DNA from: Christiangramia sp.
GTDB lineage: Bacteria; Bacteroidota; Bacteroidia; Flavobacteriales; Flavobacteriaceae
NCBI RefSeq assembly: GCF_029937855.1
Contig: NZ_JAPYPC010000024.1
Coordinates: 1 to 64,000, forward strand
Reading direction: 5' to 3'
Length of the DNA: 64,000 bases
A model generated the notes under the pieces. The model had not been told where the DNA came from. It searched no databases and saw nothing but the letters and a program-made list of their open reading frames with translations. Positions 1 through 64,000 of the stretch are shown here, one piece after another. Every line of letters begins with the position of its first letter. Positions within the stretch are counted from its first letter, which is position 1. A program made the translations under genes and the position numbers.

Positions 1-54
1 AATAATAGAATCAAACCCCTTTATTTAAAACTTACACACTTTACGGGATAGTGT

Positions 55-124
55 CCTATTTTTAAATTCTCAACAGGCATTCTTGAGACAGACTGCCGTT
101 ATAGGCTATTTTCTCACTCAGTCT
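55..124 (+). other. Structured leader candidate upstream of the reverse transcriptase
   Basis: Two nested stems and a third can be drawn here: CCTAT (55-59) with ATAGG (101-105), enclosing TCTCAA (68-73) with TTGAGA (83-88); separately AGACTG (90-95) can pair with CAGTCT (119-124), which competes with the outer stem. Several antiphage reverse transcriptases work with a non-coding RNA encoded just upstream, so a structured RNA is possible, but the stems are short and could equally be an operator. Nothing else is seen in 1-140. Confidence 0.25.
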
Positions 125-140
125 ATTTATTCTAAAGCGT

Positions 141-148
141 TATATTTG
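141..148 (+). promoter_or_regulatory. Bacteroidota -7 box (TATATTTG) for the reverse transcriptase
   Basis: TATATTTG fits the TAnnTTTG consensus and ends 19 nt before the ATG at 168, predicting a short leader. No convincing -33 TTTG is visible. Confidence 0.5.
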
Positions 149-167
149 GAGAAACCGTAAATCCAAA

Positions 168-2090
168 ATGTCCAAAAAAAATTTTAACACTAACTTTTTT
201 TTAGAAAAAACACACTTTCAGAAAGCTTTTGAGTTAGTAAAATTACAATTAGAAAATAAAAACAATTCTTTTAAAACTCTTGAACTAGAAATATATCGAA
301 ATCTTGATATTTTAAAAACATTCGATGTCGACGATTATTATAAAAAATATATCAAAAAAGACATTTTTTATAACCACGTAGATAAATTTTACAACATTTC
401 TTATCTGATACCTAAAGGTTTCTATGGAGTTAGAAATTTTAACTTCCTTTCATTTGAAATGCTCATTCTCTATTATGCACTAGGTTTTTATCTACATGAT
501 CTTATAAATGAATCTTTTAAGACAATAGAAGAAAAAAAAGATAATCGAGATAATATAAATACATATTACGGTGGTAAGATTAATTTTGGCACCCCAAAAA
601 ATTCTGATTTATACTACTTAAAAGATTATATCCACTTCAATCAGTCAGTAAACGGTCAAATAAAAGATATACTAAGTAAAAGGAAAAAAGCAATTGTAAT
701 TAAATTAGATATTCAGGATTATTTCAAGAGTGTCGATTTCGATATACTTATAGAAATCCTTGAAAAATATTCTGTTCCATCCAATAGAAAAACTCATAAT
801 TTTGATCAAACAACTATTCAAGAAATAAAAAATTTATTTCTTTTTATAAATAAAAATAAAATTGGGCTTCCTCTATTTTCACAAAATATTATTTCCAATT
901 TCCTCAGTTATATATACTTATACGAACTAGACAACTATATACAAAATTTAGATGTAGCTAAGGAAAAGGAATTTATATATGCTCGTTATGTCGATGACTT
1001 CTATCTTATTTACAAAAGAAACAAAGGTTTAAAAAATGATTTTATTGGAAATGAAATTTTTGAAATATCAACTGGCATCTCAAAATTTTTAGCAAGTGAG
1101 TTAAATTTAAAAATTAATAATTTAAAGTCTCAAGAATTAATCATATCTGATCAAGATGATTTCGATAAATTCATCAAAAAAGAAAAGGTTGTAAGCTTAC
1201 CAGAAAACGAAGAAGAAGATGAGAAAACTCCTCAAGAAAAATTAAAGGAAATTCTAAATATAATTCGGAAACTTAAAAAGGATTATAAGTCCTATGGTAA
1301 AGCCTACATAAATACTGATGGTAATAATAAACTTAATGATATCTTTTCAAATAATTTAAAGAATTACTCCAATTCAACCACAGCAAAAAAAGAAATTGAT
1401 AAAGTATTCAAGGACTGGAATCCTATACTAACTCTAGCGAATACTTCTACACTAACTTTTCTAATAAAATTATCCTCTTCAAATTCAGAATTCAAGAAAT
1501 TCTTATTTGAACAAAATGAATCTAATTTTCAAAACCCTCAGTATCTCTATCTTTTAGAAAAATTTATTTTAAATAATAATTTAAAGGAATCTGATAAACA
1601 GAAAATTATTGAAATCAAAAGAAATAATTCATATCTAGAATTAATAAAAAAAGTTTTGGATTCAGATTATAAAATGGCTCTACCATCTAATTTCAATTTA
1701 AATATTAGAAATAAAGACTTAAAAACATATGATTCAATGTGCCAACAGTTGAAAATGCTAGTTCTGGCAGAAACCGAACAGAAATTTAACTTAGCTTTTA
1801 ATCACCTACTAAACATTTTTCACCTTCATTGTTTCGAATTCGATAAGAATAAAAATGATAAGAAATTGAAAAATTACAATCAAAATTCTGTAACTAATTA
1901 TCTAGATGACCTTGGTTTGTCCATTGAATACATAAATTTTTCAATTCAGTTTTTTAACCGGAGAAATAAAAATAATATATCACACCCAGGCGAAAAAGAA
2001 ATGGAGAATTGGACTGTTGATAAAGAAGAATACTTAAAATTTAAACTAAAACTTAATGATGTTTTTGGTAAAATAGAAAACAGCCTATAA
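168..2090 (+). CDS. AbiA-like abortive-infection reverse transcriptase with C-terminal HEPN domain
   Basis: A 640-aa reverse transcriptase of the bacterial defence (Abi/unknown-group) type. Palm motif A is KLDIQDYF with Asp181, motif B is GLPLFSQNIISN, and motif C is YVDD (residues 274-277), so the polymerase site looks intact. No retron- or group-II-intron-type maturase region is present. Residues about 330-530 are helical and Lys/Asn-rich. The C-terminus holds RNKNNISH (Arg599-x6-His606), a HEPN RNase-type motif, giving the RT-HEPN order known from lactococcal AbiA (about 628 aa). Such proteins abort phage infection; template-independent DNA synthesis is known in relatives. The gene is far more AT-rich than its neighbours, fitting recent transfer, and sits beside an integrase. 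RT identity is sure; AbiA grouping is likely but not proven. Confidence 0.85.
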   Translation: MSKKNFNTNFFLEKTHFQKAFELVKLQLENKNNSFKTLELEIYRNLDILKTFDVDDYYKKYIKKDIFYNHVDKFYNISYLIPKGFYGVRNFNFLSFEMLILYYALGFYLHDLINESFKTIEEKKDNRDNINTYYGGKINFGTPKNSDLYYLKDYIHFNQSVNGQIKDILSKRKKAIVIKLDIQDYFKSVDFDILIEILEKYSVPSNRKTHNFDQTTIQEIKNLFLFINKNKIGLPLFSQNIISNFLSYIYLYELDNYIQNLDVAKEKEFIYARYVDDFYLIYKRNKGLKNDFIGNEIFEISTGISKFLASELNLKINNLKSQELIISDQDDFDKFIKKEKVVSLPENEEEDEKTPQEKLKEILNIIRKLKKDYKSYGKAYINTDGNNKLNDIFSNNLKNYSNSTTAKKEIDKVFKDWNPILTLANTSTLTFLIKLSSSNSEFKKFLFEQNESNFQNPQYLYLLEKFILNNNLKESDKQKIIEIKRNNSYLELIKKVLDSDYKMALPSNFNLNIRNKDLKTYDSMCQQLKMLVLAETEQKFNLAFNHLLNIFHLHCFEFDKNKNDKKLKNYNQNSVTNYLDDLGLSIEYINFSIQFFNRRNKNNISHPGEKEMENWTVDKEEYLKFKLKLNDVFGKIENSL

Positions 2091-2133
2091 CATGGTATAA
2101 TTCAAGTTTTTTCTAAATTTAGAATGCTGTTTT

Positions 2134-3405
2134 TTATTTTTCGTGATTCTTTCTTGAAGTAGATTTCGCGGCTTCTTTCTCTGCCAGTTTTAATTTTAAT
2201 GCCTTCATGTCATCACTAATTTTCCGGTCTACAATCTTAGCATAATGCTGTGTTGTACGTAGATCCTGGTGCCCCAGCATCTTACTAACAGATTCTATAG
2301 GCACACCATTGGTCAGAGTAATAGTAGTTGCAAAAGTATGCCGGGCGAGGTGAGTGGTGAGTGGTTTCTTTATACCACATAACGCTGCGATCTCTTTTAA
2401 AAAGGCATTGGATTTCTGGTTGCTCAATACAGGTAAAACGTATTTTCCGTCTTTTACTTCCGGATGGTCTTTGTAACGATCTAAGATTTCCTCGGCAACG
2501 GGTAGGAGTGGAATACTGCTCAGGGATTTTGTTTTGGTTCTCTTGATGCGAATCCATTTGCCACCATCGATGCCTTTAGTGATATCAGTGCTGCTCAGTT
2601 TTTTCACATCAGAGTAAGCTAGGCCGGTATAACAACTAAATACAAACATATCCCGAACCAGTTTAAGGCGATCCAGATGTAGATCTTTATCGATTAGCTT
2701 CTGTACTTCCTCTTCGTTTAAATATTCCCTCTCTACCGTTTCAAATTGCACCTTGTAATTATAGAACGGGTCGCGGTCCATCCACTGGTTAGCCAGGGCA
2801 ATTCGAATGATCTTTTTAAAATTGTTCACATACTTCAAAGCGGAGTTATGGTTACATTCCCTTTTGGTCTTTAAAAAATACTCGAACCTGGTGATAAACT
2901 GATGGTTGATATCATTCATCGGGTAATCAGCGACCTTCAATTCTTCATTAATGAATTGTTCCACATGGTTATAACAGGTCCAGTAACGATTTGCGGTACT
3001 TTTAGAGATGCTTTTGCCCGAAAGCCGATCCATTTGTTCATTATGCTCATTAAAGACCTCCAGGGTCATTTTAGCCTTCTTTTTATTTACTCCTTTAAAT
3101 TCATCAAGTATGCTTTTTGAGGAAACAGATTTTTTCTTCTCAATGAGGTCCTGGTGTATATTCTTGATTCTATTCCTAATTACATTTATGTAATTGTTCA
3201 ATTCTATCGCTTCAGGGCTTTTTCCCAGCATTTTTTCAGATTTTGAATGCCATTTCCTGGGATCCACTTTGCGGTTAATTGTCATGGCAGACCGCTTATT
3301 ATCTACCGATATTCTTAGGTAAATGTCACTCTCAGAAGATTTATTGCTTCTGCTTTTTCGAAGGTAAAAACTAAGTTGGTACGAAGTGCTCATATTTTTG
3401 GTCAT
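2134..3405 (-). CDS. Tyrosine recombinase (Bacteroidota-type integrase)
   Basis: A 423-aa phage-integrase family protein: an N-terminal Arm-DNA-binding-like domain (SFYLRKSR...), a SAM-like core-binding domain around residues 105-205, and a C-terminal catalytic domain. HLAR (His352, Arg355), GH (His379) and HYAK with Tyr388 are visible. At the usual Arg-I position the sequence reads TGLAYSDV, with Ala in place of Arg, as seen in some Bacteroidota integrases such as IntDOT. It lies next to the 3' end of ssrA, a classic integration site, and converges on the reverse transcriptase (43 nt between stops). It probably catalyses integration and excision of the element that carries the RT. Confidence 0.9.
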   Translation of the reverse strand: MTKNMSTSYQLSFYLRKSRSNKSSESDIYLRISVDNKRSAMTINRKVDPRKWHSKSEKMLGKSPEAIELNNYINVIRNRIKNIHQDLIEKKKSVSSKSILDEFKGVNKKKAKMTLEVFNEHNEQMDRLSGKSISKSTANRYWTCYNHVEQFINEELKVADYPMNDINHQFITRFEYFLKTKRECNHNSALKYVNNFKKIIRIALANQWMDRDPFYNYKVQFETVEREYLNEEEVQKLIDKDLHLDRLKLVRDMFVFSCYTGLAYSDVKKLSSTDITKGIDGGKWIRIKRTKTKSLSSIPLLPVAEEILDRYKDHPEVKDGKYVLPVLSNQKSNAFLKEIAALCGIKKPLTTHLARHTFATTITLTNGVPIESVSKMLGHQDLRTTQHYAKIVDRKISDDMKALKLKLAEKEAAKSTSRKNHEK

Positions 3406-3494
3406 AAAATTGGCACTTAAAATAGTGAAAAATGATATACGAAATGAAATTTTAATATTTCGTAAAGAATTGATATTAAGGGTTTATGGGTGCT

Positions 3495-3544
3495 TCTGGT
3501 GACCAATTTTTTCGGAAAAAATTGGTCACCAGATTGGTAACCAA
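3495..3544. repeat. Perfect 18-bp inverted repeat plus a second palindrome between int and ssrA
   Basis: Arms 3495-3512 and 3516-3533 are perfectly complementary with a 3-nt CGG loop. The palindrome TTGGTAACCAA follows at once (3534-3544). All contain GGTnACC. The position between integrase and att side suggests recombinase/excisionase or regulator binding sites; the first could also be a hairpin in RNA. It lacks a clean T-run, so a terminator is less likely. Confidence 0.6.
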
Positions 3545-3586
3545 AAATGTGTTATTATTTGATATTAAACGACATTCTTAAAAATG

Positions 3587-3621
3587 AAAAACCCCGTAAA
3601 TCCTAGGATTCCGGGGTTTTT
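3587..3621 (-). terminator. Rho-independent terminator of ssrA
   Basis: Arms AAAAACCCCG (3587-3596) and CGGGGTTTTT (3612-3621) with a 15-nt loop. It lies 23 nt past the 3' end of tmRNA on the minus strand and also works as a hairpin on the plus strand. Confidence 0.85.
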
Positions 3622-3644
3622 GATTGAGATTGATACTCAAAAAG

Positions 3645-3680
3645 TGGAGTCGGAGGGGTTCGAACCCTCGTCCAAACAAG
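3645..3680. other. Inferred attachment site of the integrated element (3' end of ssrA)
   Basis: Inference from the integrase lying 240 nt from the ssrA 3' end, a common target for tyrosine recombinases. The second, distal copy of this sequence is not present in 1-3400, so the element must extend past the left edge of the window. Exact crossover bases cannot be set from one end. Confidence 0.5.
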
Positions 3681-4041
3681 CAATTCAGATGCTTTCTACA
3701 CGTTTAGTTTTCACTTGATTGTCGATGCAAAGCCGGCCGAAAACCACCAACTTTACACGTATCCTCACTTAAGTTTCGGAAACTCATCAAGGCCCTGAGC
3801 TTCCTATATTTACTTTATCGGTGCCCCGGTTGCGAATGCCGTAAATCAAGGCCTTCGCGGGACATCTTGGCCTCCTGCCTTGCAGGAGTTAAGAGTAACC
3901 TACTATAATTCGGTTACGCAGCCAAGGCGTAGTTATTCTCGCCGTTTAAAAAAGTGTGAAACATGAGATTTAAGAGCTATATTCCGGCGCTCTACGTGCT
4001 TACAACTCAATTAGACTCGCTGTCAAAACCAAGTCGACCCC
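3645..4041 (-). ncRNA. ssrA: Transfer-messenger RNA (tmRNA)
   Basis: Rescues stalled ribosomes. The acceptor stem pairs GGGGTCG (5' end, 4035-4041) with CGACTCC (3' end, 3646-3652), discriminator A at 3645; a T-arm GGTTCGAACCC-type sequence lies at 3654-3667. The tag frame (3914-3943) reads GENNYALAA followed by TAA, typical of Bacteroidota. The base after the discriminator is not CCA (the DNA reads CTTT), so CCA must be added after transcription. The adjacent integrase indicates that the 3' part of this gene is the attachment site of the element to the left, and that the gene has been rebuilt intact. Confidence 0.95.
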
Positions 4042-4135
4042 ATAAAATAATGAACATCTTGAAGTACGAGTTCCGAAGTTAGAATTACGAATCTTTAATC
4101 ATTCGTACTTCGTATTTTATACTTCTAATTTCAAT

Positions 4136-4258
4136 GATGGCGTTCCGCTCCTGCTTGCGCAGTCGCGGCGGGCTATTCGCTTCAATCTTTTTAAGATGCT
4201 TTCTAGCTTTCGCTCGTAATCCCTTAAAAAGGATTTCCGCTGCTATCCCTAACGCGAA
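4136..4258. repeat. Dispersed flavobacterial intergenic element (candidate)
   Basis: A GC-richer island in an otherwise AT-rich, gene-free 4042-4643 stretch. It contains a perfect inverted repeat CTTTTTAAG (4187-4195) / CTTAAAAAG (4223-4231) and ATTCGC (4175-4180) opposed to GCGAAT (4254-4259). From general familiarity I believe similar segments recur between genes in flavobacteria, but I could not check. No protein is evident. Confidence 0.4.
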
Positions 4259-4300
4259 TGTGAACGGTTAAAATTGTTTGATTTTAACCAGTTCGAATTC

Positions 4301-4411
4301 GTCCTGAATTTATTTCAGGACCTCTTCTAAAATCCGTCAAGCTGTTCCGATAGCTATCGGAATTGATTCAGCTTCTCAAAATAAGATTCTGAAACAAGTT
4401 CAGAATGACAC
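4301..4411. repeat. Intergenic repeat family A, copy 1
   Basis: Outer halves are related inverted sequences: GTCCTGAATTTATTTCAGGA at 4301-4320 and GATTCTGAAACAAGTTCAG within 4385-4410. Related pairs occur at 8842-8920 and 28647-28714. A third inverted pair, CCGATAGCTATCGG (4348-4361), lies inside. Just downstream, 4542-4573 holds another short repeat-like stretch (GGGAGAGG ... CCGGGTGAGGG). Confidence 0.6.
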
Positions 4412-4601
4412 CATTAAAAAATAAAATTTCAAAGAATACCAACTGTTATTTCCAGTTGGGCCAGCAAAGATACTCATTTCACTAACAATTAGCTTATCCT
4501 GTCTAATATTTCCTATTTCACCTCTCTCTTGGGAGAGGTCGGAACTACTTTTTGTAGTCCCGGGTGAGGGTTAAAAAAATTTTTCGGAATTTTTTTATTT
4601 A

Positions 4602-4609
4602 TATCTTTG
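4602..4609 (+). promoter_or_regulatory. Bacteroidota -7 box (TATCTTTG)
   Basis: TATCTTTG 34 nt before the ATG at 4644, consensus TAnnTTTG. Confidence 0.6.
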
Positions 4610-4643
4610 AGACACTACAAAACTACACAAAACCTATACCAAA

Positions 4644-5846
4644 ATGATAAAATTTGCCCTGATCAAAGAACGAAAAACTCCGCCCGATCGCCGCGTCGTT
4701 TTTTCTCCACAAATGCTTAAAGAAGTGGTTTCTCAATTTCCGGAAGCTTCCTTTAAAGTGGAAAGTTCTGATATCAGGATATTTAAGGATCAGGAATATC
4801 GTGATGCAGGTTTTGAAGTTTCCGAAGATATTAGTGATTGTGAGGTGCTTTTAGGAGTAAAAGAAGTGCCCATCCCAAATTTGATACCTGACAAAAAGTA
4901 CTTCTTTTTTAGTCATACTATTAAAAAGCAGCCTTATAATCGTGACCTGCTACGAGAAATTCTGGAAAAGAATATTGAGTTGTACGATCATGAGGTGATT
5001 ACCGATAGAAATAATGCCAGGCTTATTGGATTCGGTAGGTATGCGGGTCTGGTAGGCGCTTATAATGGTATTCGGGCTATCGGGATTAAGGAAAGGAGAT
5101 TTGAACTACCCCGCGCCGAAGATCTTCCTGATCTGGAGGCGATGCTGGCAGAATTAGGAAAAATTACGCTTCCAAACTATAAATTTGTACTAACGGGAAG
5201 TGGAAAAGTAGCCCGTGGAGCGAAAGAAATTCTTGATCATTTAAAGATTAAGAAAGTATCAGCAGCGGAGTATTTAAAGAATGAATTTAACGAACCTGTT
5301 TTTTGCTGTATCGATGTATTGGATTATGCCAAGCGAAAAGACGGGGCTCAGGGTAGTAGAATGGAATTCTATAAAGTTCCGGAAAACTATGAATCAGATT
5401 TTATGAAATTTGCCAAAACCAGCGATGTTTTTATTGCAGGTCATTTCTATGGAGAAGGGGCACCCATATTTTATTCAGAAGAGGATATTAAAAATGAAGA
5501 TTTCAGAATTAAATATGTGGCTGATATTTCCTGCGATATTGCAGGGCCTGTGGCTAGCACAATCCGACCTTCAACTATAGCTGAACCATTTTATGGCTAT
5601 GATCCTGAAACAGGTTCAGAAACAGATTTTATGAATTCCGAAGCTATCTGCGTTATGGCGGTAGACAATCTGCCTTGTGAACTGCCGAAAGATGCCAGCG
5701 AAGGTTTTGGGGAAATGTTTCTCGAAAATGTAATTCCTGCATTTTTCAATGATGATAAAGATGGGATCCTGGGACGTGCAAAAATGACCGAAAATGCCAG
5801 GCTTACGCCTTTATACTCCTACTTGGAGGATTTTGTAGAAGAATAG
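4644..5846 (+). CDS. NAD(P)-dependent oxidoreductase, alanine dehydrogenase/PNT and lysine-forming saccharopine dehydrogenase superfamily
   Basis: A 400-aa protein whose N-terminus (KFALIKERKTPPDRRVVFSP) matches the alanine dehydrogenase / transhydrogenase N-terminal fold and whose middle has a Rossmann-type loop GSGKVARG near residue 184. The arrangement resembles NAD-linked saccharopine dehydrogenases (L-lysine-forming) and alanine dehydrogenases. Substrate cannot be decided from sequence alone; no lysine-pathway gene is adjacent. Its 3' end overlaps the convergent DUF2809 gene by 28 bp. Own promoter at 4602. Confidence 0.75.
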   Translation: MIKFALIKERKTPPDRRVVFSPQMLKEVVSQFPEASFKVESSDIRIFKDQEYRDAGFEVSEDISDCEVLLGVKEVPIPNLIPDKKYFFFSHTIKKQPYNRDLLREILEKNIELYDHEVITDRNNARLIGFGRYAGLVGAYNGIRAIGIKERRFELPRAEDLPDLEAMLAELGKITLPNYKFVLTGSGKVARGAKEILDHLKIKKVSAAEYLKNEFNEPVFCCIDVLDYAKRKDGAQGSRMEFYKVPENYESDFMKFAKTSDVFIAGHFYGEGAPIFYSEEDIKNEDFRIKYVADISCDIAGPVASTIRPSTIAEPFYGYDPETGSETDFMNSEAICVMAVDNLPCELPKDASEGFGEMFLENVIPAFFNDDKDGILGRAKMTENARLTPLYSYLEDFVEE

Positions 5847-6229
5847 GTGTAAGTATTTTGATAATATTCTAAAAAGTAGCAAAAAATAATTCCCAGGCTG
5901 TAAGCTAGTAGGTCCCATACTGAGAAACTACTACCTAAAAGGATCATAACAACTGCAGGTGGTTGATATTGTAATACTTTAACGATGTTGATCAGCTGGA
6001 AGAATTCTACGGCAAAAGAAAAGATCAACACGATCAAAAGCCCTTTCAGTACAGAAATTCTGGAGACTGCCATCAGGAAACAGTAGAGTAGGATCACTAC
6101 CAGGAAATCGCCCAGGTATGGACGAATAAAAAAGTCTGAAATATACATTTCGATCAGGATCTCGATGATCAGCAGGGCAAGAAATCCTAGTATATAATTA
6201 AGTTTCTTATTCCTTTTAAATCTCTGCAT
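5819..6229 (-). CDS. DUF2809-type small membrane protein
   Basis: A 136-aa protein with about four hydrophobic helices; the stretch FIRPYLGDFLVVILLYCFL followed by a polar FFQLINI segment matches the DUF2809 pattern. Function unknown; inner membrane. It may be the last gene of the leftward operon from 8755 (64 nt after creD's stop). The last 28 bp overlap the convergent dehydrogenase gene. Confidence 0.7.
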   Translation of the reverse strand: MQRFKRNKKLNYILGFLALLIIEILIEMYISDFFIRPYLGDFLVVILLYCFLMAVSRISVLKGLLIVLIFSFAVEFFQLINIVKVLQYQPPAVVMILLGSSFSVWDLLAYSLGIIFCYFLEYYQNTYTYSSTKSSK

Positions 6230-6293
6230 ATATTAAATAAGAGCCAGTGATTAGAGTGATTAGACTGTCTCCTTTTAAAGATATCCAATAATC

Positions 6294-7664
6294 TTAATAA
6301 TTATTCCAGTCTATTTTGCGTGAGACATACATCACGCCCGCCAGAATGATAAAAAGACCTATACTGCCCACTAATAAAGCATAGCTTTCTAATTGAATGA
6401 TAATATAAATGAATGAATACAGCGCTAAAAGTGAAGCACCAATAAATAATGAAAATTTCCAGCCCTCAAGAATACTTTTAGAAAACAGGCTGATCATGAG
6501 GATGACAGAAATTCCGGCGATGAGATATGCTTTTAAAAAACTACTGTGTTCAGAAATAGAGATCAATAAAGTGTAGAACATCACCAGACCTAAACCTATC
6601 ATGAGGTATTGGAAAGGATGGATTGGGATCTTACTAATGGTTTGTATTAGGAAGAATAGAAGGAAGGTGAGCCCGATCACCAAAAATCCATATTTTGTGG
6701 CTCGTTCACTCTTCTGGTATTCATCTACGGGAACCATAAGGTCCACTCCAAAAGAATATTGGGTTAGATCTGGTAAATGATTCTCGAACACCTGGGGGAA
6801 TGGCCGGTTGATATCTAAAACCTTCCATTTTGCGTTAAAACCATTTTCAGTTATTTTGTCAGCATTAAAAGGTAGAAAATTACCTTTGAAACTGTTCGTT
6901 TTCCAGTCTGATTTTATGGTCGCTTCTGTGGTCTTGCCTATAGGGACAAAAGAAATTTCAGAACTCCCATTTATGGAGATCTCCATTTTAAATTCCAGCG
7001 GGTTATCCTTATTGAACTCCATTTCTGAAAATGCCGCGCTTTCCATGAGAAATAGTTCTTTCCCTGGAAGCTGCTCTCGATTCTGTGCCTGATATTTAGA
7101 CGAGAAGGAATATATTTTATTGTTAATTTCAATATTCATCTGTTCATTTACTCCCTTCAGATTAGAAGTGTTTAAAATGATCTTTGTTTTTTCCCATAGA
7201 ATATTCGCTTCCGGGTTATCCTCATTTTGTATTGCAGAAACTGAAAAACTACCCTTGAGCTCTGACGAACTTTTATATACCACTGTTTTATAGATTCCGC
7301 GTTTTTTCAATTCTGGATCCACGCTGGAATGAATGTTCAGGTGATCGGGAAAAAGATAAAGATGTTTAATTTCTTCAATAGTTTCCGTAGTCATTCCATT
7401 TTTTAAATTGGTAATTTGTTTCTCACGGAAAAGCCGATAAGGGATCTTGAGCACTGGACCGTATATAGTAACCGGTTCGCCCCATTTCTCCGTGATTTCG
7501 TTTACTACAGATTGCTTTCTTTGAGATCTTTCTTTGATGAGGTCTTCTATCATGGCGAGCGGGATTAGAAGAACTAAGCTTAAGATCCCGATGACAAACA
7601 TCCTTGCGGTAATAGAGTTCTTTAACCAGCGTGCTATTTTGTTGGTATTTGATTCGTTGTTCAT
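6294..7664 (-). CDS. creD: Cell envelope integrity protein CreD
   Basis: A 456-aa inner-membrane protein. An N-terminal membrane helix is followed by the characteristic stretch RSQRKQSVVNEITEKW and GPVLKIPYR, a large periplasmic domain (about 60-310), then five or six C-terminal helices. This is the CreD architecture; E. coli CreD is a CreBC-controlled protein affecting envelope and colicin/beta-lactam phenotypes. Here no creBC is nearby: the gene lies 33 nt behind the MpaB-like gene and is probably controlled through the palindrome at 8786. Confidence 0.85.
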   Translation of the reverse strand: MNNESNTNKIARWLKNSITARMFVIGILSLVLLIPLAMIEDLIKERSQRKQSVVNEITEKWGEPVTIYGPVLKIPYRLFREKQITNLKNGMTTETIEEIKHLYLFPDHLNIHSSVDPELKKRGIYKTVVYKSSSELKGSFSVSAIQNEDNPEANILWEKTKIILNTSNLKGVNEQMNIEINNKIYSFSSKYQAQNREQLPGKELFLMESAAFSEMEFNKDNPLEFKMEISINGSSEISFVPIGKTTEATIKSDWKTNSFKGNFLPFNADKITENGFNAKWKVLDINRPFPQVFENHLPDLTQYSFGVDLMVPVDEYQKSERATKYGFLVIGLTFLLFFLIQTISKIPIHPFQYLMIGLGLVMFYTLLISISEHSSFLKAYLIAGISVILMISLFSKSILEGWKFSLFIGASLLALYSFIYIIIQLESYALLVGSIGLFIILAGVMYVSRKIDWNNY

Positions 7665-7697
7665 TTTTTGATTTTTAATGATGAATAATGGATGGAA

Positions 7698-8462
7698 TCA
7701 GGCAGGTGCGCGGTCCATAGACCTTATTTCCTCTTGATAGGCTGAGGGTAGGACGAGTGATTTTAGTAGCCAGTCCAGTTTCATGATCCGGATGATCTTG
7801 TAAATCAGAATGACAGGATGTAAAAGGGAAAAACTTCTAAACAGCAGGAGTTGCCTAACCTTCTTCGGCGTGATGAGTATCTGTGTTTCAATGAGCAATC
7901 TATAGCGGAACCAACCGAGCTGTTGGCGATACCGTTTATATAAAGCTTCGGAAAAATTACCATAGTGAAGATGTTGCTCCAGATGATTTTTCCGCATGCG
8001 CTGAAATTGTTCAAAACTCTGCGGAAGATCTTTTATGCGCATACGCTTACCAAGTCGGTAGAATACCTGAAAGACTTCACGTTTTTCAGCAAGGCTTAAA
8101 GTTCTTTCCAGTATTTCATAGGACCTGATGGAGTAATCTATCAGCATAAGCAAGACATCACGGTATGCCCAATCTGGAATGTTCCTGCCACGACTTGTTT
8201 CTACTGAATTGTGTATGGTATTGATATTTTCAATGGCTTTTATAGCTGCCTGTTTTTCTGAAAAGACAATCTTACGGGCATAACTAACCGTAGAAAACAG
8301 CCTGCCGAGTGGATCCTGGGGAAGTTTTCCTGTGTAGAATAACCAGTCTACCGCTTTGTTTAAAGCGAATTCTGCAGAGGCTCCGGCAAAAATGAAAAGA
8401 ATGGTATCGCCCTTTCCCCAGATTTCTCGAACAATAGAATTTTCCCTTACAAAGTATTCCAT
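7698..8462 (-). CDS. Oxygenase-MpaB/rubber-oxygenase-like (DUF2236) protein
   Basis: I chose the ATG at 8462 (MEYFVRENSIV, 254 aa): it sits 8 nt after the stop of the upstream 94-aa gene, while the longer reading from 8522 would overlap that gene. FIFAGASAEFALNKAVDW and DPLGRLFSTVSY resemble the ER-bound oxygenase MpaB / latex-clearing-protein heme domain; NTIHNSV provides a candidate heme histidine. Reaction and substrate are unknown. Member of the leftward operon with creD. Confidence 0.65.
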   Translation of the reverse strand: MEYFVRENSIVREIWGKGDTILFIFAGASAEFALNKAVDWLFYTGKLPQDPLGRLFSTVSYARKIVFSEKQAAIKAIENINTIHNSVETSRGRNIPDWAYRDVLLMLIDYSIRSYEILERTLSLAEKREVFQVFYRLGKRMRIKDLPQSFEQFQRMRKNHLEQHLHYGNFSEALYKRYRQQLGWFRYRLLIETQILITPKKVRQLLLFRSFSLLHPVILIYKIIRIMKLDWLLKSLVLPSAYQEEIRSMDRAPA

Positions 8463-8470
8463 GATATGAT

Positions 8471-8755
8471 TTAACTTCCTGCAAATGGAGTACCGAAGAT
8501 TCCTACCGCCAACTCGGCCCAAATGACAAATAATATGAGTAAGATTACTGCACAGGCAATGATCCTGCTTTTCAAGGTTTTGAATTTATTCAGGGCAAAA
8601 TTGATAGCGAGGCCGGTAAGGAATAACAGAATTCCCATAATTACAAAATCTGAACTGCTCCAGTCTACTTCATTCGAGACCTGCATTCCAATAAAAGGGA
8701 TGAGTAAAATGCCGGCAACGGCCATCAGGATAATTGATAAATTTTTAGTTTTCAT
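8471..8755 (-). CDS. Small three-helix membrane protein
   Basis: A 94-aa protein with three hydrophobic segments (about 7-28, 36-56, 65-90) and charged linkers. I do not recognise a named family. First gene of a leftward operon with the MpaB-like gene and creD; a 19-bp palindrome 31 nt upstream of its start matches the one before the winged-helix regulator operon, so it is likely a target of that regulator. Confidence 0.7.
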   Translation of the reverse strand: MKTKNLSIILMAVAGILLIPFIGMQVSNEVDWSSSDFVIMGILLFLTGLAINFALNKFKTLKSRIIACAVILLILFVIWAELAVGIFGTPFAGS

Positions 8756-8785
8756 GATTAAATAATTTAGTTAGACAATTTTAAG

Positions 8786-8804
8786 TACTTTGAAATTCAA
8801 AGTT
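8786..8804 (-). promoter_or_regulatory. Operator palindrome, site 1 (TACTTTG-N5-CAAAGTT)
   Basis: Positions 8787-8803 form a perfect palindrome ACTTTGAA-A-TTCAAAGT. Same spacing and nearly same sequence as site 2 at 9946-9964. Read on the minus strand it also holds a TTTG that could belong to the promoter's -7 box. Confidence 0.65.
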
Positions 8805-8841
8805 GATTAATAAAAAAATATAGTTGAATTGTTTATTTAAG

Positions 8842-8920
8842 TCACCGTGAATTCATTTCAGGGTCTATAAATTGTAACTCATTACTTTTGAATTAGATTC
8901 TGAAACAAGTTCAGAATGAC
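8842..8920. repeat. Intergenic repeat family A, copy 2
   Basis: CCGTGAATTCATTTCAGGG (8845-8863) and the inverted partner GATTCTGAAACAAGTTCAG within 8896-8920. The right half is identical to that of copy 1. Confidence 0.6.
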
Positions 8921-8985
8921 GTTATTTTTTCAGTTTAGAACATTTAATTAATAAGCGATTCATATTTATTGTTTCAATTTAATGT

Positions 8986-9297
8986 TTAAATATTCAGTTC
9001 ATTTTTAGTCTTTAAAAGCTTTTCAAGTGCATCAAGATGTTCCCTGAAAGCCTTTCTGCCTTTATCTGAGGCAATATATCTGGTATTTGGTTTTCTATCT
9101 ATAAAAGATTTTTCCACTTTTATATAGTTTTGTTTCTCCAGGGCTTTGGTATGACTGGCAATATTACCATCGGTCGCCCCGAGTAGCTCTTTTAGCGTTT
9201 TAAAGTCTGCATGATCGTTCACCATCAATACACTCATAATTCCAAGTCGTATCCTATGATCAAAAGCTTTATTTATATTGCTTATAATATTCTTCAT
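8986..9297 (-). CDS. Winged-helix transcriptional regulator
   Basis: A 103-aa one-domain DNA-binding protein: FDHRIRLGIMSVLMVNDHAD, then a recognition-helix segment GATDGNIASHTKALEKQNYI and a wing (DRKPNTRYIASDKG). It fits the MarR/ArsR-like 'winged helix DNA-binding' group without metal-binding cysteines. Its start overlaps the stop of the membrane protein gene before it by 4 bp (translational coupling). The two matching palindromes at 9946 and 8786 are its probable operators, implying autoregulation and control of the creD operon. Confidence 0.85.
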   Translation of the reverse strand: MKNIISNINKAFDHRIRLGIMSVLMVNDHADFKTLKELLGATDGNIASHTKALEKQNYIKVEKSFIDRKPNTRYIASDKGRKAFREHLDALEKLLKTKNELNI

Positions 9298-9938
9298 TCA
9301 GCAGTTTTTCTGTCATATTTATTATGCATCCAGATGCCGTAAATAATATGAAAGACTCCAAATCCAACAGCCCAGAAATAGATTCCGAAACCTATAAATT
9401 GGGTAGCGATTAAACCAAGGATTAGGTTTGCATACCCAAGGCTTTTAAGATCTGCAAAGGTATATTTACTTCCGTGAATTAAAGCCAGTCCGTAAAAAAC
9501 TAACATTGCAGGAGCGATTAAACCAATAATGCCGTATTGCAATAGCACCAGGCAGAAAACTCCACCTGCTGCAAGAGGAGCAAAGAAGTTTATTAGCAGA
9601 CGTTTACTGGTAGCATCCCATATTTGCTGATCATTTTTTCTCGCTTTTCTCGTGGTAAGAAGAATAGCAGTCCCAATGGCCAGTATCAAAACTGCTATGG
9701 CTACAAGAAACAATTGTTGGGTTAGATCAGGATTGATATAGGTTGCTGAATATGAAGTGTATTCTTCGCCATACATTGAATTATTTTCGTTTAATATCAA
9801 TTTTGCGATCACTGCACCAATAAGGGCATAGCAGCCCGCGAATACACCAGAAAGTCCGCTAAGCGATATAAATCGTGACGAGCGATTCATCATATTTTTG
9901 ATCTCGCTGAGGTCTTTAAGATACTTTTCGTTTTCCAT
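9294..9938 (-). CDS. Six-helix membrane protein co-expressed with the winged-helix regulator
   Basis: A 214-aa protein with a cytosolic N-terminus (ENEKYLKDLSEIKNMMNRSSRF) and about six hydrophobic helices. No family name is certain; such proteins are commonly paired with small winged-helix regulators in Flavobacteriia, possibly sensing the membrane state. It is first in a two-gene operon and starts 8 nt from the palindrome at 9946. Confidence 0.75.
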   Translation of the reverse strand: MENEKYLKDLSEIKNMMNRSSRFISLSGLSGVFAGCYALIGAVIAKLILNENNSMYGEEYTSYSATYINPDLTQQLFLVAIAVLILAIGTAILLTTRKARKNDQQIWDATSKRLLINFFAPLAAGGVFCLVLLQYGIIGLIAPAMLVFYGLALIHGSKYTFADLKSLGYANLILGLIATQFIGFGIYFWAVGFGVFHIIYGIWMHNKYDRKTAE

Positions 9939-9945
9939 TTTAAAG

Positions 9946-9964
9946 TACTTTGAAAAACAAAGTA
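9946..9964 (-). promoter_or_regulatory. Operator palindrome, site 2 (TACTTTG-N5-CAAAGTA)
   Basis: Perfect 7-bp arms around AAAAA, ending 8 nt from the start codon at 9938; it would cover the promoter or the transcription start. Shares 13 of 14 arm bases with site 1. Confidence 0.65.
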
Positions 9965-10060
9965 AAATAAAAATCTTTAATCCAGGCCATAAAATTTTAA
10001 TAATTTTAAAATCACTTTCAGTTTTAGCAATAATGCCGAACTTTATAGAAAATAAATCTT

Positions 10061-10888
10061 ATGCGAAATCTATTTTTAATCATAGGTGTTTTATTTAGCC
10101 TTCCCGAAATGCAAAGTCAGGAGATGAAGCTTATGACCTACAATATTAAATATGCGAATGAAAATGACGGGGAGAATAGCTGGTCTAAGAGGAAGGACTG
10201 GATCACCAGTCAGGTTCAGTTTTATGAACCCGATATTATGGGAGTGCAGGAAGCAGTTAAATCGCAGTTGGATCATTTTACTGAAAATGTGGAAACCTAT
10301 AAGGTCCTTGGAGTAGGAAGGGAAGGTGGGGACCAGGGTGAATTTAGTGCTATTCTTTATAAGGATGAACAGTTTGAGGTGCTTGAATCTGATACTTTCT
10401 GGCTTTCTGAGACGCCTGATAAAACAAGTAAAGGTTGGGATGCAGATTTTAAAAGGATTTGCACCTATGCCTTATTCCAGAATAAAGAATCTGGTAAAAA
10501 ATTCTTCGTTTTTAATACACATTTTGATCATGTAGGCGATGAAGCCAGGCTAGAGAGTGCTAAACTGATCATTAAAAAAATTGAAGAATTGAATAAAGAG
10601 GGCCTACCGATATTTTTGATGGGCGATTTTAATCTGGAGCCTGAAACCGATGGAATTGCTATTATTCGTAATGCTCTGGATGATTCAAAAACGGAAGCCG
10701 AATTTACTTTTGGACCGAATGGGACTTTTAATGGCTACAATTTTTCTGAACCGGCCAAGCGGCGTATCGATTATATTTTTGTGAATGATAAAGTGAAAGT
10801 GAAAAAGTATGCGGTACTAACCGATTCCAAAGATCTCAGGTATCCTTCAGATCACTTTCCCGTAATGATCATGGCAACTTTAAAATAG
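10061..10888 (+). CDS. Secreted endonuclease/exonuclease/phosphatase (EEP) family hydrolase
   Basis: A 275-aa protein with a short N-terminal signal peptide (MRNLFLIIGVLFSLPEMQSQ). EEP motifs are complete: KLMTYNIKY, MGVQEAV (metal-binding Glu), FNTHFDH, MGDFNLEPET, RRIDYIFV and SDHFPVM (catalytic His). Family members cleave phosphodiesters or phosphomonoesters; the substrate is unknown. A strong hairpin terminator follows directly. It stands alone between two minus-strand genes. Confidence 0.85.
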   Translation: MRNLFLIIGVLFSLPEMQSQEMKLMTYNIKYANENDGENSWSKRKDWITSQVQFYEPDIMGVQEAVKSQLDHFTENVETYKVLGVGREGGDQGEFSAILYKDEQFEVLESDTFWLSETPDKTSKGWDADFKRICTYALFQNKESGKKFFVFNTHFDHVGDEARLESAKLIIKKIEELNKEGLPIFLMGDFNLEPETDGIAIIRNALDDSKTEAEFTFGPNGTFNGYNFSEPAKRRIDYIFVNDKVKVKKYAVLTDSKDLRYPSDHFPVMIMATLK

Positions 10889-10894
10889 ATCAAT

Positions 10895-10923
10895 AAAAAA
10901 GCCCTGCAATTTGCAGGGCTTTT
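10895..10923. terminator. Bidirectional rho-independent terminator
   Basis: GCCCTGCAA (10901-10909) / TTGCAGGGC (10911-10919) flanked by A and T runs, between convergent genes. Confidence 0.9.
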
Positions 10924-10928
10924 CAATA

Positions 10929-12251
10929 TTATAGATTTAAGCGTGGATCGTTGGGATCGTTGGGATCATTAGGTTTATCCGGGTTATTAGGATTTGCCGG
11001 ATCATTAAGATCTCTTCTTGGGCTTGTAGGATCGTATGAACCAGGAGGAGTACCTGAATTAGTTTTTGGCCCATCCAGGGATTTATCATCCTTAAATTTC
11101 TGAATGATCTCCTTAAAATGTTCTCCTGCTGCTTCACGACCACCAAGACCGTAACTCAGGGCAACCGCCACAGCAATAGCTCCAAGGATTAAACCAAAAG
11201 CTAGTTCAACAATCTCATTGGCAATTCCCATAGTTCTCAAGGCAATAGCAAGGAATAACGCTAAAGATGCCCACCTTACCACACTCGCAATAAAATTATT
11301 GCTTCTGGATTTAGACATGGTATTGTAGATCATTATAGATATATAATTACCTACTGCCAGAATAATTAATCCGAAGATAATTTGACCGGTAACTTCAAGG
11401 ATCTCATCAAGTATTTCAGAAAGTTGTGTAAGGTCTAAAATATCTACGGCGGTTATAATTCCGAAGAAAACAAGGAAGAAATAGATCAAATTAGCAATGA
11501 TCTTTGAAAGAGACTGATTGGCTCCAATCATATTTTGGATTTGGATCTTTTCTGCTGCACGATCTAATCCCATACTTTTAAATAGATCTTCCAGGAAATC
11601 TGCCAGATACTTTCCTCCCCAGATAAACACCATCAATACTAATCCAGCAATAATGATTTCTCCTAGCATTTCAGTGAAATCATACAAAATGTCATTTGCA
11701 GGCTGGGAAATGGCATCTAATTGTAATGCATTGAAAGCCTGTATAAGAAATGGAATGAAAATTACGATGAAAACAATTTTTTTAAGGATATTAATGAGCT
11801 TGTTAGTATCCTTAAATCCTGTTTTATCTACCCAACGGTCCAAAAAGTTCCCACTTATACTTATGAGATTGGCAACAAATTTAGCCAGAATATAACCGAT
11901 AAAGGCAATCAGGATAGCACCGATTAAATTAGGAATAAAGCTTAAAAATTCACCGACCATGTTTTCCAGGGGCGTGAGTACCTGTTCTACTCCCAGGATT
12001 TCCAGCACTACAAGAATCACGACGATCATTATGACATAGTACACGATATTTGCCAGAAAAACATTGGTGTCTCCAACGTCACTTTTACCAAATACCCTTT
12101 CGTCCCAATTGGTTTTTCGGAGCAATCTTACAATTAAGGATTTAATTCCTTTGGCTATTAACCATCCTACCAGTAATACCAGTAATGCACCAAGCAAATC
12201 AGGTAAAAAGTTAGCAACCTGATCTGCAAAATTTTCTAGTTGGTTTTCCAT
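10929..12251 (-). CDS. Mechanosensitive ion channel-like protein (CmpX/TM-helix repeat type)
   Basis: Start taken at the ATG at 12251 (MENQLENFADQ, 440 aa); an earlier TTG at 12263 is possible. Repeated 'conserved TM helix' units (VANFLPDLLGALLVLLVGWL; LSFIPNLIGAILIAFIGYIL) are followed by more helices and the GLGGREAAGEHF motif typical of this family. No classical MscS beta-domain follows; the cytosolic tail is short and ends in a Pro/Asn/Asp-rich stretch containing NDPNDPNDP. Probably an osmotic or envelope-tension channel in the inner membrane. Confidence 0.8.
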   Translation of the reverse strand: MENQLENFADQVANFLPDLLGALLVLLVGWLIAKGIKSLIVRLLRKTNWDERVFGKSDVGDTNVFLANIVYYVIMIVVILVVLEILGVEQVLTPLENMVGEFLSFIPNLIGAILIAFIGYILAKFVANLISISGNFLDRWVDKTGFKDTNKLINILKKIVFIVIFIPFLIQAFNALQLDAISQPANDILYDFTEMLGEIIIAGLVLMVFIWGGKYLADFLEDLFKSMGLDRAAEKIQIQNMIGANQSLSKIIANLIYFFLVFFGIITAVDILDLTQLSEILDEILEVTGQIIFGLIILAVGNYISIMIYNTMSKSRSNNFIASVVRWASLALFLAIALRTMGIANEIVELAFGLILGAIAVAVALSYGLGGREAAGEHFKEIIQKFKDDKSLDGPKTNSGTPPGSYDPTSPRRDLNDPANPNNPDKPNDPNDPNDPRLNL

Positions 12252-12373
12252 TTTTATATTCAAATTTTAGTTAGACCAATCAATTTAGATAGATTCCTTC
12301 AATTTAGGTGATTGATTAACAATTGTTTAAACAGCAGCAGGAGAATTATAGGAAAGATTTAGCATTTGACATA

Positions 12374-12399
12374 AAAAAAGCCCCGATAGCGGGGCTTTT
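12374..12399 (-). terminator. Rho-independent terminator of kdsA
   Basis: AAAAGCCCCG / CGGGGCTTTT around ATAG, 20 nt past the kdsA stop on the minus strand. Confidence 0.9.
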
Positions 12400-12418
12400 A
12401 TGGGGTGTTTGGAATTTG

Positions 12419-13237
12419 CTATAATGAATTAATCGTTTTTCTAATAGCGACAAGATTACTCAGCAGTTTTTCAAGATGAGCTAGATCAAGCATATTAGCT
12501 CCGTCACTTTTAGCATTTGACGGGTCAAAATGAGTTTCAATAAATAAACCATCAACCATATTTACCACGCCCGCACGGGCAATGGTCTCAATCATATCTG
12601 GTCTTCCACCGGTAACCCCTGTACGTTGATTGGGTTGTTGCAAAGAATGGGTAACGTCTAATACCGTTGGTGCATAATCACGCATGGTTGGAATCCCGCG
12701 AAAATCGACAATTAGATCCTGGTATCCGAACATAGTTCCTCGATCTGTTATCATTACTTGCTCATTATTGCAGTCGGTCACTTTGGTCACGGCATGTTTC
12801 ATCGCCTCCGGACTCATAAACTGGCCTTTTTTAAGGTTTACGACCTTTCCCGTTTCAGCCGCGGCCACCACAAGATCTGTTTGTCTTACCAGAAAAGCAG
12901 GGATTTGAAGTATATCTACATATTCCGCAGCCAGCTTAGCATCATCTATTTCATGTATATCTGTAACCGTAGGTACTTTAAAGGTTTCTGAAACTTTACG
13001 AAGGATCTTTAGCGCTTTTTCATTGCCAATTCCTGTAAAACTGTCTATCCTGCTGCGATTTGCTTTTTTGAATGAGCCTTTAAAAACATAAGGAATGTTC
13101 AATTTGTCAGTAATGGTAACTACTTTTTCGGCAATTCTTAAAGCCATTTCTTCACCCTCAATAGCGCAGGGGCCAGAGAGTAAAAAGAAATTGTTAGAAT
13201 CAATGTGTTTTAAATTCGGAATTTTACTTAGATCCAT
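12419..13237 (-). CDS. kdsA: 3-deoxy-8-phosphooctulonate synthase (KDO-8P synthase)
   Basis: A 272-aa cytosolic enzyme that condenses phosphoenolpyruvate with arabinose 5-phosphate in lipopolysaccharide KDO synthesis. Typical family stretches are FLLSGPCAIEGEEMAL, PYVFKGSFKKANRSR, VPTVTDIHE, TDRGTMFGYQDLIVDFRG and HSLQQPN. Length matches the family. Single gene with its own promoter and terminator. Presence fits a Gram-negative outer membrane. Confidence 0.95.
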   Translation of the reverse strand: MDLSKIPNLKHIDSNNFFLLSGPCAIEGEEMALRIAEKVVTITDKLNIPYVFKGSFKKANRSRIDSFTGIGNEKALKILRKVSETFKVPTVTDIHEIDDAKLAAEYVDILQIPAFLVRQTDLVVAAAETGKVVNLKKGQFMSPEAMKHAVTKVTDCNNEQVMITDRGTMFGYQDLIVDFRGIPTMRDYAPTVLDVTHSLQQPNQRTGVTGGRPDMIETIARAGVVNMVDGLFIETHFDPSNAKSDGANMLDLAHLEKLLSNLVAIRKTINSL

Positions 13238-13253
13238 TTCTCAAAATTTGATG

Positions 13254-13261
13254 CAAAGATA
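13254..13261 (-). promoter_or_regulatory. Bacteroidota -7 box (TATCTTTG) for kdsA
   Basis: Minus strand TATCTTTG, 16 nt before the start codon at 13237. Confidence 0.6.
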
Positions 13262-13367
13262 AATGAATTAATAGCCGCTTCCAATTCAGCTGTTTTTTAT
13301 AAAGCATAAAATCAAACCTAATTTTCCCTAACTTAGAAGGTGCTTTAATTCTAATACTGAAGAAATT

Positions 13368-13853
13368 ATGGAAATTCATGAGTTTTTAATTCCTCAATTG
13401 CAACAGGAAGTTGCCCTGACCGAAAAATTTTTAAAGCGAATCCCGGAAGATAAAATGGAATGGCAGCCTCATGAAAAATCCATGACCATAAAACAAATTG
13501 CCAATCATCTTGCTGAAATTCCTGCCTGGATAACAGGAACTATGGAAGCAGAATCTCTGGATGTAAAAGGTTATAGCTCCCCCAGTTTTGATTCGGTTAA
13601 TGATATTATTCAGGAGTTAAAACAGAATACCATTTCTGCTGAAACTTCATTGCGCAAACCCGATTCTGAATTTCGTAGGAGTTGGAAAATGACTAAAGAA
13701 GGAGAAACTTTGTTTGAAATGCCCAAATTTAATGTTTTACAGGCTATGGTGATGAACCAATTCCCCCATCACCGGGCGCAACTGGGGGTTTATTTTCGAC
13801 TCCTGGATATTCCGGTGCCGGCAACTTATGGTCCCTCGGCAGATGAACAATAA
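13368..13853 (+). CDS. DinB-superfamily (four-helix metal enzyme) protein
   Basis: A 161-aa protein with the DinB/YfiT bundle pattern: KRIPEDKMEWQPHEKSMT, then IANHLAEIPAWI (first His) and NQFPHHRAQLGVYF (His pair), which together give the usual three-histidine metal site. Members include thiol-dependent transferases, but the substrate here is unknown. The length and C-terminal LDIPVPATYGPSADE are typical of flavobacterial members. Confidence 0.8.
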   Translation: MEIHEFLIPQLQQEVALTEKFLKRIPEDKMEWQPHEKSMTIKQIANHLAEIPAWITGTMEAESLDVKGYSSPSFDSVNDIIQELKQNTISAETSLRKPDSEFRRSWKMTKEGETLFEMPKFNVLQAMVMNQFPHHRAQLGVYFRLLDIPVPATYGPSADEQ

Positions 13854-13957
13854 AAAAAAGGTTTATGGGTGGGAGGCCAAAAATGAAACCCTCAAAATAT
13901 CCCCAAGGAGATTTCGTTTCTTGAAATTTTTTATATTTCGGCTTCATAAAATTCAAT

Positions 13958-14122
13958 ATGTATAAGTATTTGGTGAATTTTTTAATCCTCGTTGGATTCG
14001 GGTTATTTTTCTATTTCAGAATAGGAATGGACTGGAAACTCTATATTTTGATTTTCGCTGCGTTGGTGCATCTCTCGATTTTCTTCATTAAACTTAAAAA
14101 TGATCAAAAACAGACTGATTAA
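13958..14122 (+). CDS. Small two-helix membrane protein (54 aa)
   Basis: Short ORF starting MYKYLVNFLILVGFGLFFYF and ending in a Lys/Asp/Gln-rich tail. Two hydrophobic segments (about 4-20 and 26-43) separated by RIGMDWK. It fills the gap before typA and looks like a genuine small membrane protein, but I know no family. No strong promoter is seen. Confidence 0.5.
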   Translation: MYKYLVNFLILVGFGLFFYFRIGMDWKLYILIFAALVHLSIFFIKLKNDQKQTD

Positions 14123-14172
14123 CAGTGAATTAAATAATTTATAAACCACGCTGGTTTAGCGAAAAATAGCTG

Positions 14173-14180
14173 TACATTTG
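14173..14180 (+). promoter_or_regulatory. Bacteroidota -7 box (TACATTTG) for typA
   Basis: TACATTTG ends 21 nt before the ATG at 14202; the upstream AACCACGCTGGTTT (14142-14155) is an imperfect palindrome that could bind a regulator. Confidence 0.65.
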
Positions 14181-14201
14181 CAGCCTTAAAAATAAGGCTA
14201 C

Positions 14202-16004
14202 ATGACAGCTATAAGAAATATCGCGATTATCGCACACGTTGACCATGGTAAGACTACCCTGGTTGATAAAATTATGCATCACTGTGAATTGTTCCGTGAT
14301 AACCAGTCTACAGGTGAACTTATCCTGGACAATAACGATCTTGAGAGGGAAAGAGGAATTACTATTACTTCCAAGAACGTTTCGGTTACTTACAAAGACA
14401 CAAAGATAAACATTATTGATACGCCTGGTCACGCCGACTTTGGTGGGGAAGTAGAACGTGTTTTGAACATGGCTGATGGTGTATTGCTATTGGTGGATGC
14501 TTTTGAAGGGCCAATGCCTCAAACCCGTTTCGTATTGCAGAAAGCGATCGATCTTGGTTTGAAGCCATGTGTGGTAATCAATAAGGTAGACAAGGAGAAT
14601 TGTACTCCAGATGAAGTTCATGAAAAGGTATTTGACCTGATGTTTGAACTTGGTGCTGAAGAATGGCAATTGGATTTTCCAACCGTTTACGGTTCTGCGA
14701 AGAACAACTGGATGAGTGACGACTGGAGAAATGAAACTGATACTATTGAGCCTCTACTTGATATGGTAATGGAGCATATTCCTGCACCAAAGGTAGATCT
14801 TGAGGGAACTCCACAAATGCTTATTACTTCTCTTGACTTTTCTTCATTTACCGGCCGTATTGCGATAGGTAGATTACAGAGAGGAATTTTGAAAGAAAAT
14901 CAGCAGGTTTCTTTAGTGAAGCGTGATGGAAGCATCAAGAAAACAAGAATTAAAGAATTACATACTTTCGAAGGTTTAGGCCGAAGAAAGATAGAGGAAG
15001 TACAGGCTGGAGATATCTGTGCGATCGTAGGTTTGGAAGGTTTTGAAATTGGTGATACCGTTGCCGATTTTGAAAATCCTGAAGGATTAAAGACAATTGC
15101 TATTGATGAGCCTACCATGAGTATGCTTTTCACAATTAACGATTCGCCTTTCTTCGGAAAAGATGGGAAATTCGTGACTTCAAGACATATCAAGGAACGT
15201 TTGATGAAAGAGCTTGAGAAGAACCTTGCGCTGCGTGTTAACGAAACAGATAGTGCTGATAAATTCTTAGTGTATGGTCGTGGAGTACTTCACTTATCTG
15301 TTCTTATCGAAACTATGAGACGTGAAGGTTACGAACTTCAAATTGGACAGCCGCAGGTAATTATCAAGGAAATCGACGGAGTTAAATGTGAGCCTGTTGA
15401 AGAATTGACGATAGATCTTCCGGAAGATGTTTCTGGTAAAGCCGTGGAAATGGTTACCATGAGAAAAGGGGAGATGCTTTCTATGGAAGCTAAGGGAGAT
15501 AGAATGAATATTCAGTTCCTTATTCCGTCTCGTGGAATTATTGGATTAAGAAACCAGTTGCTTACTGCTACTGCAGGTGAGGCGATCATGGCGCACCGTT
15601 ATAAAGAATATCAGCCGGTAAAAGGTGGAATTCCGGAACGTCAGAATGGTTCTTTGGTTTCTATGGAAAAAGGAAAAGCAATTCCTTATTCTATTGATAA
15701 ATTACAGGATAGAGGTAAGTTCTTTGTAGATCCGGGAGAGGATATTTATGAAGGTCAGGTAATTGGTGAAAACTCTCGTCAGGATGATATGGCGGTGAAT
15801 ATCACCAAGACAAAGAAGCTTTCTAACGTACGTTCTTCGGGAGCAGATGACAAAGCGAAAATTGTTCCGGCAATTAAGTTCTCCTTGGAAGAAGCTTTGG
15901 AATATATTCAGAAAGATGAATATGTGGAGGTGACTCCAAATCACCTGAGATTAAGAAAAGTGCTTCTTACTGAAAATGAAAGAAAAAGATCTAAAGCGAT
16001 CTAA
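14202..16004 (+). CDS. typA: Translational GTPase TypA/BipA
   Basis: A 600-aa ribosome-binding GTPase related to EF-G, used in stress and 50S assembly. G1 AHVDHGKTTLVDKI, switch ERERGITI, G3 DTPGHADFGGEV and G4 NKVDKENC are all present, followed by domain II, an EF-G-like C domain and the TypA-specific C-terminus (IPYSIDKLQDRGKFFV). Full length. Single gene between its own promoter and a terminator. Confidence 0.97.
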   Translation: MTAIRNIAIIAHVDHGKTTLVDKIMHHCELFRDNQSTGELILDNNDLERERGITITSKNVSVTYKDTKINIIDTPGHADFGGEVERVLNMADGVLLLVDAFEGPMPQTRFVLQKAIDLGLKPCVVINKVDKENCTPDEVHEKVFDLMFELGAEEWQLDFPTVYGSAKNNWMSDDWRNETDTIEPLLDMVMEHIPAPKVDLEGTPQMLITSLDFSSFTGRIAIGRLQRGILKENQQVSLVKRDGSIKKTRIKELHTFEGLGRRKIEEVQAGDICAIVGLEGFEIGDTVADFENPEGLKTIAIDEPTMSMLFTINDSPFFGKDGKFVTSRHIKERLMKELEKNLALRVNETDSADKFLVYGRGVLHLSVLIETMRREGYELQIGQPQVIIKEIDGVKCEPVEELTIDLPEDVSGKAVEMVTMRKGEMLSMEAKGDRMNIQFLIPSRGIIGLRNQLLTATAGEAIMAHRYKEYQPVKGGIPERQNGSLVSMEKGKAIPYSIDKLQDRGKFFVDPGEDIYEGQVIGENSRQDDMAVNITKTKKLSNVRSSGADDKAKIVPAIKFSLEEALEYIQKDEYVEVTPNHLRLRKVLLTENERKRSKAI

Positions 16005-16075
16005 AACCACTTTCATCCTGAGCATAATTGGAGGTCATCCTGAGCGCAGTTGAAGGATAAATAAGAGATAAATAA

Positions 16076-16105
16076 ATAAAAAGCCTGCCGTAAGGCGGGC
16101 TTTTT
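16076..16105 (+). terminator. Rho-independent terminator of typA
   Basis: AAAAAGCCTGCC / GGCGGGCTTTTT around GTAA, one G-T wobble. Just upstream, 16014-16058, are two repeat-like CATCCTGAGC units. Confidence 0.85.
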
Positions 16106-16128
16106 CATGAATAAAAATTTTTAAAAAA

Positions 16129-16374
16129 ATGACTGAATTTCTAGGAGTTTCAATTACTGAATGGATAGGATATTTTGCCTCCTTCTTCGTCCTTCTTTCA
16201 TTTCTAATGCGAAATATTGTGACCTTGCGTTATGTGAACAGTATTGGGTGCTTGTTTTTCGTAGCATATGGAGTTCTCCTGGATTCCTGGCCAATTATTA
16301 TTACCAATGTCGCCATTGTAAGTGTGAATTTTTATTATCTGTTTATTAATAAGAGAAAGCCTTCTGAAGCTTAG
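16129..16374 (+). CDS. Small YgjV-like inner-membrane protein
   Basis: An 81-aa protein with three hydrophobic helices: a leading amphipathic EWIGYFASFFVLLSFLM, RYVNSIGCLFFVAYGVLL and IIITNVAIVSVNFYYLF. The N-S-x-G-C/A and ITN motifs resemble YgjV/PQ-loop-like half transporters. Function unknown. Convergent with the ROK kinase gene, 8 nt apart. Confidence 0.65.
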   Translation: MTEFLGVSITEWIGYFASFFVLLSFLMRNIVTLRYVNSIGCLFFVAYGVLLDSWPIIITNVAIVSVNFYYLFINKRKPSEA

Positions 16375-16382
16375 GTCGCAGA

Positions 16383-17129
16383 TCAAAAAAGGTGTTTATT
16401 TTTAGCGGCGATTGCAGCTCCCAGGATTCCGGAATTATTTCTTAATTCAGCAGGGATAAGAGGAGTATCTACCTTTAGATATTTTTCAAATTTGTCCCAG
16501 TCGTTAGAAATTCCACCGCCTACAAGAATAACATCAGGATTTAGAATTTTGTGAATATAATTCAGAAAAACATTGAAGCGTGAACCCCATTCCTCGTAGC
16601 TTAAATTCTGTTCCGTTTTAATGGAAGAAGCGGCCCATTCTTCAATTTTTTCAAAATCTTTATACGGAATCTGGCCAAGTTCAAAATTAGGGATGAGTTC
16701 ACCATCTATATAAGCACCACTTCCCAATCCGGTTCCTACGGTGATCATCAGCACAAAACCTTCTTTTCCTCTCCCTGCTCCAAATTTTACTTCAGCAAGT
16801 CCGGCAGCATCGGCATCATTGATCACTGTAAATTGTGTTCCTGTCGTTTTTTCGAAAAGGGCATCAACATCAACATTTACCCATTCTTTACTTAGGTTTC
16901 CTTCATGTTTACAAATGCCATTTTTAACGATAGTTGGAAATCCACAGCCTACGATACCGGTATAATTAAAATGATCCAGCATTTGTTTTACAGCTAGAGC
17001 TATGCCTTCGGGTTCTCGTGCTTCGGGTGTAGGAATACGATGGGTGGCGGTGTTTATTTCTCCGGTTTCCACATTTACTATAGCCCCTTTTAGACTGGAA
17101 CCACCTATATCTATTCCTAATATTTCCAT
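16383..17129 (-). CDS. ppgK: ROK-family glucokinase, polyphosphate-glucokinase-like
   Basis: A 248-aa sugar kinase. GIDIGGSSLKGAIV is the phosphate-1 loop, NDADAAGLAEV carries the catalytic Asp region and TVGTGLGSG the phosphate-2 loop. The short length, lack of the ROK zinc-binding cysteine cluster and the ELGQIPY in place of the usual ExGH motif match the PpgK subgroup, which phosphorylates glucose with polyphosphate and/or ATP. Phosphoryl donor cannot be read from sequence. Confidence 0.75.
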   Translation of the reverse strand: MEILGIDIGGSSLKGAIVNVETGEINTATHRIPTPEAREPEGIALAVKQMLDHFNYTGIVGCGFPTIVKNGICKHEGNLSKEWVNVDVDALFEKTTGTQFTVINDADAAGLAEVKFGAGRGKEGFVLMITVGTGLGSGAYIDGELIPNFELGQIPYKDFEKIEEWAASSIKTEQNLSYEEWGSRFNVFLNYIHKILNPDVILVGGGISNDWDKFEKYLKVDTPLIPAELRNNSGILGAAIAAKNKHLF

Positions 17130-17269
17130 CGATTAAGTTGAAGAGCTCACAAGGTATCAAAAATGTTATTCTTCAGGAAGAATTTTAGGAATGATTAAGA
17201 CGATCAAATAAATTGCGGATGCTTTTAGAGGTTTATTACTTTGAATTAAGTAGAGATTACAATTCTACA

Positions 17270-17343
17270 TTGAGACTGCTTCGTTTCACTCGCATTGACA
17301 ATTGTTTGGGAGTCATTGCGAACGGAGTAAAGCAATCTCGCTT
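17270..17343. repeat. Intergenic repeat-like segment
   Basis: GAGACTGCTTCGTTTCACTCGCATTGAC opposed in part to GTCATTGCGAACGGAGTAAAGCAATCTC: GAGaCTGCTTCGTT / GGAGTAAAGCAATCTC form an imperfect inverted repeat. Typical of small dispersed palindromes in this phylum. No gene seen in 17130-17345. Confidence 0.45.
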
Positions 17344-17345
17344 TA

Positions 17346-18029
17346 TTACACCGATTTCTGAACCACCTCAAAAACACGTTGCCCATCACATTTTAAAGTT
17401 TTAGAAGGATATTTGAGTAGAAGCGCGTAATCATGTGTGGCCATTAAGATGGTGTTCCCATTTCTGCTAATTTCCTGGAGTACTTCCATTACTTCTACGG
17501 AAGTTTGTGGATCGAGATTTCCGGTAGGCTCATCTGCAAGGATGAGTTCTGGATCGTTCAATAACGCCCGGGCAATTGCCACTCGTTGCTGCTCGCCACC
17601 CGAAAGCTGATAAGGGTATTTAAAACCTTTGGTTTTCATTCCTACTTTGTCCAGTACTTCATCTATCTTACTGTCCATACCTTTCTGGTCTTTCCAGCCG
17701 GTAGCTTTTAAAACGAACAGGAGGTTATCCTTAATATTCCTGTCTGTAAGTAGTTTAAAATCCTGAAAAACCACCCCCAGTTTTCTGCGCAGGTAAGGAA
17801 TGTCTTTTTCTTTTAAAGTTCTAAGGTTAAAATCCACAATATGGCCTTCACCTTCAGTAAGCGGAAGATCACCGTAAAGAGTTTTCATAAAACTACTTTT
17901 CCCTGTTCCCGTCTTTCCTATGAGATATACAAAGTCACCCTTGTAAACAGTGACATCTACTTCAGATAAAATAAGACTTTCGCGTTGGTAGATCGCTGCG
18001 TTTTTTAATTCCAGAACTGTTTCAGCCAT
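17346..18029 (-). CDS. ftsE: Cell-division ABC ATPase FtsE
   Basis: A 227-aa ABC ATPase. Walker A GKTGTGKS (about 38-45), signature [16 protein letters not shown], Walker [15 protein letters not shown] and H-loop ATHDY are intact. Sequence style ([26 protein letters not shown]) and length fit FtsE, which with FtsX activates septal peptidoglycan hydrolases. No ftsX is adjacent in this window; it lies between unrelated neighbours, opposite the TPR gene. Confidence 0.85.
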
Positions 18030-18066
18030 GAATTTCTAACGTTGATTTGGGTTGTAAAATTATACC

Positions 18067-18074
18067 CAAATATA
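18067..18074 (-). promoter_or_regulatory. Bacteroidota -7 box (TATATTTG) for ftsE
   Basis: Minus strand TATATTTG, 37 nt before the ftsE start; a TTTTG lies a few bases upstream. Confidence 0.55.
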
Positions 18075-18157
18075 CATTTTCAAAAGGCTTGACATACTTT
18101 TTTTTCCATTAACATAATTATAAAACTTTATCGGCGTTATAGAAGCAAGCTTTAAAT

Positions 18158-18165
18158 TATCTTTG
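18158..18165 (+). promoter_or_regulatory. Bacteroidota -7 box (TATCTTTG) for the TPR gene
   Basis: TATCTTTG ends 23 nt before the ATG at 18189. Confidence 0.6.
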
Positions 18166-18188
18166 AATTCCAATCTAAAACACAATAA

Positions 18189-21100
18189 ATGACACTTAAG
18201 AGAGCTTATCTGCTAGTCGTTTTTATATCTATCTCATTTTCGGCTATTTGTCAGCAAACTGCTACCTATACACATGATTTAGTTGACTTTAATCGTGCTC
18301 TGGAATTATATAATAATGAGCAATATCTTGCGGCCCAGAATCTTTTTGATGATGTGAAAGACAAGACCGATGATGAAAAGATCAAAGGAGATGCGGCTTA
18401 TTATATTGCCAATGCTGCGGTAAGGTTGAACCAGCCCGGAGCCGACAGGTTAATGGAAAATTTTGTTACAAGATACCCCACCAGTACCAAAACAAATTCG
18501 GCATACCTGGATGTGGCCGATTATTATTTTCAAACCGGAAAATATGCACTTTCCAGAAGATGGTATGATCGTGTAGACGAAAAAGCCATGAGCAAAAAAG
18601 ACCGGGAACGTTTTTATTTCAATAATGGATATGCATATTTCAGGGCTAATCAGTTCGAGGAAGCGCAAACTTATTTAAACCGGGTTCGTGATTCCAAAGG
18701 ATATGGGGCTCAGGCAAAGTATTATCTTGGTTATATCGCTTATGAAGGTGACGACTATGAGGAAGCCAATGAATACTTTGAAGAAGTAAAAGGCAACGAT
18801 CGTTATACCGAAGATCTTTCCTATTTCCAGGCAGATATGAATTTTAAACTTGGAAATTTTGAAAAAGCCATCGAGCAGGGACTTGAACAGCTTCCGAAAT
18901 CTAACCGACAGGAAATTCCGCAGTTAAATAAGATTATCGGTGAGAGTTATTTCAACCTTGGTAAATATGAAGAAGCCATTCCTTATTTAAAAGGATATAA
19001 CGGAATGGGCGGCAAATGGAATAATACCGATTATTATCAGTTAGGCTACGCCTATTATAAGCAAGGAAATTACGAAGCTGCCATCAATGAATTTAACAAG
19101 ATCATTGACGGGAACAACGCCATTGCTCAAAACGCTTATTATCACCTGGCACAATCCTATCTGGAGTCAGACCAAAAGCAACAGGCATTGAATGCATTTA
19201 AAAATGCCAGTGAGATGGAATTTGATGCAAAGATCCAGCGGGATGCCATGCTGAATTATGCCAAGCTAAGCTATGAGATAGGAAACTCGTATGAGAGTCC
19301 GTCACAGGTATTGATCAATTATTTAAATAAATATCCAGATTCTGAACAACGCCAGGAAATGGAAACTTTACTTATAGATTCTTTCATTACTTCGAAGAAT
19401 TACGAAGAAGCAATGCGATTGCTTGAGAACAACAGGAATTTTAGCGATAAACAGGCTTATCAAAAAGTGGCTTATTTCTACGGACTGGAACTTTTTGAAG
19501 AAGGTGATTATTACGCTGCAATCGAGAATTTTGACAAGGCATTAAAGGAACCAAGGGATCAAAATATCACAGCAAAAGCCACATTCTGGAAAGCTGAAAG
19601 TGAATATAATGTAAACAGGATGGATGATGCCATTCTGGGTTATCGCGAGTTTAAAGGAATGAGTGCTGCCAGGAATACAGATGAATATGAAGACCTTGAT
19701 TACAACATTGGTTATGCTTACTTCAAAAAGAACGATTATTCGCAGGCTGTAAATTATTTTAAATCCTATGCTTCTAGTTCTAATGCTGAAGGAGCGAAAA
19801 AGAATGATGCGCTATTAAGATTAGGGGACACTTATTACGTTACCAGCCAGTACTGGCCGGCCATGGAGGCTTATCAAAATGCTATTAATAATGGGGTGAG
19901 CAATGCTGATTATGCCGCTTTTCAAAAAGCGATCAGCTATGGATTCGTAAATAAAAATGATACTAAGATTGAAGAATTGAACAGTTTTACAGGAAAATAT
20001 CTGCGTTCTCCTTATCGTGATGACGCGATGTATGAACTGGGTAATACCTATGTGGCAAACAATAACAGCGATCAGGCGATACAATCTTATAACAGGTTGA
20101 TCAGGGATGTTCCTGAAAGTGCATTGGTACCAAAAGCCATGTTGAGACAGGGGCTTATTTACTATAATAATAATGAAGGAAATAAGGCGCTGGAAAGGTT
20201 GAGAAAGATCGTTGCTGAATATCCTAATACTCCGGAAGCCAAACAGGCAGTTTCAACAGCAAGAAACGTTTATGTTGATTTGGGAAGAACCGATGAATAT
20301 GCGAGTTGGGTTAGAAACATAGACTTTGTAGAGGTAAGTGATTCAGATCTTGATAATGCCACTTACGAGGCTGCAGAAAATCAATATTTAAATAATAATA
20401 CAGCGAAAGCTATTGCAAATTTTGAAAAATATATTCAGAATTTTCCAAATGGGATCCACTCTATAAATGCCAATTTCTATCTGGCACAGTTGTATTACAG
20501 AGATGGGAAAATTGAAAAATCCATTCCGAATTATAAATACGTGACCAGCAAGCCTAAGAATGAATTTTCTGAACAGGCACTGGCAAGATTGTCCCAGATC
20601 TACCTGGAGAAGAAAGATTATACCCAGGCACTTCCATTACTTGAGAAGTTGGAGAAACAGGCAGATAATGAGCAAAATGTGGTATTCGCCCAGCAAAACC
20701 TGATGAAATCTTATTATGAAACAGGAAATTTCAGTAAGGCGAATGAATATGCTGAAAAAGTCCTGAATAATTCTTCCGCAGAAGCTGAAGCCAGGAACGA
20801 TGCCAGGATTATGGTAGCCAGGGCTGCGATAAAATCCGGTAATGATCAGAAAGCACGTTCAGCTTATAAAGAAGTTCAGAAAACTGCTACCGGAGAATTG
20901 GGTGCAGAAGCGCTTTACTACGATGCATATTTCAAGAATAAAGATGGGAACTACGAAGCTTCGAATGCCGCGGTTCAAATTTTGGCGAAAGATTTTTCAG
21001 GATATAAATTATGGGGAGCAAAAGGTTTAGTGTTAATGGCAAAAAACTTTTATGCACTTGGAGACGCTTATCAGGCAACTTATATTCTGGAAAACGTCAT

Positions 21101-21209
21101 CAAAAATTTTCAGAAATATCCAGAAGTGGTTCAGGAAGCACGAGCCGAATTGTCCAAAATCAAAGCCCAGGAAGCAAAGACCAATTCTTCCGTAGAAACA
21201 AATAACTAA
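18189..21209 (+). CDS. Large periplasmic TPR protein
   Basis: A 1006-aa protein with a signal peptide (ISFSAICQQ) and repeated TPR-like units along its whole length (AAYYIANAAVRLNQ; FYFNNGYAYFRANQFEEAQ; YYQLGYAYYKQGNYEAAI; LYYRDGKIEKSI). No enzyme domain is seen. Such scaffolds bind partner proteins in the periplasm. It is followed after 26 nt by an outer-membrane barrel gene, probably one operon, and is divergent from ftsE. The precise role is unknown; an envelope scaffold is my inference. Confidence 0.85.
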   Translation: MTLKRAYLLVVFISISFSAICQQTATYTHDLVDFNRALELYNNEQYLAAQNLFDDVKDKTDDEKIKGDAAYYIANAAVRLNQPGADRLMENFVTRYPTSTKTNSAYLDVADYYFQTGKYALSRRWYDRVDEKAMSKKDRERFYFNNGYAYFRANQFEEAQTYLNRVRDSKGYGAQAKYYLGYIAYEGDDYEEANEYFEEVKGNDRYTEDLSYFQADMNFKLGNFEKAIEQGLEQLPKSNRQEIPQLNKIIGESYFNLGKYEEAIPYLKGYNGMGGKWNNTDYYQLGYAYYKQGNYEAAINEFNKIIDGNNAIAQNAYYHLAQSYLESDQKQQALNAFKNASEMEFDAKIQRDAMLNYAKLSYEIGNSYESPSQVLINYLNKYPDSEQRQEMETLLIDSFITSKNYEEAMRLLENNRNFSDKQAYQKVAYFYGLELFEEGDYYAAIENFDKALKEPRDQNITAKATFWKAESEYNVNRMDDAILGYREFKGMSAARNTDEYEDLDYNIGYAYFKKNDYSQAVNYFKSYASSSNAEGAKKNDALLRLGDTYYVTSQYWPAMEAYQNAINNGVSNADYAAFQKAISYGFVNKNDTKIEELNSFTGKYLRSPYRDDAMYELGNTYVANNNSDQAIQSYNRLIRDVPESALVPKAMLRQGLIYYNNNEGNKALERLRKIVAEYPNTPEAKQAVSTARNVYVDLGRTDEYASWVRNIDFVEVSDSDLDNATYEAAENQYLNNNTAKAIANFEKYIQNFPNGIHSINANFYLAQLYYRDGKIEKSIPNYKYVTSKPKNEFSEQALARLSQIYLEKKDYTQALPLLEKLEKQADNEQNVVFAQQNLMKSYYETGNFSKANEYAEKVLNNSSAEAEARNDARIMVARAAIKSGNDQKARSAYKEVQKTATGELGAEALYYDAYFKNKDGNYEASNAAVQILAKDFSGYKLWGAKGLVLMAKNFYALGDAYQATYILENVIKNFQKYPEVVQEARAELSKIKAQEAKTNSSVETNN

Positions 21210-21235
21210 ACTTAATCTAATAGATTCACTGCTAT

Positions 21236-22972
21236 ATGCGATTTAAAGCGATCAAGAAACGTCTGTTTTTTACATTGTTCATATTTAGTGGGATCCTTTA
21301 TGCCCAGGATCCTATTGGAAGTGAAACAGTAACTGTAGTAAAACCATATACTCCGTCGGTGAGGGATGCGAGCAAGATCAAAGCGACACCCACAAGAAAT
21401 GATTCGGTGAGCCTTCAAAAGAAGCCCGTGCAATATTCTATATTTTCGGTTCCTGTTGCTTCAACATTTACCCCGGCAAAAGGAAGGGCCACTACGGTAG
21501 AGCGGGTAAGACCGCCAAAGGTATATGATAATTATGCGACCCTTGGCTTCGGAAATTACTCCAATGTTCTGGCTGAATTTTATTCCAGTATGGAAATAGA
21601 CCGAAGCAGCAATTTTGGGATTTTCCTTACCCATAATTCTTCCCAGGGCGGAATAGAAGATGTTTATCTTGATGATAAATTTTATGACACAGAATTAAAC
21701 CTGAATTATAATACCCGGAACCGGGATCTTTCCTGGCTGGCAGAAGTTGGCGCAGAACATCAATTGTTCAACTGGTATGGATTGCCAGAATATAATATTC
21801 CGGCAAATCCTGAGAATGATCCTACATTGAACAGCCTTGACCCGGCTCAAAACTATTATTCGGTATATGTAGGTAGTGAGATTGAGCTTTATGATTCATT
21901 CTTTGATAGTGCGAATGCACGTTTTCGCCATTCCGGAGATTCCTACAGCACAGCCGAGAACCATTTTACCGCAGAGGGACTTTTTGAAATAGAAATTGCT
22001 GAGGAATTGATAACTACAAAAATTGGGGCTGATATCGTGAATGGAAAGTTCGACAGGATGTATGATTCTGAAGTTGGTTATGATTACACCTTTATGAATT
22101 TTAATTTCACACCAAGCCTTCTTATTTTACGGGATGATCTTAGCATTAATTTGGGAGTGAATTTCGTATATGGGATGGATGTAGAGAACAGCGAGGGGGA
22201 CTTTTATCTATATCCGGCAGTTTCTGCGAGCTACAGGCTGGCAGGGGATTATTTTACCGCTTATGCCGGTGTAGACGGAGATCTGCAGCAAAATTCCTAT
22301 TATAATTTCTTTCAGGAAAATCCATACGTATCCCCGACATTGAATATAAAGCCCACAGATAATGAATATAAAGGTTACCTGGGAGGTAAGGGAAAACTTA
22401 GCAATGCCGTTTCGTATAATGTACGGGCAAGCTATCAGTCACAATTCAATAAAGCGCTTTTTAAAAGAAACTATGATGCTTCAACCCTGGAAGGCGAGCC
22501 TTATACCTACGGAAACAGCTTTGATGTAGTTTATGATAATTTAAAGACGCTGTCTTTTTATTCTGAATTGAATGTGGATGTAAATAGGAATTTCCGATTG
22601 GGAATTAATGCTGAATTTTTCGATTATAATACAGACGTTCAGGCAGAAGCATGGAACCTGCCTGCCATGAAAGCCAGTTTAAATGCCGATTATCAGATTA
22701 CTGAAAAATGGTATACCGGCGCAAATCTATTTTATGTGGGGGAGCGTAAAGACGAGAACAGATCTATAAGCCTTGTTTTTAATGATCCTATTGTAACTTT
22801 AGACAGTTATTTTGATGCAAATGCCCATTTGGGATATCGTTTCAATGACCGGCTTTCAGCTTTTGTAAAAGGGAGTAACCTCCTGAATAATAACTACCAG
22901 CGCTGGTTAGATTATGATGTTCAGGGAATTCAAATCCTAGGCGGAGCTACCTATAAATTTGATTGGGATTAA
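21236..22972 (+). CDS. Outer-membrane beta-barrel protein, TonB-receptor-like without a plug
   Basis: A 578-aa protein with a signal peptide (LFFTLFIFSGILYAQ). After a short linker with TVVKPYTPSVRDASKIK, the rest alternates polar and aromatic residues as in barrel strands (RFRHSGDSYSTAENHF) and ends ILGGATYKFDWD, a TonB-receptor-like C-terminal strand. I see no plug or TonB-box domain, and the length is short for a receptor. It probably forms the outer-membrane partner of the TPR protein upstream. Confidence 0.75.
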   Translation: MRFKAIKKRLFFTLFIFSGILYAQDPIGSETVTVVKPYTPSVRDASKIKATPTRNDSVSLQKKPVQYSIFSVPVASTFTPAKGRATTVERVRPPKVYDNYATLGFGNYSNVLAEFYSSMEIDRSSNFGIFLTHNSSQGGIEDVYLDDKFYDTELNLNYNTRNRDLSWLAEVGAEHQLFNWYGLPEYNIPANPENDPTLNSLDPAQNYYSVYVGSEIELYDSFFDSANARFRHSGDSYSTAENHFTAEGLFEIEIAEELITTKIGADIVNGKFDRMYDSEVGYDYTFMNFNFTPSLLILRDDLSINLGVNFVYGMDVENSEGDFYLYPAVSASYRLAGDYFTAYAGVDGDLQQNSYYNFFQENPYVSPTLNIKPTDNEYKGYLGGKGKLSNAVSYNVRASYQSQFNKALFKRNYDASTLEGEPYTYGNSFDVVYDNLKTLSFYSELNVDVNRNFRLGINAEFFDYNTDVQAEAWNLPAMKASLNADYQITEKWYTGANLFYVGERKDENRSISLVFNDPIVTLDSYFDANAHLGYRFNDRLSAFVKGSNLLNNNYQRWLDYDVQGIQILGGATYKFDWD

Positions 22973-24373
22973 TTAATCCTTTAAAGGTTTTAATAAAGTA
23001 CCCGGAGTATAAATTTTGTGATTTTTGATAACACGATCTATACTTCGGGTATTTTTTATGTATTCTAGAGGATTCTCATCCAGGACGATGATATCTGCCA
23101 CTTTTCCTTTTTCAAGACTTCCAAAAAATTTCTCAAGTTCAAAGAATTTGGGTCCGTTAATGATGGAAGTTTGGAGTGCCTGCGCGGGTGTTAATCCTGC
23201 CTCCACTAATGCTTCTAATTCCGCATGAAGGGATTCACCCGAATATACAAACGAATTAAATGCCCCGGAATCTGATCCTGCCAGGATGTTTACACCATTT
23301 TCAAACATGGGAACTATCATGGAAGCTGCAAGTTCCTTCATTCGCTCCCTCATAGTACTACCAGAAGCTTTGGCACGTTTGGCGCTCTCAATCCTGCCTT
23401 TATAGGTTTCCTGAATACCTTTACCTATATAATTTCTAAGTGAATCCTGGCTGTGATCTTCATCAGCTACGTTTGAAAGTACTTTACCAATGTGTAAAGT
23501 GGGGGTCACGCTTACATTTTCAGAAGCTAGTTTTTGATAAACCTGTTTGGCAAGATCTTTATCAAAAGTGTCAAAAATATAGGGCATCATACCATATCCC
23601 AGGTCGGTTTTTGAAAGACTGTCGGCAATTGGAGAACCGGCTTTGGCGATATAATACATATGTTCCACTCCGTCCAGACCAAGATCGATCGCTTTCTGAA
23701 GATTTGCGCTAAGCGGCACATGGCTGGTAGTTTTAAGCCCTCTTTTTTCGGCTTGTTTAAGGATCTCGTAGTAAGTTTCTTCCCTTAAACTTCCATCATA
23801 GATTTTTACATAATCCACCTTCATATTTTCCAGGGAATCCAGGGCATGATTTATTTCTTCGGAAGTGCTAACTGGTAGAGACCCTTCCCAGGCAGGATTT
23901 TCTCCATCCAGTTTAGGGCCTGATGAAAAGATATCGGGACCGGCCAGCGAATTTTCTCCAACCTGTTTTTTCCAGTTCAGGACCGATGTCGAAATATCAC
24001 CGCCGGCGTCCCTTACTGTGGTTATTCCAAACGCCAGAAATAATCCCAGAAGATCCTTGTTTTCTTTGCGTAAGGAATCACCGCCCCTAAAATGTACATG
24101 CATATCCCATAAACCTGGCATTACATATTTATTATTTGCATCCAGTTTTTCGTTTGCTTTATGGTCGTCAAAATCTTTCATATCACCTACCAACCTGATT
24201 GTGTCGTTTTTTATAGCGATAAACTTTTTATTCTGAATCTCATTATTTTGAACATCTACAATTTTCGCATTGGTGATAATAAGGTCAAACTTCGGGTTTT
24301 CGTTTTCTTTATTTTCCTTACAAGAGAAAATCAGAAGCAGGATAATAAAGCTAATTGCTATATTTTTCATCAT
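22973..24373 (-). CDS. Lipoprotein amidohydrolase (imidazolonepropionase-like)
   Basis: A 466-aa metal-dependent hydrolase. The N-terminus is a lipoprotein signal (FIILLLIFSCKE). GLWDMHVHFRG supplies the HxH metal pair, followed by GITTVRDAGGD, TSHVPLS, a HIGK segment and AGSDSGA (metal Asp), then the usual EKGKVADIIVLDENPL. Natural substrate unknown; amidohydrolases of this type include dipeptidases and lactonases. It ends one base from the convergent barrel gene and follows the MEMO-like gene by 5 nt. Confidence 0.8.
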   Translation of the reverse strand: MMKNIAISFIILLLIFSCKENKENENPKFDLIITNAKIVDVQNNEIQNKKFIAIKNDTIRLVGDMKDFDDHKANEKLDANNKYVMPGLWDMHVHFRGGDSLRKENKDLLGLFLAFGITTVRDAGGDISTSVLNWKKQVGENSLAGPDIFSSGPKLDGENPAWEGSLPVSTSEEINHALDSLENMKVDYVKIYDGSLREETYYEILKQAEKRGLKTTSHVPLSANLQKAIDLGLDGVEHMYYIAKAGSPIADSLSKTDLGYGMMPYIFDTFDKDLAKQVYQKLASENVSVTPTLHIGKVLSNVADEDHSQDSLRNYIGKGIQETYKGRIESAKRAKASGSTMRERMKELAASMIVPMFENGVNILAGSDSGAFNSFVYSGESLHAELEALVEAGLTPAQALQTSIINGPKFFELEKFFGSLEKGKVADIIVLDENPLEYIKNTRSIDRVIKNHKIYTPGTLLKPLKD

Positions 24374-24378
24374 AATAT

Positions 24379-25443
24379 TTATTTATAAGCCATTCCGAGA
24401 TATGCTACCCAGTGTGTTGGTTTAGAGGGAGCGGTGGTCCCCATCCCCAGGTCTTCCACTTTTATATGTTCATTTTTAAGGCTGGAACGGTAATCCAGCA
24501 TTTCTCCGTGTAATTTTCCGTTACCGGTCAACTTACTTAATTCATTCGCTAAAAGAAGACCGAATGGAACCGAATAACGTCCGCACCAGGTCCATTTATA
24601 TTCCTTATAATTATCTGTCTGAACGGTATAGCTATTAAAAGCTTTAATCTTAGCCTGACTTAATTCTCCTTTTAGCGTTTCCTCAATAATCTTTAAATCT
24701 TTCTGATGCGCTTTTTCATTTCCTTTTTCGTCAGTTCCAAAAGGAGCAAGATCACTTCCGGCCCAATCTTCACTGCCGTAATGAATGGCATCATTGGAGA
24801 TCACCACCGCAAGATCTCTTCCATAATCAAGATTTTTATTTTTCATTATTTCTAAGATGCTTTCTGAAAGCATCTTAGAATATCTTTGCATATCTTCAAA
24901 TTTCATATAGGGGACAAGAATTGGGATTATTTCTATCTCCTTATTTTGATATTGCAGAAAAGGGAGGATTGCTTCCAACGAATGTTCCAGTTGCATCATG
25001 CTATCATGAACCACATAAGACTCCTTCTCAAGATGCTGAAGTAATTCATTTCTCAATGCTGAAATTTTCAGTTCTCCGTAGGGTGCTTCCCATGAGTTAA
25101 AGGAACCCAATATCAATTTATCCTGAAGATCATAATTTCGAGCACGATGAGCTACACCAATTAGTACAACGATATTTGCTTTTATTCCAGAGAGCGTTTT
25201 TGCATAAAGTCCTGCAGCATATTTATAATCATCATGAGGATTTATAACCGCCTTATAAATTTCCTTATTCTCAGTTTTATCTGAATCGTTTATACGGGCA
25301 ACAATGCTGTCCATTTGCCAGTGGTTTTTTGCAAAACCTATGGAATCATGAAACTTTCTAATTTTAGTACCAGGTGAATTCTGGGCTGTTGAATTCAGAA
25401 GGATAAGGGAAAATATCAGAAAGCAAGTCGATTTTAATTTCAT
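24379..25443 (-). CDS. Secreted MEMO-family protein (AmmeMemoRadiSam protein B)
   Basis: A 354-aa protein with a signal peptide (FLIFSLILLNSTAQ). VINPHDDYKYAAGLYAKTL, LIGVAHR, WEAPYGELK, EHSLEAILPFLQY and VVISNDAIHYG follow the MEMO1 pattern with its conserved His/Asp/Cys-like metal pocket (WCGRYSVPFG carries the Cys). MEMO proteins resemble class III extradiol dioxygenases. Here it lacks the AmmeMemoRadiSam partners and is exported, paired instead with an amidohydrolase. Reaction unknown. Confidence 0.75.
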   Translation of the reverse strand: MKLKSTCFLIFSLILLNSTAQNSPGTKIRKFHDSIGFAKNHWQMDSIVARINDSDKTENKEIYKAVINPHDDYKYAAGLYAKTLSGIKANIVVLIGVAHRARNYDLQDKLILGSFNSWEAPYGELKISALRNELLQHLEKESYVVHDSMMQLEHSLEAILPFLQYQNKEIEIIPILVPYMKFEDMQRYSKMLSESILEIMKNKNLDYGRDLAVVISNDAIHYGSEDWAGSDLAPFGTDEKGNEKAHQKDLKIIEETLKGELSQAKIKAFNSYTVQTDNYKEYKWTWCGRYSVPFGLLLANELSKLTGNGKLHGEMLDYRSSLKNEHIKVEDLGMGTTAPSKPTHWVAYLGMAYK

Positions 25444-25598
25444 GGAACATTTGATTTCAGAAAGCTCTAAAATAGGACTTTTATTAGAAATTCTGCAATG
25501 AGTTGTGGTACTCCTTATATGAGGATGCTTTTATAATTTGAGCTTCTCTATAGATTTCTAAAAAGCTTTCTTTATTTTTAGCCAAATTTTTAAAAAAA

Positions 25599-27233
25599 AT
25601 GAGAAAAATACTCGAACTATTATTTTGTAGCATTATTCTGGTTAGCTGCGGCTCTCAAAAGGAAGAAGCAGATCTTTTAATTTTTAATGCCAATGTTTAT
25701 ACGGTAGATGATGAATTCGGTAAAGCAGAGGCTTTTGCCATTAAAGATGGAAAATTTCTGGAGATAGGACCTTCCAGTGCTTTAAAAGATAAATATGAGT
25801 TTACTGAAGAGTTAGACGCGCAGGGAAAACCGGTATATCCGGGATTAATTGATGCTCATGCACATTTTTATGGCCTTGGAATGCAGCAGCAACGAGTAGA
25901 TCTTACCGGTACTAAAAGTTTTGAGGAAGTAGTAGCGAAGATTGTTGAATTCCAGGAGAAGAATAAAACAGATTTTATCGTGGGACGAGGATGGGACCAA
26001 AACGACTGGCAAGTGAAGGAGTTCCCGGTAAAAGATACGCTGGATGAACTTTTTCCAGATACTCCCGTGGCGGTGACCAGGATAGATGGGCACGCCATGC
26101 TGGTAAACCAGGCGGCGCTGGATAAGGCGAATATCACTACAGAAACAACCTTTGATGGCGGGGATATTGAACAAAAAAATGGAAAGCTTACTGGTATCCT
26201 TGTAGATAATCCTATGATGTTAATTGAAAAAATCACCGAAGATGTAGATCAGGAAGTGCAGGCAAAAGCCTTGCTGGCGGCTCAGGAGATCTGTTTTGGA
26301 TATGGCTTAACCACGGTAGATGATGCCGGGCTTGATAAGGCAGTTATTGAATTAATTGATAGTTTGAACAATACTGGCGACCTGAAGATTAGGTTATATG
26401 CTATGCTTAGCAATAGTAAAGAAAACCTTGATTATTATTTAGATAAGGAACCATACAAAACGGATCGTTTAAATGTTAGATCTGTTAAATTTTATGGAGA
26501 TGGCGCCTTAGGTTCCAGAGGTGCGGCTTTAAAAGAAGAATATTCAGACAGGCCAAATCATTTTGGAGCTTTGCTTTCTCCAGTTTCAGAATTTAAGGAA
26601 ACAGCGGCCAGAATTGCTAAATCTAAATTTCAGATGAATACCCATGCTATTGGTGATTCTGCCAATTACCTGGTTTTAAAAACCTATGATTCGCTGCTGG
26701 CAAATGGCGACGAAAGAAGATGGAGGGTAGAACATTCGCAGGTAATAGATTCCGCAGATTTTAAATATTTCAGTAAGAATATTATTCCTTCTATCCAGCC
26801 AACGCATGCTACCAGTGATATGTATTGGGCTGAAGAAAGGCTGGGAGAGAAAAGGGTTAAGGGAGCCTATGCTTATAAAAAGTTGCTGGACCAGGCAGGG
26901 ATTGTCGCCCTCGGAACTGACTTTCCGGTGGAGCAGGTTAATCCGTTTTTAACTTTTTATGCATCGGTAGACCGTCAGGATACAGACAATTATCCTGAAG
27001 ATGGTTTTATGAAAGATCAGGCATTAACCAGAGAAGAAACCCTTAAGGGAATGACTATTTGGGCCGCGTATTCCAATTTTGAAGAGGAAGAAAAAGGAAG
27101 CATTGAAGTGGGGAAATTTGCAGATTTTGTGATCCTGGACAGAGACCTTATGGAAGTGGCGATAGATAGTGTTCCAGATACTAAAGTGATTTCCACTTTT
27201 GTAAATGGAGAAAAGGTGTTTAGTGGAAAATAA
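25599..27233 (+). CDS. Lipoprotein amidohydrolase, YtcJ-like
   Basis: A 544-aa amidohydrolase-3 family protein. Lipobox ILVSCG near residue 17; VYPGLIDAHAHFYGLG gives HxH; FIVGRGWDQNDW, NTHAIGDSAN and VEHSQVID supply further metal ligands; ALGTDFPVE and GSIEVGKFADFVILDRD close the fold. Anchored in the membrane, probably facing the periplasm. Substrate unknown. Monocistronic; a palindromic repeat follows the stop. Confidence 0.85.
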   Translation: MRKILELLFCSIILVSCGSQKEEADLLIFNANVYTVDDEFGKAEAFAIKDGKFLEIGPSSALKDKYEFTEELDAQGKPVYPGLIDAHAHFYGLGMQQQRVDLTGTKSFEEVVAKIVEFQEKNKTDFIVGRGWDQNDWQVKEFPVKDTLDELFPDTPVAVTRIDGHAMLVNQAALDKANITTETTFDGGDIEQKNGKLTGILVDNPMMLIEKITEDVDQEVQAKALLAAQEICFGYGLTTVDDAGLDKAVIELIDSLNNTGDLKIRLYAMLSNSKENLDYYLDKEPYKTDRLNVRSVKFYGDGALGSRGAALKEEYSDRPNHFGALLSPVSEFKETAARIAKSKFQMNTHAIGDSANYLVLKTYDSLLANGDERRWRVEHSQVIDSADFKYFSKNIIPSIQPTHATSDMYWAEERLGEKRVKGAYAYKKLLDQAGIVALGTDFPVEQVNPFLTFYASVDRQDTDNYPEDGFMKDQALTREETLKGMTIWAAYSNFEEEEKGSIEVGKFADFVILDRDLMEVAIDSVPDTKVISTFVNGEKVFSGK

Positions 27234-27243
27234 AAACTGAAAT

Positions 27244-27272
27244 ACCTGCAGGGTTTTTAAAACCTTGCAGGT
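27244..27272. repeat. Palindromic intergenic repeat (CCTGCAGG type)
   Basis: ACCTGCAGGGTTTT opposed to AAAACCTTGCAGGT with one G-T pair and a single-base centre; two more degenerate copies (CCTGGCAGG, TTGCAGGT) follow to 27310. Could stop transcription of the amidohydrolase gene, but lacks a T-run. Confidence 0.55.
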
Positions 27273-27325
27273 CTGTAAAACCTGGCAGGCGTAATAAATC
27301 TTGCAGGTCTCTTATTTCAATTAAG

Positions 27326-27333
27326 TATCTTTG
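27326..27333 (+). promoter_or_regulatory. Bacteroidota -7 box (TATCTTTG)
   Basis: TATCTTTG ends 23 nt before the ATG at 27357. Confidence 0.65.
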
Positions 27334-27356
27334 CAACTTATTAAAAAAATAAAGAA

Positions 27357-28289
27357 ATGAACGACGGATTATATGCTAAATTCCATACCTCCAAAGGAGA
27401 GATCCTGGTAGAGTTGGAACATGGGAAAACTCCCGGAACAGTAGGAAACTTTGTAGGTCTTGCAGAAGGGAAAATAGAAAATGACCCTAAAGACAAGGAA
27501 GAACCTTATTACGACGGATTGAAATTTCATCGAGTAATCCCCAATTTTATGGTTCAGGGAGGAGATCCCCAGGGAACAGGTGCCGGTGGCCCGGGATATC
27601 AATTTGATGATGAGATTCATCCTGATCTGAAGCACGATGCTCCGGGTAAACTTTCCATGGCCAATGCCGGACCGGGAACTAATGGAAGTCAGTTTTTTAT
27701 AACTCATGTGGAAACACCATGGCTCGACGGAAAACATACGGTTTTTGGAAATGTTGTAGAGGGGCAGGATGTGGTAGATAAGATCCAGCAGGGAGATAGT
27801 TTAGAAAAAGTAGAGATCATCCGTGAAGGAAAAGATGCTGAAAACTTTAATGCTGTAGAAGCTTTTCAATCTTTTACTGCTGAAAAAACCAAAAGGGAAG
27901 AAGCAGAAAAGAAAAAAGCTGAAGCGGAAGTAGAAAAACTGGCAGCCGGATTTGAAAAAACAGATAGCGGACTTCGTTATAAAATCATCCAGAAAGGAGA
28001 TGGGATAAAAGTTGAAAAAGGAAAAACAGTATCTGTGCATTATAAAGGTCAGCTTGCTGATGGAACTGTATTCGATTCTTCTTACAAGAGAAATAAACCA
28101 CTGGAATTTCCAATTGGAGTAGGCCATGTAATTCCAGGTTGGGATGAAGGAATCCAATTGCTCGAAGTTGGAGACAAAGCCAGGATGGTAATACCTTCAA
28201 ATCTTGCTTACGGAGAAAGAGGAGCCGGCGGAGTAATTCCTCCAAATGCGGTACTTATCTTTGATGTGGAATTAATGGCTGTGAAATAG
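27357..28289 (+). CDS. Dual-family prolyl isomerase (cyclophilin-FKBP fusion)
   Basis: A 310-aa cytosolic protein with two isomerase domains. Residues 1-165 are a cyclophilin: [37 protein letters not shown] and [14 protein letters not shown] Lys/Glu-rich helix (about 175-200) links to an FKBP domain: [37 protein letters not shown] and [17 protein letters not shown]. The active residues look intact in both. Such cyclophilin-first fusions are known from Flavobacterium. It probably helps fold cytosolic proteins; no signal peptide. Confidence 0.92.
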
Positions 28290-28390
28290 ATTTTTCAGTT
28301 CTATTTAGCTTAATGTGATTACGTCGCCCTGAGACCCATGATAAAAAATTATCTAGCGTAGGAAATTGACATATTTTAATAAGTTACTTG

Positions 28391-28600
28391 TTCATTTTTT
28401 CCATTGATGAAAAAACGAACCAAAAAAATCTAGGCTTACGAAACTCTATCTAAATTTATCGTTCAGCACCTAAATTTTAGGAACTCGCCATTGAGATGAT
28501 TTTTATAGAAAATTTGTTTAGCTCAAACAGCCTAAAATTTCACGGTGCTTACACTTCAAATTTTACGATAAATTTTCGATAGGCCGGGGAAATGGAGGCT
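28391..28600. repeat. Long imperfect palindrome, mobile-element-like intergenic repeat
   Basis: Nested complementary blocks: CTATC (28446-28450)/GATAG (28578-28582), AAATTTATCGT (28452-28462)/ACGATAAATTT (28565-28575), AGCACC (28465-28470)/GGTGCT (28544-28549), AAATTTTAGG (28472-28481)/CCTAAAATTT (28531-28540). The whole could fold into one long hairpin. No coding potential is convincing. I recall similar segments in other flavobacteria but could not check. The rest of the 28290-28790 gap is repeat family A copy 3 and unmarked AT-rich DNA. Confidence 0.6.
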
Positions 28601-28646
28601 CTTAAAATTAAGTATTTAACTTTATGATTACTAATTTTAGAAATAC

Positions 28647-28714
28647 GTCAATGGTAACTTGTTTCAGGGTCTTAATGAATATACTTGAGATGCTGAAACA
28701 AGTTCAGCATGACG
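28647..28714. repeat. Intergenic repeat family A, copy 3
   Basis: TGGTAACTTGTTTCAGGGTC (28652-28671) and the inverted GATGCTGAAACAAGTTCAGC (28689-28708). Same pattern as 4301-4411 and 8842-8920, with a compensated C/G change in the right half. Confidence 0.6.
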
Positions 28715-28790
28715 ATCAATTTAGTTTCTCCTTTTTAAAAACTTAATGGGATAATAGAAACTTAAAAAAAAATGAATAATATCTAATCAT

Positions 28791-28821
28791 AAAACGCGCT
28801 GAATTCTCAGCGCGTTTTTTT
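28791..28821 (+). terminator. Strong hairpin with T-run directly before the YfiT-like gene (attenuator candidate)
   Basis: Perfect 12-bp arms AAAACGCGCTGA (28791-28802) and TCAGCGCGTTTT (28807-28818), loop ATTC, T-run to 28821. Only 10 nt separate it from the ATG at 28832, leaving no room for a promoter in between. Either it attenuates the downstream gene or it ends an unrecognised short transcript. Confidence 0.8.
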
Positions 28822-28831
28822 ATTTTTAAGA

Positions 28832-29386
28832 ATGACTAAACAAGAACTTGAAGAATTAGAAAGTCTAAAATATCCTATTGGGAAATCTGAGATCCCGAAA
28901 GATATTTCTTCAGAAGATATTAAAAGGTGGATCACAGAGATAAGCGAATTACCTGAAAAGCTGACAAAAGCCGTTAACCCCCTCTCAAAAAAACAATTAG
29001 ATACCACGTATCGGCCAGAAGGCTGGACCTTAAAACAATTAGTACATCATATTGCCGATAGCCACATGAATGGGCTGCTACGATTTAAATGGGCGCTTAC
29101 CGAAGATGAACCCACCATAAAAGTGTATAACGAAAAATCATTTGCAGAGCTTAATGATTCAACTTTAGCGCCTGTAGATATCTCTCTGGATTTCCTCAGG
29201 GCATTGCATGCGAGATGGGTGATCTTACTGGAGAATATGAGTTCTTCCGATTTTGAAAGGACTTTTGTTCATCCACAATCAGGAACCAGGTTTAAGCTCA
29301 AGGAAATGCTGGCACATTATTCCTGGCATGGCCGGCACCATTTTGCCCATTTAAGTAACCTGATAAAAAGCAAAGGCTGGCAATAA
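28832..29386 (+). CDS. YfiT/BstA-like DinB-superfamily metal enzyme
   Basis: A 184-aa four-helix-bundle protein. LKYPIGKSEIP near the N-terminus, RPEGWTLKQLVHHIADSHMN (first His) and YSWHGRHHFAHL (His pair) match the YfiT 'putative metal-dependent hydrolase' family, related to bacillithiol transferases. Start fixed by the family's N-terminal pattern. Its leader carries a terminator-like hairpin. Substrate here unknown. Confidence 0.85.
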   Translation: MTKQELEELESLKYPIGKSEIPKDISSEDIKRWITEISELPEKLTKAVNPLSKKQLDTTYRPEGWTLKQLVHHIADSHMNGLLRFKWALTEDEPTIKVYNEKSFAELNDSTLAPVDISLDFLRALHARWVILLENMSSSDFERTFVHPQSGTRFKLKEMLAHYSWHGRHHFAHLSNLIKSKGWQ

Positions 29387-29418
29387 TGCCAGCCTAGAAA
29401 TATTTATAAGAAAAATAT

Positions 29419-30063
29419 TTATTTCTTTAATTCGGGTTGAGCCGTAGTTCTTAAATAAGGTTTTACCACTTTATAACCTTTCGGGAACATTTTATCTGCG
29501 TCCTCATTACTAACCGAGGGACTTATCACCACATCCTCGCCATGTTTCCAGTTTGCCGGTGTAGCAACCTTATTATAAGCAGTAAGTTGAAGCGAATCTA
29601 TTACCCGTAATAATTCATCGAAATTCCTGCCGGTACTGGCAGGATAGGTCAGCGTCATTTTAATACTTTTATCTGGCGCAATTACAAATACAGATCTTAC
29701 GGTAAGAGTGTCATCAGCATTGGGGTGGATCATTCCATAAAGATCAGACACTTTTCTGTCTTCATCTGCGATAATGGGAAAATTCACCGTAGTATTTTGA
29801 GTCTCATTAATATCTTTAATCCAGCCTTTGTGGGATTCTACTCCATCCACACTTAGCGCCATCACTTTTACATCACGTTTTTCAAATTCAGCTTTATAAT
29901 TGGCCACGGTTCCTAATTCTGTAGTACAAACCGGGGTGTAATCTGCGGGATGCGAAAATAGTATTCCCCAGCTATCGCCCAGGTAATCATAAAAATTGAT
30001 TTTTCCTTCTGAAGTTTCAGCATCAAAGTTTGGGGCTTTGTCTCCTAATTTCAAATCACTCAT
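29419..30063 (-). CDS. 1-Cys (Prx6-type) peroxiredoxin
   Basis: Start taken at the ATG at 30063 (MSDLKLGDKAPNF, 214 aa) rather than the TTG two codons earlier. ILFSHPADYTPVCTTELG holds the peroxidatic Cys; LSVDGVESHKGWIKDI and DADDTLTVRSVFVI-type residues plus the long C-terminal arm (ANWKHGEDVVI) mark the Prx6 subfamily. It reduces peroxides in the cytosol. Followed on the same strand, upstream, by a thioredoxin-like gene 98 nt away. Confidence 0.93.
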   Translation of the reverse strand: MSDLKLGDKAPNFDAETSEGKINFYDYLGDSWGILFSHPADYTPVCTTELGTVANYKAEFEKRDVKVMALSVDGVESHKGWIKDINETQNTTVNFPIIADEDRKVSDLYGMIHPNADDTLTVRSVFVIAPDKSIKMTLTYPASTGRNFDELLRVIDSLQLTAYNKVATPANWKHGEDVVISPSVSNEDADKMFPKGYKVVKPYLRTTAQPELKK

Positions 30064-30161
30064 AATCAAGATTTTTTGTTTTATTAATTAATAACCTATT
30101 AAGTCTATAGGTTTATAAAAGTAAAGAAAATATTATCCGAAAATGGAAAGCTCACGTTAAA

Positions 30162-30719
30162 TTAATCTTTCCATTTTATATTACAGCCCATGCTGGGTTT
30201 CTGGTCTTCAGCTACTTTTCGGTTATTCAAAATGGCATCCATCGCTTCCCGAAGATCCCTGCCATTGGGGTGTATACCATTTCCCGGCCTGCTGTTATCC
30301 AGCTGCCCGCGATAAATCAGTTTTAATTTATCATCAAAAAGAAAAAAATCGGGTGTACATGCGGCGTCATAAGCTTTGGCTATTTCCTGGGTTCCGTCAA
30401 AAAGATAGGGGAATGAATACTGATGCTTAGCTGCATGTTCTTTCATCTTTTCCGGGTTATCCTGAGGAAATTTCTTTACATCATTGCTCATTATTCCGGC
30501 AAAGCCAAAACCTAACTGCCTGTATTCATTCGCAATTCGAACAATTTCTTCATTCACATGTTTTACAAACGGACAGTGATTACAAAGAAACATAATTAAA
30601 GTCCCTCGTTCCCCTTTAACTTCATCCAGCGTTAGTAGATGATCTGTGATGGTATCCATCAGCTTGAAATGGGGAGCTTTTGTCCCTAATTTTATCATAT
30701 TTGAAGGGGGAAGTGACAT
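30162..30719 (-). CDS. Thioredoxin-fold AhpC/TSA-like protein
   Basis: A 185-aa thioredoxin-fold protein without a signal peptide. LIMFLCNHCPFVKHVNEEIV contains a CNHC motif at the usual redox position, and CTPDFFLFD provides a conserved cis-Pro region; it ends MGCNIKWK. The family ('thioredoxin family protein') is common in Bacteroidota, with unsettled function. It lies upstream of the peroxiredoxin on the same strand and may work with it. Confidence 0.82.
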   Translation of the reverse strand: MSLPPSNMIKLGTKAPHFKLMDTITDHLLTLDEVKGERGTLIMFLCNHCPFVKHVNEEIVRIANEYRQLGFGFAGIMSNDVKKFPQDNPEKMKEHAAKHQYSFPYLFDGTQEIAKAYDAACTPDFFLFDDKLKLIYRGQLDNSRPGNGIHPNGRDLREAMDAILNNRKVAEDQKPSMGCNIKWKD

Positions 30720-30784
30720 CTTTTTTCATAAAATTAATTATTAATACCGAATATTCTTTATTTTGAGGTTCTTAAAAATGAGAG

Positions 30785-31123
30785 ATGGAAGAAATTAACT
30801 GGAATGATTTTGAAAAGGTAGAGATGCGAGTAGGAACGATTACTTCCGTAGAAGCATTTCCAGAGGCCAGAGATCCGGCTTATAAATTAGTGATCGACTT
30901 TGGGGAAGAGATTGGGGAGAAGAAGTCTTCGGCACAAATTACCCGCCGTTATACCAAAGAAGAATTGCCTGGAAGACAAATTATAGCCGTAGTGAATTTT
31001 CCTGTGAAACGCATCGCCGGTTTTAAAAGCGAGTGCCTGGTTTTAGGAGTGTTGGGAGAGAATAAAGATGTTGTTTTGCTTTCTCCCGATCAAAAAATGC
31101 CAGATGGGTCAAAAATAGGATAA
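30785..31123 (+). CDS. CsaA-like tRNA-binding protein
   Basis: A 112-aa single-OB-fold protein: VEMRVGTITSVEAFPEARDPAYKL, IGEKKSSAQIT and the closing LLSPDQKMPDGSKIG are the usual CsaA features. CsaA proteins dimerise, bind tRNA and can act as chaperones. Divergent from the thioredoxin-like gene; its stop is next to a pseudogene on the other strand. Confidence 0.88.
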   Translation: MEEINWNDFEKVEMRVGTITSVEAFPEARDPAYKLVIDFGEEIGEKKSSAQITRRYTKEELPGRQIIAVVNFPVKRIAGFKSECLVLGVLGENKDVVLLSPDQKMPDGSKIG

Positions 31124-31124
31124 A

Positions 31125-31476
31125 CTACATTTCTTCTTTAAATTTATGGTGTTCCTCTAATAGTTTTTGATGTCTTTATTATGGCCATAAAGCACCATGA
31201 TTTCATCTTTATAAAGCACGGTGTCTGCTCTGGCAATTCCCTGAACCGATTTCCTTTTCAGTATTTGCGCCAAGCTCATTTTTTGTTCCGGATCCCAAAA
31301 AACAGTACCCCAAAGTAAAACTGGCTTAGCTTTTCTTCTTCATGTTCTGCATGCCTGAAACCGAGATCGTAAAGAGCTATTATAAGGGTGAAAAGGCTTA
31401 GCAAAAATGAAAAACGGTTGAGGTTGGTTAAAAACCTCTCGTTTTTGAGCCAGCTTCGAAATCCTGAAAATTTCAC
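31125..31476 (-). pseudogene. Remnant of a potassium-uptake (TrkH/ion-channel-like) gene
   Basis: Two fragments remain. 31476 down to about 31276 encodes LTNLNRFSFLLSLFTLIIAL, like the start of a TrkH-type transporter; the reading frame then changes, and MSLAQILKRKSVQGIARAD followed by LYKDEIMVLYGHNKDIK, a channel/TrkA-C-like tail, reads from about 31285. A second shift near 31163 is needed to reach the final LLEEHHKFKEEM (stop 31125-31127). The middle is missing. Family assignment is tentative; the decay is clear. Confidence 0.65.
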
Positions 31477-31521
31477 TTAGGGGTAGTTTTTTTGTATATA
31501 TCAGAATGATTTTCTCAAGCA

Positions 31522-31552
31522 AAAAGTCCGGAAGGGAGACTTCCGGACTTTT
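31522..31552 (-). terminator. Rho-independent terminator of the M14 peptidase gene
   Basis: Perfect 13-bp arms AAAAGTCCGGAAG / CTTCCGGACTTTT around GGAGA, 79 nt beyond the minus-strand stop at 31631. Confidence 0.88.
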
Positions 31553-31630
31553 AAAAATCTTTAGTCTTTCACAAAGTTATCCAAATTTGATCCAAGACTA
31601 TTAAAATTCTCCTAAACTCTATACTGATTT

Positions 31631-34147
31631 CTACATCTCATCTCCGAAGAAAATAGCATTCATCAATAATTTATTTGTTCCATACCAGAAGGCCCGGAAG
31701 TTGGTATTATCGGTAAAAAGCATTACTTCGCCACGGCCAAGGCTCTTGTGTTTAAATGGTACTGTATTGGCTATAGAATCAAGGTTTGGTTTACTTATAT
31801 AGCCGCTTAAAAGGGGCTTTTCAGTATATTGGATTGGGTTGTTATAGCTCTGTTCATCTTCCTCTATAAATATGGTGGTATTCCTGAACATGGCAATTTT
31901 GTCATCTTTGTAGCCAAAAGCGATAGGATGGCTTCTGTCAAGTTTTGCTTCAAAAATAGCGCCTCCTATTACCTGAGCTCCTCTAAAATCACCACGTTCT
32001 CCAAAACTTACATCCTCGGCAGTCATTTCATTTTCTTTGGTTTTAAAATCTATGAATTCATTCTTTTTCATCCAATTTACTGCATTTCTGTAAGCGATAA
32101 TGGTTCCTCCGTTTTTGGTCCATTCTTTTATTTTAGGAGCAAAATCCTTGTCAATTCCACTTCCCCAGGCGGCAGGGAGGATAATATCTGTATATCGGCT
32201 AAGATCTGCCCGGTCCAGTTCATTTACATCGAGTTTAGTGATCTTCATATTGTACCGCTGATCGAATAAATGCCAGATTTCACCGGCGTCATAAGGAGTG
32301 ATCGCACCACCAACAATAATAGCTACTTTTTGCGGTTGAAGCGCTCTAAACTGGTTACTTCCAAGATTTATTCCTTTGGTCATCCCGGTTTGAATGGCAG
32401 AAATCTCTACACCACTTTCTTTTGAAATTTCTTTTAAATACTCGAACAAGGCTGTTTTATCCAGTTTTTGATTTTGAACCGGTATCATGATGGTTCCGTA
32501 GCCATATTTTGTTCCGTCCAATGAAAAATCATCCATGGCAACCTTAGCTCGAAGGCCTTTCTCCAGAATAATATTCAAAGCTTTGGGTGCCATATAGTTG
32601 TTCCAGTTCAACAGGTACGCATACTCACTTTCCTCTGGTAATTCAGGAGAGGGAAAAGAAAGTTCGTCAATTTTATTTCCTGCATTTTTCATGGAAGCAT
32701 CTTCCGTAAAGTCGAGATTGAACGCAAGAGGAAATGTCCATGCCGAAATATCATAAAAAAGACTGTCCTGGAAACTTGTTCGTTTTTCGAACATTGCCTT
32801 TACAAGTCTGTGCTGACGCTGATTTTTAGGCACTATATAAGAGGATCCTTTTTTGAAATTGATGTTATTCTCCTTAAAATCTTCCCCGGGTTCATATACT
32901 TCAATTTGATGTCTTTTTAAAATTTCTGCGAGTTTGTAAGCACTTACAGGATCCTTTGTATTTCCAAATGCATAGGCTCCAGATTCAGCTGAACTTCTTG
33001 CATTCTTAAAGAAGTTACGTTGATAATCCAGCAACTCTTTTCTCATGTTTTGCGCGGCTTCCAGGGTAGAAAGTGCTGCGGTAAACTGATTTCTGATGGT
33101 GAAAGGGAAAGTTAAAATTCCATTATCGGTTTCCTGGGCATGACCCCTGGAACTTCCCTGTTCAAATAAAATCCCTATGCTACCGTTAATGTCTGGGAAT
33201 GTAGATCCTTTTCCGTAGTAGAAATCATCATAATTCTCTTCCGTATAATATAAGGAACCAATTTCATCAAAAGCATTAGCGTGATAGGTACCAATTTCCC
33301 GGGTAAGGTCCTGGTTCATCTTTGGAGTCAAGGGATGTGTCCTTGAAGGAATCCCCGGCTGAAAAAAGAAGGTAGAATTTGATCCCATTTCATGGTGATC
33401 TGTCAGGATATTGGGATACCATTTATGAAAAGTTGAAATCCTCGCCTGTGATTCCGGAAGCTGAACGGGCAGCCAGTCACGGTTCATGTCAAACCAGTAG
33501 TGATTGGTTCTTCCACCAGGCCACACCTCGCTGTACTCACGATCCTGGGGATCTGGATTAATATTTTCACTTTTATTGGTATTTGCCCAATAAGCAAAGC
33601 GTTGTAAACCATCAGGATTAAATGAAGGATCCAAAAGGATTATCGTATTATCCAATACTTCTTCAATTTCATCACCTTCAGCAGCGGCTAAATAATAAGC
33701 GTAAAGTAGGGCAGCGTTGGAACCGCTGGCTTCGTTTCCATGGATAGAAAAACCCTGGTTAATTACAGAGGGCATTTCGCCTGTATCCAGTGATTCTGAG
33801 TTTTCCTCCACCAGTGAAACATGCTGGTTTCTTATTTTTTCAATATTCGAAAGATTTTCTTCCGAAGAAATCGTTAGTAGGATCAAAGGCCTGCCTTCAT
33901 AAGTAAATCCGCGATTTTCCACCTGAATGCGTGGCGAAGCTTCCGCAAGCTTATTCATATACATCAAAAGCCGGTCGTGGCTTACGTGCCATTCTCCGGG
34001 AACAAAGCCTATAACTTCCTGCGGGGTGGGGATGTCAGCATTATAATTTACATCGGCGGGAAGGTAATAATCTAAAGTGATTTCCCTGTCTTGCGCCTGA
34101 ATTGAAAAAATTGAAAATAATAGAAGGATACTTGTAAAAATTCGCAT
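31631..34147 (-). CDS. Secreted M14-family zinc carboxypeptidase
   Basis: An 838-aa protein with signal peptide (ILLLFSIFSIQAQ). Residues about 40-370 form an M14 peptidase: SIHGNEASG (His and Glu zinc ligands), ILLDPSFNPDG, WFDMNRDW and TDHHEMGSNSTFFFQPG (third zinc His), FEQGSSRG. The C-terminal half has a class I glutamine-amidotransferase-like/Rossmann region (VAIIVGGAITPYDAGEIW) seen in related flavobacterial peptidases. Probably degrades peptides in the periplasm or outside the cell. Confidence 0.88.
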   Translation of the reverse strand: MRIFTSILLLFSIFSIQAQDREITLDYYLPADVNYNADIPTPQEVIGFVPGEWHVSHDRLLMYMNKLAEASPRIQVENRGFTYEGRPLILLTISSEENLSNIEKIRNQHVSLVEENSESLDTGEMPSVINQGFSIHGNEASGSNAALLYAYYLAAAEGDEIEEVLDNTIILLDPSFNPDGLQRFAYWANTNKSENINPDPQDREYSEVWPGGRTNHYWFDMNRDWLPVQLPESQARISTFHKWYPNILTDHHEMGSNSTFFFQPGIPSRTHPLTPKMNQDLTREIGTYHANAFDEIGSLYYTEENYDDFYYGKGSTFPDINGSIGILFEQGSSRGHAQETDNGILTFPFTIRNQFTAALSTLEAAQNMRKELLDYQRNFFKNARSSAESGAYAFGNTKDPVSAYKLAEILKRHQIEVYEPGEDFKENNINFKKGSSYIVPKNQRQHRLVKAMFEKRTSFQDSLFYDISAWTFPLAFNLDFTEDASMKNAGNKIDELSFPSPELPEESEYAYLLNWNNYMAPKALNIILEKGLRAKVAMDDFSLDGTKYGYGTIMIPVQNQKLDKTALFEYLKEISKESGVEISAIQTGMTKGINLGSNQFRALQPQKVAIIVGGAITPYDAGEIWHLFDQRYNMKITKLDVNELDRADLSRYTDIILPAAWGSGIDKDFAPKIKEWTKNGGTIIAYRNAVNWMKKNEFIDFKTKENEMTAEDVSFGERGDFRGAQVIGGAIFEAKLDRSHPIAFGYKDDKIAMFRNTTIFIEEDEQSYNNPIQYTEKPLLSGYISKPNLDSIANTVPFKHKSLGRGEVMLFTDNTNFRAFWYGTNKLLMNAIFFGDEM

Positions 34148-34173
34148 TGTTTTTATTTTGAAAAATCTAATAT

Positions 34174-34206
34174 AAAAAAAACCGTCCTGATATGGGACGG
34201 TTTAAA
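34174..34206 (-). terminator. Rho-independent terminator of the DUF3276 gene
   Basis: AAACCGTCC (34179-34187) / GGACGGTTT (34195-34203), 19 nt past the stop at 34225. Confidence 0.88.
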
Positions 34207-34224
34207 AATAACTGAGGGTATTTT

Positions 34225-34620
34225 TTAAATATCGTCAAAACTTACGTCTGTAAATTTATCAGCGGTTGAAGCGGTAGCAGCAGATTTTTTCTCACTGGTA
34301 TCTTCATCATCATCGTATTCTTTTTTGAAATCTTTTTGATGGCGCTCACTTATCACCTCTTCTCCTTTTTCATTCACGATATAATCTGTCATCTCCTCAA
34401 GGATCTCTCTAAAACCATCAAAATCTTCTTTGTAAAGGTAGATCTTATGTTTCTTGTAATAGAAGGAGCCATCGTCATTGGTGAATTTCTTACTTTCTGT
34501 GATGGTAAGATAATAATCGTTGGCACGGGTAGATCTTACGTCAAAAAAATAAGTTCTTCTTCCTGCTCTTAAAACTTTAGAGAATATTTCTTCTTTCTCC
34601 ATCATTCCCTTGTCGCTCAT
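34225..34620 (-). CDS. PUR-alpha-like DNA/RNA-binding protein (DUF3276)
   Basis: A 131-aa protein. EEIFSKVLRAGRRTYFFDVRS and DYYLTITESKK form one PUR-type beta-beta-beta-alpha repeat; the tail is acidic and disordered (DDDEDTSEKKSA). DUF3276 proteins are the Bacteroidota counterpart of PUR-alpha and the Borrelia regulator BpuR, binding single-stranded nucleic acid. Monocistronic, downstream of the ABC transporter in the same direction. Confidence 0.9.
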   Translation of the reverse strand: MSDKGMMEKEEIFSKVLRAGRRTYFFDVRSTRANDYYLTITESKKFTNDDGSFYYKKHKIYLYKEDFDGFREILEEMTDYIVNEKGEEVISERHQKDFKKEYDDDEDTSEKKSAATASTADKFTDVSFDDI

Positions 34621-34695
34621 AAAATAAATTCTTTAATAGGTTTGTTATTGTGGAGTTCAAAAATCTAAAAATTTTTAACATCTAGCAAAATATTT

Positions 34696-36453
34696 TCACA
34701 TTTCTTTTTCATTTAGTTGTTTTGCATATAGTTCTTTATAATATCCCGTAGCTTTCATTAACTCATCATGTGTGCCTTGCTGAACTATTTGCCCGTCTTC
34801 CAGAATGATGATCTTATCTGCATTTTTTGCTGAAGAAATTCGATGGCTAACTATAATGGTTGTTTTATCTTTTGAAATCTGGAACAGATTATTTAGGATT
34901 TCCTCTTCGGTTTCAGTATCTACTGCGGAAAGGCAGTCGTCAAAAAGTAAAATTTCAGGTTCATGGATTATGGCCCGTGCAATGGAAACCCGTTGTTTCT
35001 GACCTCCCGAAAGTGTGATTCCTCTTTCTCCAAGTACGGTATCATAGCCTTTGCTGAAGCCCATAATATTTTTGTGCACCGAAGCATTTTGAGCAGCTTT
35101 TATAATCTCATCTTCGGTCGCCTCAGTCTTTCCAAACTTTATATTGTTCCGAATACTATCGCTGAATAAAAATGCGTCCTGCGGCACATAGCCGATACTT
35201 TCACGCAGGCTTTCCAAATTTAGCTGCTGAATATTCTTAGCATCAATTAAGATTTCGCCCTGATCTATATCATATAACCTGCCAATAAGTTCCAAAACTG
35301 TGGATTTCCCGGAACCTGTTTTCCCTATGATAGCTAAGGTTTCACCTTTTCTTACCTTGAAAGAGACATTTTTTAATGCTGTAATATTGGTATCGTCATA
35401 TGTGAAGCTCACATTTTTAAAGTTAATATCTCCGTTGATCGTGTCTGGTTCTATTTTGGGATTTGTGATCTCCGGTTTCTCACTAAGAAATTCATTAATC
35501 CTTTCCTGGGATGCATCGGCCTGCTGCACAAGGGAAGTTACCCATCCTATAGATGCTACCGGCCAGGTAAGCATATTAACATATAAGATAAATTCTACCA
35601 GTACATCAATATTTGCAATTTGGCCTGAAATGAGTTGTCTTCCGCCGATATAGATCACGATAATATTACTAATCCCAATCAATAACACCATTAGCGGAAA
35701 GAAGAACGCTTGCACTTTAACCAGGTCTATATTCTTGTCCCTGCTTCCGTTAGAAAGATCGGTGAAATTAGTATTGGTTTGAGGTTCAATTCCGTAGGAC
35801 TTTATCACGGCGATCCCACTAAAACTTTCCTGGGTGAAGGTATTCAATTTGGATAAATACTGCTGTACAACGGTACTTCTTTGATGTATAGCCACACTTA
35901 GCTTATAGATTGAAAAAGCAAGGATAGGTAAGGGGATTACGGTGTATAAAGTGAGTTCGGGCGCCGCCTGGATCATAAAGATAAGCACTACAATTGTAGA
36001 AGTAAAGGTGGTCACACTATACATGATCGCCGGTCCCAGGTATAATCTTACCTTGGAAACATCCTCACTAATACGGTTCATAAGGTCGCCGGTTCTGTTC
36101 TTTTTATAAAAATTTAAAGATAGATCCTGATAATGTTGAAAAACCTCATTTTTAAGATCATATTCCATGTGCCTGGAAACCACGATAAAGGTCTGTCTCA
36201 TAAGAAACGTAAGAAAAGCAGCAATGAGTGTGGTTCCTACAATAAGTGCAATATTATAAGCCAATTCATTTTTCACCACAGAAATATCGGTTACAGTACC
36301 ATTGATGTATTTTTCAATAATCACAGTACTTTTACCTATGAGAGGAATGTAATAAATGGCAAATATCCTGGCAGCGATGGTAATGATTAAGCCTATCAGT
36401 AGTTTCCATTTGTATTTGTAGAAATATTTATTGAGATGCTGAAGATTTTTCAT
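34696..36453 (-). CDS. ABC exporter, fused permease and ATPase
   Basis: A 585-aa half-transporter. Six membrane helices fill residues about 15-310 (the ABC_membrane domain), followed by an ATPase: Walker A GKTGSGKST (about 376), signature LSGGQKQRVSIARAI, Walker B EILLFDDCLSAVD and SHRISSA. It forms a homodimer or heterodimer exporting lipids, peptides or drugs; no partner is adjacent, so homodimer is likely. Divergent from the leucine dehydrogenase gene. Confidence 0.93.
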   Translation of the reverse strand: MKNLQHLNKYFYKYKWKLLIGLIITIAARIFAIYYIPLIGKSTVIIEKYINGTVTDISVVKNELAYNIALIVGTTLIAAFLTFLMRQTFIVVSRHMEYDLKNEVFQHYQDLSLNFYKKNRTGDLMNRISEDVSKVRLYLGPAIMYSVTTFTSTIVVLIFMIQAAPELTLYTVIPLPILAFSIYKLSVAIHQRSTVVQQYLSKLNTFTQESFSGIAVIKSYGIEPQTNTNFTDLSNGSRDKNIDLVKVQAFFFPLMVLLIGISNIIVIYIGGRQLISGQIANIDVLVEFILYVNMLTWPVASIGWVTSLVQQADASQERINEFLSEKPEITNPKIEPDTINGDINFKNVSFTYDDTNITALKNVSFKVRKGETLAIIGKTGSGKSTVLELIGRLYDIDQGEILIDAKNIQQLNLESLRESIGYVPQDAFLFSDSIRNNIKFGKTEATEDEIIKAAQNASVHKNIMGFSKGYDTVLGERGITLSGGQKQRVSIARAIIHEPEILLFDDCLSAVDTETEEEILNNLFQISKDKTTIIVSHRISSAKNADKIIILEDGQIVQQGTHDELMKATGYYKELYAKQLNEKEM

Positions 36454-36525
36454 TCAGGATATTTAGCTTTAATTGAGAATTCAGTAATTTAACACGTTTT
36501 AAATCACCAATTTTTAAAATATTAT

Positions 36526-36533
36526 TATTTTTG
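36526..36533 (+). promoter_or_regulatory. Bacteroidota -7 box (TATTTTTG)
   Basis: TATTTTTG, 53 nt before the ATG at 36587; predicts a leader of about 45 nt. Confidence 0.6.
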
Positions 36534-36586
36534 CAACGAATTTTTAGTCAAATTCAGAATCTGAATAATTTAAAAATCAACAAATT

Positions 36587-37690
36587 ATGCAAGTTGACGT
36601 TCTAAACGCAAAAGAACTAAAAAAGTCTGCTCCGGTATTCGGACAGGTGTCCTTTGATGAACACGAGCAAATCGTGTTTTGCAACGACAAAGATACAGGT
36701 TTAAAGGCAATTATTGGTATTCATAACACTGTTTTAGGTCCTGCTCTGGGCGGTACCAGGATGTGGAATTATACCAGCGAATGGGAGGCGGTGAATGATG
36801 TTTTGCGTTTGTCCCGTGGGATGACTTTTAAAAGCGCGATCACGGGATTGAACCTTGGTGGCGGAAAAGCAGTGATTATTGGAGATGCTAAGAAAGATAA
36901 GACTCCGGCACTCATGAAGAGATTTGGTGAATTCGTACATTCTTTAGGTGGTAAATATATCACAGCTGAAGATGTTGGGATGGAAACTTCAGATATGGAT
37001 ACCGTGAGAGAGGTAACTCCTTACGTAACCGGAATTTCAGAATCTAAAGGTGGAGCAGGAAATCCTTCTCCCATTACTGCGTATGGTGTTTTTATGGGGA
37101 TCAAAGCTTCCGCTAAATTCAAATACGGAACAGATGATCTTGAAGGCAAAAAAGTATTGGTGCAGGGAATTGGACATGTAGGAGAGACCCTTGTAGAATA
37201 TCTTGTAAGTGATGGCGCAGAAGTATTCATAAGTGATATTAATGAAGAACGGCTGGAAGAAGTAAGTGAAAAACATGGAGCCTATATATTTACAGACCAC
37301 GATATATATGGTGCAGATATGGATATATACGCACCCTGTGCTCTGGGAGCCACTATCAACGATGAAACTATCCAGAGACTCAAGGTAGATATCATTGCGG
37401 GAGCGGCCAACAACCAGTTAGCAGATGAGGTTTCCCATGGTGAGATCCTTCAGAAAAAAGGTATTGTCTATGCTCCGGATTTCCTGATCAACGCAGGTGG
37501 AATCATAAATGTATATGCTGAACTGGAGAATTACGATAAGCAGGAAATTATGCGTAAAACAGAGAATATCTATAACACCACGCTCAAAATTCTTGAAAAA
37601 GCATCTAAAGATGACATTACCACTCATTTTGCGGCTTTACAAATCGCAAAGCAGAGAATTTTAGATAGAAAAAATCAAAATTTAAATTAG
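36587..37690 (+). CDS. Leucine (Glu/Leu/Phe/Val) dehydrogenase
   Basis: A 367-aa enzyme that oxidatively deaminates branched-chain amino acids with NAD. GPALGGTRMW, NLGGGKAVIIGD (catalytic Lys), ITAEDVGM, the dinucleotide loop QGIGHVG and CALGATIN are the family landmarks, and the length fits leucine dehydrogenases. HMG-CoA lyase of leucine breakdown is encoded 9 kb away. Followed by nusB, with a hairpin in between. Confidence 0.9.
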   Translation: MQVDVLNAKELKKSAPVFGQVSFDEHEQIVFCNDKDTGLKAIIGIHNTVLGPALGGTRMWNYTSEWEAVNDVLRLSRGMTFKSAITGLNLGGGKAVIIGDAKKDKTPALMKRFGEFVHSLGGKYITAEDVGMETSDMDTVREVTPYVTGISESKGGAGNPSPITAYGVFMGIKASAKFKYGTDDLEGKKVLVQGIGHVGETLVEYLVSDGAEVFISDINEERLEEVSEKHGAYIFTDHDIYGADMDIYAPCALGATINDETIQRLKVDIIAGAANNQLADEVSHGEILQKKGIVYAPDFLINAGGIINVYAELENYDKQEIMRKTENIYNTTLKILEKASKDDITTHFAALQIAKQRILDRKNQNLN

Positions 37691-37708
37691 TCAGTTCTAA
37701 TTAATTGA

Positions 37709-37744
37709 TATTTTTGCAGGGCGAAAGGGAAATTCTTTCGCCCT
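37709..37744 (+). promoter_or_regulatory. -7 box (TATTTTTG) and a perfect hairpin in the nusB leader
   Basis: TATTTTTG at 37709-37716 is followed at once by AGGGCGAAAG (37718-37727) and CTTTCGCCCT (37735-37744), a perfect 10-bp stem with a 7-nt loop and a TTTCTAATTTCT tail. It may end the leucine dehydrogenase transcript, or, if the -7 box is used, sit at the very 5' end of the nusB mRNA. Confidence 0.6.
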
Positions 37745-37773
37745 TTCTAATTTCTAAAAGTTCTTTTACAATT

Positions 37774-38718
37774 ATGTTGACAAGAAGACATATCAGGGTT
37801 AAAGTAATGCAATCACTATACGCTTTTAACCAAAGCCAGAATGATAACCTTGCCACCGAAGAGAAATTCCTGCTGAAGAGTATGCAGGAAATGTATGATC
37901 TATATCTGCTTCAAATAAGTTTGATCACCGAAGTAAGAGAACATGCTGAAACTTATTTAGAAAAATCCCAGCAGAAACATTTAGCGACCAGCGAAGAGAA
38001 AGATCCTAGCAGGAAATTCGTAGACAACCAGGTTTTTCAAATTCTGAATGAGAACGAAAGCATACAAAATGCACTGGAAAAACACAAGATAAATCACTGG
38101 AAACAGGATGATGAATATGTGGCGATCATCTGGAATGAGGTGAGAAACAGCCTGGCTTATCAGGAATATATGGAAACCCGGGAAAGCAGTTTTAAAGAGG
38201 ATAAGGATTTTATAATTCACATCTTTAAAGAAATCATCGCTCCTAATGAAAAGCTTTATGAATACCTGGAGGATAAAAAACTTACATGGGTAGACGATCT
38301 TCCGCTGGTGAATACTGCGATTTTGAAATTTCTTCAGAAGCTAAAAGAATCTACAGGAAGAGAGAAGAGAATTACCCAGTTGTTTAAAAATGAAGAAGAT
38401 AAGGAGTTTGCTCTCAAACTTTTCAGAAAAACATATTTAAACGATGAGGACCTTTCCGAGGAAATGCTAGGGAAAACTCCTAACTGGGATAAAGACAGGA
38501 TCGCTGAAGTTGATATGGTATTAATTAAAATGGCGATTTGCGAGTTTTTGAAGTTCAGCAGTATTCCGGTAAAGGTTACTATTAATGAATATCTGGAAAT
38601 TGCTAAAGAATACAGTACTCCCAAAAGCAGTATTTTTATAAATGGAGTTTTAGATAAACTCTCTAAAGAATATCAAACTGAGGAGAAGCTAAATAAAACC
38701 GGAAGAGGTCTTATGTAG
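37774..38718 (+). CDS. nusB: Transcription antitermination factor NusB
   Basis: I chose the ATG at 37774 (MLTRRHIRVKVMQSLYAF, 314 aa); the longer reading from 37705 would start inside the promoter. The N-terminal RNA-binding helix and the C-terminal half (FSSIPVKVTINEYLEIAKEYSTPKSSIFINGVLD) are classic NusB. The protein is about twice the length of E. coli NusB because of a middle insertion, normal in Bacteroidota. It works in rRNA antitermination with NusA/E/G. First of nusB, DUF1573 and yajC. Confidence 0.92.
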   Translation: MLTRRHIRVKVMQSLYAFNQSQNDNLATEEKFLLKSMQEMYDLYLLQISLITEVREHAETYLEKSQQKHLATSEEKDPSRKFVDNQVFQILNENESIQNALEKHKINHWKQDDEYVAIIWNEVRNSLAYQEYMETRESSFKEDKDFIIHIFKEIIAPNEKLYEYLEDKKLTWVDDLPLVNTAILKFLQKLKESTGREKRITQLFKNEEDKEFALKLFRKTYLNDEDLSEEMLGKTPNWDKDRIAEVDMVLIKMAICEFLKFSSIPVKVTINEYLEIAKEYSTPKSSIFINGVLDKLSKEYQTEEKLNKTGRGLM

Positions 38719-38771
38719 TTAAGATTTTTTATTATTTTTATCAATTAGAAATTAAACAAAATAACTTCACC

Positions 38772-39230
38772 ATGAAAAAGACAATTTTAATGTTTGCGGC
38801 AGTAGGAGCTATGCTGTTCACCGGATGTAAAGATAATGCTTCAGATAAGGTAAAAGCTGAAAATGTAGAAGCATCTGCTGAACGTGACGCACAGGACACA
38901 CAATATCCTGAAATCAGCTTTGAAGAAACCGAATTCGATTTCGGTAATATTGCCAAAGGTACAAACGTGGAGCACGTATTTAAATTTGAAAATACGGGAA
39001 ATGCACCCTTAGTAATTACCAATGCAGCCAGTTCTTGTGGTTGTACGGTACCTACCTATCCTAAAAATGAAACTATCGCTCCTGGAGAAACCGGAGAGAT
39101 GCTGGTTAAATTTAACGGATCTGGAAATGGGCAGGTTACAAAAACAGTTACTGTATCTGCAAATACAGAATCAGGAAAAGAACAAATTAAAATTAAAGCT
39201 TTTGTAGAAGCTGACGAAAACGCGAGCTAA
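38772..39230 (+). CDS. DUF1573 lipoprotein
   Basis: A 152-aa lipoprotein (lipobox AMLFTGC) with one Ig-like DUF1573 domain: FGNIAKGTNVEHVFKFENTG, the hallmark SSCGCTVP and APGETGEMLVKFN. Function unknown; such domains are common in Bacteroidota envelopes. Located between nusB and yajC, 8 nt before yajC, so co-transcription is likely. Confidence 0.9.
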   Translation: MKKTILMFAAVGAMLFTGCKDNASDKVKAENVEASAERDAQDTQYPEISFEETEFDFGNIAKGTNVEHVFKFENTGNAPLVITNAASSCGCTVPTYPKNETIAPGETGEMLVKFNGSGNGQVTKTVTVSANTESGKEQIKIKAFVEADENAS

Positions 39231-39238
39231 AAGCATAT

Positions 39239-39541
39239 ATGGATCAATTAACGCAGTTTGCACCAATTATTTTAATGTTTGTGGTGGTGTATTTTTTTAT
39301 GATACGCCCGCAAATGAAAAAAGCGAAACAGGAAAAGAATTTTGCCGCCGAGCTTAAAAAAGGAGATCGGATTATCACTAAAAGTGGGATGCATGGCAAA
39401 ATTATAGATTTCAGCGAAAAAAATAATTCGGTGATTATTGAAACCGGAGCAGGAAAAATCACTTTCGACCGTTCTTCAATTTCGATGGAAATGAGTCAGA
39501 AACTTAATGAACCACCTGCAAAGGCGAAAGATAAAAAGTAA
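39239..39541 (+). CDS. yajC: Preprotein translocase subunit YajC
   Basis: A 100-aa protein with one membrane helix (FAPIILMFVVVYFFMI), then RPQMKKAKQEKNF and the KKGDRIITKSGMHGKIIDF domain of YajC. It binds SecDF in the inner membrane. Last of its operon; a perfect terminator follows. Confidence 0.95.
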   Translation: MDQLTQFAPIILMFVVVYFFMIRPQMKKAKQEKNFAAELKKGDRIITKSGMHGKIIDFSEKNNSVIIETGAGKITFDRSSISMEMSQKLNEPPAKAKDKK

Positions 39542-39560
39542 CAGTGAAGAATATAATCGA

Positions 39561-39590
39561 AAAAAAGCAGCTAGATATAGCTGCTTTTTT
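39561..39590 (+). terminator. Rho-independent terminator of the nusB-yajC operon
   Basis: Perfect 13-bp arms AAAAAAGCAGCTA / TAGCTGCTTTTTT around GATA. The 39600-39690 stretch after it has repeat-like GAGGCTTGCCTC. Confidence 0.9.
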
Positions 39591-39700
39591 TATTCTATAG
39601 AGAGTAAATAGCCTGAGGCTTGCCTCGTTAGTAAATGTTGTAAAGTTTGAAAACGTTTCCCTCTAAAATGCTTAGTGGGCTTGCCCCAAAGAAATTTTAC

Positions 39701-40294
39701 TTAGCAATTTTTATATTTATCATGTAAACCAGTTCCTTTCTTGATCATAGGACTAATTTTTTCAATCCGGCTGGATTTAGTAGCTGGCCTTTTGGCTTCT
39801 GTAATATAATCGGCATATTCGCCCTGCTTTCCCGGTGTTAGCTTATCAAAACTTTTCTTTAATCCGGGGTCATTTAAAAATGCCTCCGCCAGTTCTTCGG
39901 AAATAACTACCTTTTTTATCCTAACCGGTTTTATTTCTTTTCCTTCCCGCTGATTTTGAATTGCTTCTTTTATATAAGGCAATAAAGCTGAAGTTTTAAT
40001 TTCGTCTCCTTTCTCAAAGCGTATCTGTCTCAATGCTTTTGTTTTTCCTTCCTGTGCATTTACGAGAAGAGCTGTATTTTCTTTTAATAAAGCGCCATTA
40101 AAGAACCAAATTCCAACATGGTTTTTAAAAGCACCAATTCCAACCACATTTTTATCGTTAAAAGTGTACACAGGTGCTCCCCATTTAATTTCAGGTTTAA
40201 GATCTGTGCTTAAGATCATTTCATGAAGCTGTCTAAGTTCTTTTTCCCAATGCCTATGGACAGAGATATATTCTTCCGCATTTTTTACAGCCAT
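39701..40294 (-). CDS. YdeI/OmpD-associated family protein (DUF1801 plus OmdA)
   Basis: A 197-aa cytosolic protein. Residues about 15-125 are DUF1801-like (IKWGAPVYTFNDKNVVGIGAF, VGIWFFNGALL); the C-terminus has the OmdA pattern KSFDKLTPGKQGEYADYI and EAKRPATKSSRIEK. Function unclear; a YdeI homologue is linked to polymyxin resistance in enterobacteria. Just 15 nt after pepT on the same strand, so probably co-transcribed. Confidence 0.85.
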   Translation of the reverse strand: MAVKNAEEYISVHRHWEKELRQLHEMILSTDLKPEIKWGAPVYTFNDKNVVGIGAFKNHVGIWFFNGALLKENTALLVNAQEGKTKALRQIRFEKGDEIKTSALLPYIKEAIQNQREGKEIKPVRIKKVVISEELAEAFLNDPGLKKSFDKLTPGKQGEYADYITEAKRPATKSSRIEKISPMIKKGTGLHDKYKNC

Positions 40295-40309
40295 GACTTT
40301 AGGTTTTAG

Positions 40310-41551
40310 TTATTCGTATTTTTTTGCTGTAAGTTCTGCTAATTTAACGATAACTTCCGCGGCTTTTTGCATACTTTCAACAGGAACATATTCATATTTT
40401 CCGTGAAAATTATGTCCGCCAGCAAAAATATTAGGACAGGGTAGTCCCATAAAACTTAGCTGAGCTCCATCGGTTCCACCTCTAATAGGTTTAATAATAG
40501 GCTTTACATTAACTTCTTGCATAGCTTTTTCAGCAAGATCAATGATATGCATAACAGGTTCTACTTTTTCCCGCATATTGGCATATTGATCTTTGATCTC
40601 TATACTAATGCAATCCCTTTCATATTGAGAGCAGATATCACTCACCAGATCATGCATCATCTGTTTCCTCGCCTCGAAATGAGTCTTGTCATGATCTCTA
40701 ATAATATATTCCAGTTCAGTTTCTTCCACATCACCTTTAATACTGCTTAGATGGAAGAAGCCCTGTCTACCTTCGGTATGTTCCGGAGTTTCTAATCTTG
40801 GCAGAGAATTGATGAAATCCTGGGCGATATACATGCTATTGATCATTTTATCTTTGGCATAACCCGGATGCACACTTTTTCCGAAGACCTTTACAACCGC
40901 ACTTGCAGCGTTAAAGTTTTCGTATTCAAGTTCGCCAATCTGGCTGCCATCCATGGTATAGGCCCATTCTGCACCAAATTTCTCCACGTTGAATTTATGC
41001 GCCCCCCGGCCAATTTCTTCATCTGGAGTGAAACAGATACGAATTTTACCGTGTGGAATTTCAGGATTGTCTACCAGGTATTCCATAGCCATCATTATCT
41101 CGGTAATTCCGGCTTTATCATCGGCTCCTAAAAGCGTTGTGCCATCTGTGGTGATAAGCGTTTGACCTTTATATTGCTGAAGATCTTCAAAGTACTCCGG
41201 GGAAAGAATGATATTTTTTTCAGGATTTAGGACGATATCCTTCCCGTCATAATTTTCAATGATCTGGGGATTTACGTTGGTTCCGGAAAAATCTGGAGTG
41301 GTATCAAAATGGGAAACAAAGCCTATTACCGGAACCTTATGAGGAACATTGGCTGGCAAGCCTGCCATAACATAAGCATTTTCATCTATACTTATATCTT
41401 CAAGCCCTATTTCCTTAAGCTCCTGAACCAGTTTCTTAGCAAGATTCCATTGTTTTTCGGTACTGGGAGTGGTATCGCTTTTAGGATCACTTTGGGTATC
41501 TATCTTTACGTAGCTAATAAACTTATTGGTGAGTCTTTCTTTATTGATCAT
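40310..41551 (-). CDS. pepT: Peptidase T (tripeptide aminopeptidase)
   Basis: A 413-aa M20B zinc peptidase that removes N-terminal residues from tripeptides. [14 protein letters not shown] (zinc His and Asp), [12 protein letters not shown] (bridging Asp), [15 protein letters not shown] (catalytic Glu pair), [15 protein letters not shown] and [15 protein letters not shown] are intact. Length fits. Own promoter at 41605. Confidence 0.95.
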
Positions 41552-41604
41552 CCTGGAGTTTTAATTAAATGTCTGCCGGTCTTTTTGTTTAACCAGTACG
41601 ATAA

Positions 41605-41612
41605 CAAATATA
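41605..41612 (-). promoter_or_regulatory. Bacteroidota -7 box (TATATTTG) for pepT
   Basis: Minus strand TATATTTG, 53 nt before the pepT start codon. The rest of 41552-41807 is AT-rich with no other signal I can support. Confidence 0.55.
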
Positions 41613-41807
41613 ATTTAACCTCAAGCTACTTTTCCTTAAACTTATTTAAAAACTGGTAATAATTTATGAATTATCCCTTTATGTTAAAAAAATTAAATAT
41701 CAGTATTTATAATATTAAAATATTAATTATAATATTCTTAAAATGAGACAATTGTTATTAGTTAGTTAAAATTTTAGTATATATTTAGAAAATTAAACCA
41801 GTTAAAT

Positions 41808-44681
41808 ATGAAAAGTTATTACGTAGTAATTTTATCGTTTTTCTTTTGTTGGATGACTCAGGGACAGGTTCAAACCATCACCGGTACAGTGCTGGATGAA
41901 AATTCTGAACCTCTTTTTGGAGTGACTGTAGCTGTAAAAGATACCAACAGGGGAACTAGCACAGATATGGATGGTACCTATTCGGTAGAAGCCGAATTCG
42001 GACAAACCCTGGTCTTCACTTTTGTTGGTTATGATGCTCGCGAGGTATTAATAGACCAGGAAGAAATAAACGTCACCATGGTTTCGGGAATGGCTCTTAG
42101 TGAAGTGGTGCTGGTTGGATCCAGACGTCCCAGCAGGACAGTGGTAGAATCTACTGTACCTATAGATGTACTTGATGTTCAGGAAATGGCGGTTGCGGTT
42201 CCACAGGTGAATCTTAACCAGATCCTTAATTATGTAGCACCTTCCTTTACTTCCAATACGCAGACAATTTCCGATGGGACAGATCATATAGATCCTGCTT
42301 CCCTGCGTGGGCTTGGTCCAGATCAGGTGTTGGTCTTAATCAATGGAAAAAGAAGACATAATTCTTCACTGGTAAATGTAAATGGAACTTTTGGGAGGGG
42401 TAGTGTAGGAACAGATTTAAATGCGATTCCCGCATCGGCAATCAAAAGGATTGAAGTACTTCGGGATGGAGCAGCGGCCCAATATGGTTCAGATGCTATT
42501 GCCGGAGTTATAAATATTATTTTGATAGATCAAACCAATGAGCTGAATTTTAACGTGACCACGGGAGCTAATTTCTCTGAGAATGCCAACGAACAAACCG
42601 GAGGGGTAGACGGAGAAACGGTGAACGTCGCTGCCAGTTATGGGGTTCCTTTAGGTGACAATGGAGGTTTTGTGACTTTCGCGGGAGATTTTGATTACCG
42701 GGAAGATTATAACAGGATGAAAGAATGGGAAGGATCTATCTTCAATGCTTATAATGCTATTGAATTTCGAGCTGCCAATAGTGGTGCCAATATAGCTTCC
42801 CTTACAGATGACCAGATAAAACAATTTGCACAGCAGGTTTCATATTTCAGCAGCGATTTTCAGAATGATATTAGCAACGCGCCAGACCGGGCGGCATTAC
42901 AGGACCTTTTAAGCCTGGATGTTACAGAAAATGAGCTGGATGCGCGTGGTCTGGATAGAACAGATTTTAATATGCGGGTAGGACAATCTGCTTTAAGAGG
43001 TGGGAGGTTTTTTGCGAACATGAGCCTTCCTTTAGACGAAGCGGGAACAGAATTATATTCTTTTGCCGGGATGAGTTCACGTAGAGGGAACTCTGCAGGA
43101 TTCTATAGATTACCGAATCAAAGCAGAACATATACCCCTATATATATAAATGGATTTTTGCCCGAAATTAATTCCAAGATCAAGGACCAGTCTGTTGCTG
43201 TGGGAGTAAGAGGCGAGATCTCAAACTGGAATGTGGATTTTAGTAATACCTGGGGGAAAAATGAATTTCAGTATTTCATCTCGAATACTGCCAATGCCTC
43301 GTTGCAAAGGGCGAGTCCAACATCTTTTGATGCCGGGGGATTCTCGTTTATCCAGAATACCACCAACCTGGATGTTAGCAGGTTTTATGATGAAGTTTTC
43401 CTCGGGTTGAACCTTGCTTTTGGAGCAGAACACAGGTTTGAGAACTATGAAATTGTAGCGGGAGAGAAAGCTTCTTATGAGCAATACACTCAAAATGGAG
43501 ATGTAGTACTAAGATCTGATCAGGATCCTGCAAGGGATTTCTTCGGAAATGCCAGGCCAGGTGGATCACAGGTATTTCCTGGATTTAGCCCTAAGAATGA
43601 ATTATCCAGAGAGCGTAGCAGTATTGCCGGTTATTTTGATATTGAAGTAGACTTCAGTGAAAGATTTCTGGCAACTTTTGCGACGAGATTTGAGGATTAT
43701 TCAGATTTTGGTTCAACCCTTAACTTTAAATTATCTTCCAGGTATAAACTAACCGATAATATAAATATTAGGGGTGCAGCCAATACAGGGTTCAGGGCGC
43801 CTTCCCTACATCAGTTATATTTTAACTCTACTTCTACGATCTTTGATAACCAGGGAAATCCACAAGAAGTGGGGACTTTTTCAAATGATAGCCGCCCCGC
43901 AGAACTGTTGGGTATTCCGCAGCTCAAGGAAGAAACATCCAGGAGTATAAGTCTGGGTTTTACAGCTAAGATTCCAGATGCTAATCTGTCTTTAACAGTA
44001 GATGGGTATTTTGTCGCTATAGATGATCGCGTCGTTTATACCGGCCAGTTTAGTGGGCCGGGAACAGGTACAGAATTAGATAATTTGCTGGCCCAGGCGA
44101 ATGCCACAGCAGCCTCATTCTTTGCCAATGCTATAGATACAGAATCTAAAGGTCTGGATATGGTGCTAACCCATAGCGCCATTTTCAATGATAATTTTAG
44201 TCTGAAATCTGATCTAGCGGCGACACTTTCTAAAACTCAGAAAGTAGGTGATATCAACGCTTCTGAAGTTTTGGAGCGTGCAGGTTTAGTGGATACCTAT
44301 TTTCCTGAAGACAGCCGGGTTTATCTTGAAGAGGCGGTTCCAAGAACTAAGGTAAACCTTACTAATAGCCTGACTGCAGGTGATTTTAATGTCTTTCTTA
44401 GGAATGTTTATTTTGGTGAAGTGACTGAAGCCTCTACCATTATAGAAAATCAGCAGGTATTTGACTCGAAGCTGGTCACAGATCTTTCCGTTGGATATCG
44501 CGCTACCGATGCGCTGACATTAACTCTTGGTGCCAATAATATTTTTGATATCTATCCAGACAGGGCAGCCGATGAGTTTGGCAATCGTAGTTCAGGTAGG
44601 TTCGATTGGTCCAGGAGAGCTCAGCAATTTGGGATTGGAGGTCGTTTCCTTTTCGCTAGGGTAAGCATTAATCTGCAATAG
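41808..44681 (+). CDS. TonB-dependent outer-membrane receptor with N-terminal CarboxypepD_reg domain
   Basis: A 957-aa receptor. Signal peptide to about residue 20; [20 protein letters not shown] starts a carboxypeptidase-regulatory-like domain; the plug (about 105-235) contains [30 protein letters not shown] and [16 protein letters not shown]; the barrel fills the rest and contains [20 protein letters not shown]. No SusD partner is adjacent, so the substrate is not suggested by context. A TATATTTA, near a -7 box, lies at about 41780. Confidence 0.93.
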
Positions 44682-44692
44682 GATTAAAATGG

Positions 44693-44736
44693 ACAAACAT
44701 AAGAAAGCAGCTGAAAGGCTGCTTTTTTATGTTTGT
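44693..44736 (+). terminator. Long bidirectional terminator hairpin
   Basis: 19-bp arms (44693-44711 and 44718-44736), one mismatch, with AAAGCAGC / GCTGCTTTTTT at the base of the loop. Confidence 0.88.
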
Positions 44737-44786
44737 GTTAACTGGAATAGAAGAAGGTATGAGCTTTTCATTTATCTAAATTCAAT

Positions 44787-44794
44787 TACTTTTG
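44787..44794 (+). promoter_or_regulatory. Bacteroidota -7 box (TACTTTTG) for pyrD
   Basis: TACTTTTG ends 16 nt before the ATG at 44811. Confidence 0.6.
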
Positions 44795-44810
44795 CGTAAA
44801 CTTTCCAGAA

Positions 44811-45833
44811 ATGTATAAGTCATTAATAAAACCTGCGCTTTTTAAATTTGATCCCGAAGAAGTTCATTATTTCACCTTTAATTTTTTGCGACGCTTCTGC
44901 AAATTGCCGGGTGCTGTATCATTTTTAAGGTCAAAGTATGAGCTAAAAGATAAAAGGCTGGAAAGGGAAGTTTTCGGATTAAAATTTAAAAATCCAGTAG
45001 GCCTTGCAGCAGGTTTCGATAAAGATGCTAAACTTTATAATGAGCTTTCAGCTTTAGGATTTGGATTTGTAGAGGTTGGAACGGTTACTCCAAAGCCACA
45101 GGTTGGGAATGAAAAACAAAGGCTTTTTAGGTTGAAGGAAGATTCGGCTATTATAAACCGAATGGGTTTTAATAATCATGGGGTAGAAGAAATGGTGGAG
45201 CGGCTTAAAAAAAATAAGGATGTGCTTATTGGAGGTAATATCGGAAAGAATAAAGTCACTCCTAATGAGAATGCCAAAGATGATTACCTGTATAGTTTCG
45301 AAGCGCTTTTTGATCATGTAAATTATTTCGTGGTGAACGTGAGCTCACCTAATACTCCTAATCTAAGGGAACTTCAGGACAAGGAGCCGTTAAAAGATCT
45401 TCTGAATACACTTCAGAAAAGGAATGAGCAAAAGAAAAATTCCAAACCTATATTATTAAAAATTGCTCCAGATCTAACCGATGATCAGTTAATGGATATT
45501 ATCGAGATCGTTCAGGAAACTAAGATCGCGGGTGTAATTGCAACGAATACTACTATTTCCCGGGAAGGTTTAAAATCTGAAAATAAAAATGAAATGGGCG
45601 GACTTAGTGGCAAGCCACTTACCAAACGATCTACCGAGGTCATCAGGTTCTTATCTGAAAAAAGTAATAAATCCTTTCCCATTATTGGAGTTGGCGGAAT
45701 TCATACGGCTGAGGATGCGATTGAAAAACTGGAAGCCGGAGCCAGGCTGGTGCAGCTTTATACCGGGTTTATATATGAAGGCCCGGCACTTATAAAAGCG
45801 ATCAATCAGAAAATTTTAGAGAAAGGTCTTTAA
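44811..45833 (+). CDS. pyrD: Quinone-dependent dihydroorotate dehydrogenase
   Basis: A 340-aa class 2 enzyme that oxidises dihydroorotate to orotate in pyrimidine synthesis, passing electrons to the quinone pool. The hydrophobic N-terminal helix pair ([19 protein letters not shown]) is the membrane-docking part; [51 protein letters not shown] (catalytic Ser) and [18 protein letters not shown] bind FMN. The LysE-like gene begins 3 nt after its stop. Confidence 0.96.
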
Positions 45834-45836
45834 AAT

Positions 45837-46451
45837 ATGTGGGATCAAATTATTCCTTTTTTAACCGCTTCCATCCTCCTTACTTTTTCTCCCGGCCCGG
45901 ATATCATTTATGTGCTGGTAAGATCGATGGTATATGGGTATAAGCAGGGAATTATGACTGCTCTCGGTTTGGTCAGCGGAATTTTGATCCATACCAGTTT
46001 GGTGGCTTTCGGTGTTTCCGCGGTTATCAAACAGTCTGAAAATATATTTCTTTTTATAAAAGTCCTGGGCGCACTTTATTTGCTCTACCTGGCCTATCAG
46101 GTTTACAAAAGTAATCCCGAAATTGCCTTTTCTTCCGATGATATTACTGATAAAAGTATGTTCAGTTTATATAAACAGGGATTTATCATGAATGTTTTAA
46201 ATCCCAAAGTCGGTATTTTCTTCCTGGCATTCTTTCCCGGTTTTCTTTGGGATCCGGATGGAAACACGATTTTGCAGTTCTACATTCTTGGCGCAGTTTT
46301 TATGTTGCAGGCATTCTTTATTTTTAGCAGCGTTGCGGTACTTGCAGATAAAATTTCGGTATATATAAAATCCCATCCTAAAGCTGGAATATTCTTAAAA
46401 TGGATGCAGGTGGTAATTTTCATACTAATAGCAGTGTTAATTCTGGTTTAA
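45837..46451 (+). CDS. LysE/RhtB-family amino-acid exporter
   Basis: A 204-aa membrane protein with six helices. FLTASILLTFSPGPDIIYVL carries the family PGPD motif, and GLVSGILIHTSLVAFGVSA and FIMNVLNPKVGIFFLAFFPGF follow the usual pattern. Exports an amino acid or similar compound; substrate unknown. Translationally close to pyrD (3 nt gap). Confidence 0.9.
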   Translation: MWDQIIPFLTASILLTFSPGPDIIYVLVRSMVYGYKQGIMTALGLVSGILIHTSLVAFGVSAVIKQSENIFLFIKVLGALYLLYLAYQVYKSNPEIAFSSDDITDKSMFSLYKQGFIMNVLNPKVGIFFLAFFPGFLWDPDGNTILQFYILGAVFMLQAFFIFSSVAVLADKISVYIKSHPKAGIFLKWMQVVIFILIAVLILV

Positions 46452-46547
46452 AAGATGAAGAATTGAGTATGATTATTTCTGAAATTCCTGTTTGAAATTA
46501 ATTATTATCAATAAATCTATATTCTTTTTCAATTTTCACTAAAATGC

Positions 46548-46555
46548 TATCTTTG
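46548..46555 (+). promoter_or_regulatory. Bacteroidota -7 box (TATCTTTG) just 5 nt before a start codon
   Basis: TATCTTTG ends at 46555 and the ATG is at 46561, so transcription would begin at or next to the start codon: a leaderless mRNA is predicted. Confidence 0.6.
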
Positions 46556-46560
46556 GGCAT

Positions 46561-47424
46561 ATGGGTAAAGTGAAGCTTATCGAGTGTCCCAGGGACGCCA
46601 TGCAGGGAATCCGGGATTTTATTCCTACGGAAAAAAAAGTACAGTATCTTCAATCTCTCCTGCGTTGCGGATTTGATACCATAGATTTCGGAAGTTTTGT
46701 ATCCCCAAAAGCTATTCCTCAAATGAAAGATACTGCCGAAGTGCTTTCTCAGCTGGATCTTTCAAAGACTGAAAGTAAACTCTTGGCAATTGTGGCGAAT
46801 ACTCGCGGAGCTCAAGATGCTTCTAAATTCCAAGAAATAGACTATTTAGGTTACCCTTTTTCAATCTCTGAAAATTTCCAGATGCGTAATACGCACAAGA
46901 CCATTGCAGAGTCTGTTGAGGTTTTACGTGAAATCCTGGATATAGCCGATGCCTCCGGAAAAGAAGTAGTGGCTTATTTAAGTATGGGCTTTGGAAATCC
47001 TTATGGTGATCCATGGAACGTGGAAATCGTAGGGGAGTGGACAGAAAAACTTTCTGGGATGGGTGTAAAGATCCTCTCTTTATCTGATACCGTAGGAACT
47101 TCAACACCAGATATCATTGAATATTTATTTTTAAATCTTATCCCGAAATATCCTAATATCGAATTCGGTGCACATCTGCATACCACGCCTTCTAAATGGC
47201 ATGAAAAAGTAGATGCTGCATATAAAGCCGGTTGCTATAGGTTTGATGGAGCTATCCAGGGATTTGGCGGCTGCCCTATGGCAAAAGATGAGCTTACCGG
47301 GAATATGCCATCAGAAAAAATGCTTTCCTATTTTAATGCTGCTAAAGCCGATACCAACGTCAAAATGACCAGTTTTGAGTCAGCTTATAATGAAGCGTCT
47401 AAAATATTTAGTGCCTACCATTAA
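46561..47424 (+). CDS. Hydroxymethylglutaryl-CoA lyase
   Basis: A 287-aa TIM-barrel enzyme that splits HMG-CoA to acetyl-CoA and acetoacetate, the last step of leucine breakdown. VKLIECPRDAMQGI (catalytic Arg/Asp), FVSPKAIPQMKDT, LSLSDTVGTSTPDI, FGAHLHTTPSKW (metal His pair) and GCPMAKDELTGNMPSE fit the HMGL family, with the conserved Cys in the GGCPMA loop. Isopropylmalate-synthase relatives are longer. Probably leaderless (see promoter). Confidence 0.85.
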   Translation: MGKVKLIECPRDAMQGIRDFIPTEKKVQYLQSLLRCGFDTIDFGSFVSPKAIPQMKDTAEVLSQLDLSKTESKLLAIVANTRGAQDASKFQEIDYLGYPFSISENFQMRNTHKTIAESVEVLREILDIADASGKEVVAYLSMGFGNPYGDPWNVEIVGEWTEKLSGMGVKILSLSDTVGTSTPDIIEYLFLNLIPKYPNIEFGAHLHTTPSKWHEKVDAAYKAGCYRFDGAIQGFGGCPMAKDELTGNMPSEKMLSYFNAAKADTNVKMTSFESAYNEASKIFSAYH

Positions 47425-47547
47425 GATTTTATATTCCTTATTTTTAATTTCTACTTTATTTTTTTTAGATCAACTGAATGATATTTAGGGAATTATACGT
47501 TTATTATTAATTGTATTTATGGCTTTTTCAACTGCCATTGAAAAAAG

Positions 47548-47637
47548 TTATTTAAAATTAATCTAAATAAACTTGCTGTAACTGGAACGGGTTTTTATAT
47601 TTGCGCCCGAATACTATTTTAAACCAGTCTAAATAAA
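47548..47637 (+). promoter_or_regulatory. Promoter of the iron-type operon with two TCTAAATAAA repeats
   Basis: -7 box TATATTTG at 47596-47603. The 10-bp direct repeat TCTAAATAAA occurs at 47562-47571 and 47628-47637, flanking it. The upstream copy is half of an imperfect palindrome: TTATTTAAA (47548-47556), 5 nt, TCTAAATAA (47562-47570), 8 of 9 paired. Placement suggests a repressor, for example an iron-responsive one; the regulator's identity is inference. Confidence 0.5.
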
Positions 47638-47642
47638 GCAAA

Positions 47643-48857
47643 ATGAGAAAACTGTTATATTCAGCAGTATTAGCAGGAGCAACTTTAGTTTCCTGTTCTT
47701 CAGATGATGATTCTTTAAATCCTGAAGGAGAAAATAATTTAAACGTACCAGCAACTTATAATTTCGAAAGAGATAATGTTTCAAGCGTAAATTTCAGCGG
47801 ACAAACGACCAGACTTCAAATGACTGGAGAGATCCTTTCAAATTTCAACGATTTTGACAACAATTCAGAAGAACTTCTTTTGAATATGTTTTCAAATGAA
47901 AATTCACCTTTTGAAGATGCCAGTTTAAACGAATCTTCCAAAAGCGTAAAATCTAAGGTTGCTGCATCAAATTTCTATTTTTCTACAAACACCGTGGAAA
48001 GCACCGAGATCAAAAATGATTTTGAGTCTTATATTTCCGGGCAGATGAATATGGTGAAACCTAATAAAGATCAACTGGCTGAACCTGGTGTCGCGGGACA
48101 GATTGGAGATGATGGTAGCACTCGCTATGTAAATGCTAAAGGATTAGAGTATAACCAGGCTTTTGCAAAAGGATTGATTGGAGCACTTTTATTAGATCAA
48201 ACTTTAAATAATTACCTGTCTGTAGCTGTACTTGATGAAGGTGATAATAGAGCAAATAATGATGCGGGAATAACCGAAGATGGTAAAGCTTACACCACCA
48301 TGGAACATAAGTGGGACGAGGCTTATGGATATGTATATGGTGATCCATCTATTCCGGCTGCAGATCCAAATTCTGTTCTAAATGATAATGATGATGCTTT
48401 ACTCTTTAAGTACATGGGAAGAGTAGAAAACGATGAGGATTTTGCAGGTATTGCTAATGAAACTTTCGAAGCATTTAAGACAGGAAGAGCAGCAATTGTA
48501 GCTGGAGATTATTCTACAAGAAATGAGCAGATCGAAATAATTCGTGAAAACCTTTCAAAAATTATCGGTATCCGTGCGGTATATTACCTGCAAAATGGTA
48601 AAAACGCGATTGAAAATCAAAATTACGGTGCTGCGTTCCATGATCTTTCAGAAGGATTCGGATTTATCTATAGCCTTAGATTTACGCATAACCCGGCAAC
48701 CGGAGCACCTTATGTTTCTAAGCCACAAATTGATACAATTATAGATCAATTACTGGCAGGAAACGGATTCTGGGATGTAACTCCCGAAATGCTGGACACC
48801 ATGTCTGAGGAAATTGCTGCAGGCTTTGACTTTAGTGTGGAAGAAGCTGCTGAATAA
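47643..48857 (+). CDS. DUF4856 lipoprotein
   Basis: A 404-aa lipoprotein (AGATLVSCSS) of the Bacteroidota DUF4856 family: VPATYNFERDNVSSVNFSGQ, then a helical body with EHKWDEAYGYVYG (an imelysin-like HxxxE region) and HDLSEGFGFIYSLRF. Probably periplasmic or surface-exposed. First gene of a four-gene operon with imelysin, HTTM and a TonB receptor, which suggests a part in iron or metal uptake. Confidence 0.85.
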   Translation: MRKLLYSAVLAGATLVSCSSDDDSLNPEGENNLNVPATYNFERDNVSSVNFSGQTTRLQMTGEILSNFNDFDNNSEELLLNMFSNENSPFEDASLNESSKSVKSKVAASNFYFSTNTVESTEIKNDFESYISGQMNMVKPNKDQLAEPGVAGQIGDDGSTRYVNAKGLEYNQAFAKGLIGALLLDQTLNNYLSVAVLDEGDNRANNDAGITEDGKAYTTMEHKWDEAYGYVYGDPSIPAADPNSVLNDNDDALLFKYMGRVENDEDFAGIANETFEAFKTGRAAIVAGDYSTRNEQIEIIRENLSKIIGIRAVYYLQNGKNAIENQNYGAAFHDLSEGFGFIYSLRFTHNPATGAPYVSKPQIDTIIDQLLAGNGFWDVTPEMLDTMSEEIAAGFDFSVEEAAE

Positions 48858-48866
48858 ATAATTAGC

Positions 48867-48899
48867 CGGAGCCGGAAGTTTTTTCTGCTCCGGTTTTTA
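48867..48899 (+). terminator. Intra-operon hairpin with T-run between the lipoprotein and imelysin genes
   Basis: CCGGAGC (48867-48873) / GCTCCGG (48888-48894), 14-nt loop, then TTTTT, ending 12 nt before the imelysin ATG. It would lower expression of the downstream genes relative to the first (partial terminator). Confidence 0.65.
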
Positions 48900-48911
48900 A
48901 AATTTAATACC

Positions 48912-50024
48912 ATGAAGATTTCAAAATTATTGCTAATAGCCTGTTTGGTTTTTGCTGCCTGTTCTACTGAGGATGATGGTAGAAATGATAATGGTGGAGG
49001 TACAGATGATTCTTTTGATCGGGGAGCTATGCTCGCCAATTGGGCAGATAATATCATACTTCCGGCATATGAAGATTTGAATAGCAATACTCAAAAACTG
49101 GAAGAACTTACCCAGTCTTTTGTGGATAACCCTGGAAATACTGAATTAACTGCGCTAAGAGCTCAATTCAAGGTGTCTTATCAGTTATTTCAAAACGTTT
49201 CTATGTTTGATATGGGGAGAGCCGAGGAATTAGATTACAGGAGATTTTTAAATACCTATCCTCTTAATGCGGTAGATGTAAATTCTAATATCACCTCCGG
49301 AAGTTTTAATTTGGAATTACCATCAACTTATGACGAACAGGGATTTCCAGCTTTGGATTACCTGCTTTATGGTATAGCTAATACTAAAGAACAAACAATT
49401 TCAAAATATACGGAAGATGAAAATGCTGAAAATTACAGGAATTATTTATTAGCTGTAGCCAAACGTATTAATAGTCTTACTGCTGAAGTTACTGCCTCCT
49501 GGCAGGGTGATTATAGAAATACTTTTGTAAATAATACCAGTTCTTCCAGCAATGGATCTGTGGATCGTTTGACCAATAAATACGTGATGTATTTTGAGAA
49601 ATTTCTAAGATCTGGTAAAATTGGTTTCCCTTCAGGAGCTATTACAGGAACACCTTCCCCAATTAACGTAGAATCTTATTATTCTGAAGATTTTTCCAAG
49701 CAGTTATATCTTGAGGCTTTACATAGTTCTAAAGATTTCTTTACTGGTAAATATTTTGGTACTTCCGGTTCTGGAAAAAGTTATCAGGCATATTTAGAAG
49801 CTTTGGGTAGAGGGGATCTTGCAGATGATATTTTAGCTCAATTTAATGCTATTGAGTCTCAGTCTGGAGATCTTGATCCAAGCTTAAGAAACCAGGTAGA
49901 AACGAATAATACCCTGATGCTGGAAGTGCATGATGAACTACAAAAAGAAGTGGTTTTGCTGAAACTCGATATGCTTCAGGCGCTTTCTATTAGCGTGGAT
50001 TATGTAGATTCAGACGGAGATTAG
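48912..50024 (+). CDS. Imelysin-family lipoprotein
   Basis: A 370-aa lipoprotein (LVFAACST). Helical imelysin (M75, EfeO/IrpA-like) fold: NWADNIILPAYEDLNSNTQ, GFPALDYLLYG (in the place of the GxHxxE motif's surroundings), SKDFFTGKYFGTSGSGKSY. The exact GxHxxE is not visible, so metal binding may differ. Imelysins bind iron at the surface. Second in the operon; the next start follows its stop by 10 nt. Confidence 0.88.
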   Translation: MKISKLLLIACLVFAACSTEDDGRNDNGGGTDDSFDRGAMLANWADNIILPAYEDLNSNTQKLEELTQSFVDNPGNTELTALRAQFKVSYQLFQNVSMFDMGRAEELDYRRFLNTYPLNAVDVNSNITSGSFNLELPSTYDEQGFPALDYLLYGIANTKEQTISKYTEDENAENYRNYLLAVAKRINSLTAEVTASWQGDYRNTFVNNTSSSSNGSVDRLTNKYVMYFEKFLRSGKIGFPSGAITGTPSPINVESYYSEDFSKQLYLEALHSSKDFFTGKYFGTSGSGKSYQAYLEALGRGDLADDILAQFNAIESQSGDLDPSLRNQVETNNTLMLEVHDELQKEVVLLKLDMLQALSISVDYVDSDGD

Positions 50025-50034
50025 TTGCAGATAA

Positions 50035-51399
50035 ATGAATCTGTCCATTTCTAAATATCTTAATTCTTATACCGAAGCAGCCCCACTGGCAGTTTTTAGA
50101 ATTGGATTTGGAATAATGATGTTCATTAGTATCATACGATTCTGGCTGAACGGATGGATTGAAAAACTTTATATAACTCCGAAATTTCATTTTAGTTATT
50201 ACGGATTTGAATGGGTGAAACCGCTTGGCGATTTCACCTATTTACTTTTTATAATATGTGGTCTGGCAGCGCTTTTCGTAGCTTTTGGATATAAATATCG
50301 CATAGCGATCATCACATTTTTCCTGAGCTTTACCTATATCGAGCTCATGGATAAAACCACGTATCTCAATCATTATTATTTTGTAAGTATCCTTAGTTTT
50401 TTACTCATCTTCCTGCCGGCGAATACTTATTTCTCCCTGGATGCCTGGAAGAACCCTAAAAATGCCTTTCAAAAGATCCCGCGCTGGTGTATAGATACCA
50501 TTAAACTTTTACTCGGAATAGTTTATTTTTATGCGGGTCTCGCTAAACTAAATTCAGACTGGTTGCTAAAGGCTATGCCTTTAAAAATATGGCTGCCTTC
50601 CAAATATGATCTTCCTTTTCTTGGAGATCTTATGCAGCAGGAGTGGGTCGCTTATGCTTTTAGCTGGAGTGGCATGTTGTACGATCTACTTATTCCTTTC
50701 CTTTTATTATACAAAAAAACACGCTTGGTAGCTTTTCTGGCAGTAATAGCCTTTCACGTGATGACCAGGGTTTTATTTCCTATTGGTATGTTCCCCTATA
50801 TCATGATCGTGAGTGCGCTCATATTTTTCAGTCCGCAAGTACACCATAGAATCCTGAAAATGATTTCTTCCTGGTTACGTATAGATAAATCAAAATTTGA
50901 TAATAAGAAGATGCCTTATAGAAAACCAGCACAGAGAAAACTTATTCTTTCTGTGGTAACTGTTTTTTTCGTGATCCAGTTACTATTTCCCTGGAGGTAT
51001 TTGCTTTATCCTGGTGAATTATTCTGGACAGAAGAAGGTTTTAGATTTTCCTGGAGGGTGATGTTGATGGAAAAAGCCGGTTATGCCGAATTTAAAGTGG
51101 TAGATGCAGAAACCGGGAAACGATTTTATGTGGATAATGCCGATTTTTTAACCCCGTTTCAGGAAAAGCAAATGTCTTTTCAGCCCGATATGATTTTGGA
51201 ATACGCACATTTTCTGGCAGAACATTTCAGAAAAGATGGTCATAAAAACATTGAGGTCTATGTAGATAGCTATGTGGGGTTGAATGGAAGAAAAAGTACT
51301 CCTTATATAAGCCCCGATGTTAATTTGCTTAATTTCGCGGACTCGTTTGAACGCAAAACATTTATTTTACCCTTCGAAGATGAAATTAAAGGTCTTTAG
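50035..51399 (+). CDS. HTTM-domain membrane protein (vitamin-K-carboxylase-like)
   Basis: A 454-aa protein with a multi-helix HTTM domain (about 15-290) similar to vitamin-K-dependent gamma-carboxylase: FRIGFGIMMFISIIRFWLNG, LNHYYFVSILSFLLIFLP, KLLLGIVYFYAGLAKL and FHVMTRVLFPIGMFPYIM. The C-terminal part resembles the carboxylase luminal domain (FRFSWRVMLMEKAGYAEF). Its last 20 bp overlap the TonB receptor start. HTTM proteins recur next to imelysin genes; the modification they make is unknown. Confidence 0.85.
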   Translation: MNLSISKYLNSYTEAAPLAVFRIGFGIMMFISIIRFWLNGWIEKLYITPKFHFSYYGFEWVKPLGDFTYLLFIICGLAALFVAFGYKYRIAIITFFLSFTYIELMDKTTYLNHYYFVSILSFLLIFLPANTYFSLDAWKNPKNAFQKIPRWCIDTIKLLLGIVYFYAGLAKLNSDWLLKAMPLKIWLPSKYDLPFLGDLMQQEWVAYAFSWSGMLYDLLIPFLLLYKKTRLVAFLAVIAFHVMTRVLFPIGMFPYIMIVSALIFFSPQVHHRILKMISSWLRIDKSKFDNKKMPYRKPAQRKLILSVVTVFFVIQLLFPWRYLLYPGELFWTEEGFRFSWRVMLMEKAGYAEFKVVDAETGKRFYVDNADFLTPFQEKQMSFQPDMILEYAHFLAEHFRKDGHKNIEVYVDSYVGLNGRKSTPYISPDVNLLNFADSFERKTFILPFEDEIKGL

Positions 51400-53845
51400 C
51401 ATATTTTTCTTTTGTAGTCTGTTGATGAATGCACAGTATTCTCTAAGCGGAAAGGTGACTTCTTCTGAAACAGGTGATCCGGTACCCGATGCCGAGATCT
51501 GGAATAAGACTACAGGAAAACTAACTGTAGCCAATTCCAATGGAGAATTTGAAGTAGAAGATCTGGAAGAAGGATCTTATGTGTTCGCTGTTTTTAGTTA
51601 TGAATATGAAATTATAGAAAGGGAAATTCAGGTTTCAGAAAATAGAACAGTCAATTTCCAACTTTCTCCTCTCGCCGAAAGTCTAAGCGAGGTAATGATT
51701 ACCAATAGAAGAGAACAGATTTTTGCCCTCAGAAAACTTAGAAAAGTTGAAGGTACGGCTATTTACGCGGGTAAGAAGAGTGAAGTTGTTCTATTGGATA
51801 AGGTCTCTGGAAACCTTGCAGCGAACAACGCGAGGCAAATCTATAGCCAGGTGGTAGGTTTGAATATTTACGATAATGGCGATGCAGGTTTACAATTGAA
51901 TATTGGAGGGCGCGGTCTGGATCCCAACAGGACCCAGAATTTTAATACCAGGCAGAATGGCTATGATATTTCAGCTGATGTATTGGGTTACCCGGAAAGT
52001 TATTATACTCCACCGCCGGAAGCCCTTCGGGAGATACAGGTGGTGCGGGGAGCGGCTTCTTTACAATATGGAACGCAGTTTGGCGGACTCATAAATTTTA
52101 GGTTTAAGGAACCGGTTCCAGATAAAGAAATTGAATTGGTGTCTAGGCAGTCTGTAGGCTCCTACGATCTTTTTACCAGCTTTAACAGCCTTAGCGGCAC
52201 GGTCGGAAAATTTAGCTATTACACTTATTATAATTATAAAGGCGGAAAAGGCTTTCGGCCTAATTCAGGATACGATTCCCATAACGCATTTGCCCATCTT
52301 GGATGGAAATTTAATGATAGAACAAATATAAGTTTTGAGTATACCTATCTTGATTATTTAGCACAGCAACCGGGTGGATTAACTGATAATCAATTTTATG
52401 AAAATCCCGATTTCAGCAATAGGGAAAGAAACTGGTTTGATGTGAACTGGAATCTTTTCGCACTGAAACTGCAACATGAACTAAGCGATAAAACAGATCT
52501 TAGTTTGAATATCTTCGGACTAAATGCAAGTAGAAAAGCCGTCGGTTTTAGACAAAACAGGGTGGCATTGCCGGATGATCCTGAAGAGCCAAGGGAATTA
52601 TTGATCGACGATTTTTCGAACTGGGGAGCCGAAGCGAGGGTGCTTACGCGCTATAATTTATTTGAGGAAGAGTCCGTTTTATTGCTGGGAAGTAAATATT
52701 ATCAGGCATTTAATGAGCAGCAGCAAGGTCCGGGAAGTGCTTCTGCAGGCCCCGATTTTAATTTTGCCTCGGAAGATTTCCCAAATTATGAGCGGCAATC
52801 ACAATTTGAGTTTCCTAATAGTAACCTTGCTTTCTTTGGAGAGAATATTTTCAATGTCACCAATAACTTTTCCATAACCCCGGGCTTTAGATTTGAATAT
52901 ATAAATACTGAAGCAGATGGGTTTTATAAGAATATTGTAAAAGATAATGCTGAAAATACGTTGCTGAATGAAACCAATGAAGATGACCGTGAGTTTGAAA
53001 GAAGTTTTATTCTTCTTGGAGTTGGGAGTAGTTATAATTTAAATCCTTCTAACGAGCTTTATGCGAATTTTTCTCAGAATTACCGGTCGGTTACCTTTAA
53101 CGATATCCGGGTGGTAAATCCAAGCTTCCAGGTAGATCCAAATATTAGGGATGAAGAGGGTTTTACTTCAGATATAGGAATTAGAGGTAGATTGAAAGAT
53201 TTTCTTTCCTACGATGCCAGTATTTTTGCTTTGAGATATAATGACAGGATCGGGGAAACCTTAAAACCGGAAGAACGCGTAAATGCCTCAGGAGATCTGG
53301 AGCAAACAGGTAGACTGGTAAGGTTCAGGGGAAATATAGGAGATGCTTTTATCTATGGTCTTGAAACCTTTGCAGAATGGAATATTAGGAACAGCCTTTT
53401 TCAATCTGCAGAAAATTATAGAATGAATGCTTTTGTAAATGCCGCCTTTACAAAATCTGAATATATAGACTCTGAACAGGTGAACGTGGAAGGTAATGAA
53501 GTGGAGTTTATCCCGGCAGTAAATTTAAAGACGGGAATTAATTTTGGTTATAAAAATTTCCTGGCCGGTTTGCAATACACTTATTTAAGCAAACAGTTTA
53601 CCGATGCCACTAATGCCCCACAGATAAAAAATGAGAATAACCGGGGAATTCAGGGAGCAGTTCCAGCCTATGGAATTTTAGATTTTTCGAGTTCCTATAG
53701 CTTCGGAAAGTTTAAAATAGAAGCGGGAATAAATAATCTTTTAGATAATTCTTATTTCACGCGCAGAGCCACAGGTTATCCGGGGCCGGGAATAATTCCG
53801 GCGCAACCAATCACCTGGTATACAACCTTGCAGGTAAAACTTTAA
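51380..53845 (+). CDS. TonB-dependent receptor of the imelysin/HTTM operon
   Basis: Start taken at 51380 (MKLKVFSIFFFCSLLMNAQ, signal peptide, 821 aa), overlapping the HTTM stop by 20 bp; the reading from 51317 has no signal peptide. YSLSGKVTSSETGDPVPDAE begins a CarboxypepD_reg domain, followed by a plug (LNIGGRGLDPNRTQNFNTRQ; IQVVRGAASLQYGTQFGG) and a barrel with FecA-like strands. Likely a siderophore or ferric-citrate receptor; the ligand is inferred only from context. Confidence 0.9.
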   Translation: MKLKVFSIFFFCSLLMNAQYSLSGKVTSSETGDPVPDAEIWNKTTGKLTVANSNGEFEVEDLEEGSYVFAVFSYEYEIIEREIQVSENRTVNFQLSPLAESLSEVMITNRREQIFALRKLRKVEGTAIYAGKKSEVVLLDKVSGNLAANNARQIYSQVVGLNIYDNGDAGLQLNIGGRGLDPNRTQNFNTRQNGYDISADVLGYPESYYTPPPEALREIQVVRGAASLQYGTQFGGLINFRFKEPVPDKEIELVSRQSVGSYDLFTSFNSLSGTVGKFSYYTYYNYKGGKGFRPNSGYDSHNAFAHLGWKFNDRTNISFEYTYLDYLAQQPGGLTDNQFYENPDFSNRERNWFDVNWNLFALKLQHELSDKTDLSLNIFGLNASRKAVGFRQNRVALPDDPEEPRELLIDDFSNWGAEARVLTRYNLFEEESVLLLGSKYYQAFNEQQQGPGSASAGPDFNFASEDFPNYERQSQFEFPNSNLAFFGENIFNVTNNFSITPGFRFEYINTEADGFYKNIVKDNAENTLLNETNEDDREFERSFILLGVGSSYNLNPSNELYANFSQNYRSVTFNDIRVVNPSFQVDPNIRDEEGFTSDIGIRGRLKDFLSYDASIFALRYNDRIGETLKPEERVNASGDLEQTGRLVRFRGNIGDAFIYGLETFAEWNIRNSLFQSAENYRMNAFVNAAFTKSEYIDSEQVNVEGNEVEFIPAVNLKTGINFGYKNFLAGLQYTYLSKQFTDATNAPQIKNENNRGIQGAVPAYGILDFSSSYSFGKFKIEAGINNLLDNSYFTRRATGYPGPGIIPAQPITWYTTLQVKL

Positions 53846-53847
53846 AA

Positions 53848-54090
53848 TTATGCGCTTGCCTGTGGTGCCCAATGATTACACAGCATGCCCGGCGCAGCTT
53901 TTTGTGGATTTGCGCAGGTAGGTGAATGATATCTACTGCAATTAAGGCAATTCGGTTCATCTTTAATGGCAGCTTTCATCTTAAAACTGTCACAGGTATG
54001 TTGTTCTCCAACGCTGGTTTCGTGCCTGGTGCAAAAATTATTTTTGAAGCGTTCACAATTCACACAGCTATTTCCTAATCGTATACTCAT
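53848..54090 (-). CDS. Cysteine-rich small protein
   Basis: An 80-aa protein with paired cysteines: CVNC (9-12), CTRH (20), CDSF (33), then CLNC (48-51), CANP (59) and CNHW (71). The two halves look like an internal duplication, each able to hold a metal. No family known to me. Convergent with the TonB receptor gene, 2 nt between stops. No promoter motif recognised. Confidence 0.7.
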   Translation of the reverse strand: MSIRLGNSCVNCERFKNNFCTRHETSVGEQHTCDSFKMKAAIKDEPNCLNCSRYHSPTCANPQKAAPGMLCNHWAPQASA

Positions 54091-54230
54091 AATTTTAATT
54101 ATTTAAAGTCTTTTAAATTTACAATCAAAGCATTTAAGAAACAATATAAATAGCTAAGGTGCAGGTTTCTATGCCTAATGTTGATTTCTTTTTAAAATGT
54201 TTATCCGTATTTGTACCTAAAGATAAATTT

Positions 54231-54292
54231 TGTCATCTTGAGCGTAGTCGAAAGATAGACAAAAGACATCTCGACTGCGCTCGATGTGACAT
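54231..54292. repeat. Intergenic palindromic repeat (family B)
   Basis: GTCATCTTGAGCGTAGTCGA (54232-54251) and TCGACTGCGCTCGATGTGAC (54271-54290) are inverted and largely complementary around a short spacer. A related short motif, CATCCTGAGC, occurs twice at 16014-16058. No gene seen in 54091-54451. Confidence 0.6.
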
Positions 54293-54447
54293 AGAATGTA
54301 TCAGATTTTGTGTTTAGGTTTCTTACGAATAGGCACATATTTTAAAATTCAGATTCTCTCTTAGGACCGGCTAATAATAAGTTCTGAAAATTTTCAAAGC
54401 AGGTTTTCCTCTCTTAACACATGAGAGTCTCATTTTCTCATATATAA

Positions 54448-55956
<1,509 letters not shown>

Positions 55957-55973
55957 TATAAATAGTTAGACAT

Positions 55974-56002
55974 AAAAAAACCCGCATCTCGCGGGTTTTT
56001 TT
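55974..56002. terminator. Bidirectional terminator between guaB and the OmpH-like gene
   Basis: AAAAAAACCCGC / GCGGGTTTTTTT around ATCTC, in a convergent gap. Confidence 0.92.
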
Positions 56003-56015
56003 ATTTGAAAATAAA

Positions 56016-56570
56016 TTAATTTTCAACAGTATTTTCAACAGTATTTTCAACAGCCGGTTTTGGATCCTTGGCTTCTATACCCAATTCATCCATCACTTTT
56101 AAGGTAATATCATCTTCGGCTCTGGAGAAAGCAAGACCACTTGCTCCTGCATGAAATATTTGCGTAAACCCTTCTTCAAGAATTATCTTTTTCATTGCCA
56201 CATCTATCTTTTCATATAACGGCCCGGTTAATTCATTACGCCTCATTTGGATTAATAGAGAAGCTTTTTGACGGAAACCTTTAATATCATTTTCAAGCTC
56301 GATAATTTGGCTTTCTTTTTCTTTTCTGGCTTCTTCTTCCAGGCTTTCACTGGTGTCCTGATATTCTTTTACCAAAGTTTCATATTCCTGAATATTAGCT
56401 TTAAGATCTTCCTGAAGTTCTTTATTATAGGTTTCAAGATTTTTATTGACCTCGGTATTATCAGGCATTTGGGAAAGTATATATTCGGCATCTATAGTGC
56501 CAATTTTTGATTGTGCATTCCCTGAAAATGCTATAAACAATAAAAGAATTCCTAAAATTACTCGTTTCAT
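56016..56570 (-). CDS. OmpH/Skp-family periplasmic chaperone
   Basis: Start at 56570 (MKRVILGILLLFIAFSGNAQ, signal peptide, 184 aa), 16 nt behind the -7 box; the reading from 56588 overlaps the promoter. SKIGTIDAEYILSQMPD opens the Skp domain; residues about 50-115 are a charged coiled coil (tentacle) and NELTGPLYEKIDVAMKKI the closing part. Carries unfolded outer-membrane proteins. The last residues repeat VENTVENTVEN, encoded by a 12-bp tandem repeat. Confidence 0.88.
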   Translation of the reverse strand: MKRVILGILLLFIAFSGNAQSKIGTIDAEYILSQMPDNTEVNKNLETYNKELQEDLKANIQEYETLVKEYQDTSESLEEEARKEKESQIIELENDIKGFRQKASLLIQMRRNELTGPLYEKIDVAMKKIILEEGFTQIFHAGASGLAFSRAEDDITLKVMDELGIEAKDPKPAVENTVENTVEN

Positions 56571-56585
56571 TTGTGTTATTTTTCG

Positions 56586-56593
56586 CAAATATA
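56586..56593 (-). promoter_or_regulatory. Bacteroidota -7 box (TATATTTG) for the OmpH-like gene
   Basis: Minus strand TATATTTG ending 15 nt before the start codon at 56570. Confidence 0.65.
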
Positions 56594-56640
56594 ACAGCCT
56601 GAATAAAATATAGCTAGATTTTTTACTTTAAAAATAGTGA

Positions 56641-57093
56641 TTACTCATTCTTTACGCTTTTTCCATCTTCTACAAAAGCCTTAAAATCGTCCATATATTG
56701 TTTGGATTGCTTTTTAAATGCTCCTGGTATAAACCAGCCGAATAACTTCATGAATCCGCTAAATTTAAATTCATTATCTGCAATCCAGTGGGTGTTATTT
56801 TCAGGGGTTTCGTTAAACCGGTTTTTCTGAAAATTGTAGACCCCTTTTGCTTCATACGTAGCACTGAATTCCTGAGGTAAGTTATTTTTTAATATGGTTT
56901 CGGTCATTTCAATTTCTCTCTTTCCAATTTTATATTTCAGGAGATTTTGGGAGCCATTAGCACCGAGCTCTCCGTTGATGGGTTTCATAAAAATAAAACC
57001 TCGCTGCCAATGTTCTATATTTTCCGGCTTTGAAAATTTTTCTATCACCTCATTTCTAGGTCTGTTGATAGTAATTTGCTGTTGATATTTCAT
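56641..57093 (-). CDS. SRPBCC (START/polyketide-cyclase-like) protein
   Basis: A 150-aa single-domain protein: YQQQITINRPRNEVIEKFSK, WQRGFIFMKPINGELG, then TETILKNNLPQEFSATYEAKG and NTHWIADNEFKFSGFM, the usual helix-grip fold. Ligand unknown. It lies downstream of no operon partner; the -7-like TATCTTTA lies about 25 nt before its start. Confidence 0.75.
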   Translation of the reverse strand: MKYQQQITINRPRNEVIEKFSKPENIEHWQRGFIFMKPINGELGANGSQNLLKYKIGKREIEMTETILKNNLPQEFSATYEAKGVYNFQKNRFNETPENNTHWIADNEFKFSGFMKLFGWFIPGAFKKQSKQYMDDFKAFVEDGKSVKNE

Positions 57094-57208
57094 AACTAAC
57101 TGGTTTGTTGAAATCTAAAGATATAGCAGAAATAAATTCTTCTAAAATTTATAATTTAAATCTCTGGTTTTCGTTATGCCTTTAGCTTGCAGAACCTTAA
57201 CTAATTCT

Positions 57209-57216
57209 TATTTTTG
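57209..57216 (+). promoter_or_regulatory. Bacteroidota -7 box (TATTTTTG) for the PPIase operon
   Basis: TATTTTTG, 54 nt before the GTG at 57271. Confidence 0.55.
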
Positions 57217-57270
57217 CGCAGATGAAGATTTTACTTTTGAGTGAATCTCTTCTGGCATTTATTTTGAGAG

Positions 57271-58149
57271 GTGCTAAAAAAATTGATTTTGAAGAAACGC
57301 TTTCTTGGGTTTATTGTAAGTTTTGCAGCGCTATGTATGGTAAGTTGCAATTATTTTGAACAATCTGATGATCGCAAGGTTGTGGTAAGGGTAAATGATT
57401 CATTTTTATATGAAGAAGATATTGCGGCCCTAATAAATGAAGGTACTTCGCCAGAAGACAGTACCCTAATAGTATCAAATTATATTACGCGCTGGGCCAC
57501 ACAGCAATTATTGATAGACCGGGCAGAATTGAATTTACCGGAATCTCAACAGGAAGAATTCAATAGCCTGGTGAATAATTACCGAAATGAGCTTTACACC
57601 AATGCGTATACGGAAGCTGTAGTTTCCAGGGACCTGGATACTTCGTTAAATTCCAGTGAGGTAGAGGAATATTATGAGCAAAACAAGGAAAATTTTATTT
57701 TAAATGAAGACCTGGTCAAGCTTAGATATATTAACCTTGCTAAAAATAGTAACAACCTGGAAGAACTAAAGAATAAATTCAGAAGGTTTAATGAAAAAGA
57801 CCAACAGGAGTTAATGGATATGGGTTTGCAATTCAAATCTTATTCCCTGAACGATTCGGTTTGGATAAAAACAAAGTCGGTTTATAACAAAATTGGGCCG
57901 CTTACCGTGGAAGACAGGTCAAGTTTACTTAAAAAATCTAATTTTATGGAATTACAGGATTCGCTAAATGTGTACCTTGTATATGTAAATGATGTTTTAA
58001 GCCGAAATGAGCAGGCTCCCCTTGAATATGCTTCGGCAACCGTTCGCGAAATTTTGCTTAATAAGAAAAAGCAGGCGTTAATCAAAGAATTAGAAAAAGA
58101 TATTACTAAAGATGCAATTAAGAATAATGAGTTTGAAATTTACAATTAA
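57271..58149 (+). CDS. Parvulin-type (SurA/PpiC-like) lipoprotein chaperone
   Basis: A 292-aa lipoprotein (lipobox CMVSC, Cys26) starting at a GTG (57271) with GAGAGG just before; a TTG at 57289 is an alternative. SurA-N-like helices include VRVNDSFLYEEDIAALINEG; the C-terminal half corresponds to a degenerate PPIase region (YASATVREILLNKKKQALIKEL). Probably assists outer-membrane protein folding. Overlaps the next gene by 23 bp: translational coupling. Confidence 0.75.
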   Translation: MLKKLILKKRFLGFIVSFAALCMVSCNYFEQSDDRKVVVRVNDSFLYEEDIAALINEGTSPEDSTLIVSNYITRWATQQLLIDRAELNLPESQQEEFNSLVNNYRNELYTNAYTEAVVSRDLDTSLNSSEVEEYYEQNKENFILNEDLVKLRYINLAKNSNNLEELKNKFRRFNEKDQQELMDMGLQFKSYSLNDSVWIKTKSVYNKIGPLTVEDRSSLLKKSNFMELQDSLNVYLVYVNDVLSRNEQAPLEYASATVREILLNKKKQALIKELEKDITKDAIKNNEFEIYN

Positions 58150-59560
58150 GACTGTTTTAGCAGCCGGATGTTTGCTGTTTTCGACCTATACAAATGCGCA
58201 GGAAGTGATAGTTACAGATAGTACTTCCATTCAACCCGACGCAGAGGTTAAACAGAAAGATGTGACCAAACAGGGTTCACAAAGAATGAAAGTAGATGGT
58301 ATTGCTGCCGTGATAGGTGAATATATCATTTTAGATAGCGATGTAGATCTTATGTACAAGGATATGCAAAGCCAGGGAATGTCTACTGCAGATGTAACCG
58401 ACTGTAACCTTGCGGGTTCACTAATGGAAAATAAACTCTATGCCCATCATGCTATTCAGGATAGTATCATTATTCCAGATTCTCAAATTAACGGCGTGGT
58501 AGACCAGCAAATCCAGGGATTGGCCCAACAGGCAGGTTCTATGGAAAAAGTTCTTGAGTTTTATAAGAAGGAAAGTGAAGCCGAACTTAGGGATGAGATT
58601 TTTCAGCTTACCAAGCAAAGACAGCTTGCGCAAAGAATGCAGCAAAAGATCATTGAAGAAATAGAGGTGACTCCGGAAGAAGTAAGACAGTATTATGTAA
58701 ATATGAAGGAGAAGCCTATGTTTGGAACTGAAGTTGAATTGTCTCAAATTGTAATTGAACCTGAAATTCCACAATCTGAAAAGCAGAAAGTGATTGACAG
58801 GTTGAATAGCTTTAAAGCTGATATTGAGGAAAATGGAGCTAGCTTTTCTACAAAAGCGGTACTATATTCTCAGGATCCCGGTAATGCTTCAGATGGTGGC
58901 AGAATCACCCTTACCAGGAAAGATGCCTTTGTAAAAGAATTTAAAGATGTGGCCTTTAGTCTTCAGGAAGGTGAAATTAGTGAGCCTTTTGAAACAGAAT
59001 TCGGGTATCATATTATTCAGGTTGATAAGATTAGAGGTCAGACGGTAGATTTAAGGCATATTATTTTAATTCCAGATGTGACCAATGCTTCCGTAGAAGC
59101 AGCCAGAGAAGAGATAGATACTTTAAGAAGTAAGATTGTTGCTGGCGATATAGAATTCGCTGAGGCCGCCAAAGAAGCTTCCGATGAGGAGGAGACAAAA
59201 AACGACGGTGGAAAGCTGATAAATCCACGAACAGGAGATACCAGGTTTGAACTTACTAAAATTGACCCGGAGTTATTTAAACAGGTAGAAGAGTTGGATG
59301 AAGGTGACGTTTCTTTAGTTTTAACTCAAAAAGACAGAACCGGGAGACCACAGTTCAAGATCATTAAGGTGACTAAGAAGATAGAAGAACATGAAGCAGA
59401 TTATGCTACAGATTACCTTAAAATTAAGGAACTTGCCCTGCGTGACAAACAGTTAGAGGCTATTGAAGAATGGCAAAAGCAAAAAATTAGTGATACCTAT
59501 ATCAAGGTAAATGGAAAGTATCGCGATTGTGATTATACCAGTGACTGGGTAAAAAATTAA
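58127..59560 (+). CDS. SurA-like periplasmic peptidyl-prolyl isomerase
   Basis: Start at 58127 (MSLKFTIKTVLAAGCLLF, signal peptide, 477 aa); a reading from 58112 adds five residues. SurA N domain (DGIAAVIGEYIILDSDVDLM), then a parvulin domain (VELSQIVIEPEIP; SQDPGNASDGGRI; FVKEFKDVAFSLQEGEISEP; GYHIIQVDKI) and a second, degenerate one (VDLRHIILIPDV; DGGKLINPRTGD). Folds outer-membrane proteins in the periplasm. Middle gene of PPIase-PPIase-MoxR. Confidence 0.9.
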   Translation: MSLKFTIKTVLAAGCLLFSTYTNAQEVIVTDSTSIQPDAEVKQKDVTKQGSQRMKVDGIAAVIGEYIILDSDVDLMYKDMQSQGMSTADVTDCNLAGSLMENKLYAHHAIQDSIIIPDSQINGVVDQQIQGLAQQAGSMEKVLEFYKKESEAELRDEIFQLTKQRQLAQRMQQKIIEEIEVTPEEVRQYYVNMKEKPMFGTEVELSQIVIEPEIPQSEKQKVIDRLNSFKADIEENGASFSTKAVLYSQDPGNASDGGRITLTRKDAFVKEFKDVAFSLQEGEISEPFETEFGYHIIQVDKIRGQTVDLRHIILIPDVTNASVEAAREEIDTLRSKIVAGDIEFAEAAKEASDEEETKNDGGKLINPRTGDTRFELTKIDPELFKQVEELDEGDVSLVLTQKDRTGRPQFKIIKVTKKIEEHEADYATDYLKIKELALRDKQLEAIEEWQKQKISDTYIKVNGKYRDCDYTSDWVKN

Positions 59561-59568
59561 AACTTTAT

Positions 59569-60519
59569 ATGTCTGACGTAAAATTGGTAGAACAACTGGT
59601 AGCTAAGCATGGCGATCTAAAAAAGGAGATTGCAAAAGTTATCGTAGGCCAGGATGAGGTGGTTAACCAAATCCTGTTATCAATTTTTTCCGGCGGACAT
59701 TCCTTATTGATTGGTGTTCCCGGCCTCGCCAAAACTTTAATGGTAAATACCATTTCCCAGGCGCTGGGTCTGGATTTTAAAAGAATTCAATTTACTCCAG
59801 ATTTGATGCCGAGTGATATTCTGGGATCTGAGATACTGGATGAGAACAGGAAATTTAAATTTATAAAAGGACCAATATTCACTAATATTTTACTGGCAGA
59901 TGAGATTAACAGGACTCCGCCAAAAACCCAGGCAGCTTTATTGGAAGCTATGCAGGAGAGAGCGGTAACCGTGGCAGGACATCACTATAAATTGGATCTT
60001 CCTTACTTTGTGCTGGCTACTCAAAATCCAATAGAACAGGAGGGTACTTATCCTCTTCCCGAAGCTCAGCTGGATAGGTTTATGTTTGCCATCAACCTGG
60101 ATTATCCGAGTTTTCAGGAAGAGGTAGATGTGGTAAAATCTACTACTTCAGATAAACCACAGGAGGTAAATGCGCTATTTTCAGCTCAGGAAATTTCAGA
60201 CATTCAGCAGGTAATAAGAAGGATCCCTGTACCCGATAATGTGGTGGAATATGCGGTTAGGCTTGTGGGAAAGACGAGGCCTTTAAATGGTGCACCGGAG
60301 CTTGTTACCAATTATGTAGATTGGGGCGCAGGTCCCAGAGCTTCACAAAATCTGATCATGGCTGCTAAAACTCATGCTGCTGTGAATGGAAAGTTTTCAC
60401 CAGATATTGAAGATGTACAGGCAGTAGCTTTCGGAATATTGAGACATAGGATCATTAAAAATTATAAAGCTGAAGCTGAAGGTATAACTGAAGAGGAGAT
60501 TATCCGAAAACTTTTCTAG
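59569..60519 (+). CDS. MoxR-family AAA+ ATPase
   Basis: A 316-aa chaperone ATPase. The Walker A variant GVPGLAKT (from residue 49), LLADEINRTPPKTQAALLEAMQE (Walker B with sensor-like residues), VLATQNPIEQEGTYPLPEAQLDRF and the C-terminal lid (VDWGAGPRASQNLIMAAKTHA) are all there. MoxR proteins usually act with a von Willebrand-type partner, not encoded directly next to it here. Starts 8 nt after the SurA-like stop. Confidence 0.95.
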   Translation: MSDVKLVEQLVAKHGDLKKEIAKVIVGQDEVVNQILLSIFSGGHSLLIGVPGLAKTLMVNTISQALGLDFKRIQFTPDLMPSDILGSEILDENRKFKFIKGPIFTNILLADEINRTPPKTQAALLEAMQERAVTVAGHHYKLDLPYFVLATQNPIEQEGTYPLPEAQLDRFMFAINLDYPSFQEEVDVVKSTTSDKPQEVNALFSAQEISDIQQVIRRIPVPDNVVEYAVRLVGKTRPLNGAPELVTNYVDWGAGPRASQNLIMAAKTHAAVNGKFSPDIEDVQAVAFGILRHRIIKNYKAEAEGITEEEIIRKLF

Positions 60520-60721
60520 TTTTAAACTTCTTTTAGCTAATTCATAATCAGTCTAAAAAGCTAATTTCTCTCCCCATCCTCCACGTTTTTGATAAATTCT
60601 CAATTTATCATCTATAAATTACTTTTTATTGAATTTTTAGCGATAAAAATTATAATTACGGAAATTATTTATACTAATTTCTGACTATCACCTCTAATTT
60701 TCAAAATCCCTTTAAAATTCT

Positions 60722-60729
60722 TATTTTTG
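60722..60729 (+). promoter_or_regulatory. Bacteroidota -7 box (TATTTTTG) for aconitase
   Basis: TATTTTTG, 33 nt before the ATG at 60763. Nothing else is seen in 60520-60762. Confidence 0.6.
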
Positions 60730-60762
60730 CAAGACTTTTTTAGAACATAAATTAAACAGAAT

Positions 60763-63030
60763 ATGGCATACGATATTGATATGATTAAAAAGGTATATCG
60801 CCAAATGGCTGAACGTGTGAATACAGCACGTGAAGTTGTAGGTAAACCTTTGACACTTTCAGAAAAGATCCTTTATTCTCACTTATGGGATGGTAAGGCT
60901 AAGGAAGCTTATACCAGGGGCAAGGATTATGTAGAATTTTCACCAGATAGGATTGCCTGTCAGGATGCGACTGCGCAAATGGCATTGTTGCAATTTATGC
61001 AGGCTGGGAAGAAGCAGGTAGCTGTTCCAACGACTGTTCATTGTGATCACCTTATTCAGGCGAAAATGGGAGCAGCGATAGACTTACAGTCGGCTAACAA
61101 AAGCAGTAGTGAGGTTTTCGATTTTCTGGAGTCGGTATCTAACAAGTATGGCATTGGATTCTGGAAGCCGGGTGCAGGTATTATTCACCAGGTTGTTCTT
61201 GAAAATTATGCCTTCCCTGGAGGAATGATGATTGGAACAGATTCACATACTGTAAACGCAGGTGGATTGGGAATGGTAGCGATTGGTGTTGGCGGTGCAG
61301 ATGCCGTTGATGTAATGGCAGGAATGCCATGGGAGCTCAAATTCCCGAAATTGATTGGAGTGAAGTTGACCGGTAAACTTTCCGGCTGGACCTCTTCTAA
61401 AGATGTGATCTTAAAAGTTGCAGGTATACTTACCGTAAAAGGTGGAACCGGAGCAATTATTGAATATTTTGGTGAAGGAGCACGTAATTTGTCCTGTACA
61501 GGTAAAGGTACTATCTGTAATATGGGAGCTGAAGTTGGTGCAACCACTTCAACATTTGGGTACGACGATTCTATGGAGCGTTACCTGAAAGCTACGAACA
61601 GAGCCGATGTTGCTGAGGCAGCTAATGCGGTTCGTGAACATTTAACCGGCGATGATGAAGTTTATGCAAATCCAGAGCAGTATTTTGATGAACTGATCGA
61701 GATCAATTTGGATGAGTTGAAACCTCATTTAAACGGACCATTTACTCCAGATCTTGCCACTCCTATTTCTGAAATGGGGAAAAAAGCGAAAGAACATGAC
61801 TGGCCAATTAATGTAGATTGGGGACTTATTGGATCCTGTACCAACTCTTCTTATGAAGATTTAACCAGAGCAGCTTCTATTGCCAAACAGGCCGTAGACA
61901 AGAAAGTAAAAGCTAAATCAGACTTCGGAATCAACCCGGGATCTGAACAAATTAGATTTACTGCTGAAAGAGATGGATTGCTTCAAATCTTTGAAGATCT
62001 TGATGCAACTATCTTTACAAATGCCTGTGGCCCCTGTATAGGTCAGTGGGATCGTTCAGATAGAAAAGGGGAAGAGAAGAACACTATTGTTCATTCTTTT
62101 AACCGAAACTTCTCTAAACGTGCAGATGGTAACCCAAATACCCACGCTTTTGTAGGTTCTCCTGAAATGGTTGCGGCTATTGCAATTTCTGGTAGACTTG
62201 ATTTTGACCCAACTCGTGACAAGCTTATGAACGAGGATGGTGAAGAAGTAATGTTAGATGAGCCACAGGGAATTGAACTTCCAACTAAAGGATTTGCTGT
62301 GGAAGATGCAGGATATGTTGCGCCAAAAGAAGATGGAAGCAGTGTAGAAGTAAAAGTAGCTTCAGATAGTGAAAGACTTCAGTTGCTTACTCCTTTTGAG
62401 CCATGGGATGGTAAGAATCTTACCGGAGCTAAACTTCTAATAAAAGCATGGGGTAAATGTACTACAGACCATATTTCTATGGCGGGACCTTGGTTGCGTT
62501 ATAGGGGTCATTTAGATAACATTTCCAATAACTGTTTAATTGGAGCTATCAATGCATATAACAAGAAATCCAACTTTGTAAAAAACCAGCTAACTGGGGA
62601 GTACGATGGTGTTCCGGCAGTACAGAGAGAATATAAGAAAGAAGGAATTCCAACGGTAGTGGTGGGAGATCATAACTATGGGGAAGGTTCTTCCAGAGAG
62701 CACGCGGCGATGGAGCCAAGACACTTAGGTGTTAAAGTGGTACTGGTAAAATCTTTTGCACGTATCCATGAAACAAACCTTAAGAAGCAGGGAATGTTAG
62801 GACTTACTTTCGCAAATGAGAACGATTATGATCTTATTCAGGAAGATGATACTTTTAACTTTACAGATCTTGAGGATTTCGCTCCAGATAAGCCTTTAAC
62901 GATAGAGATAGTTCATGCTGACGGAAGCAAGGATACTATAAAAGCAAATCATACATACAATGCCCCTCAAATAGAATGGTATAAGCATGGTTCTGCTTTA
63001 AATCTTATCAAAAAGCAGAATGCAGCTTAA
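60763..63030 (+). CDS. acnA: Aconitate hydratase
   Basis: A 755-aa mitochondrial-type aconitase of the citric acid cycle, which isomerises citrate and isocitrate through a [4Fe-4S] cluster. Cluster cysteines are Cys359 ([12 protein letters not shown]) and Cys422/Cys425 ([15 protein letters not shown]). [13 protein letters not shown] and [13 protein letters not shown] lie in the N-terminal domains; the swivel domain ends with [15 protein letters not shown] and the C-terminal catalytic Ser region. Full length, monocistronic, with promoter and terminator. Symbol by mitochondrial-type similarity. Confidence 0.95.
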
Positions 63031-63054
63031 GATTTTTTAAATTTTCAGAAATTT

Positions 63055-63089
63055 AAAAAACCTCAGAAAAAAGTTCTGAGGTTTTTTTT
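63055..63089 (+). terminator. Rho-independent terminator of aconitase
   Basis: AAAAAACCTCAG / CTGAGGTTTTTT with a 9-nt loop, 24 nt past the stop. Confidence 0.9.
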
Positions 63090-63151
63090 CGCCATATGCC
63101 CCCATAGTTATGGCTGGAATTTTCTTGTTGAGATGGAATTCTTTATGGCAG

Positions 63152-63580
63152 TTACATAGAGCCCTCGTTCATCATGTATTCTTCAATATCATTTTTTTGC
63201 CTTAAAAGCATGTTTACAACGGGTTTTGGAACTCCAGGTGTGTACAATACTGTATAATATAATTGGATGTTCCTTGATTCCCAGTACATAATACTGTTCC
63301 AATTTTTTGGCTGAAAGTAAAGCACGATACTGGAAGTGGTATTAAATATTTGTACCACCAGATAAAATAGCATATTTTCAGGCCAAAGACAGTTTTGATT
63401 TCGTAACTTACCTATTCGTTTTTCAAGTTGTTTTTTTGCGATTTGTCTCTTTTCTGATCTCTCAATACAGATATTTCTTGCTTTCTCATCTGTCTTACTT
63501 ACCGCTTTGTATAGTGAGATTACAATTTTATTACAACATCGAAGCCGGTATAAGCGGCAAACAAGTAAGTATAATTGCAT
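63152..63580 (-). CDS. Hypothetical protein, weakly supported
   Basis: A 142-aa reading frame beginning MQLYLLVCRLYRLR. The N-terminal half is basic and may be spurious; the C-terminal half, with PKNWNSIMYWESRNIQLYYT and PVVNMLLRQKNDIEEYMM, looks more protein-like. No family, promoter or operon partner. Could be a degraded gene. Confidence 0.35.
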   Translation of the reverse strand: MQLYLLVCRLYRLRCCNKIVISLYKAVSKTDEKARNICIERSEKRQIAKKQLEKRIGKLRNQNCLWPENMLFYLVVQIFNTTSSIVLYFQPKNWNSIMYWESRNIQLYYTVLYTPGVPKPVVNMLLRQKNDIEEYMMNEGSM

Positions 63581-63741
63581 TTGATTGAAAATCAGGAAGT
63601 AATATATGCTTAAAATTTAATTTGATTAGCAAATATTTAGCACTAAAAATTATAGACTCAACCGTAAATATCATTTGTAATTATAAATGATTTTTAAAAT
63701 AAATGGATGTCCGTTCTTTGAATTTTAAAAGTGGATACCGA

Positions 63742-64000
63742 ATGAATTATAGAGTTGAAATAGGAAAAAGGATCAAGAAATTACGGCTAAGCAATAATTT
63801 CTCACAAACCCATGTGGCAGAAATCCTGTTTATCTCTCAGGCAGCCTATTCCTTAATTGAAAATTCTCAGAATGGAATTGTTTCTGAGCATATTATTAAA
63901 TTGAGTAAGCTATATAATGTTTCTACCGATTTTATTTTAACCGGTGAAAAAAATTATATCAAAGTAGGACGTAATGCCGGATTTGTGCCGCTTTTACGTA
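63742..64000 (+). CDS. XRE-type helix-turn-helix regulator (partial, cut by window edge)
   Basis: Begins MNYRVEIGKRIKKLRLSNNF and continues SQTHVAEILFISQAAYSLIE, the classic XRE helix-turn-helix; the ORF runs off the window at 64000. An in-frame ATG at 63703 would add 13 residues. Upstream, ATCATTT (63670-63676) / AAATGAT (63685-63691) is a palindrome it could bind. Targets unknown. Confidence 0.75.
   Translation, partial: MNYRVEIGKRIKKLRLSNNFSQTHVAEILFISQAAYSLIENSQNGIVSEHIIKLSKLYNVSTDFILTGEKNYIKVGRNAGFVPLLR

Follow-up and report, generated by a model that had tools for sequence, protein, structure and literature searches.

A very divergent AbiA-like reverse transcriptase without the priming tyrosine, beside an integrase and ssrA in Christiangramia

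Introduction

Do all AbiA reverse transcriptases (RTs) start their DNA on the same tyrosine, and can an Abi RT start DNA without a protein primer at all? The second question was raised by a 2024 study of AbiA (PMC11077055), and a naturally occurring relative of AbiA whose polymerase site is intact and whose linker is free of tyrosine, as described here, provides a ready test of both.

In Lactococcus AbiA, polymerase activity and defence require D240 and Tyr298/Tyr303, and the D240N and Y298F/Y303F mutants lose defence; of the two tyrosines only Tyr298 is conserved, and it was proposed as the likely universal AbiA primer (PMC11077055). According to the report on AbiK and Abi-P2, the former starts DNA on Tyr44 and the latter on Tyr61 (PMC9508834), so the priming site moves within the Abi RTs. 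As described there, both resemble the AbiA type in combining an RT-like polymerase with a helical domain and in making protein-primed, untemplated DNA, but they differ in having no HEPN domain, in forming trimers or hexamers and in carrying the priming tyrosine N-terminally. DRT3b is described as priming from Tyr666 (PMC13174585). The fusion of an RT to a HEPN domain is the published AbiA design, reported in 2013 (PMC3710099); one survey of complete genomes gives 29 AbiA RTs, >70% of them with a HEPN domain (PMC8934634), and the structure of AbiA was solved in 2024 (crystal structure 8oz7).

An initial annotation, made from the letters alone, had presented the gene as the best candidate here for a poorly described system. 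That label does not fit a design on record since 2013 and with a structure since 2024: what is already known is the RT-HEPN architecture of AbiA, and what is new is a very divergent AbiA-like RT without the priming tyrosine.

Results

Gene, motifs and surroundings

The window analyzed is a 64,000-nt stretch of Christiangramia sp. (NZ_JAPYPC010000024.1, positions 1 to 64,000, forward strand); its relevant features are collected in Table 1. The AbiA-like gene starts with ATG, its frame is intact and its product contains D181, YVDD (residues 274–277) and R599NKNNISH606. These residues, including the R599-x6-H606 pair, lie exactly where the initial annotation had placed them, and its description of AT-rich DNA next to an integrase was equally accurate: GC content is 24–27% in the four 500-bp bins spanning positions 1–2000 compared to 31–43% in the 20 bins that make up the rest of the first 12 kb, with ~25% in the gene itself. 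Short motifs carry unequal weight in such a protein. Shuffling the C-terminal 133 aa 100,000 times produced a generic R-x4-6-H in 24% of cases, and the R-x6-H as first described therefore proves little, while the family-specific RNxNxxxH arose in only 0.25% of shuffles of the same residues. Similarly, [YF]xDD arose in 32% of 20,000 shuffles of the whole protein, and the RT call rests on more than YVDD because AbiA models score 134–141 bits.

Table 1 Features of the AbiA-like locus, in window coordinates
Feature	Position	Strand	Basis
End of multicopy repeat, contig break	1..55		Same 55-mer (100%) at end of contig C32
AbiA-like RT-type polymerase, 640 aa	168..2090	+	TIGR04499 and PADLOC AbiA matches
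RT-like domain, ~residues 60–330	345..1157	+	TIGR04499, 107.7 bits on residues 1–329 alone
Catalytic D181	708-710	+	Invariant with five AbiA proteins
RYVDD, residues 273–277 (catalytic aspartates)	984-998	+	Invariant with five AbiA proteins
Residues 283–372 (palm end, linker, helical-domain start)	1014..1283	+	Tyrosine-free
Pro345, aligned to priming Tyr298 of Lactococcus AbiA	1200-1202	+	
C-terminal region, residues 508–640, matching HEPN part of AbiA	1689..2087	+	TIGR04499 fragment match
RNKNNISH, residues 599–606	1962-1985	+	Within C-terminal region
Tyrosine integrase (Arm-DNA-bind_5, Phage_int_SAM_5, Phage_integrase)	2134..3405	-	Domain matches
tmRNA gene ssrA	3644..4041	-	ARAGORN, Rfam RF00023
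Chromosomal anchor gene, dehydrogenase-like from sequence	4644..5846	+	tblastn match beside ssrA at 23/24 loci, own included

The integrase gene is convergent with the AbiA-like gene, and we infer that the 3' end of ssrA is the integration target. Among 24 same-genus genomes, 23 had an ssrA match (own included), and in 4 of the other 22 a homologous integrase stood on the same side of ssrA and was oriented alike (75.6–96.5% identity); a fifth carried a 42-aa integrase fragment at ssrA. A 24-base query from the ssrA 3' end had no second copy in the genome at up to 3 mismatches. Stretches of 3–20 kb from 14 same-genus genomes (n = 14) contained no ORF of at least 70 aa resembling the AbiA-like protein (blastp, 1e-8). 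PADLOC was also applied to 20 proteins encoded as cargo in four islands of the genus that share this integrase. It returned Cas12f/Cas12u3 (6e-52), PDC-M03A (1.3e-9) and mad8 (1e-3), the first a strong match that we read as a putative TnpB, and no whole defence system among those 20 proteins. We do not claim a defence hotspot at ssrA. Of the initial description as 'defence cargo', foreign-looking cargo beside an integrase is borne out, while defence is a call by homology, with no whole system among those 20 island proteins.

Base 1 of the window is also the first base of its contig (C57). A multicopy repeat occupies this contig end up to 112 bases before the ATG, so that upstream cargo is out of view. 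Besides the copy on C32, related copies lie at the ends of contigs C26, C8 and C36 and internally in C45, such that 4 of the 5 other copies sit at contig ends. Near the repeat in C45 is an ORF that by eye resembles the tail of a tyrosine recombinase, so the repeat may mark where a mobile element, and not a classical IS, ends. On C32 (L215 734-1531), an ORF matching PrrC (PADLOC, 2e-98) follows one that looks HsdS-like by eye. The PrrC-matching ORF extends into the C32 copy of the repeat and terminates in it, and the repeat thus seems to have truncated a gene for a PrrC-type anticodon nuclease.

As to a possible noncoding RNA partner, Rfam returned no match at E<=1 over the AbiA-like gene (window positions 1–5000, with 167 upstream bases covered). 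Beside ssrA it placed a Flavo-1 RNA at 4162-4273 (-) above the gathering score (55.5 bits), in keeping with a flavobacterial host, and a sub-threshold whalefall-1 match at 4518-4571 (+) (30.3 versus 37). Another genome has a second ssrA-like copy (G1186:C1:247380-247780; L199, L205) that is 92% identical and lacks the anchor gene, and is possibly element-borne or a duplicate.

Family assignment

AbiA is by far the closest family to this protein. TIGR04499 aligned collinearly through the RT, helical and C-terminal parts (residues 10–630 on profile positions 1–612 of 615; 140.6 bits, E = 7.4e-41), short of its curated cut-off of 250 bits, and the PADLOC AbiA model PDLC03741 gave 133.6 bits (2.1e-39) compared to 36.9 bits each for Drt2 and CRISPR RT, the best non-AbiA PADLOC models listed. 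Residues 1–329 alone scored 107.7 bits with AbiA versus 41.4 with Drt3a and 40.7 with the retron St85 RT (cut-off 235); the group II RT model reached 37.1 bits (cut-off 300) and the RT_outgroup (retron) PADLOC model 10.7 bits. The proposed HMM search thus upheld the AbiA-like call, and did not place the protein with retron or group II intron RTs, the identities that the initial annotation had named as contrary to its own, the AbiA scores being far higher. At E<=1 the protein was matched neither by the AbiK and Abi-P2 PADLOC models nor by a further AbiA model, PDLC02341, though the latter matched P0003 and the Lactococcus protein P0006.

The distance to known members is large. Identity is 18–21% to five AbiA proteins, four from genomes of the Streptococcus henryi order and one (P0006, 18%) from the Lactococcus plasmid pUCCL629C. 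Of 70 columns invariant in these five, the window protein keeps 32 and loses 38; those kept include D181, D276 and D277, aligned to D155, D240 and D241 of Lactococcus AbiA, and R599, N600, N602 and H606 near the C-terminus. Six AbiA sequences, the window protein not among them, were combined into a local full-length model that gave the window protein 22.8 bits, compared to −18.9 for the best shuffle (n = 500). Searching the PDB with the window protein alone returned no chain at E<=10; a profile combining it with four AbiA proteins found solved AbiA 8oz7 at 8e-106, a match that is not independent since the profile itself includes other AbiA proteins. Like the window protein (640 aa), Lactococcus AbiA (8oz7; P0006; 628 aa) has an RYVDD RT-like domain, a helical domain and a C-terminal RNxNxxxH (RNSNPVSH versus RNKNNISH), and on pUCCL629C it also adjoins an integrase; it differs in having Tyr298, Tyr27 and Tyr363 where the window protein has P345, S34 and S394.

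A score on an AbiA model is no proof of membership, because the HEPN-less AbiA-like protein P0007 (PADLOC PDLC03742, Mesobacillus plasmid) scored 127.9 bits on the model that gave the window protein 133.6. P0007 likewise consists of an RT plus a helical region, but it has only 481 aa and keeps a tyrosine 58 residues past the catalytic aspartate; on the P0007-type model PDLC03742 the window protein reached only 34.9 bits. When seven AbiA sequences, the window protein excluded, were made into an RT model, P0007 scored 78.1, the window protein 48.6 and a UG35-like RT 47.4 bits on it. An RT tree built on 50 rows (the best-scoring 50 of 76) gave the window protein an end branch of 2.06, a flag for letter make-up and no firm place; it fell outside the AbiA+P0007 clade. 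AU tests did not reject grouping it with the seven AbiA rows (P = 0.364), with AbiA plus P0007 (P = 0.453) or with either of two other long-branch RTs (P = 0.303 and 0.41).

These data could be read as a separate RT-HEPN lineage that is sister to AbiA, ranks alongside other UG/DRT groups and has its own initiation and perhaps another product. The score far under the AbiA cut-off, a distance from the AbiA model about equal to that of P0007 and greater than that of P0007 on the RT model, the position in the tree, the loss of priming and DNA-stacking tyrosines described below and the lack of a second member among the sampled Bacteroidota genomes are all consistent with such a lineage. However, the AU tests leave union with AbiA standing, the shared position of RNxNxxxH points to a single RT-HEPN ancestor, and 140 bits on TIGR04499 compares to at most 54.5 for the non-AbiA RTs listed in genome searches, P0007 not being among them. 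On balance we regard a separate lineage as rather unlikely. Because its score is under the cut-off, P0007 comes near-equal and the RT tree gives no firm place, we call the protein AbiA-like without filing it under AbiA; it probably works like AbiA.

The C-terminal region

The last 133 residues alone matched TIGR04499 positions 507–612 at 3.8e-7, as did 0 of 9 shuffles. Other searches with this fragment gave less: Pfam HEPN_AbiA_CTD (PF18732) found nothing at E up to 10, yet recognized Lactococcus AbiA at 7.7e-27; PADLOC models found nothing; and a local six-sequence model gave 1.0 bit, a score equalled or exceeded by 415 of 1,991 scored shuffles. hhalign aligned just the motif, with a score of 18.9 compared to at most 16.8 in 100 shuffles and a probability of only 2.4%. 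AlphaFold2 with one homologue predicted four long helices (pLDDT 56), which we used only as a hint; a single-sequence model of the whole protein (pLDDT 35) was discarded. The structure prediction that the initial annotation had suggested for this end did not show the HEPN fold, giving the four long helices at low confidence and nothing significant by Foldseek (0 of 38 matches at E<=0.001).

The Pfam and PADLOC blanks, a local model no better than shuffles, the low hhalign probability and a low-confidence fold without significant structural match would all be expected if this region were not HEPN and the R-x6-H had arisen by chance in a helical tail rich in K and N. We consider this very unlikely given the TIGR04499 fragment match, the rarity of RNxNxxxH by chance, an hhalign score above every shuffle and the four predicted helices. 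From the motif and one family model, the C-terminal region is likely a HEPN domain.

Whether such a domain would cut RNA is a separate matter. The AbiA HEPN domain was predicted to be an RNase in the 2013 report (PMC3710099), and the initial annotation took the HEPN site to be likely active. That view lacks support, because Lactococcus AbiA left the RNA substrates tried uncut and its R581A, H588A and double mutants keep defence; removal of the HEPN domain, on the other hand, abolishes the AbiA dimer and activity (PMC11077055). With RNxNxxxH retained and the primer lost, one could propose, as in 2013, that the HEPN domain is a working RNase toxin and that the polymerase is decaying or catalytically silent. 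We find this very improbable: the ORF is intact, both catalytic aspartates are retained, and in Lactococcus it is the polymerase mutants rather than the HEPN-site mutants that lose defence (PMC11077055). The window protein also raises the question of why the HEPN motif is kept at ~20% identity, though its mutation is harmless to defence against the phages tried.

The missing priming tyrosine

In an alignment with the five AbiA proteins, Tyr298 of Lactococcus AbiA falls on Pro345 of the window protein. As loop alignments are unsure, a second, alignment-free count of tyrosines was made, starting at D276 of YVDD: none occurs from +7 to +96 (residues 283–372), compared to a tyrosine at +54 to +59 in 7 of 7 comparison proteins (P0002–P0008, including the HEPN-less P0007 and the viral-contig fragment P0008). 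Two AbiA genes that are broken likewise have a tyrosine in their linker pieces (SFYNEF in L158 and SLYDEY in the G1524 piece), making it present in 9 of 9 comparison sequences and absent from the window protein. Pro345 itself lies at +69 from the catalytic aspartate versus +58 for Tyr298. Of four DNA-contacting tyrosines, two are replaced (Tyr27 by Ser34 and Tyr363 by Ser394) and two are kept, as Y150 and Y154; the latter correspond to Tyr130 and Tyr134, which stack on DNA in Lactococcus AbiA (PMC11077055).

At ~20% identity, and with 38 of 70 invariant columns lost, the loss of one conserved residue is expected and would not by itself surprise. The weight of this one lies in its role: the residue that serves as primer is gone while the catalytic site is intact. 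The initial annotation had judged the polymerase likely active; the catalytic aspartates are indeed kept, but the absence of the conserved priming tyrosine, which it overlooked, weakens that judgement.

Tyrosines are present elsewhere. Y373, Y376 and Y380 come just past the linker, Y376 aligning to Y337, which is invariant across all six proteins, and residues 43–108 contain 11 tyrosines; AbiK and Abi-P2 are described as priming from N-terminal tyrosines (PMC9508834). The protein might thus be an ordinary AbiA that primes on Tyr373, 376 or 380 or on an N-terminal tyrosine, a mere shift with nothing else changed. This seems doubtful to us, since other AbiA proteins carry Y337 alongside Tyr298 without its being their reported primer, and since the tyrosine-free interval from +7 to +96 exceeds any plausible register error.

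We lean towards a different reading, which we hold to be somewhat probable: that this is an AbiA-type antiphage DNA polymerase from an ssrA-targeting integrative element, with a strand start that is not on a linker tyrosine. The element would have brought in the gene. By analogy with Lactococcus AbiA, the RT-like domain would make untemplated single-stranded DNA, and the HEPN domain would be needed for dimerization and activity and not as an RNase. A start on a linker tyrosine is impossible in a linker that has none; the hydroxyls between residues 318 and 370 are S321, S327, S343 and T354. The strand would most likely start on another hydroxyl, for which the candidates are Ser343 and Thr354 within the linker and, outside it, an N-terminal tyrosine of the kind used by AbiK and Abi-P2, or else without protein. 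For the activity, dimerization, alternative primer and phage defence of the window protein, we infer from its better-studied relatives; a decayed or differently used enzyme is possible.

A further reading combines several changes in a new RT-HEPN lineage: an untemplated DNA start without the AbiA tyrosine (on Ser/Thr, on a partner molecule or de novo), a rewired product channel and a HEPN site acting on a different DNA product or trigger. As a whole we think it quite unlikely. These rival readings partly overlap and are not all mutually exclusive.

Distribution

A search with the protein itself across 397 family-level genomes recovered only itself and one weak partial match. Among 395 genomes of the phylum, 90 had some TIGR04499 match, none over the cut-off; the window protein was the only whole-profile match, the next best reaching 50 bits. 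A profile that includes the window protein (A3) matched 11 of 256 genomes of the order, with a next best of 46.8 bits. These family, phylum and order samples overlap, and no other AbiA was found in the sampled Bacteroidota genomes. By comparison, the TIGR04499 cut-off was exceeded in 5 of 395 genomes of the Streptococcus order, one with a broken gene, and in 1 of 259 of the Streptococcus phylum sample, again with a broken gene, the same one that an overlapping 249-genome sample gave.

Pattern searches of genome contigs and viral contigs revealed no close relative of the window protein. tblastn against phages and plasmids gave partial matches, covering the RT domain at E<=1e-5, and no full-length relative among the best 60 of 63 at E<=10. 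Profile A1 retrieved 18 RT-region loci. Among the matches listed from the open-access literature, we found no paper on AbiA from Bacteroidota or Flavobacterium or on AbiA without Tyr298.

Broken AbiA copies are not rare, being found in 2 of the 6 over-cut-off genomes. One Bacillota AbiA (L284, G1524:C1:1832001-1838200) is split just before its priming-tyrosine segment by a ~3.7-kb insert with two long ORFs that look transposase-like by eye, and another (L158 and L289, G1098) is split over two frames with stops.

Other AbiA proteins, when searched against viral contigs, gave no match or a single AbiA fragment (L220 = L270 = L283). This fragment (L220 124-1311, with RNQNPLCH and SLYDEY) sits where a viral contig ends, next to an ORF that is DNA polymerase-like by eye, and is possible prophage cargo. 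Finally, an AbiA gene in another genome (L286 703-3990, G950) is followed with no intervening gap by a P-loop ORF that looks KAP-like by eye, and the two may possibly form a two-gene system.
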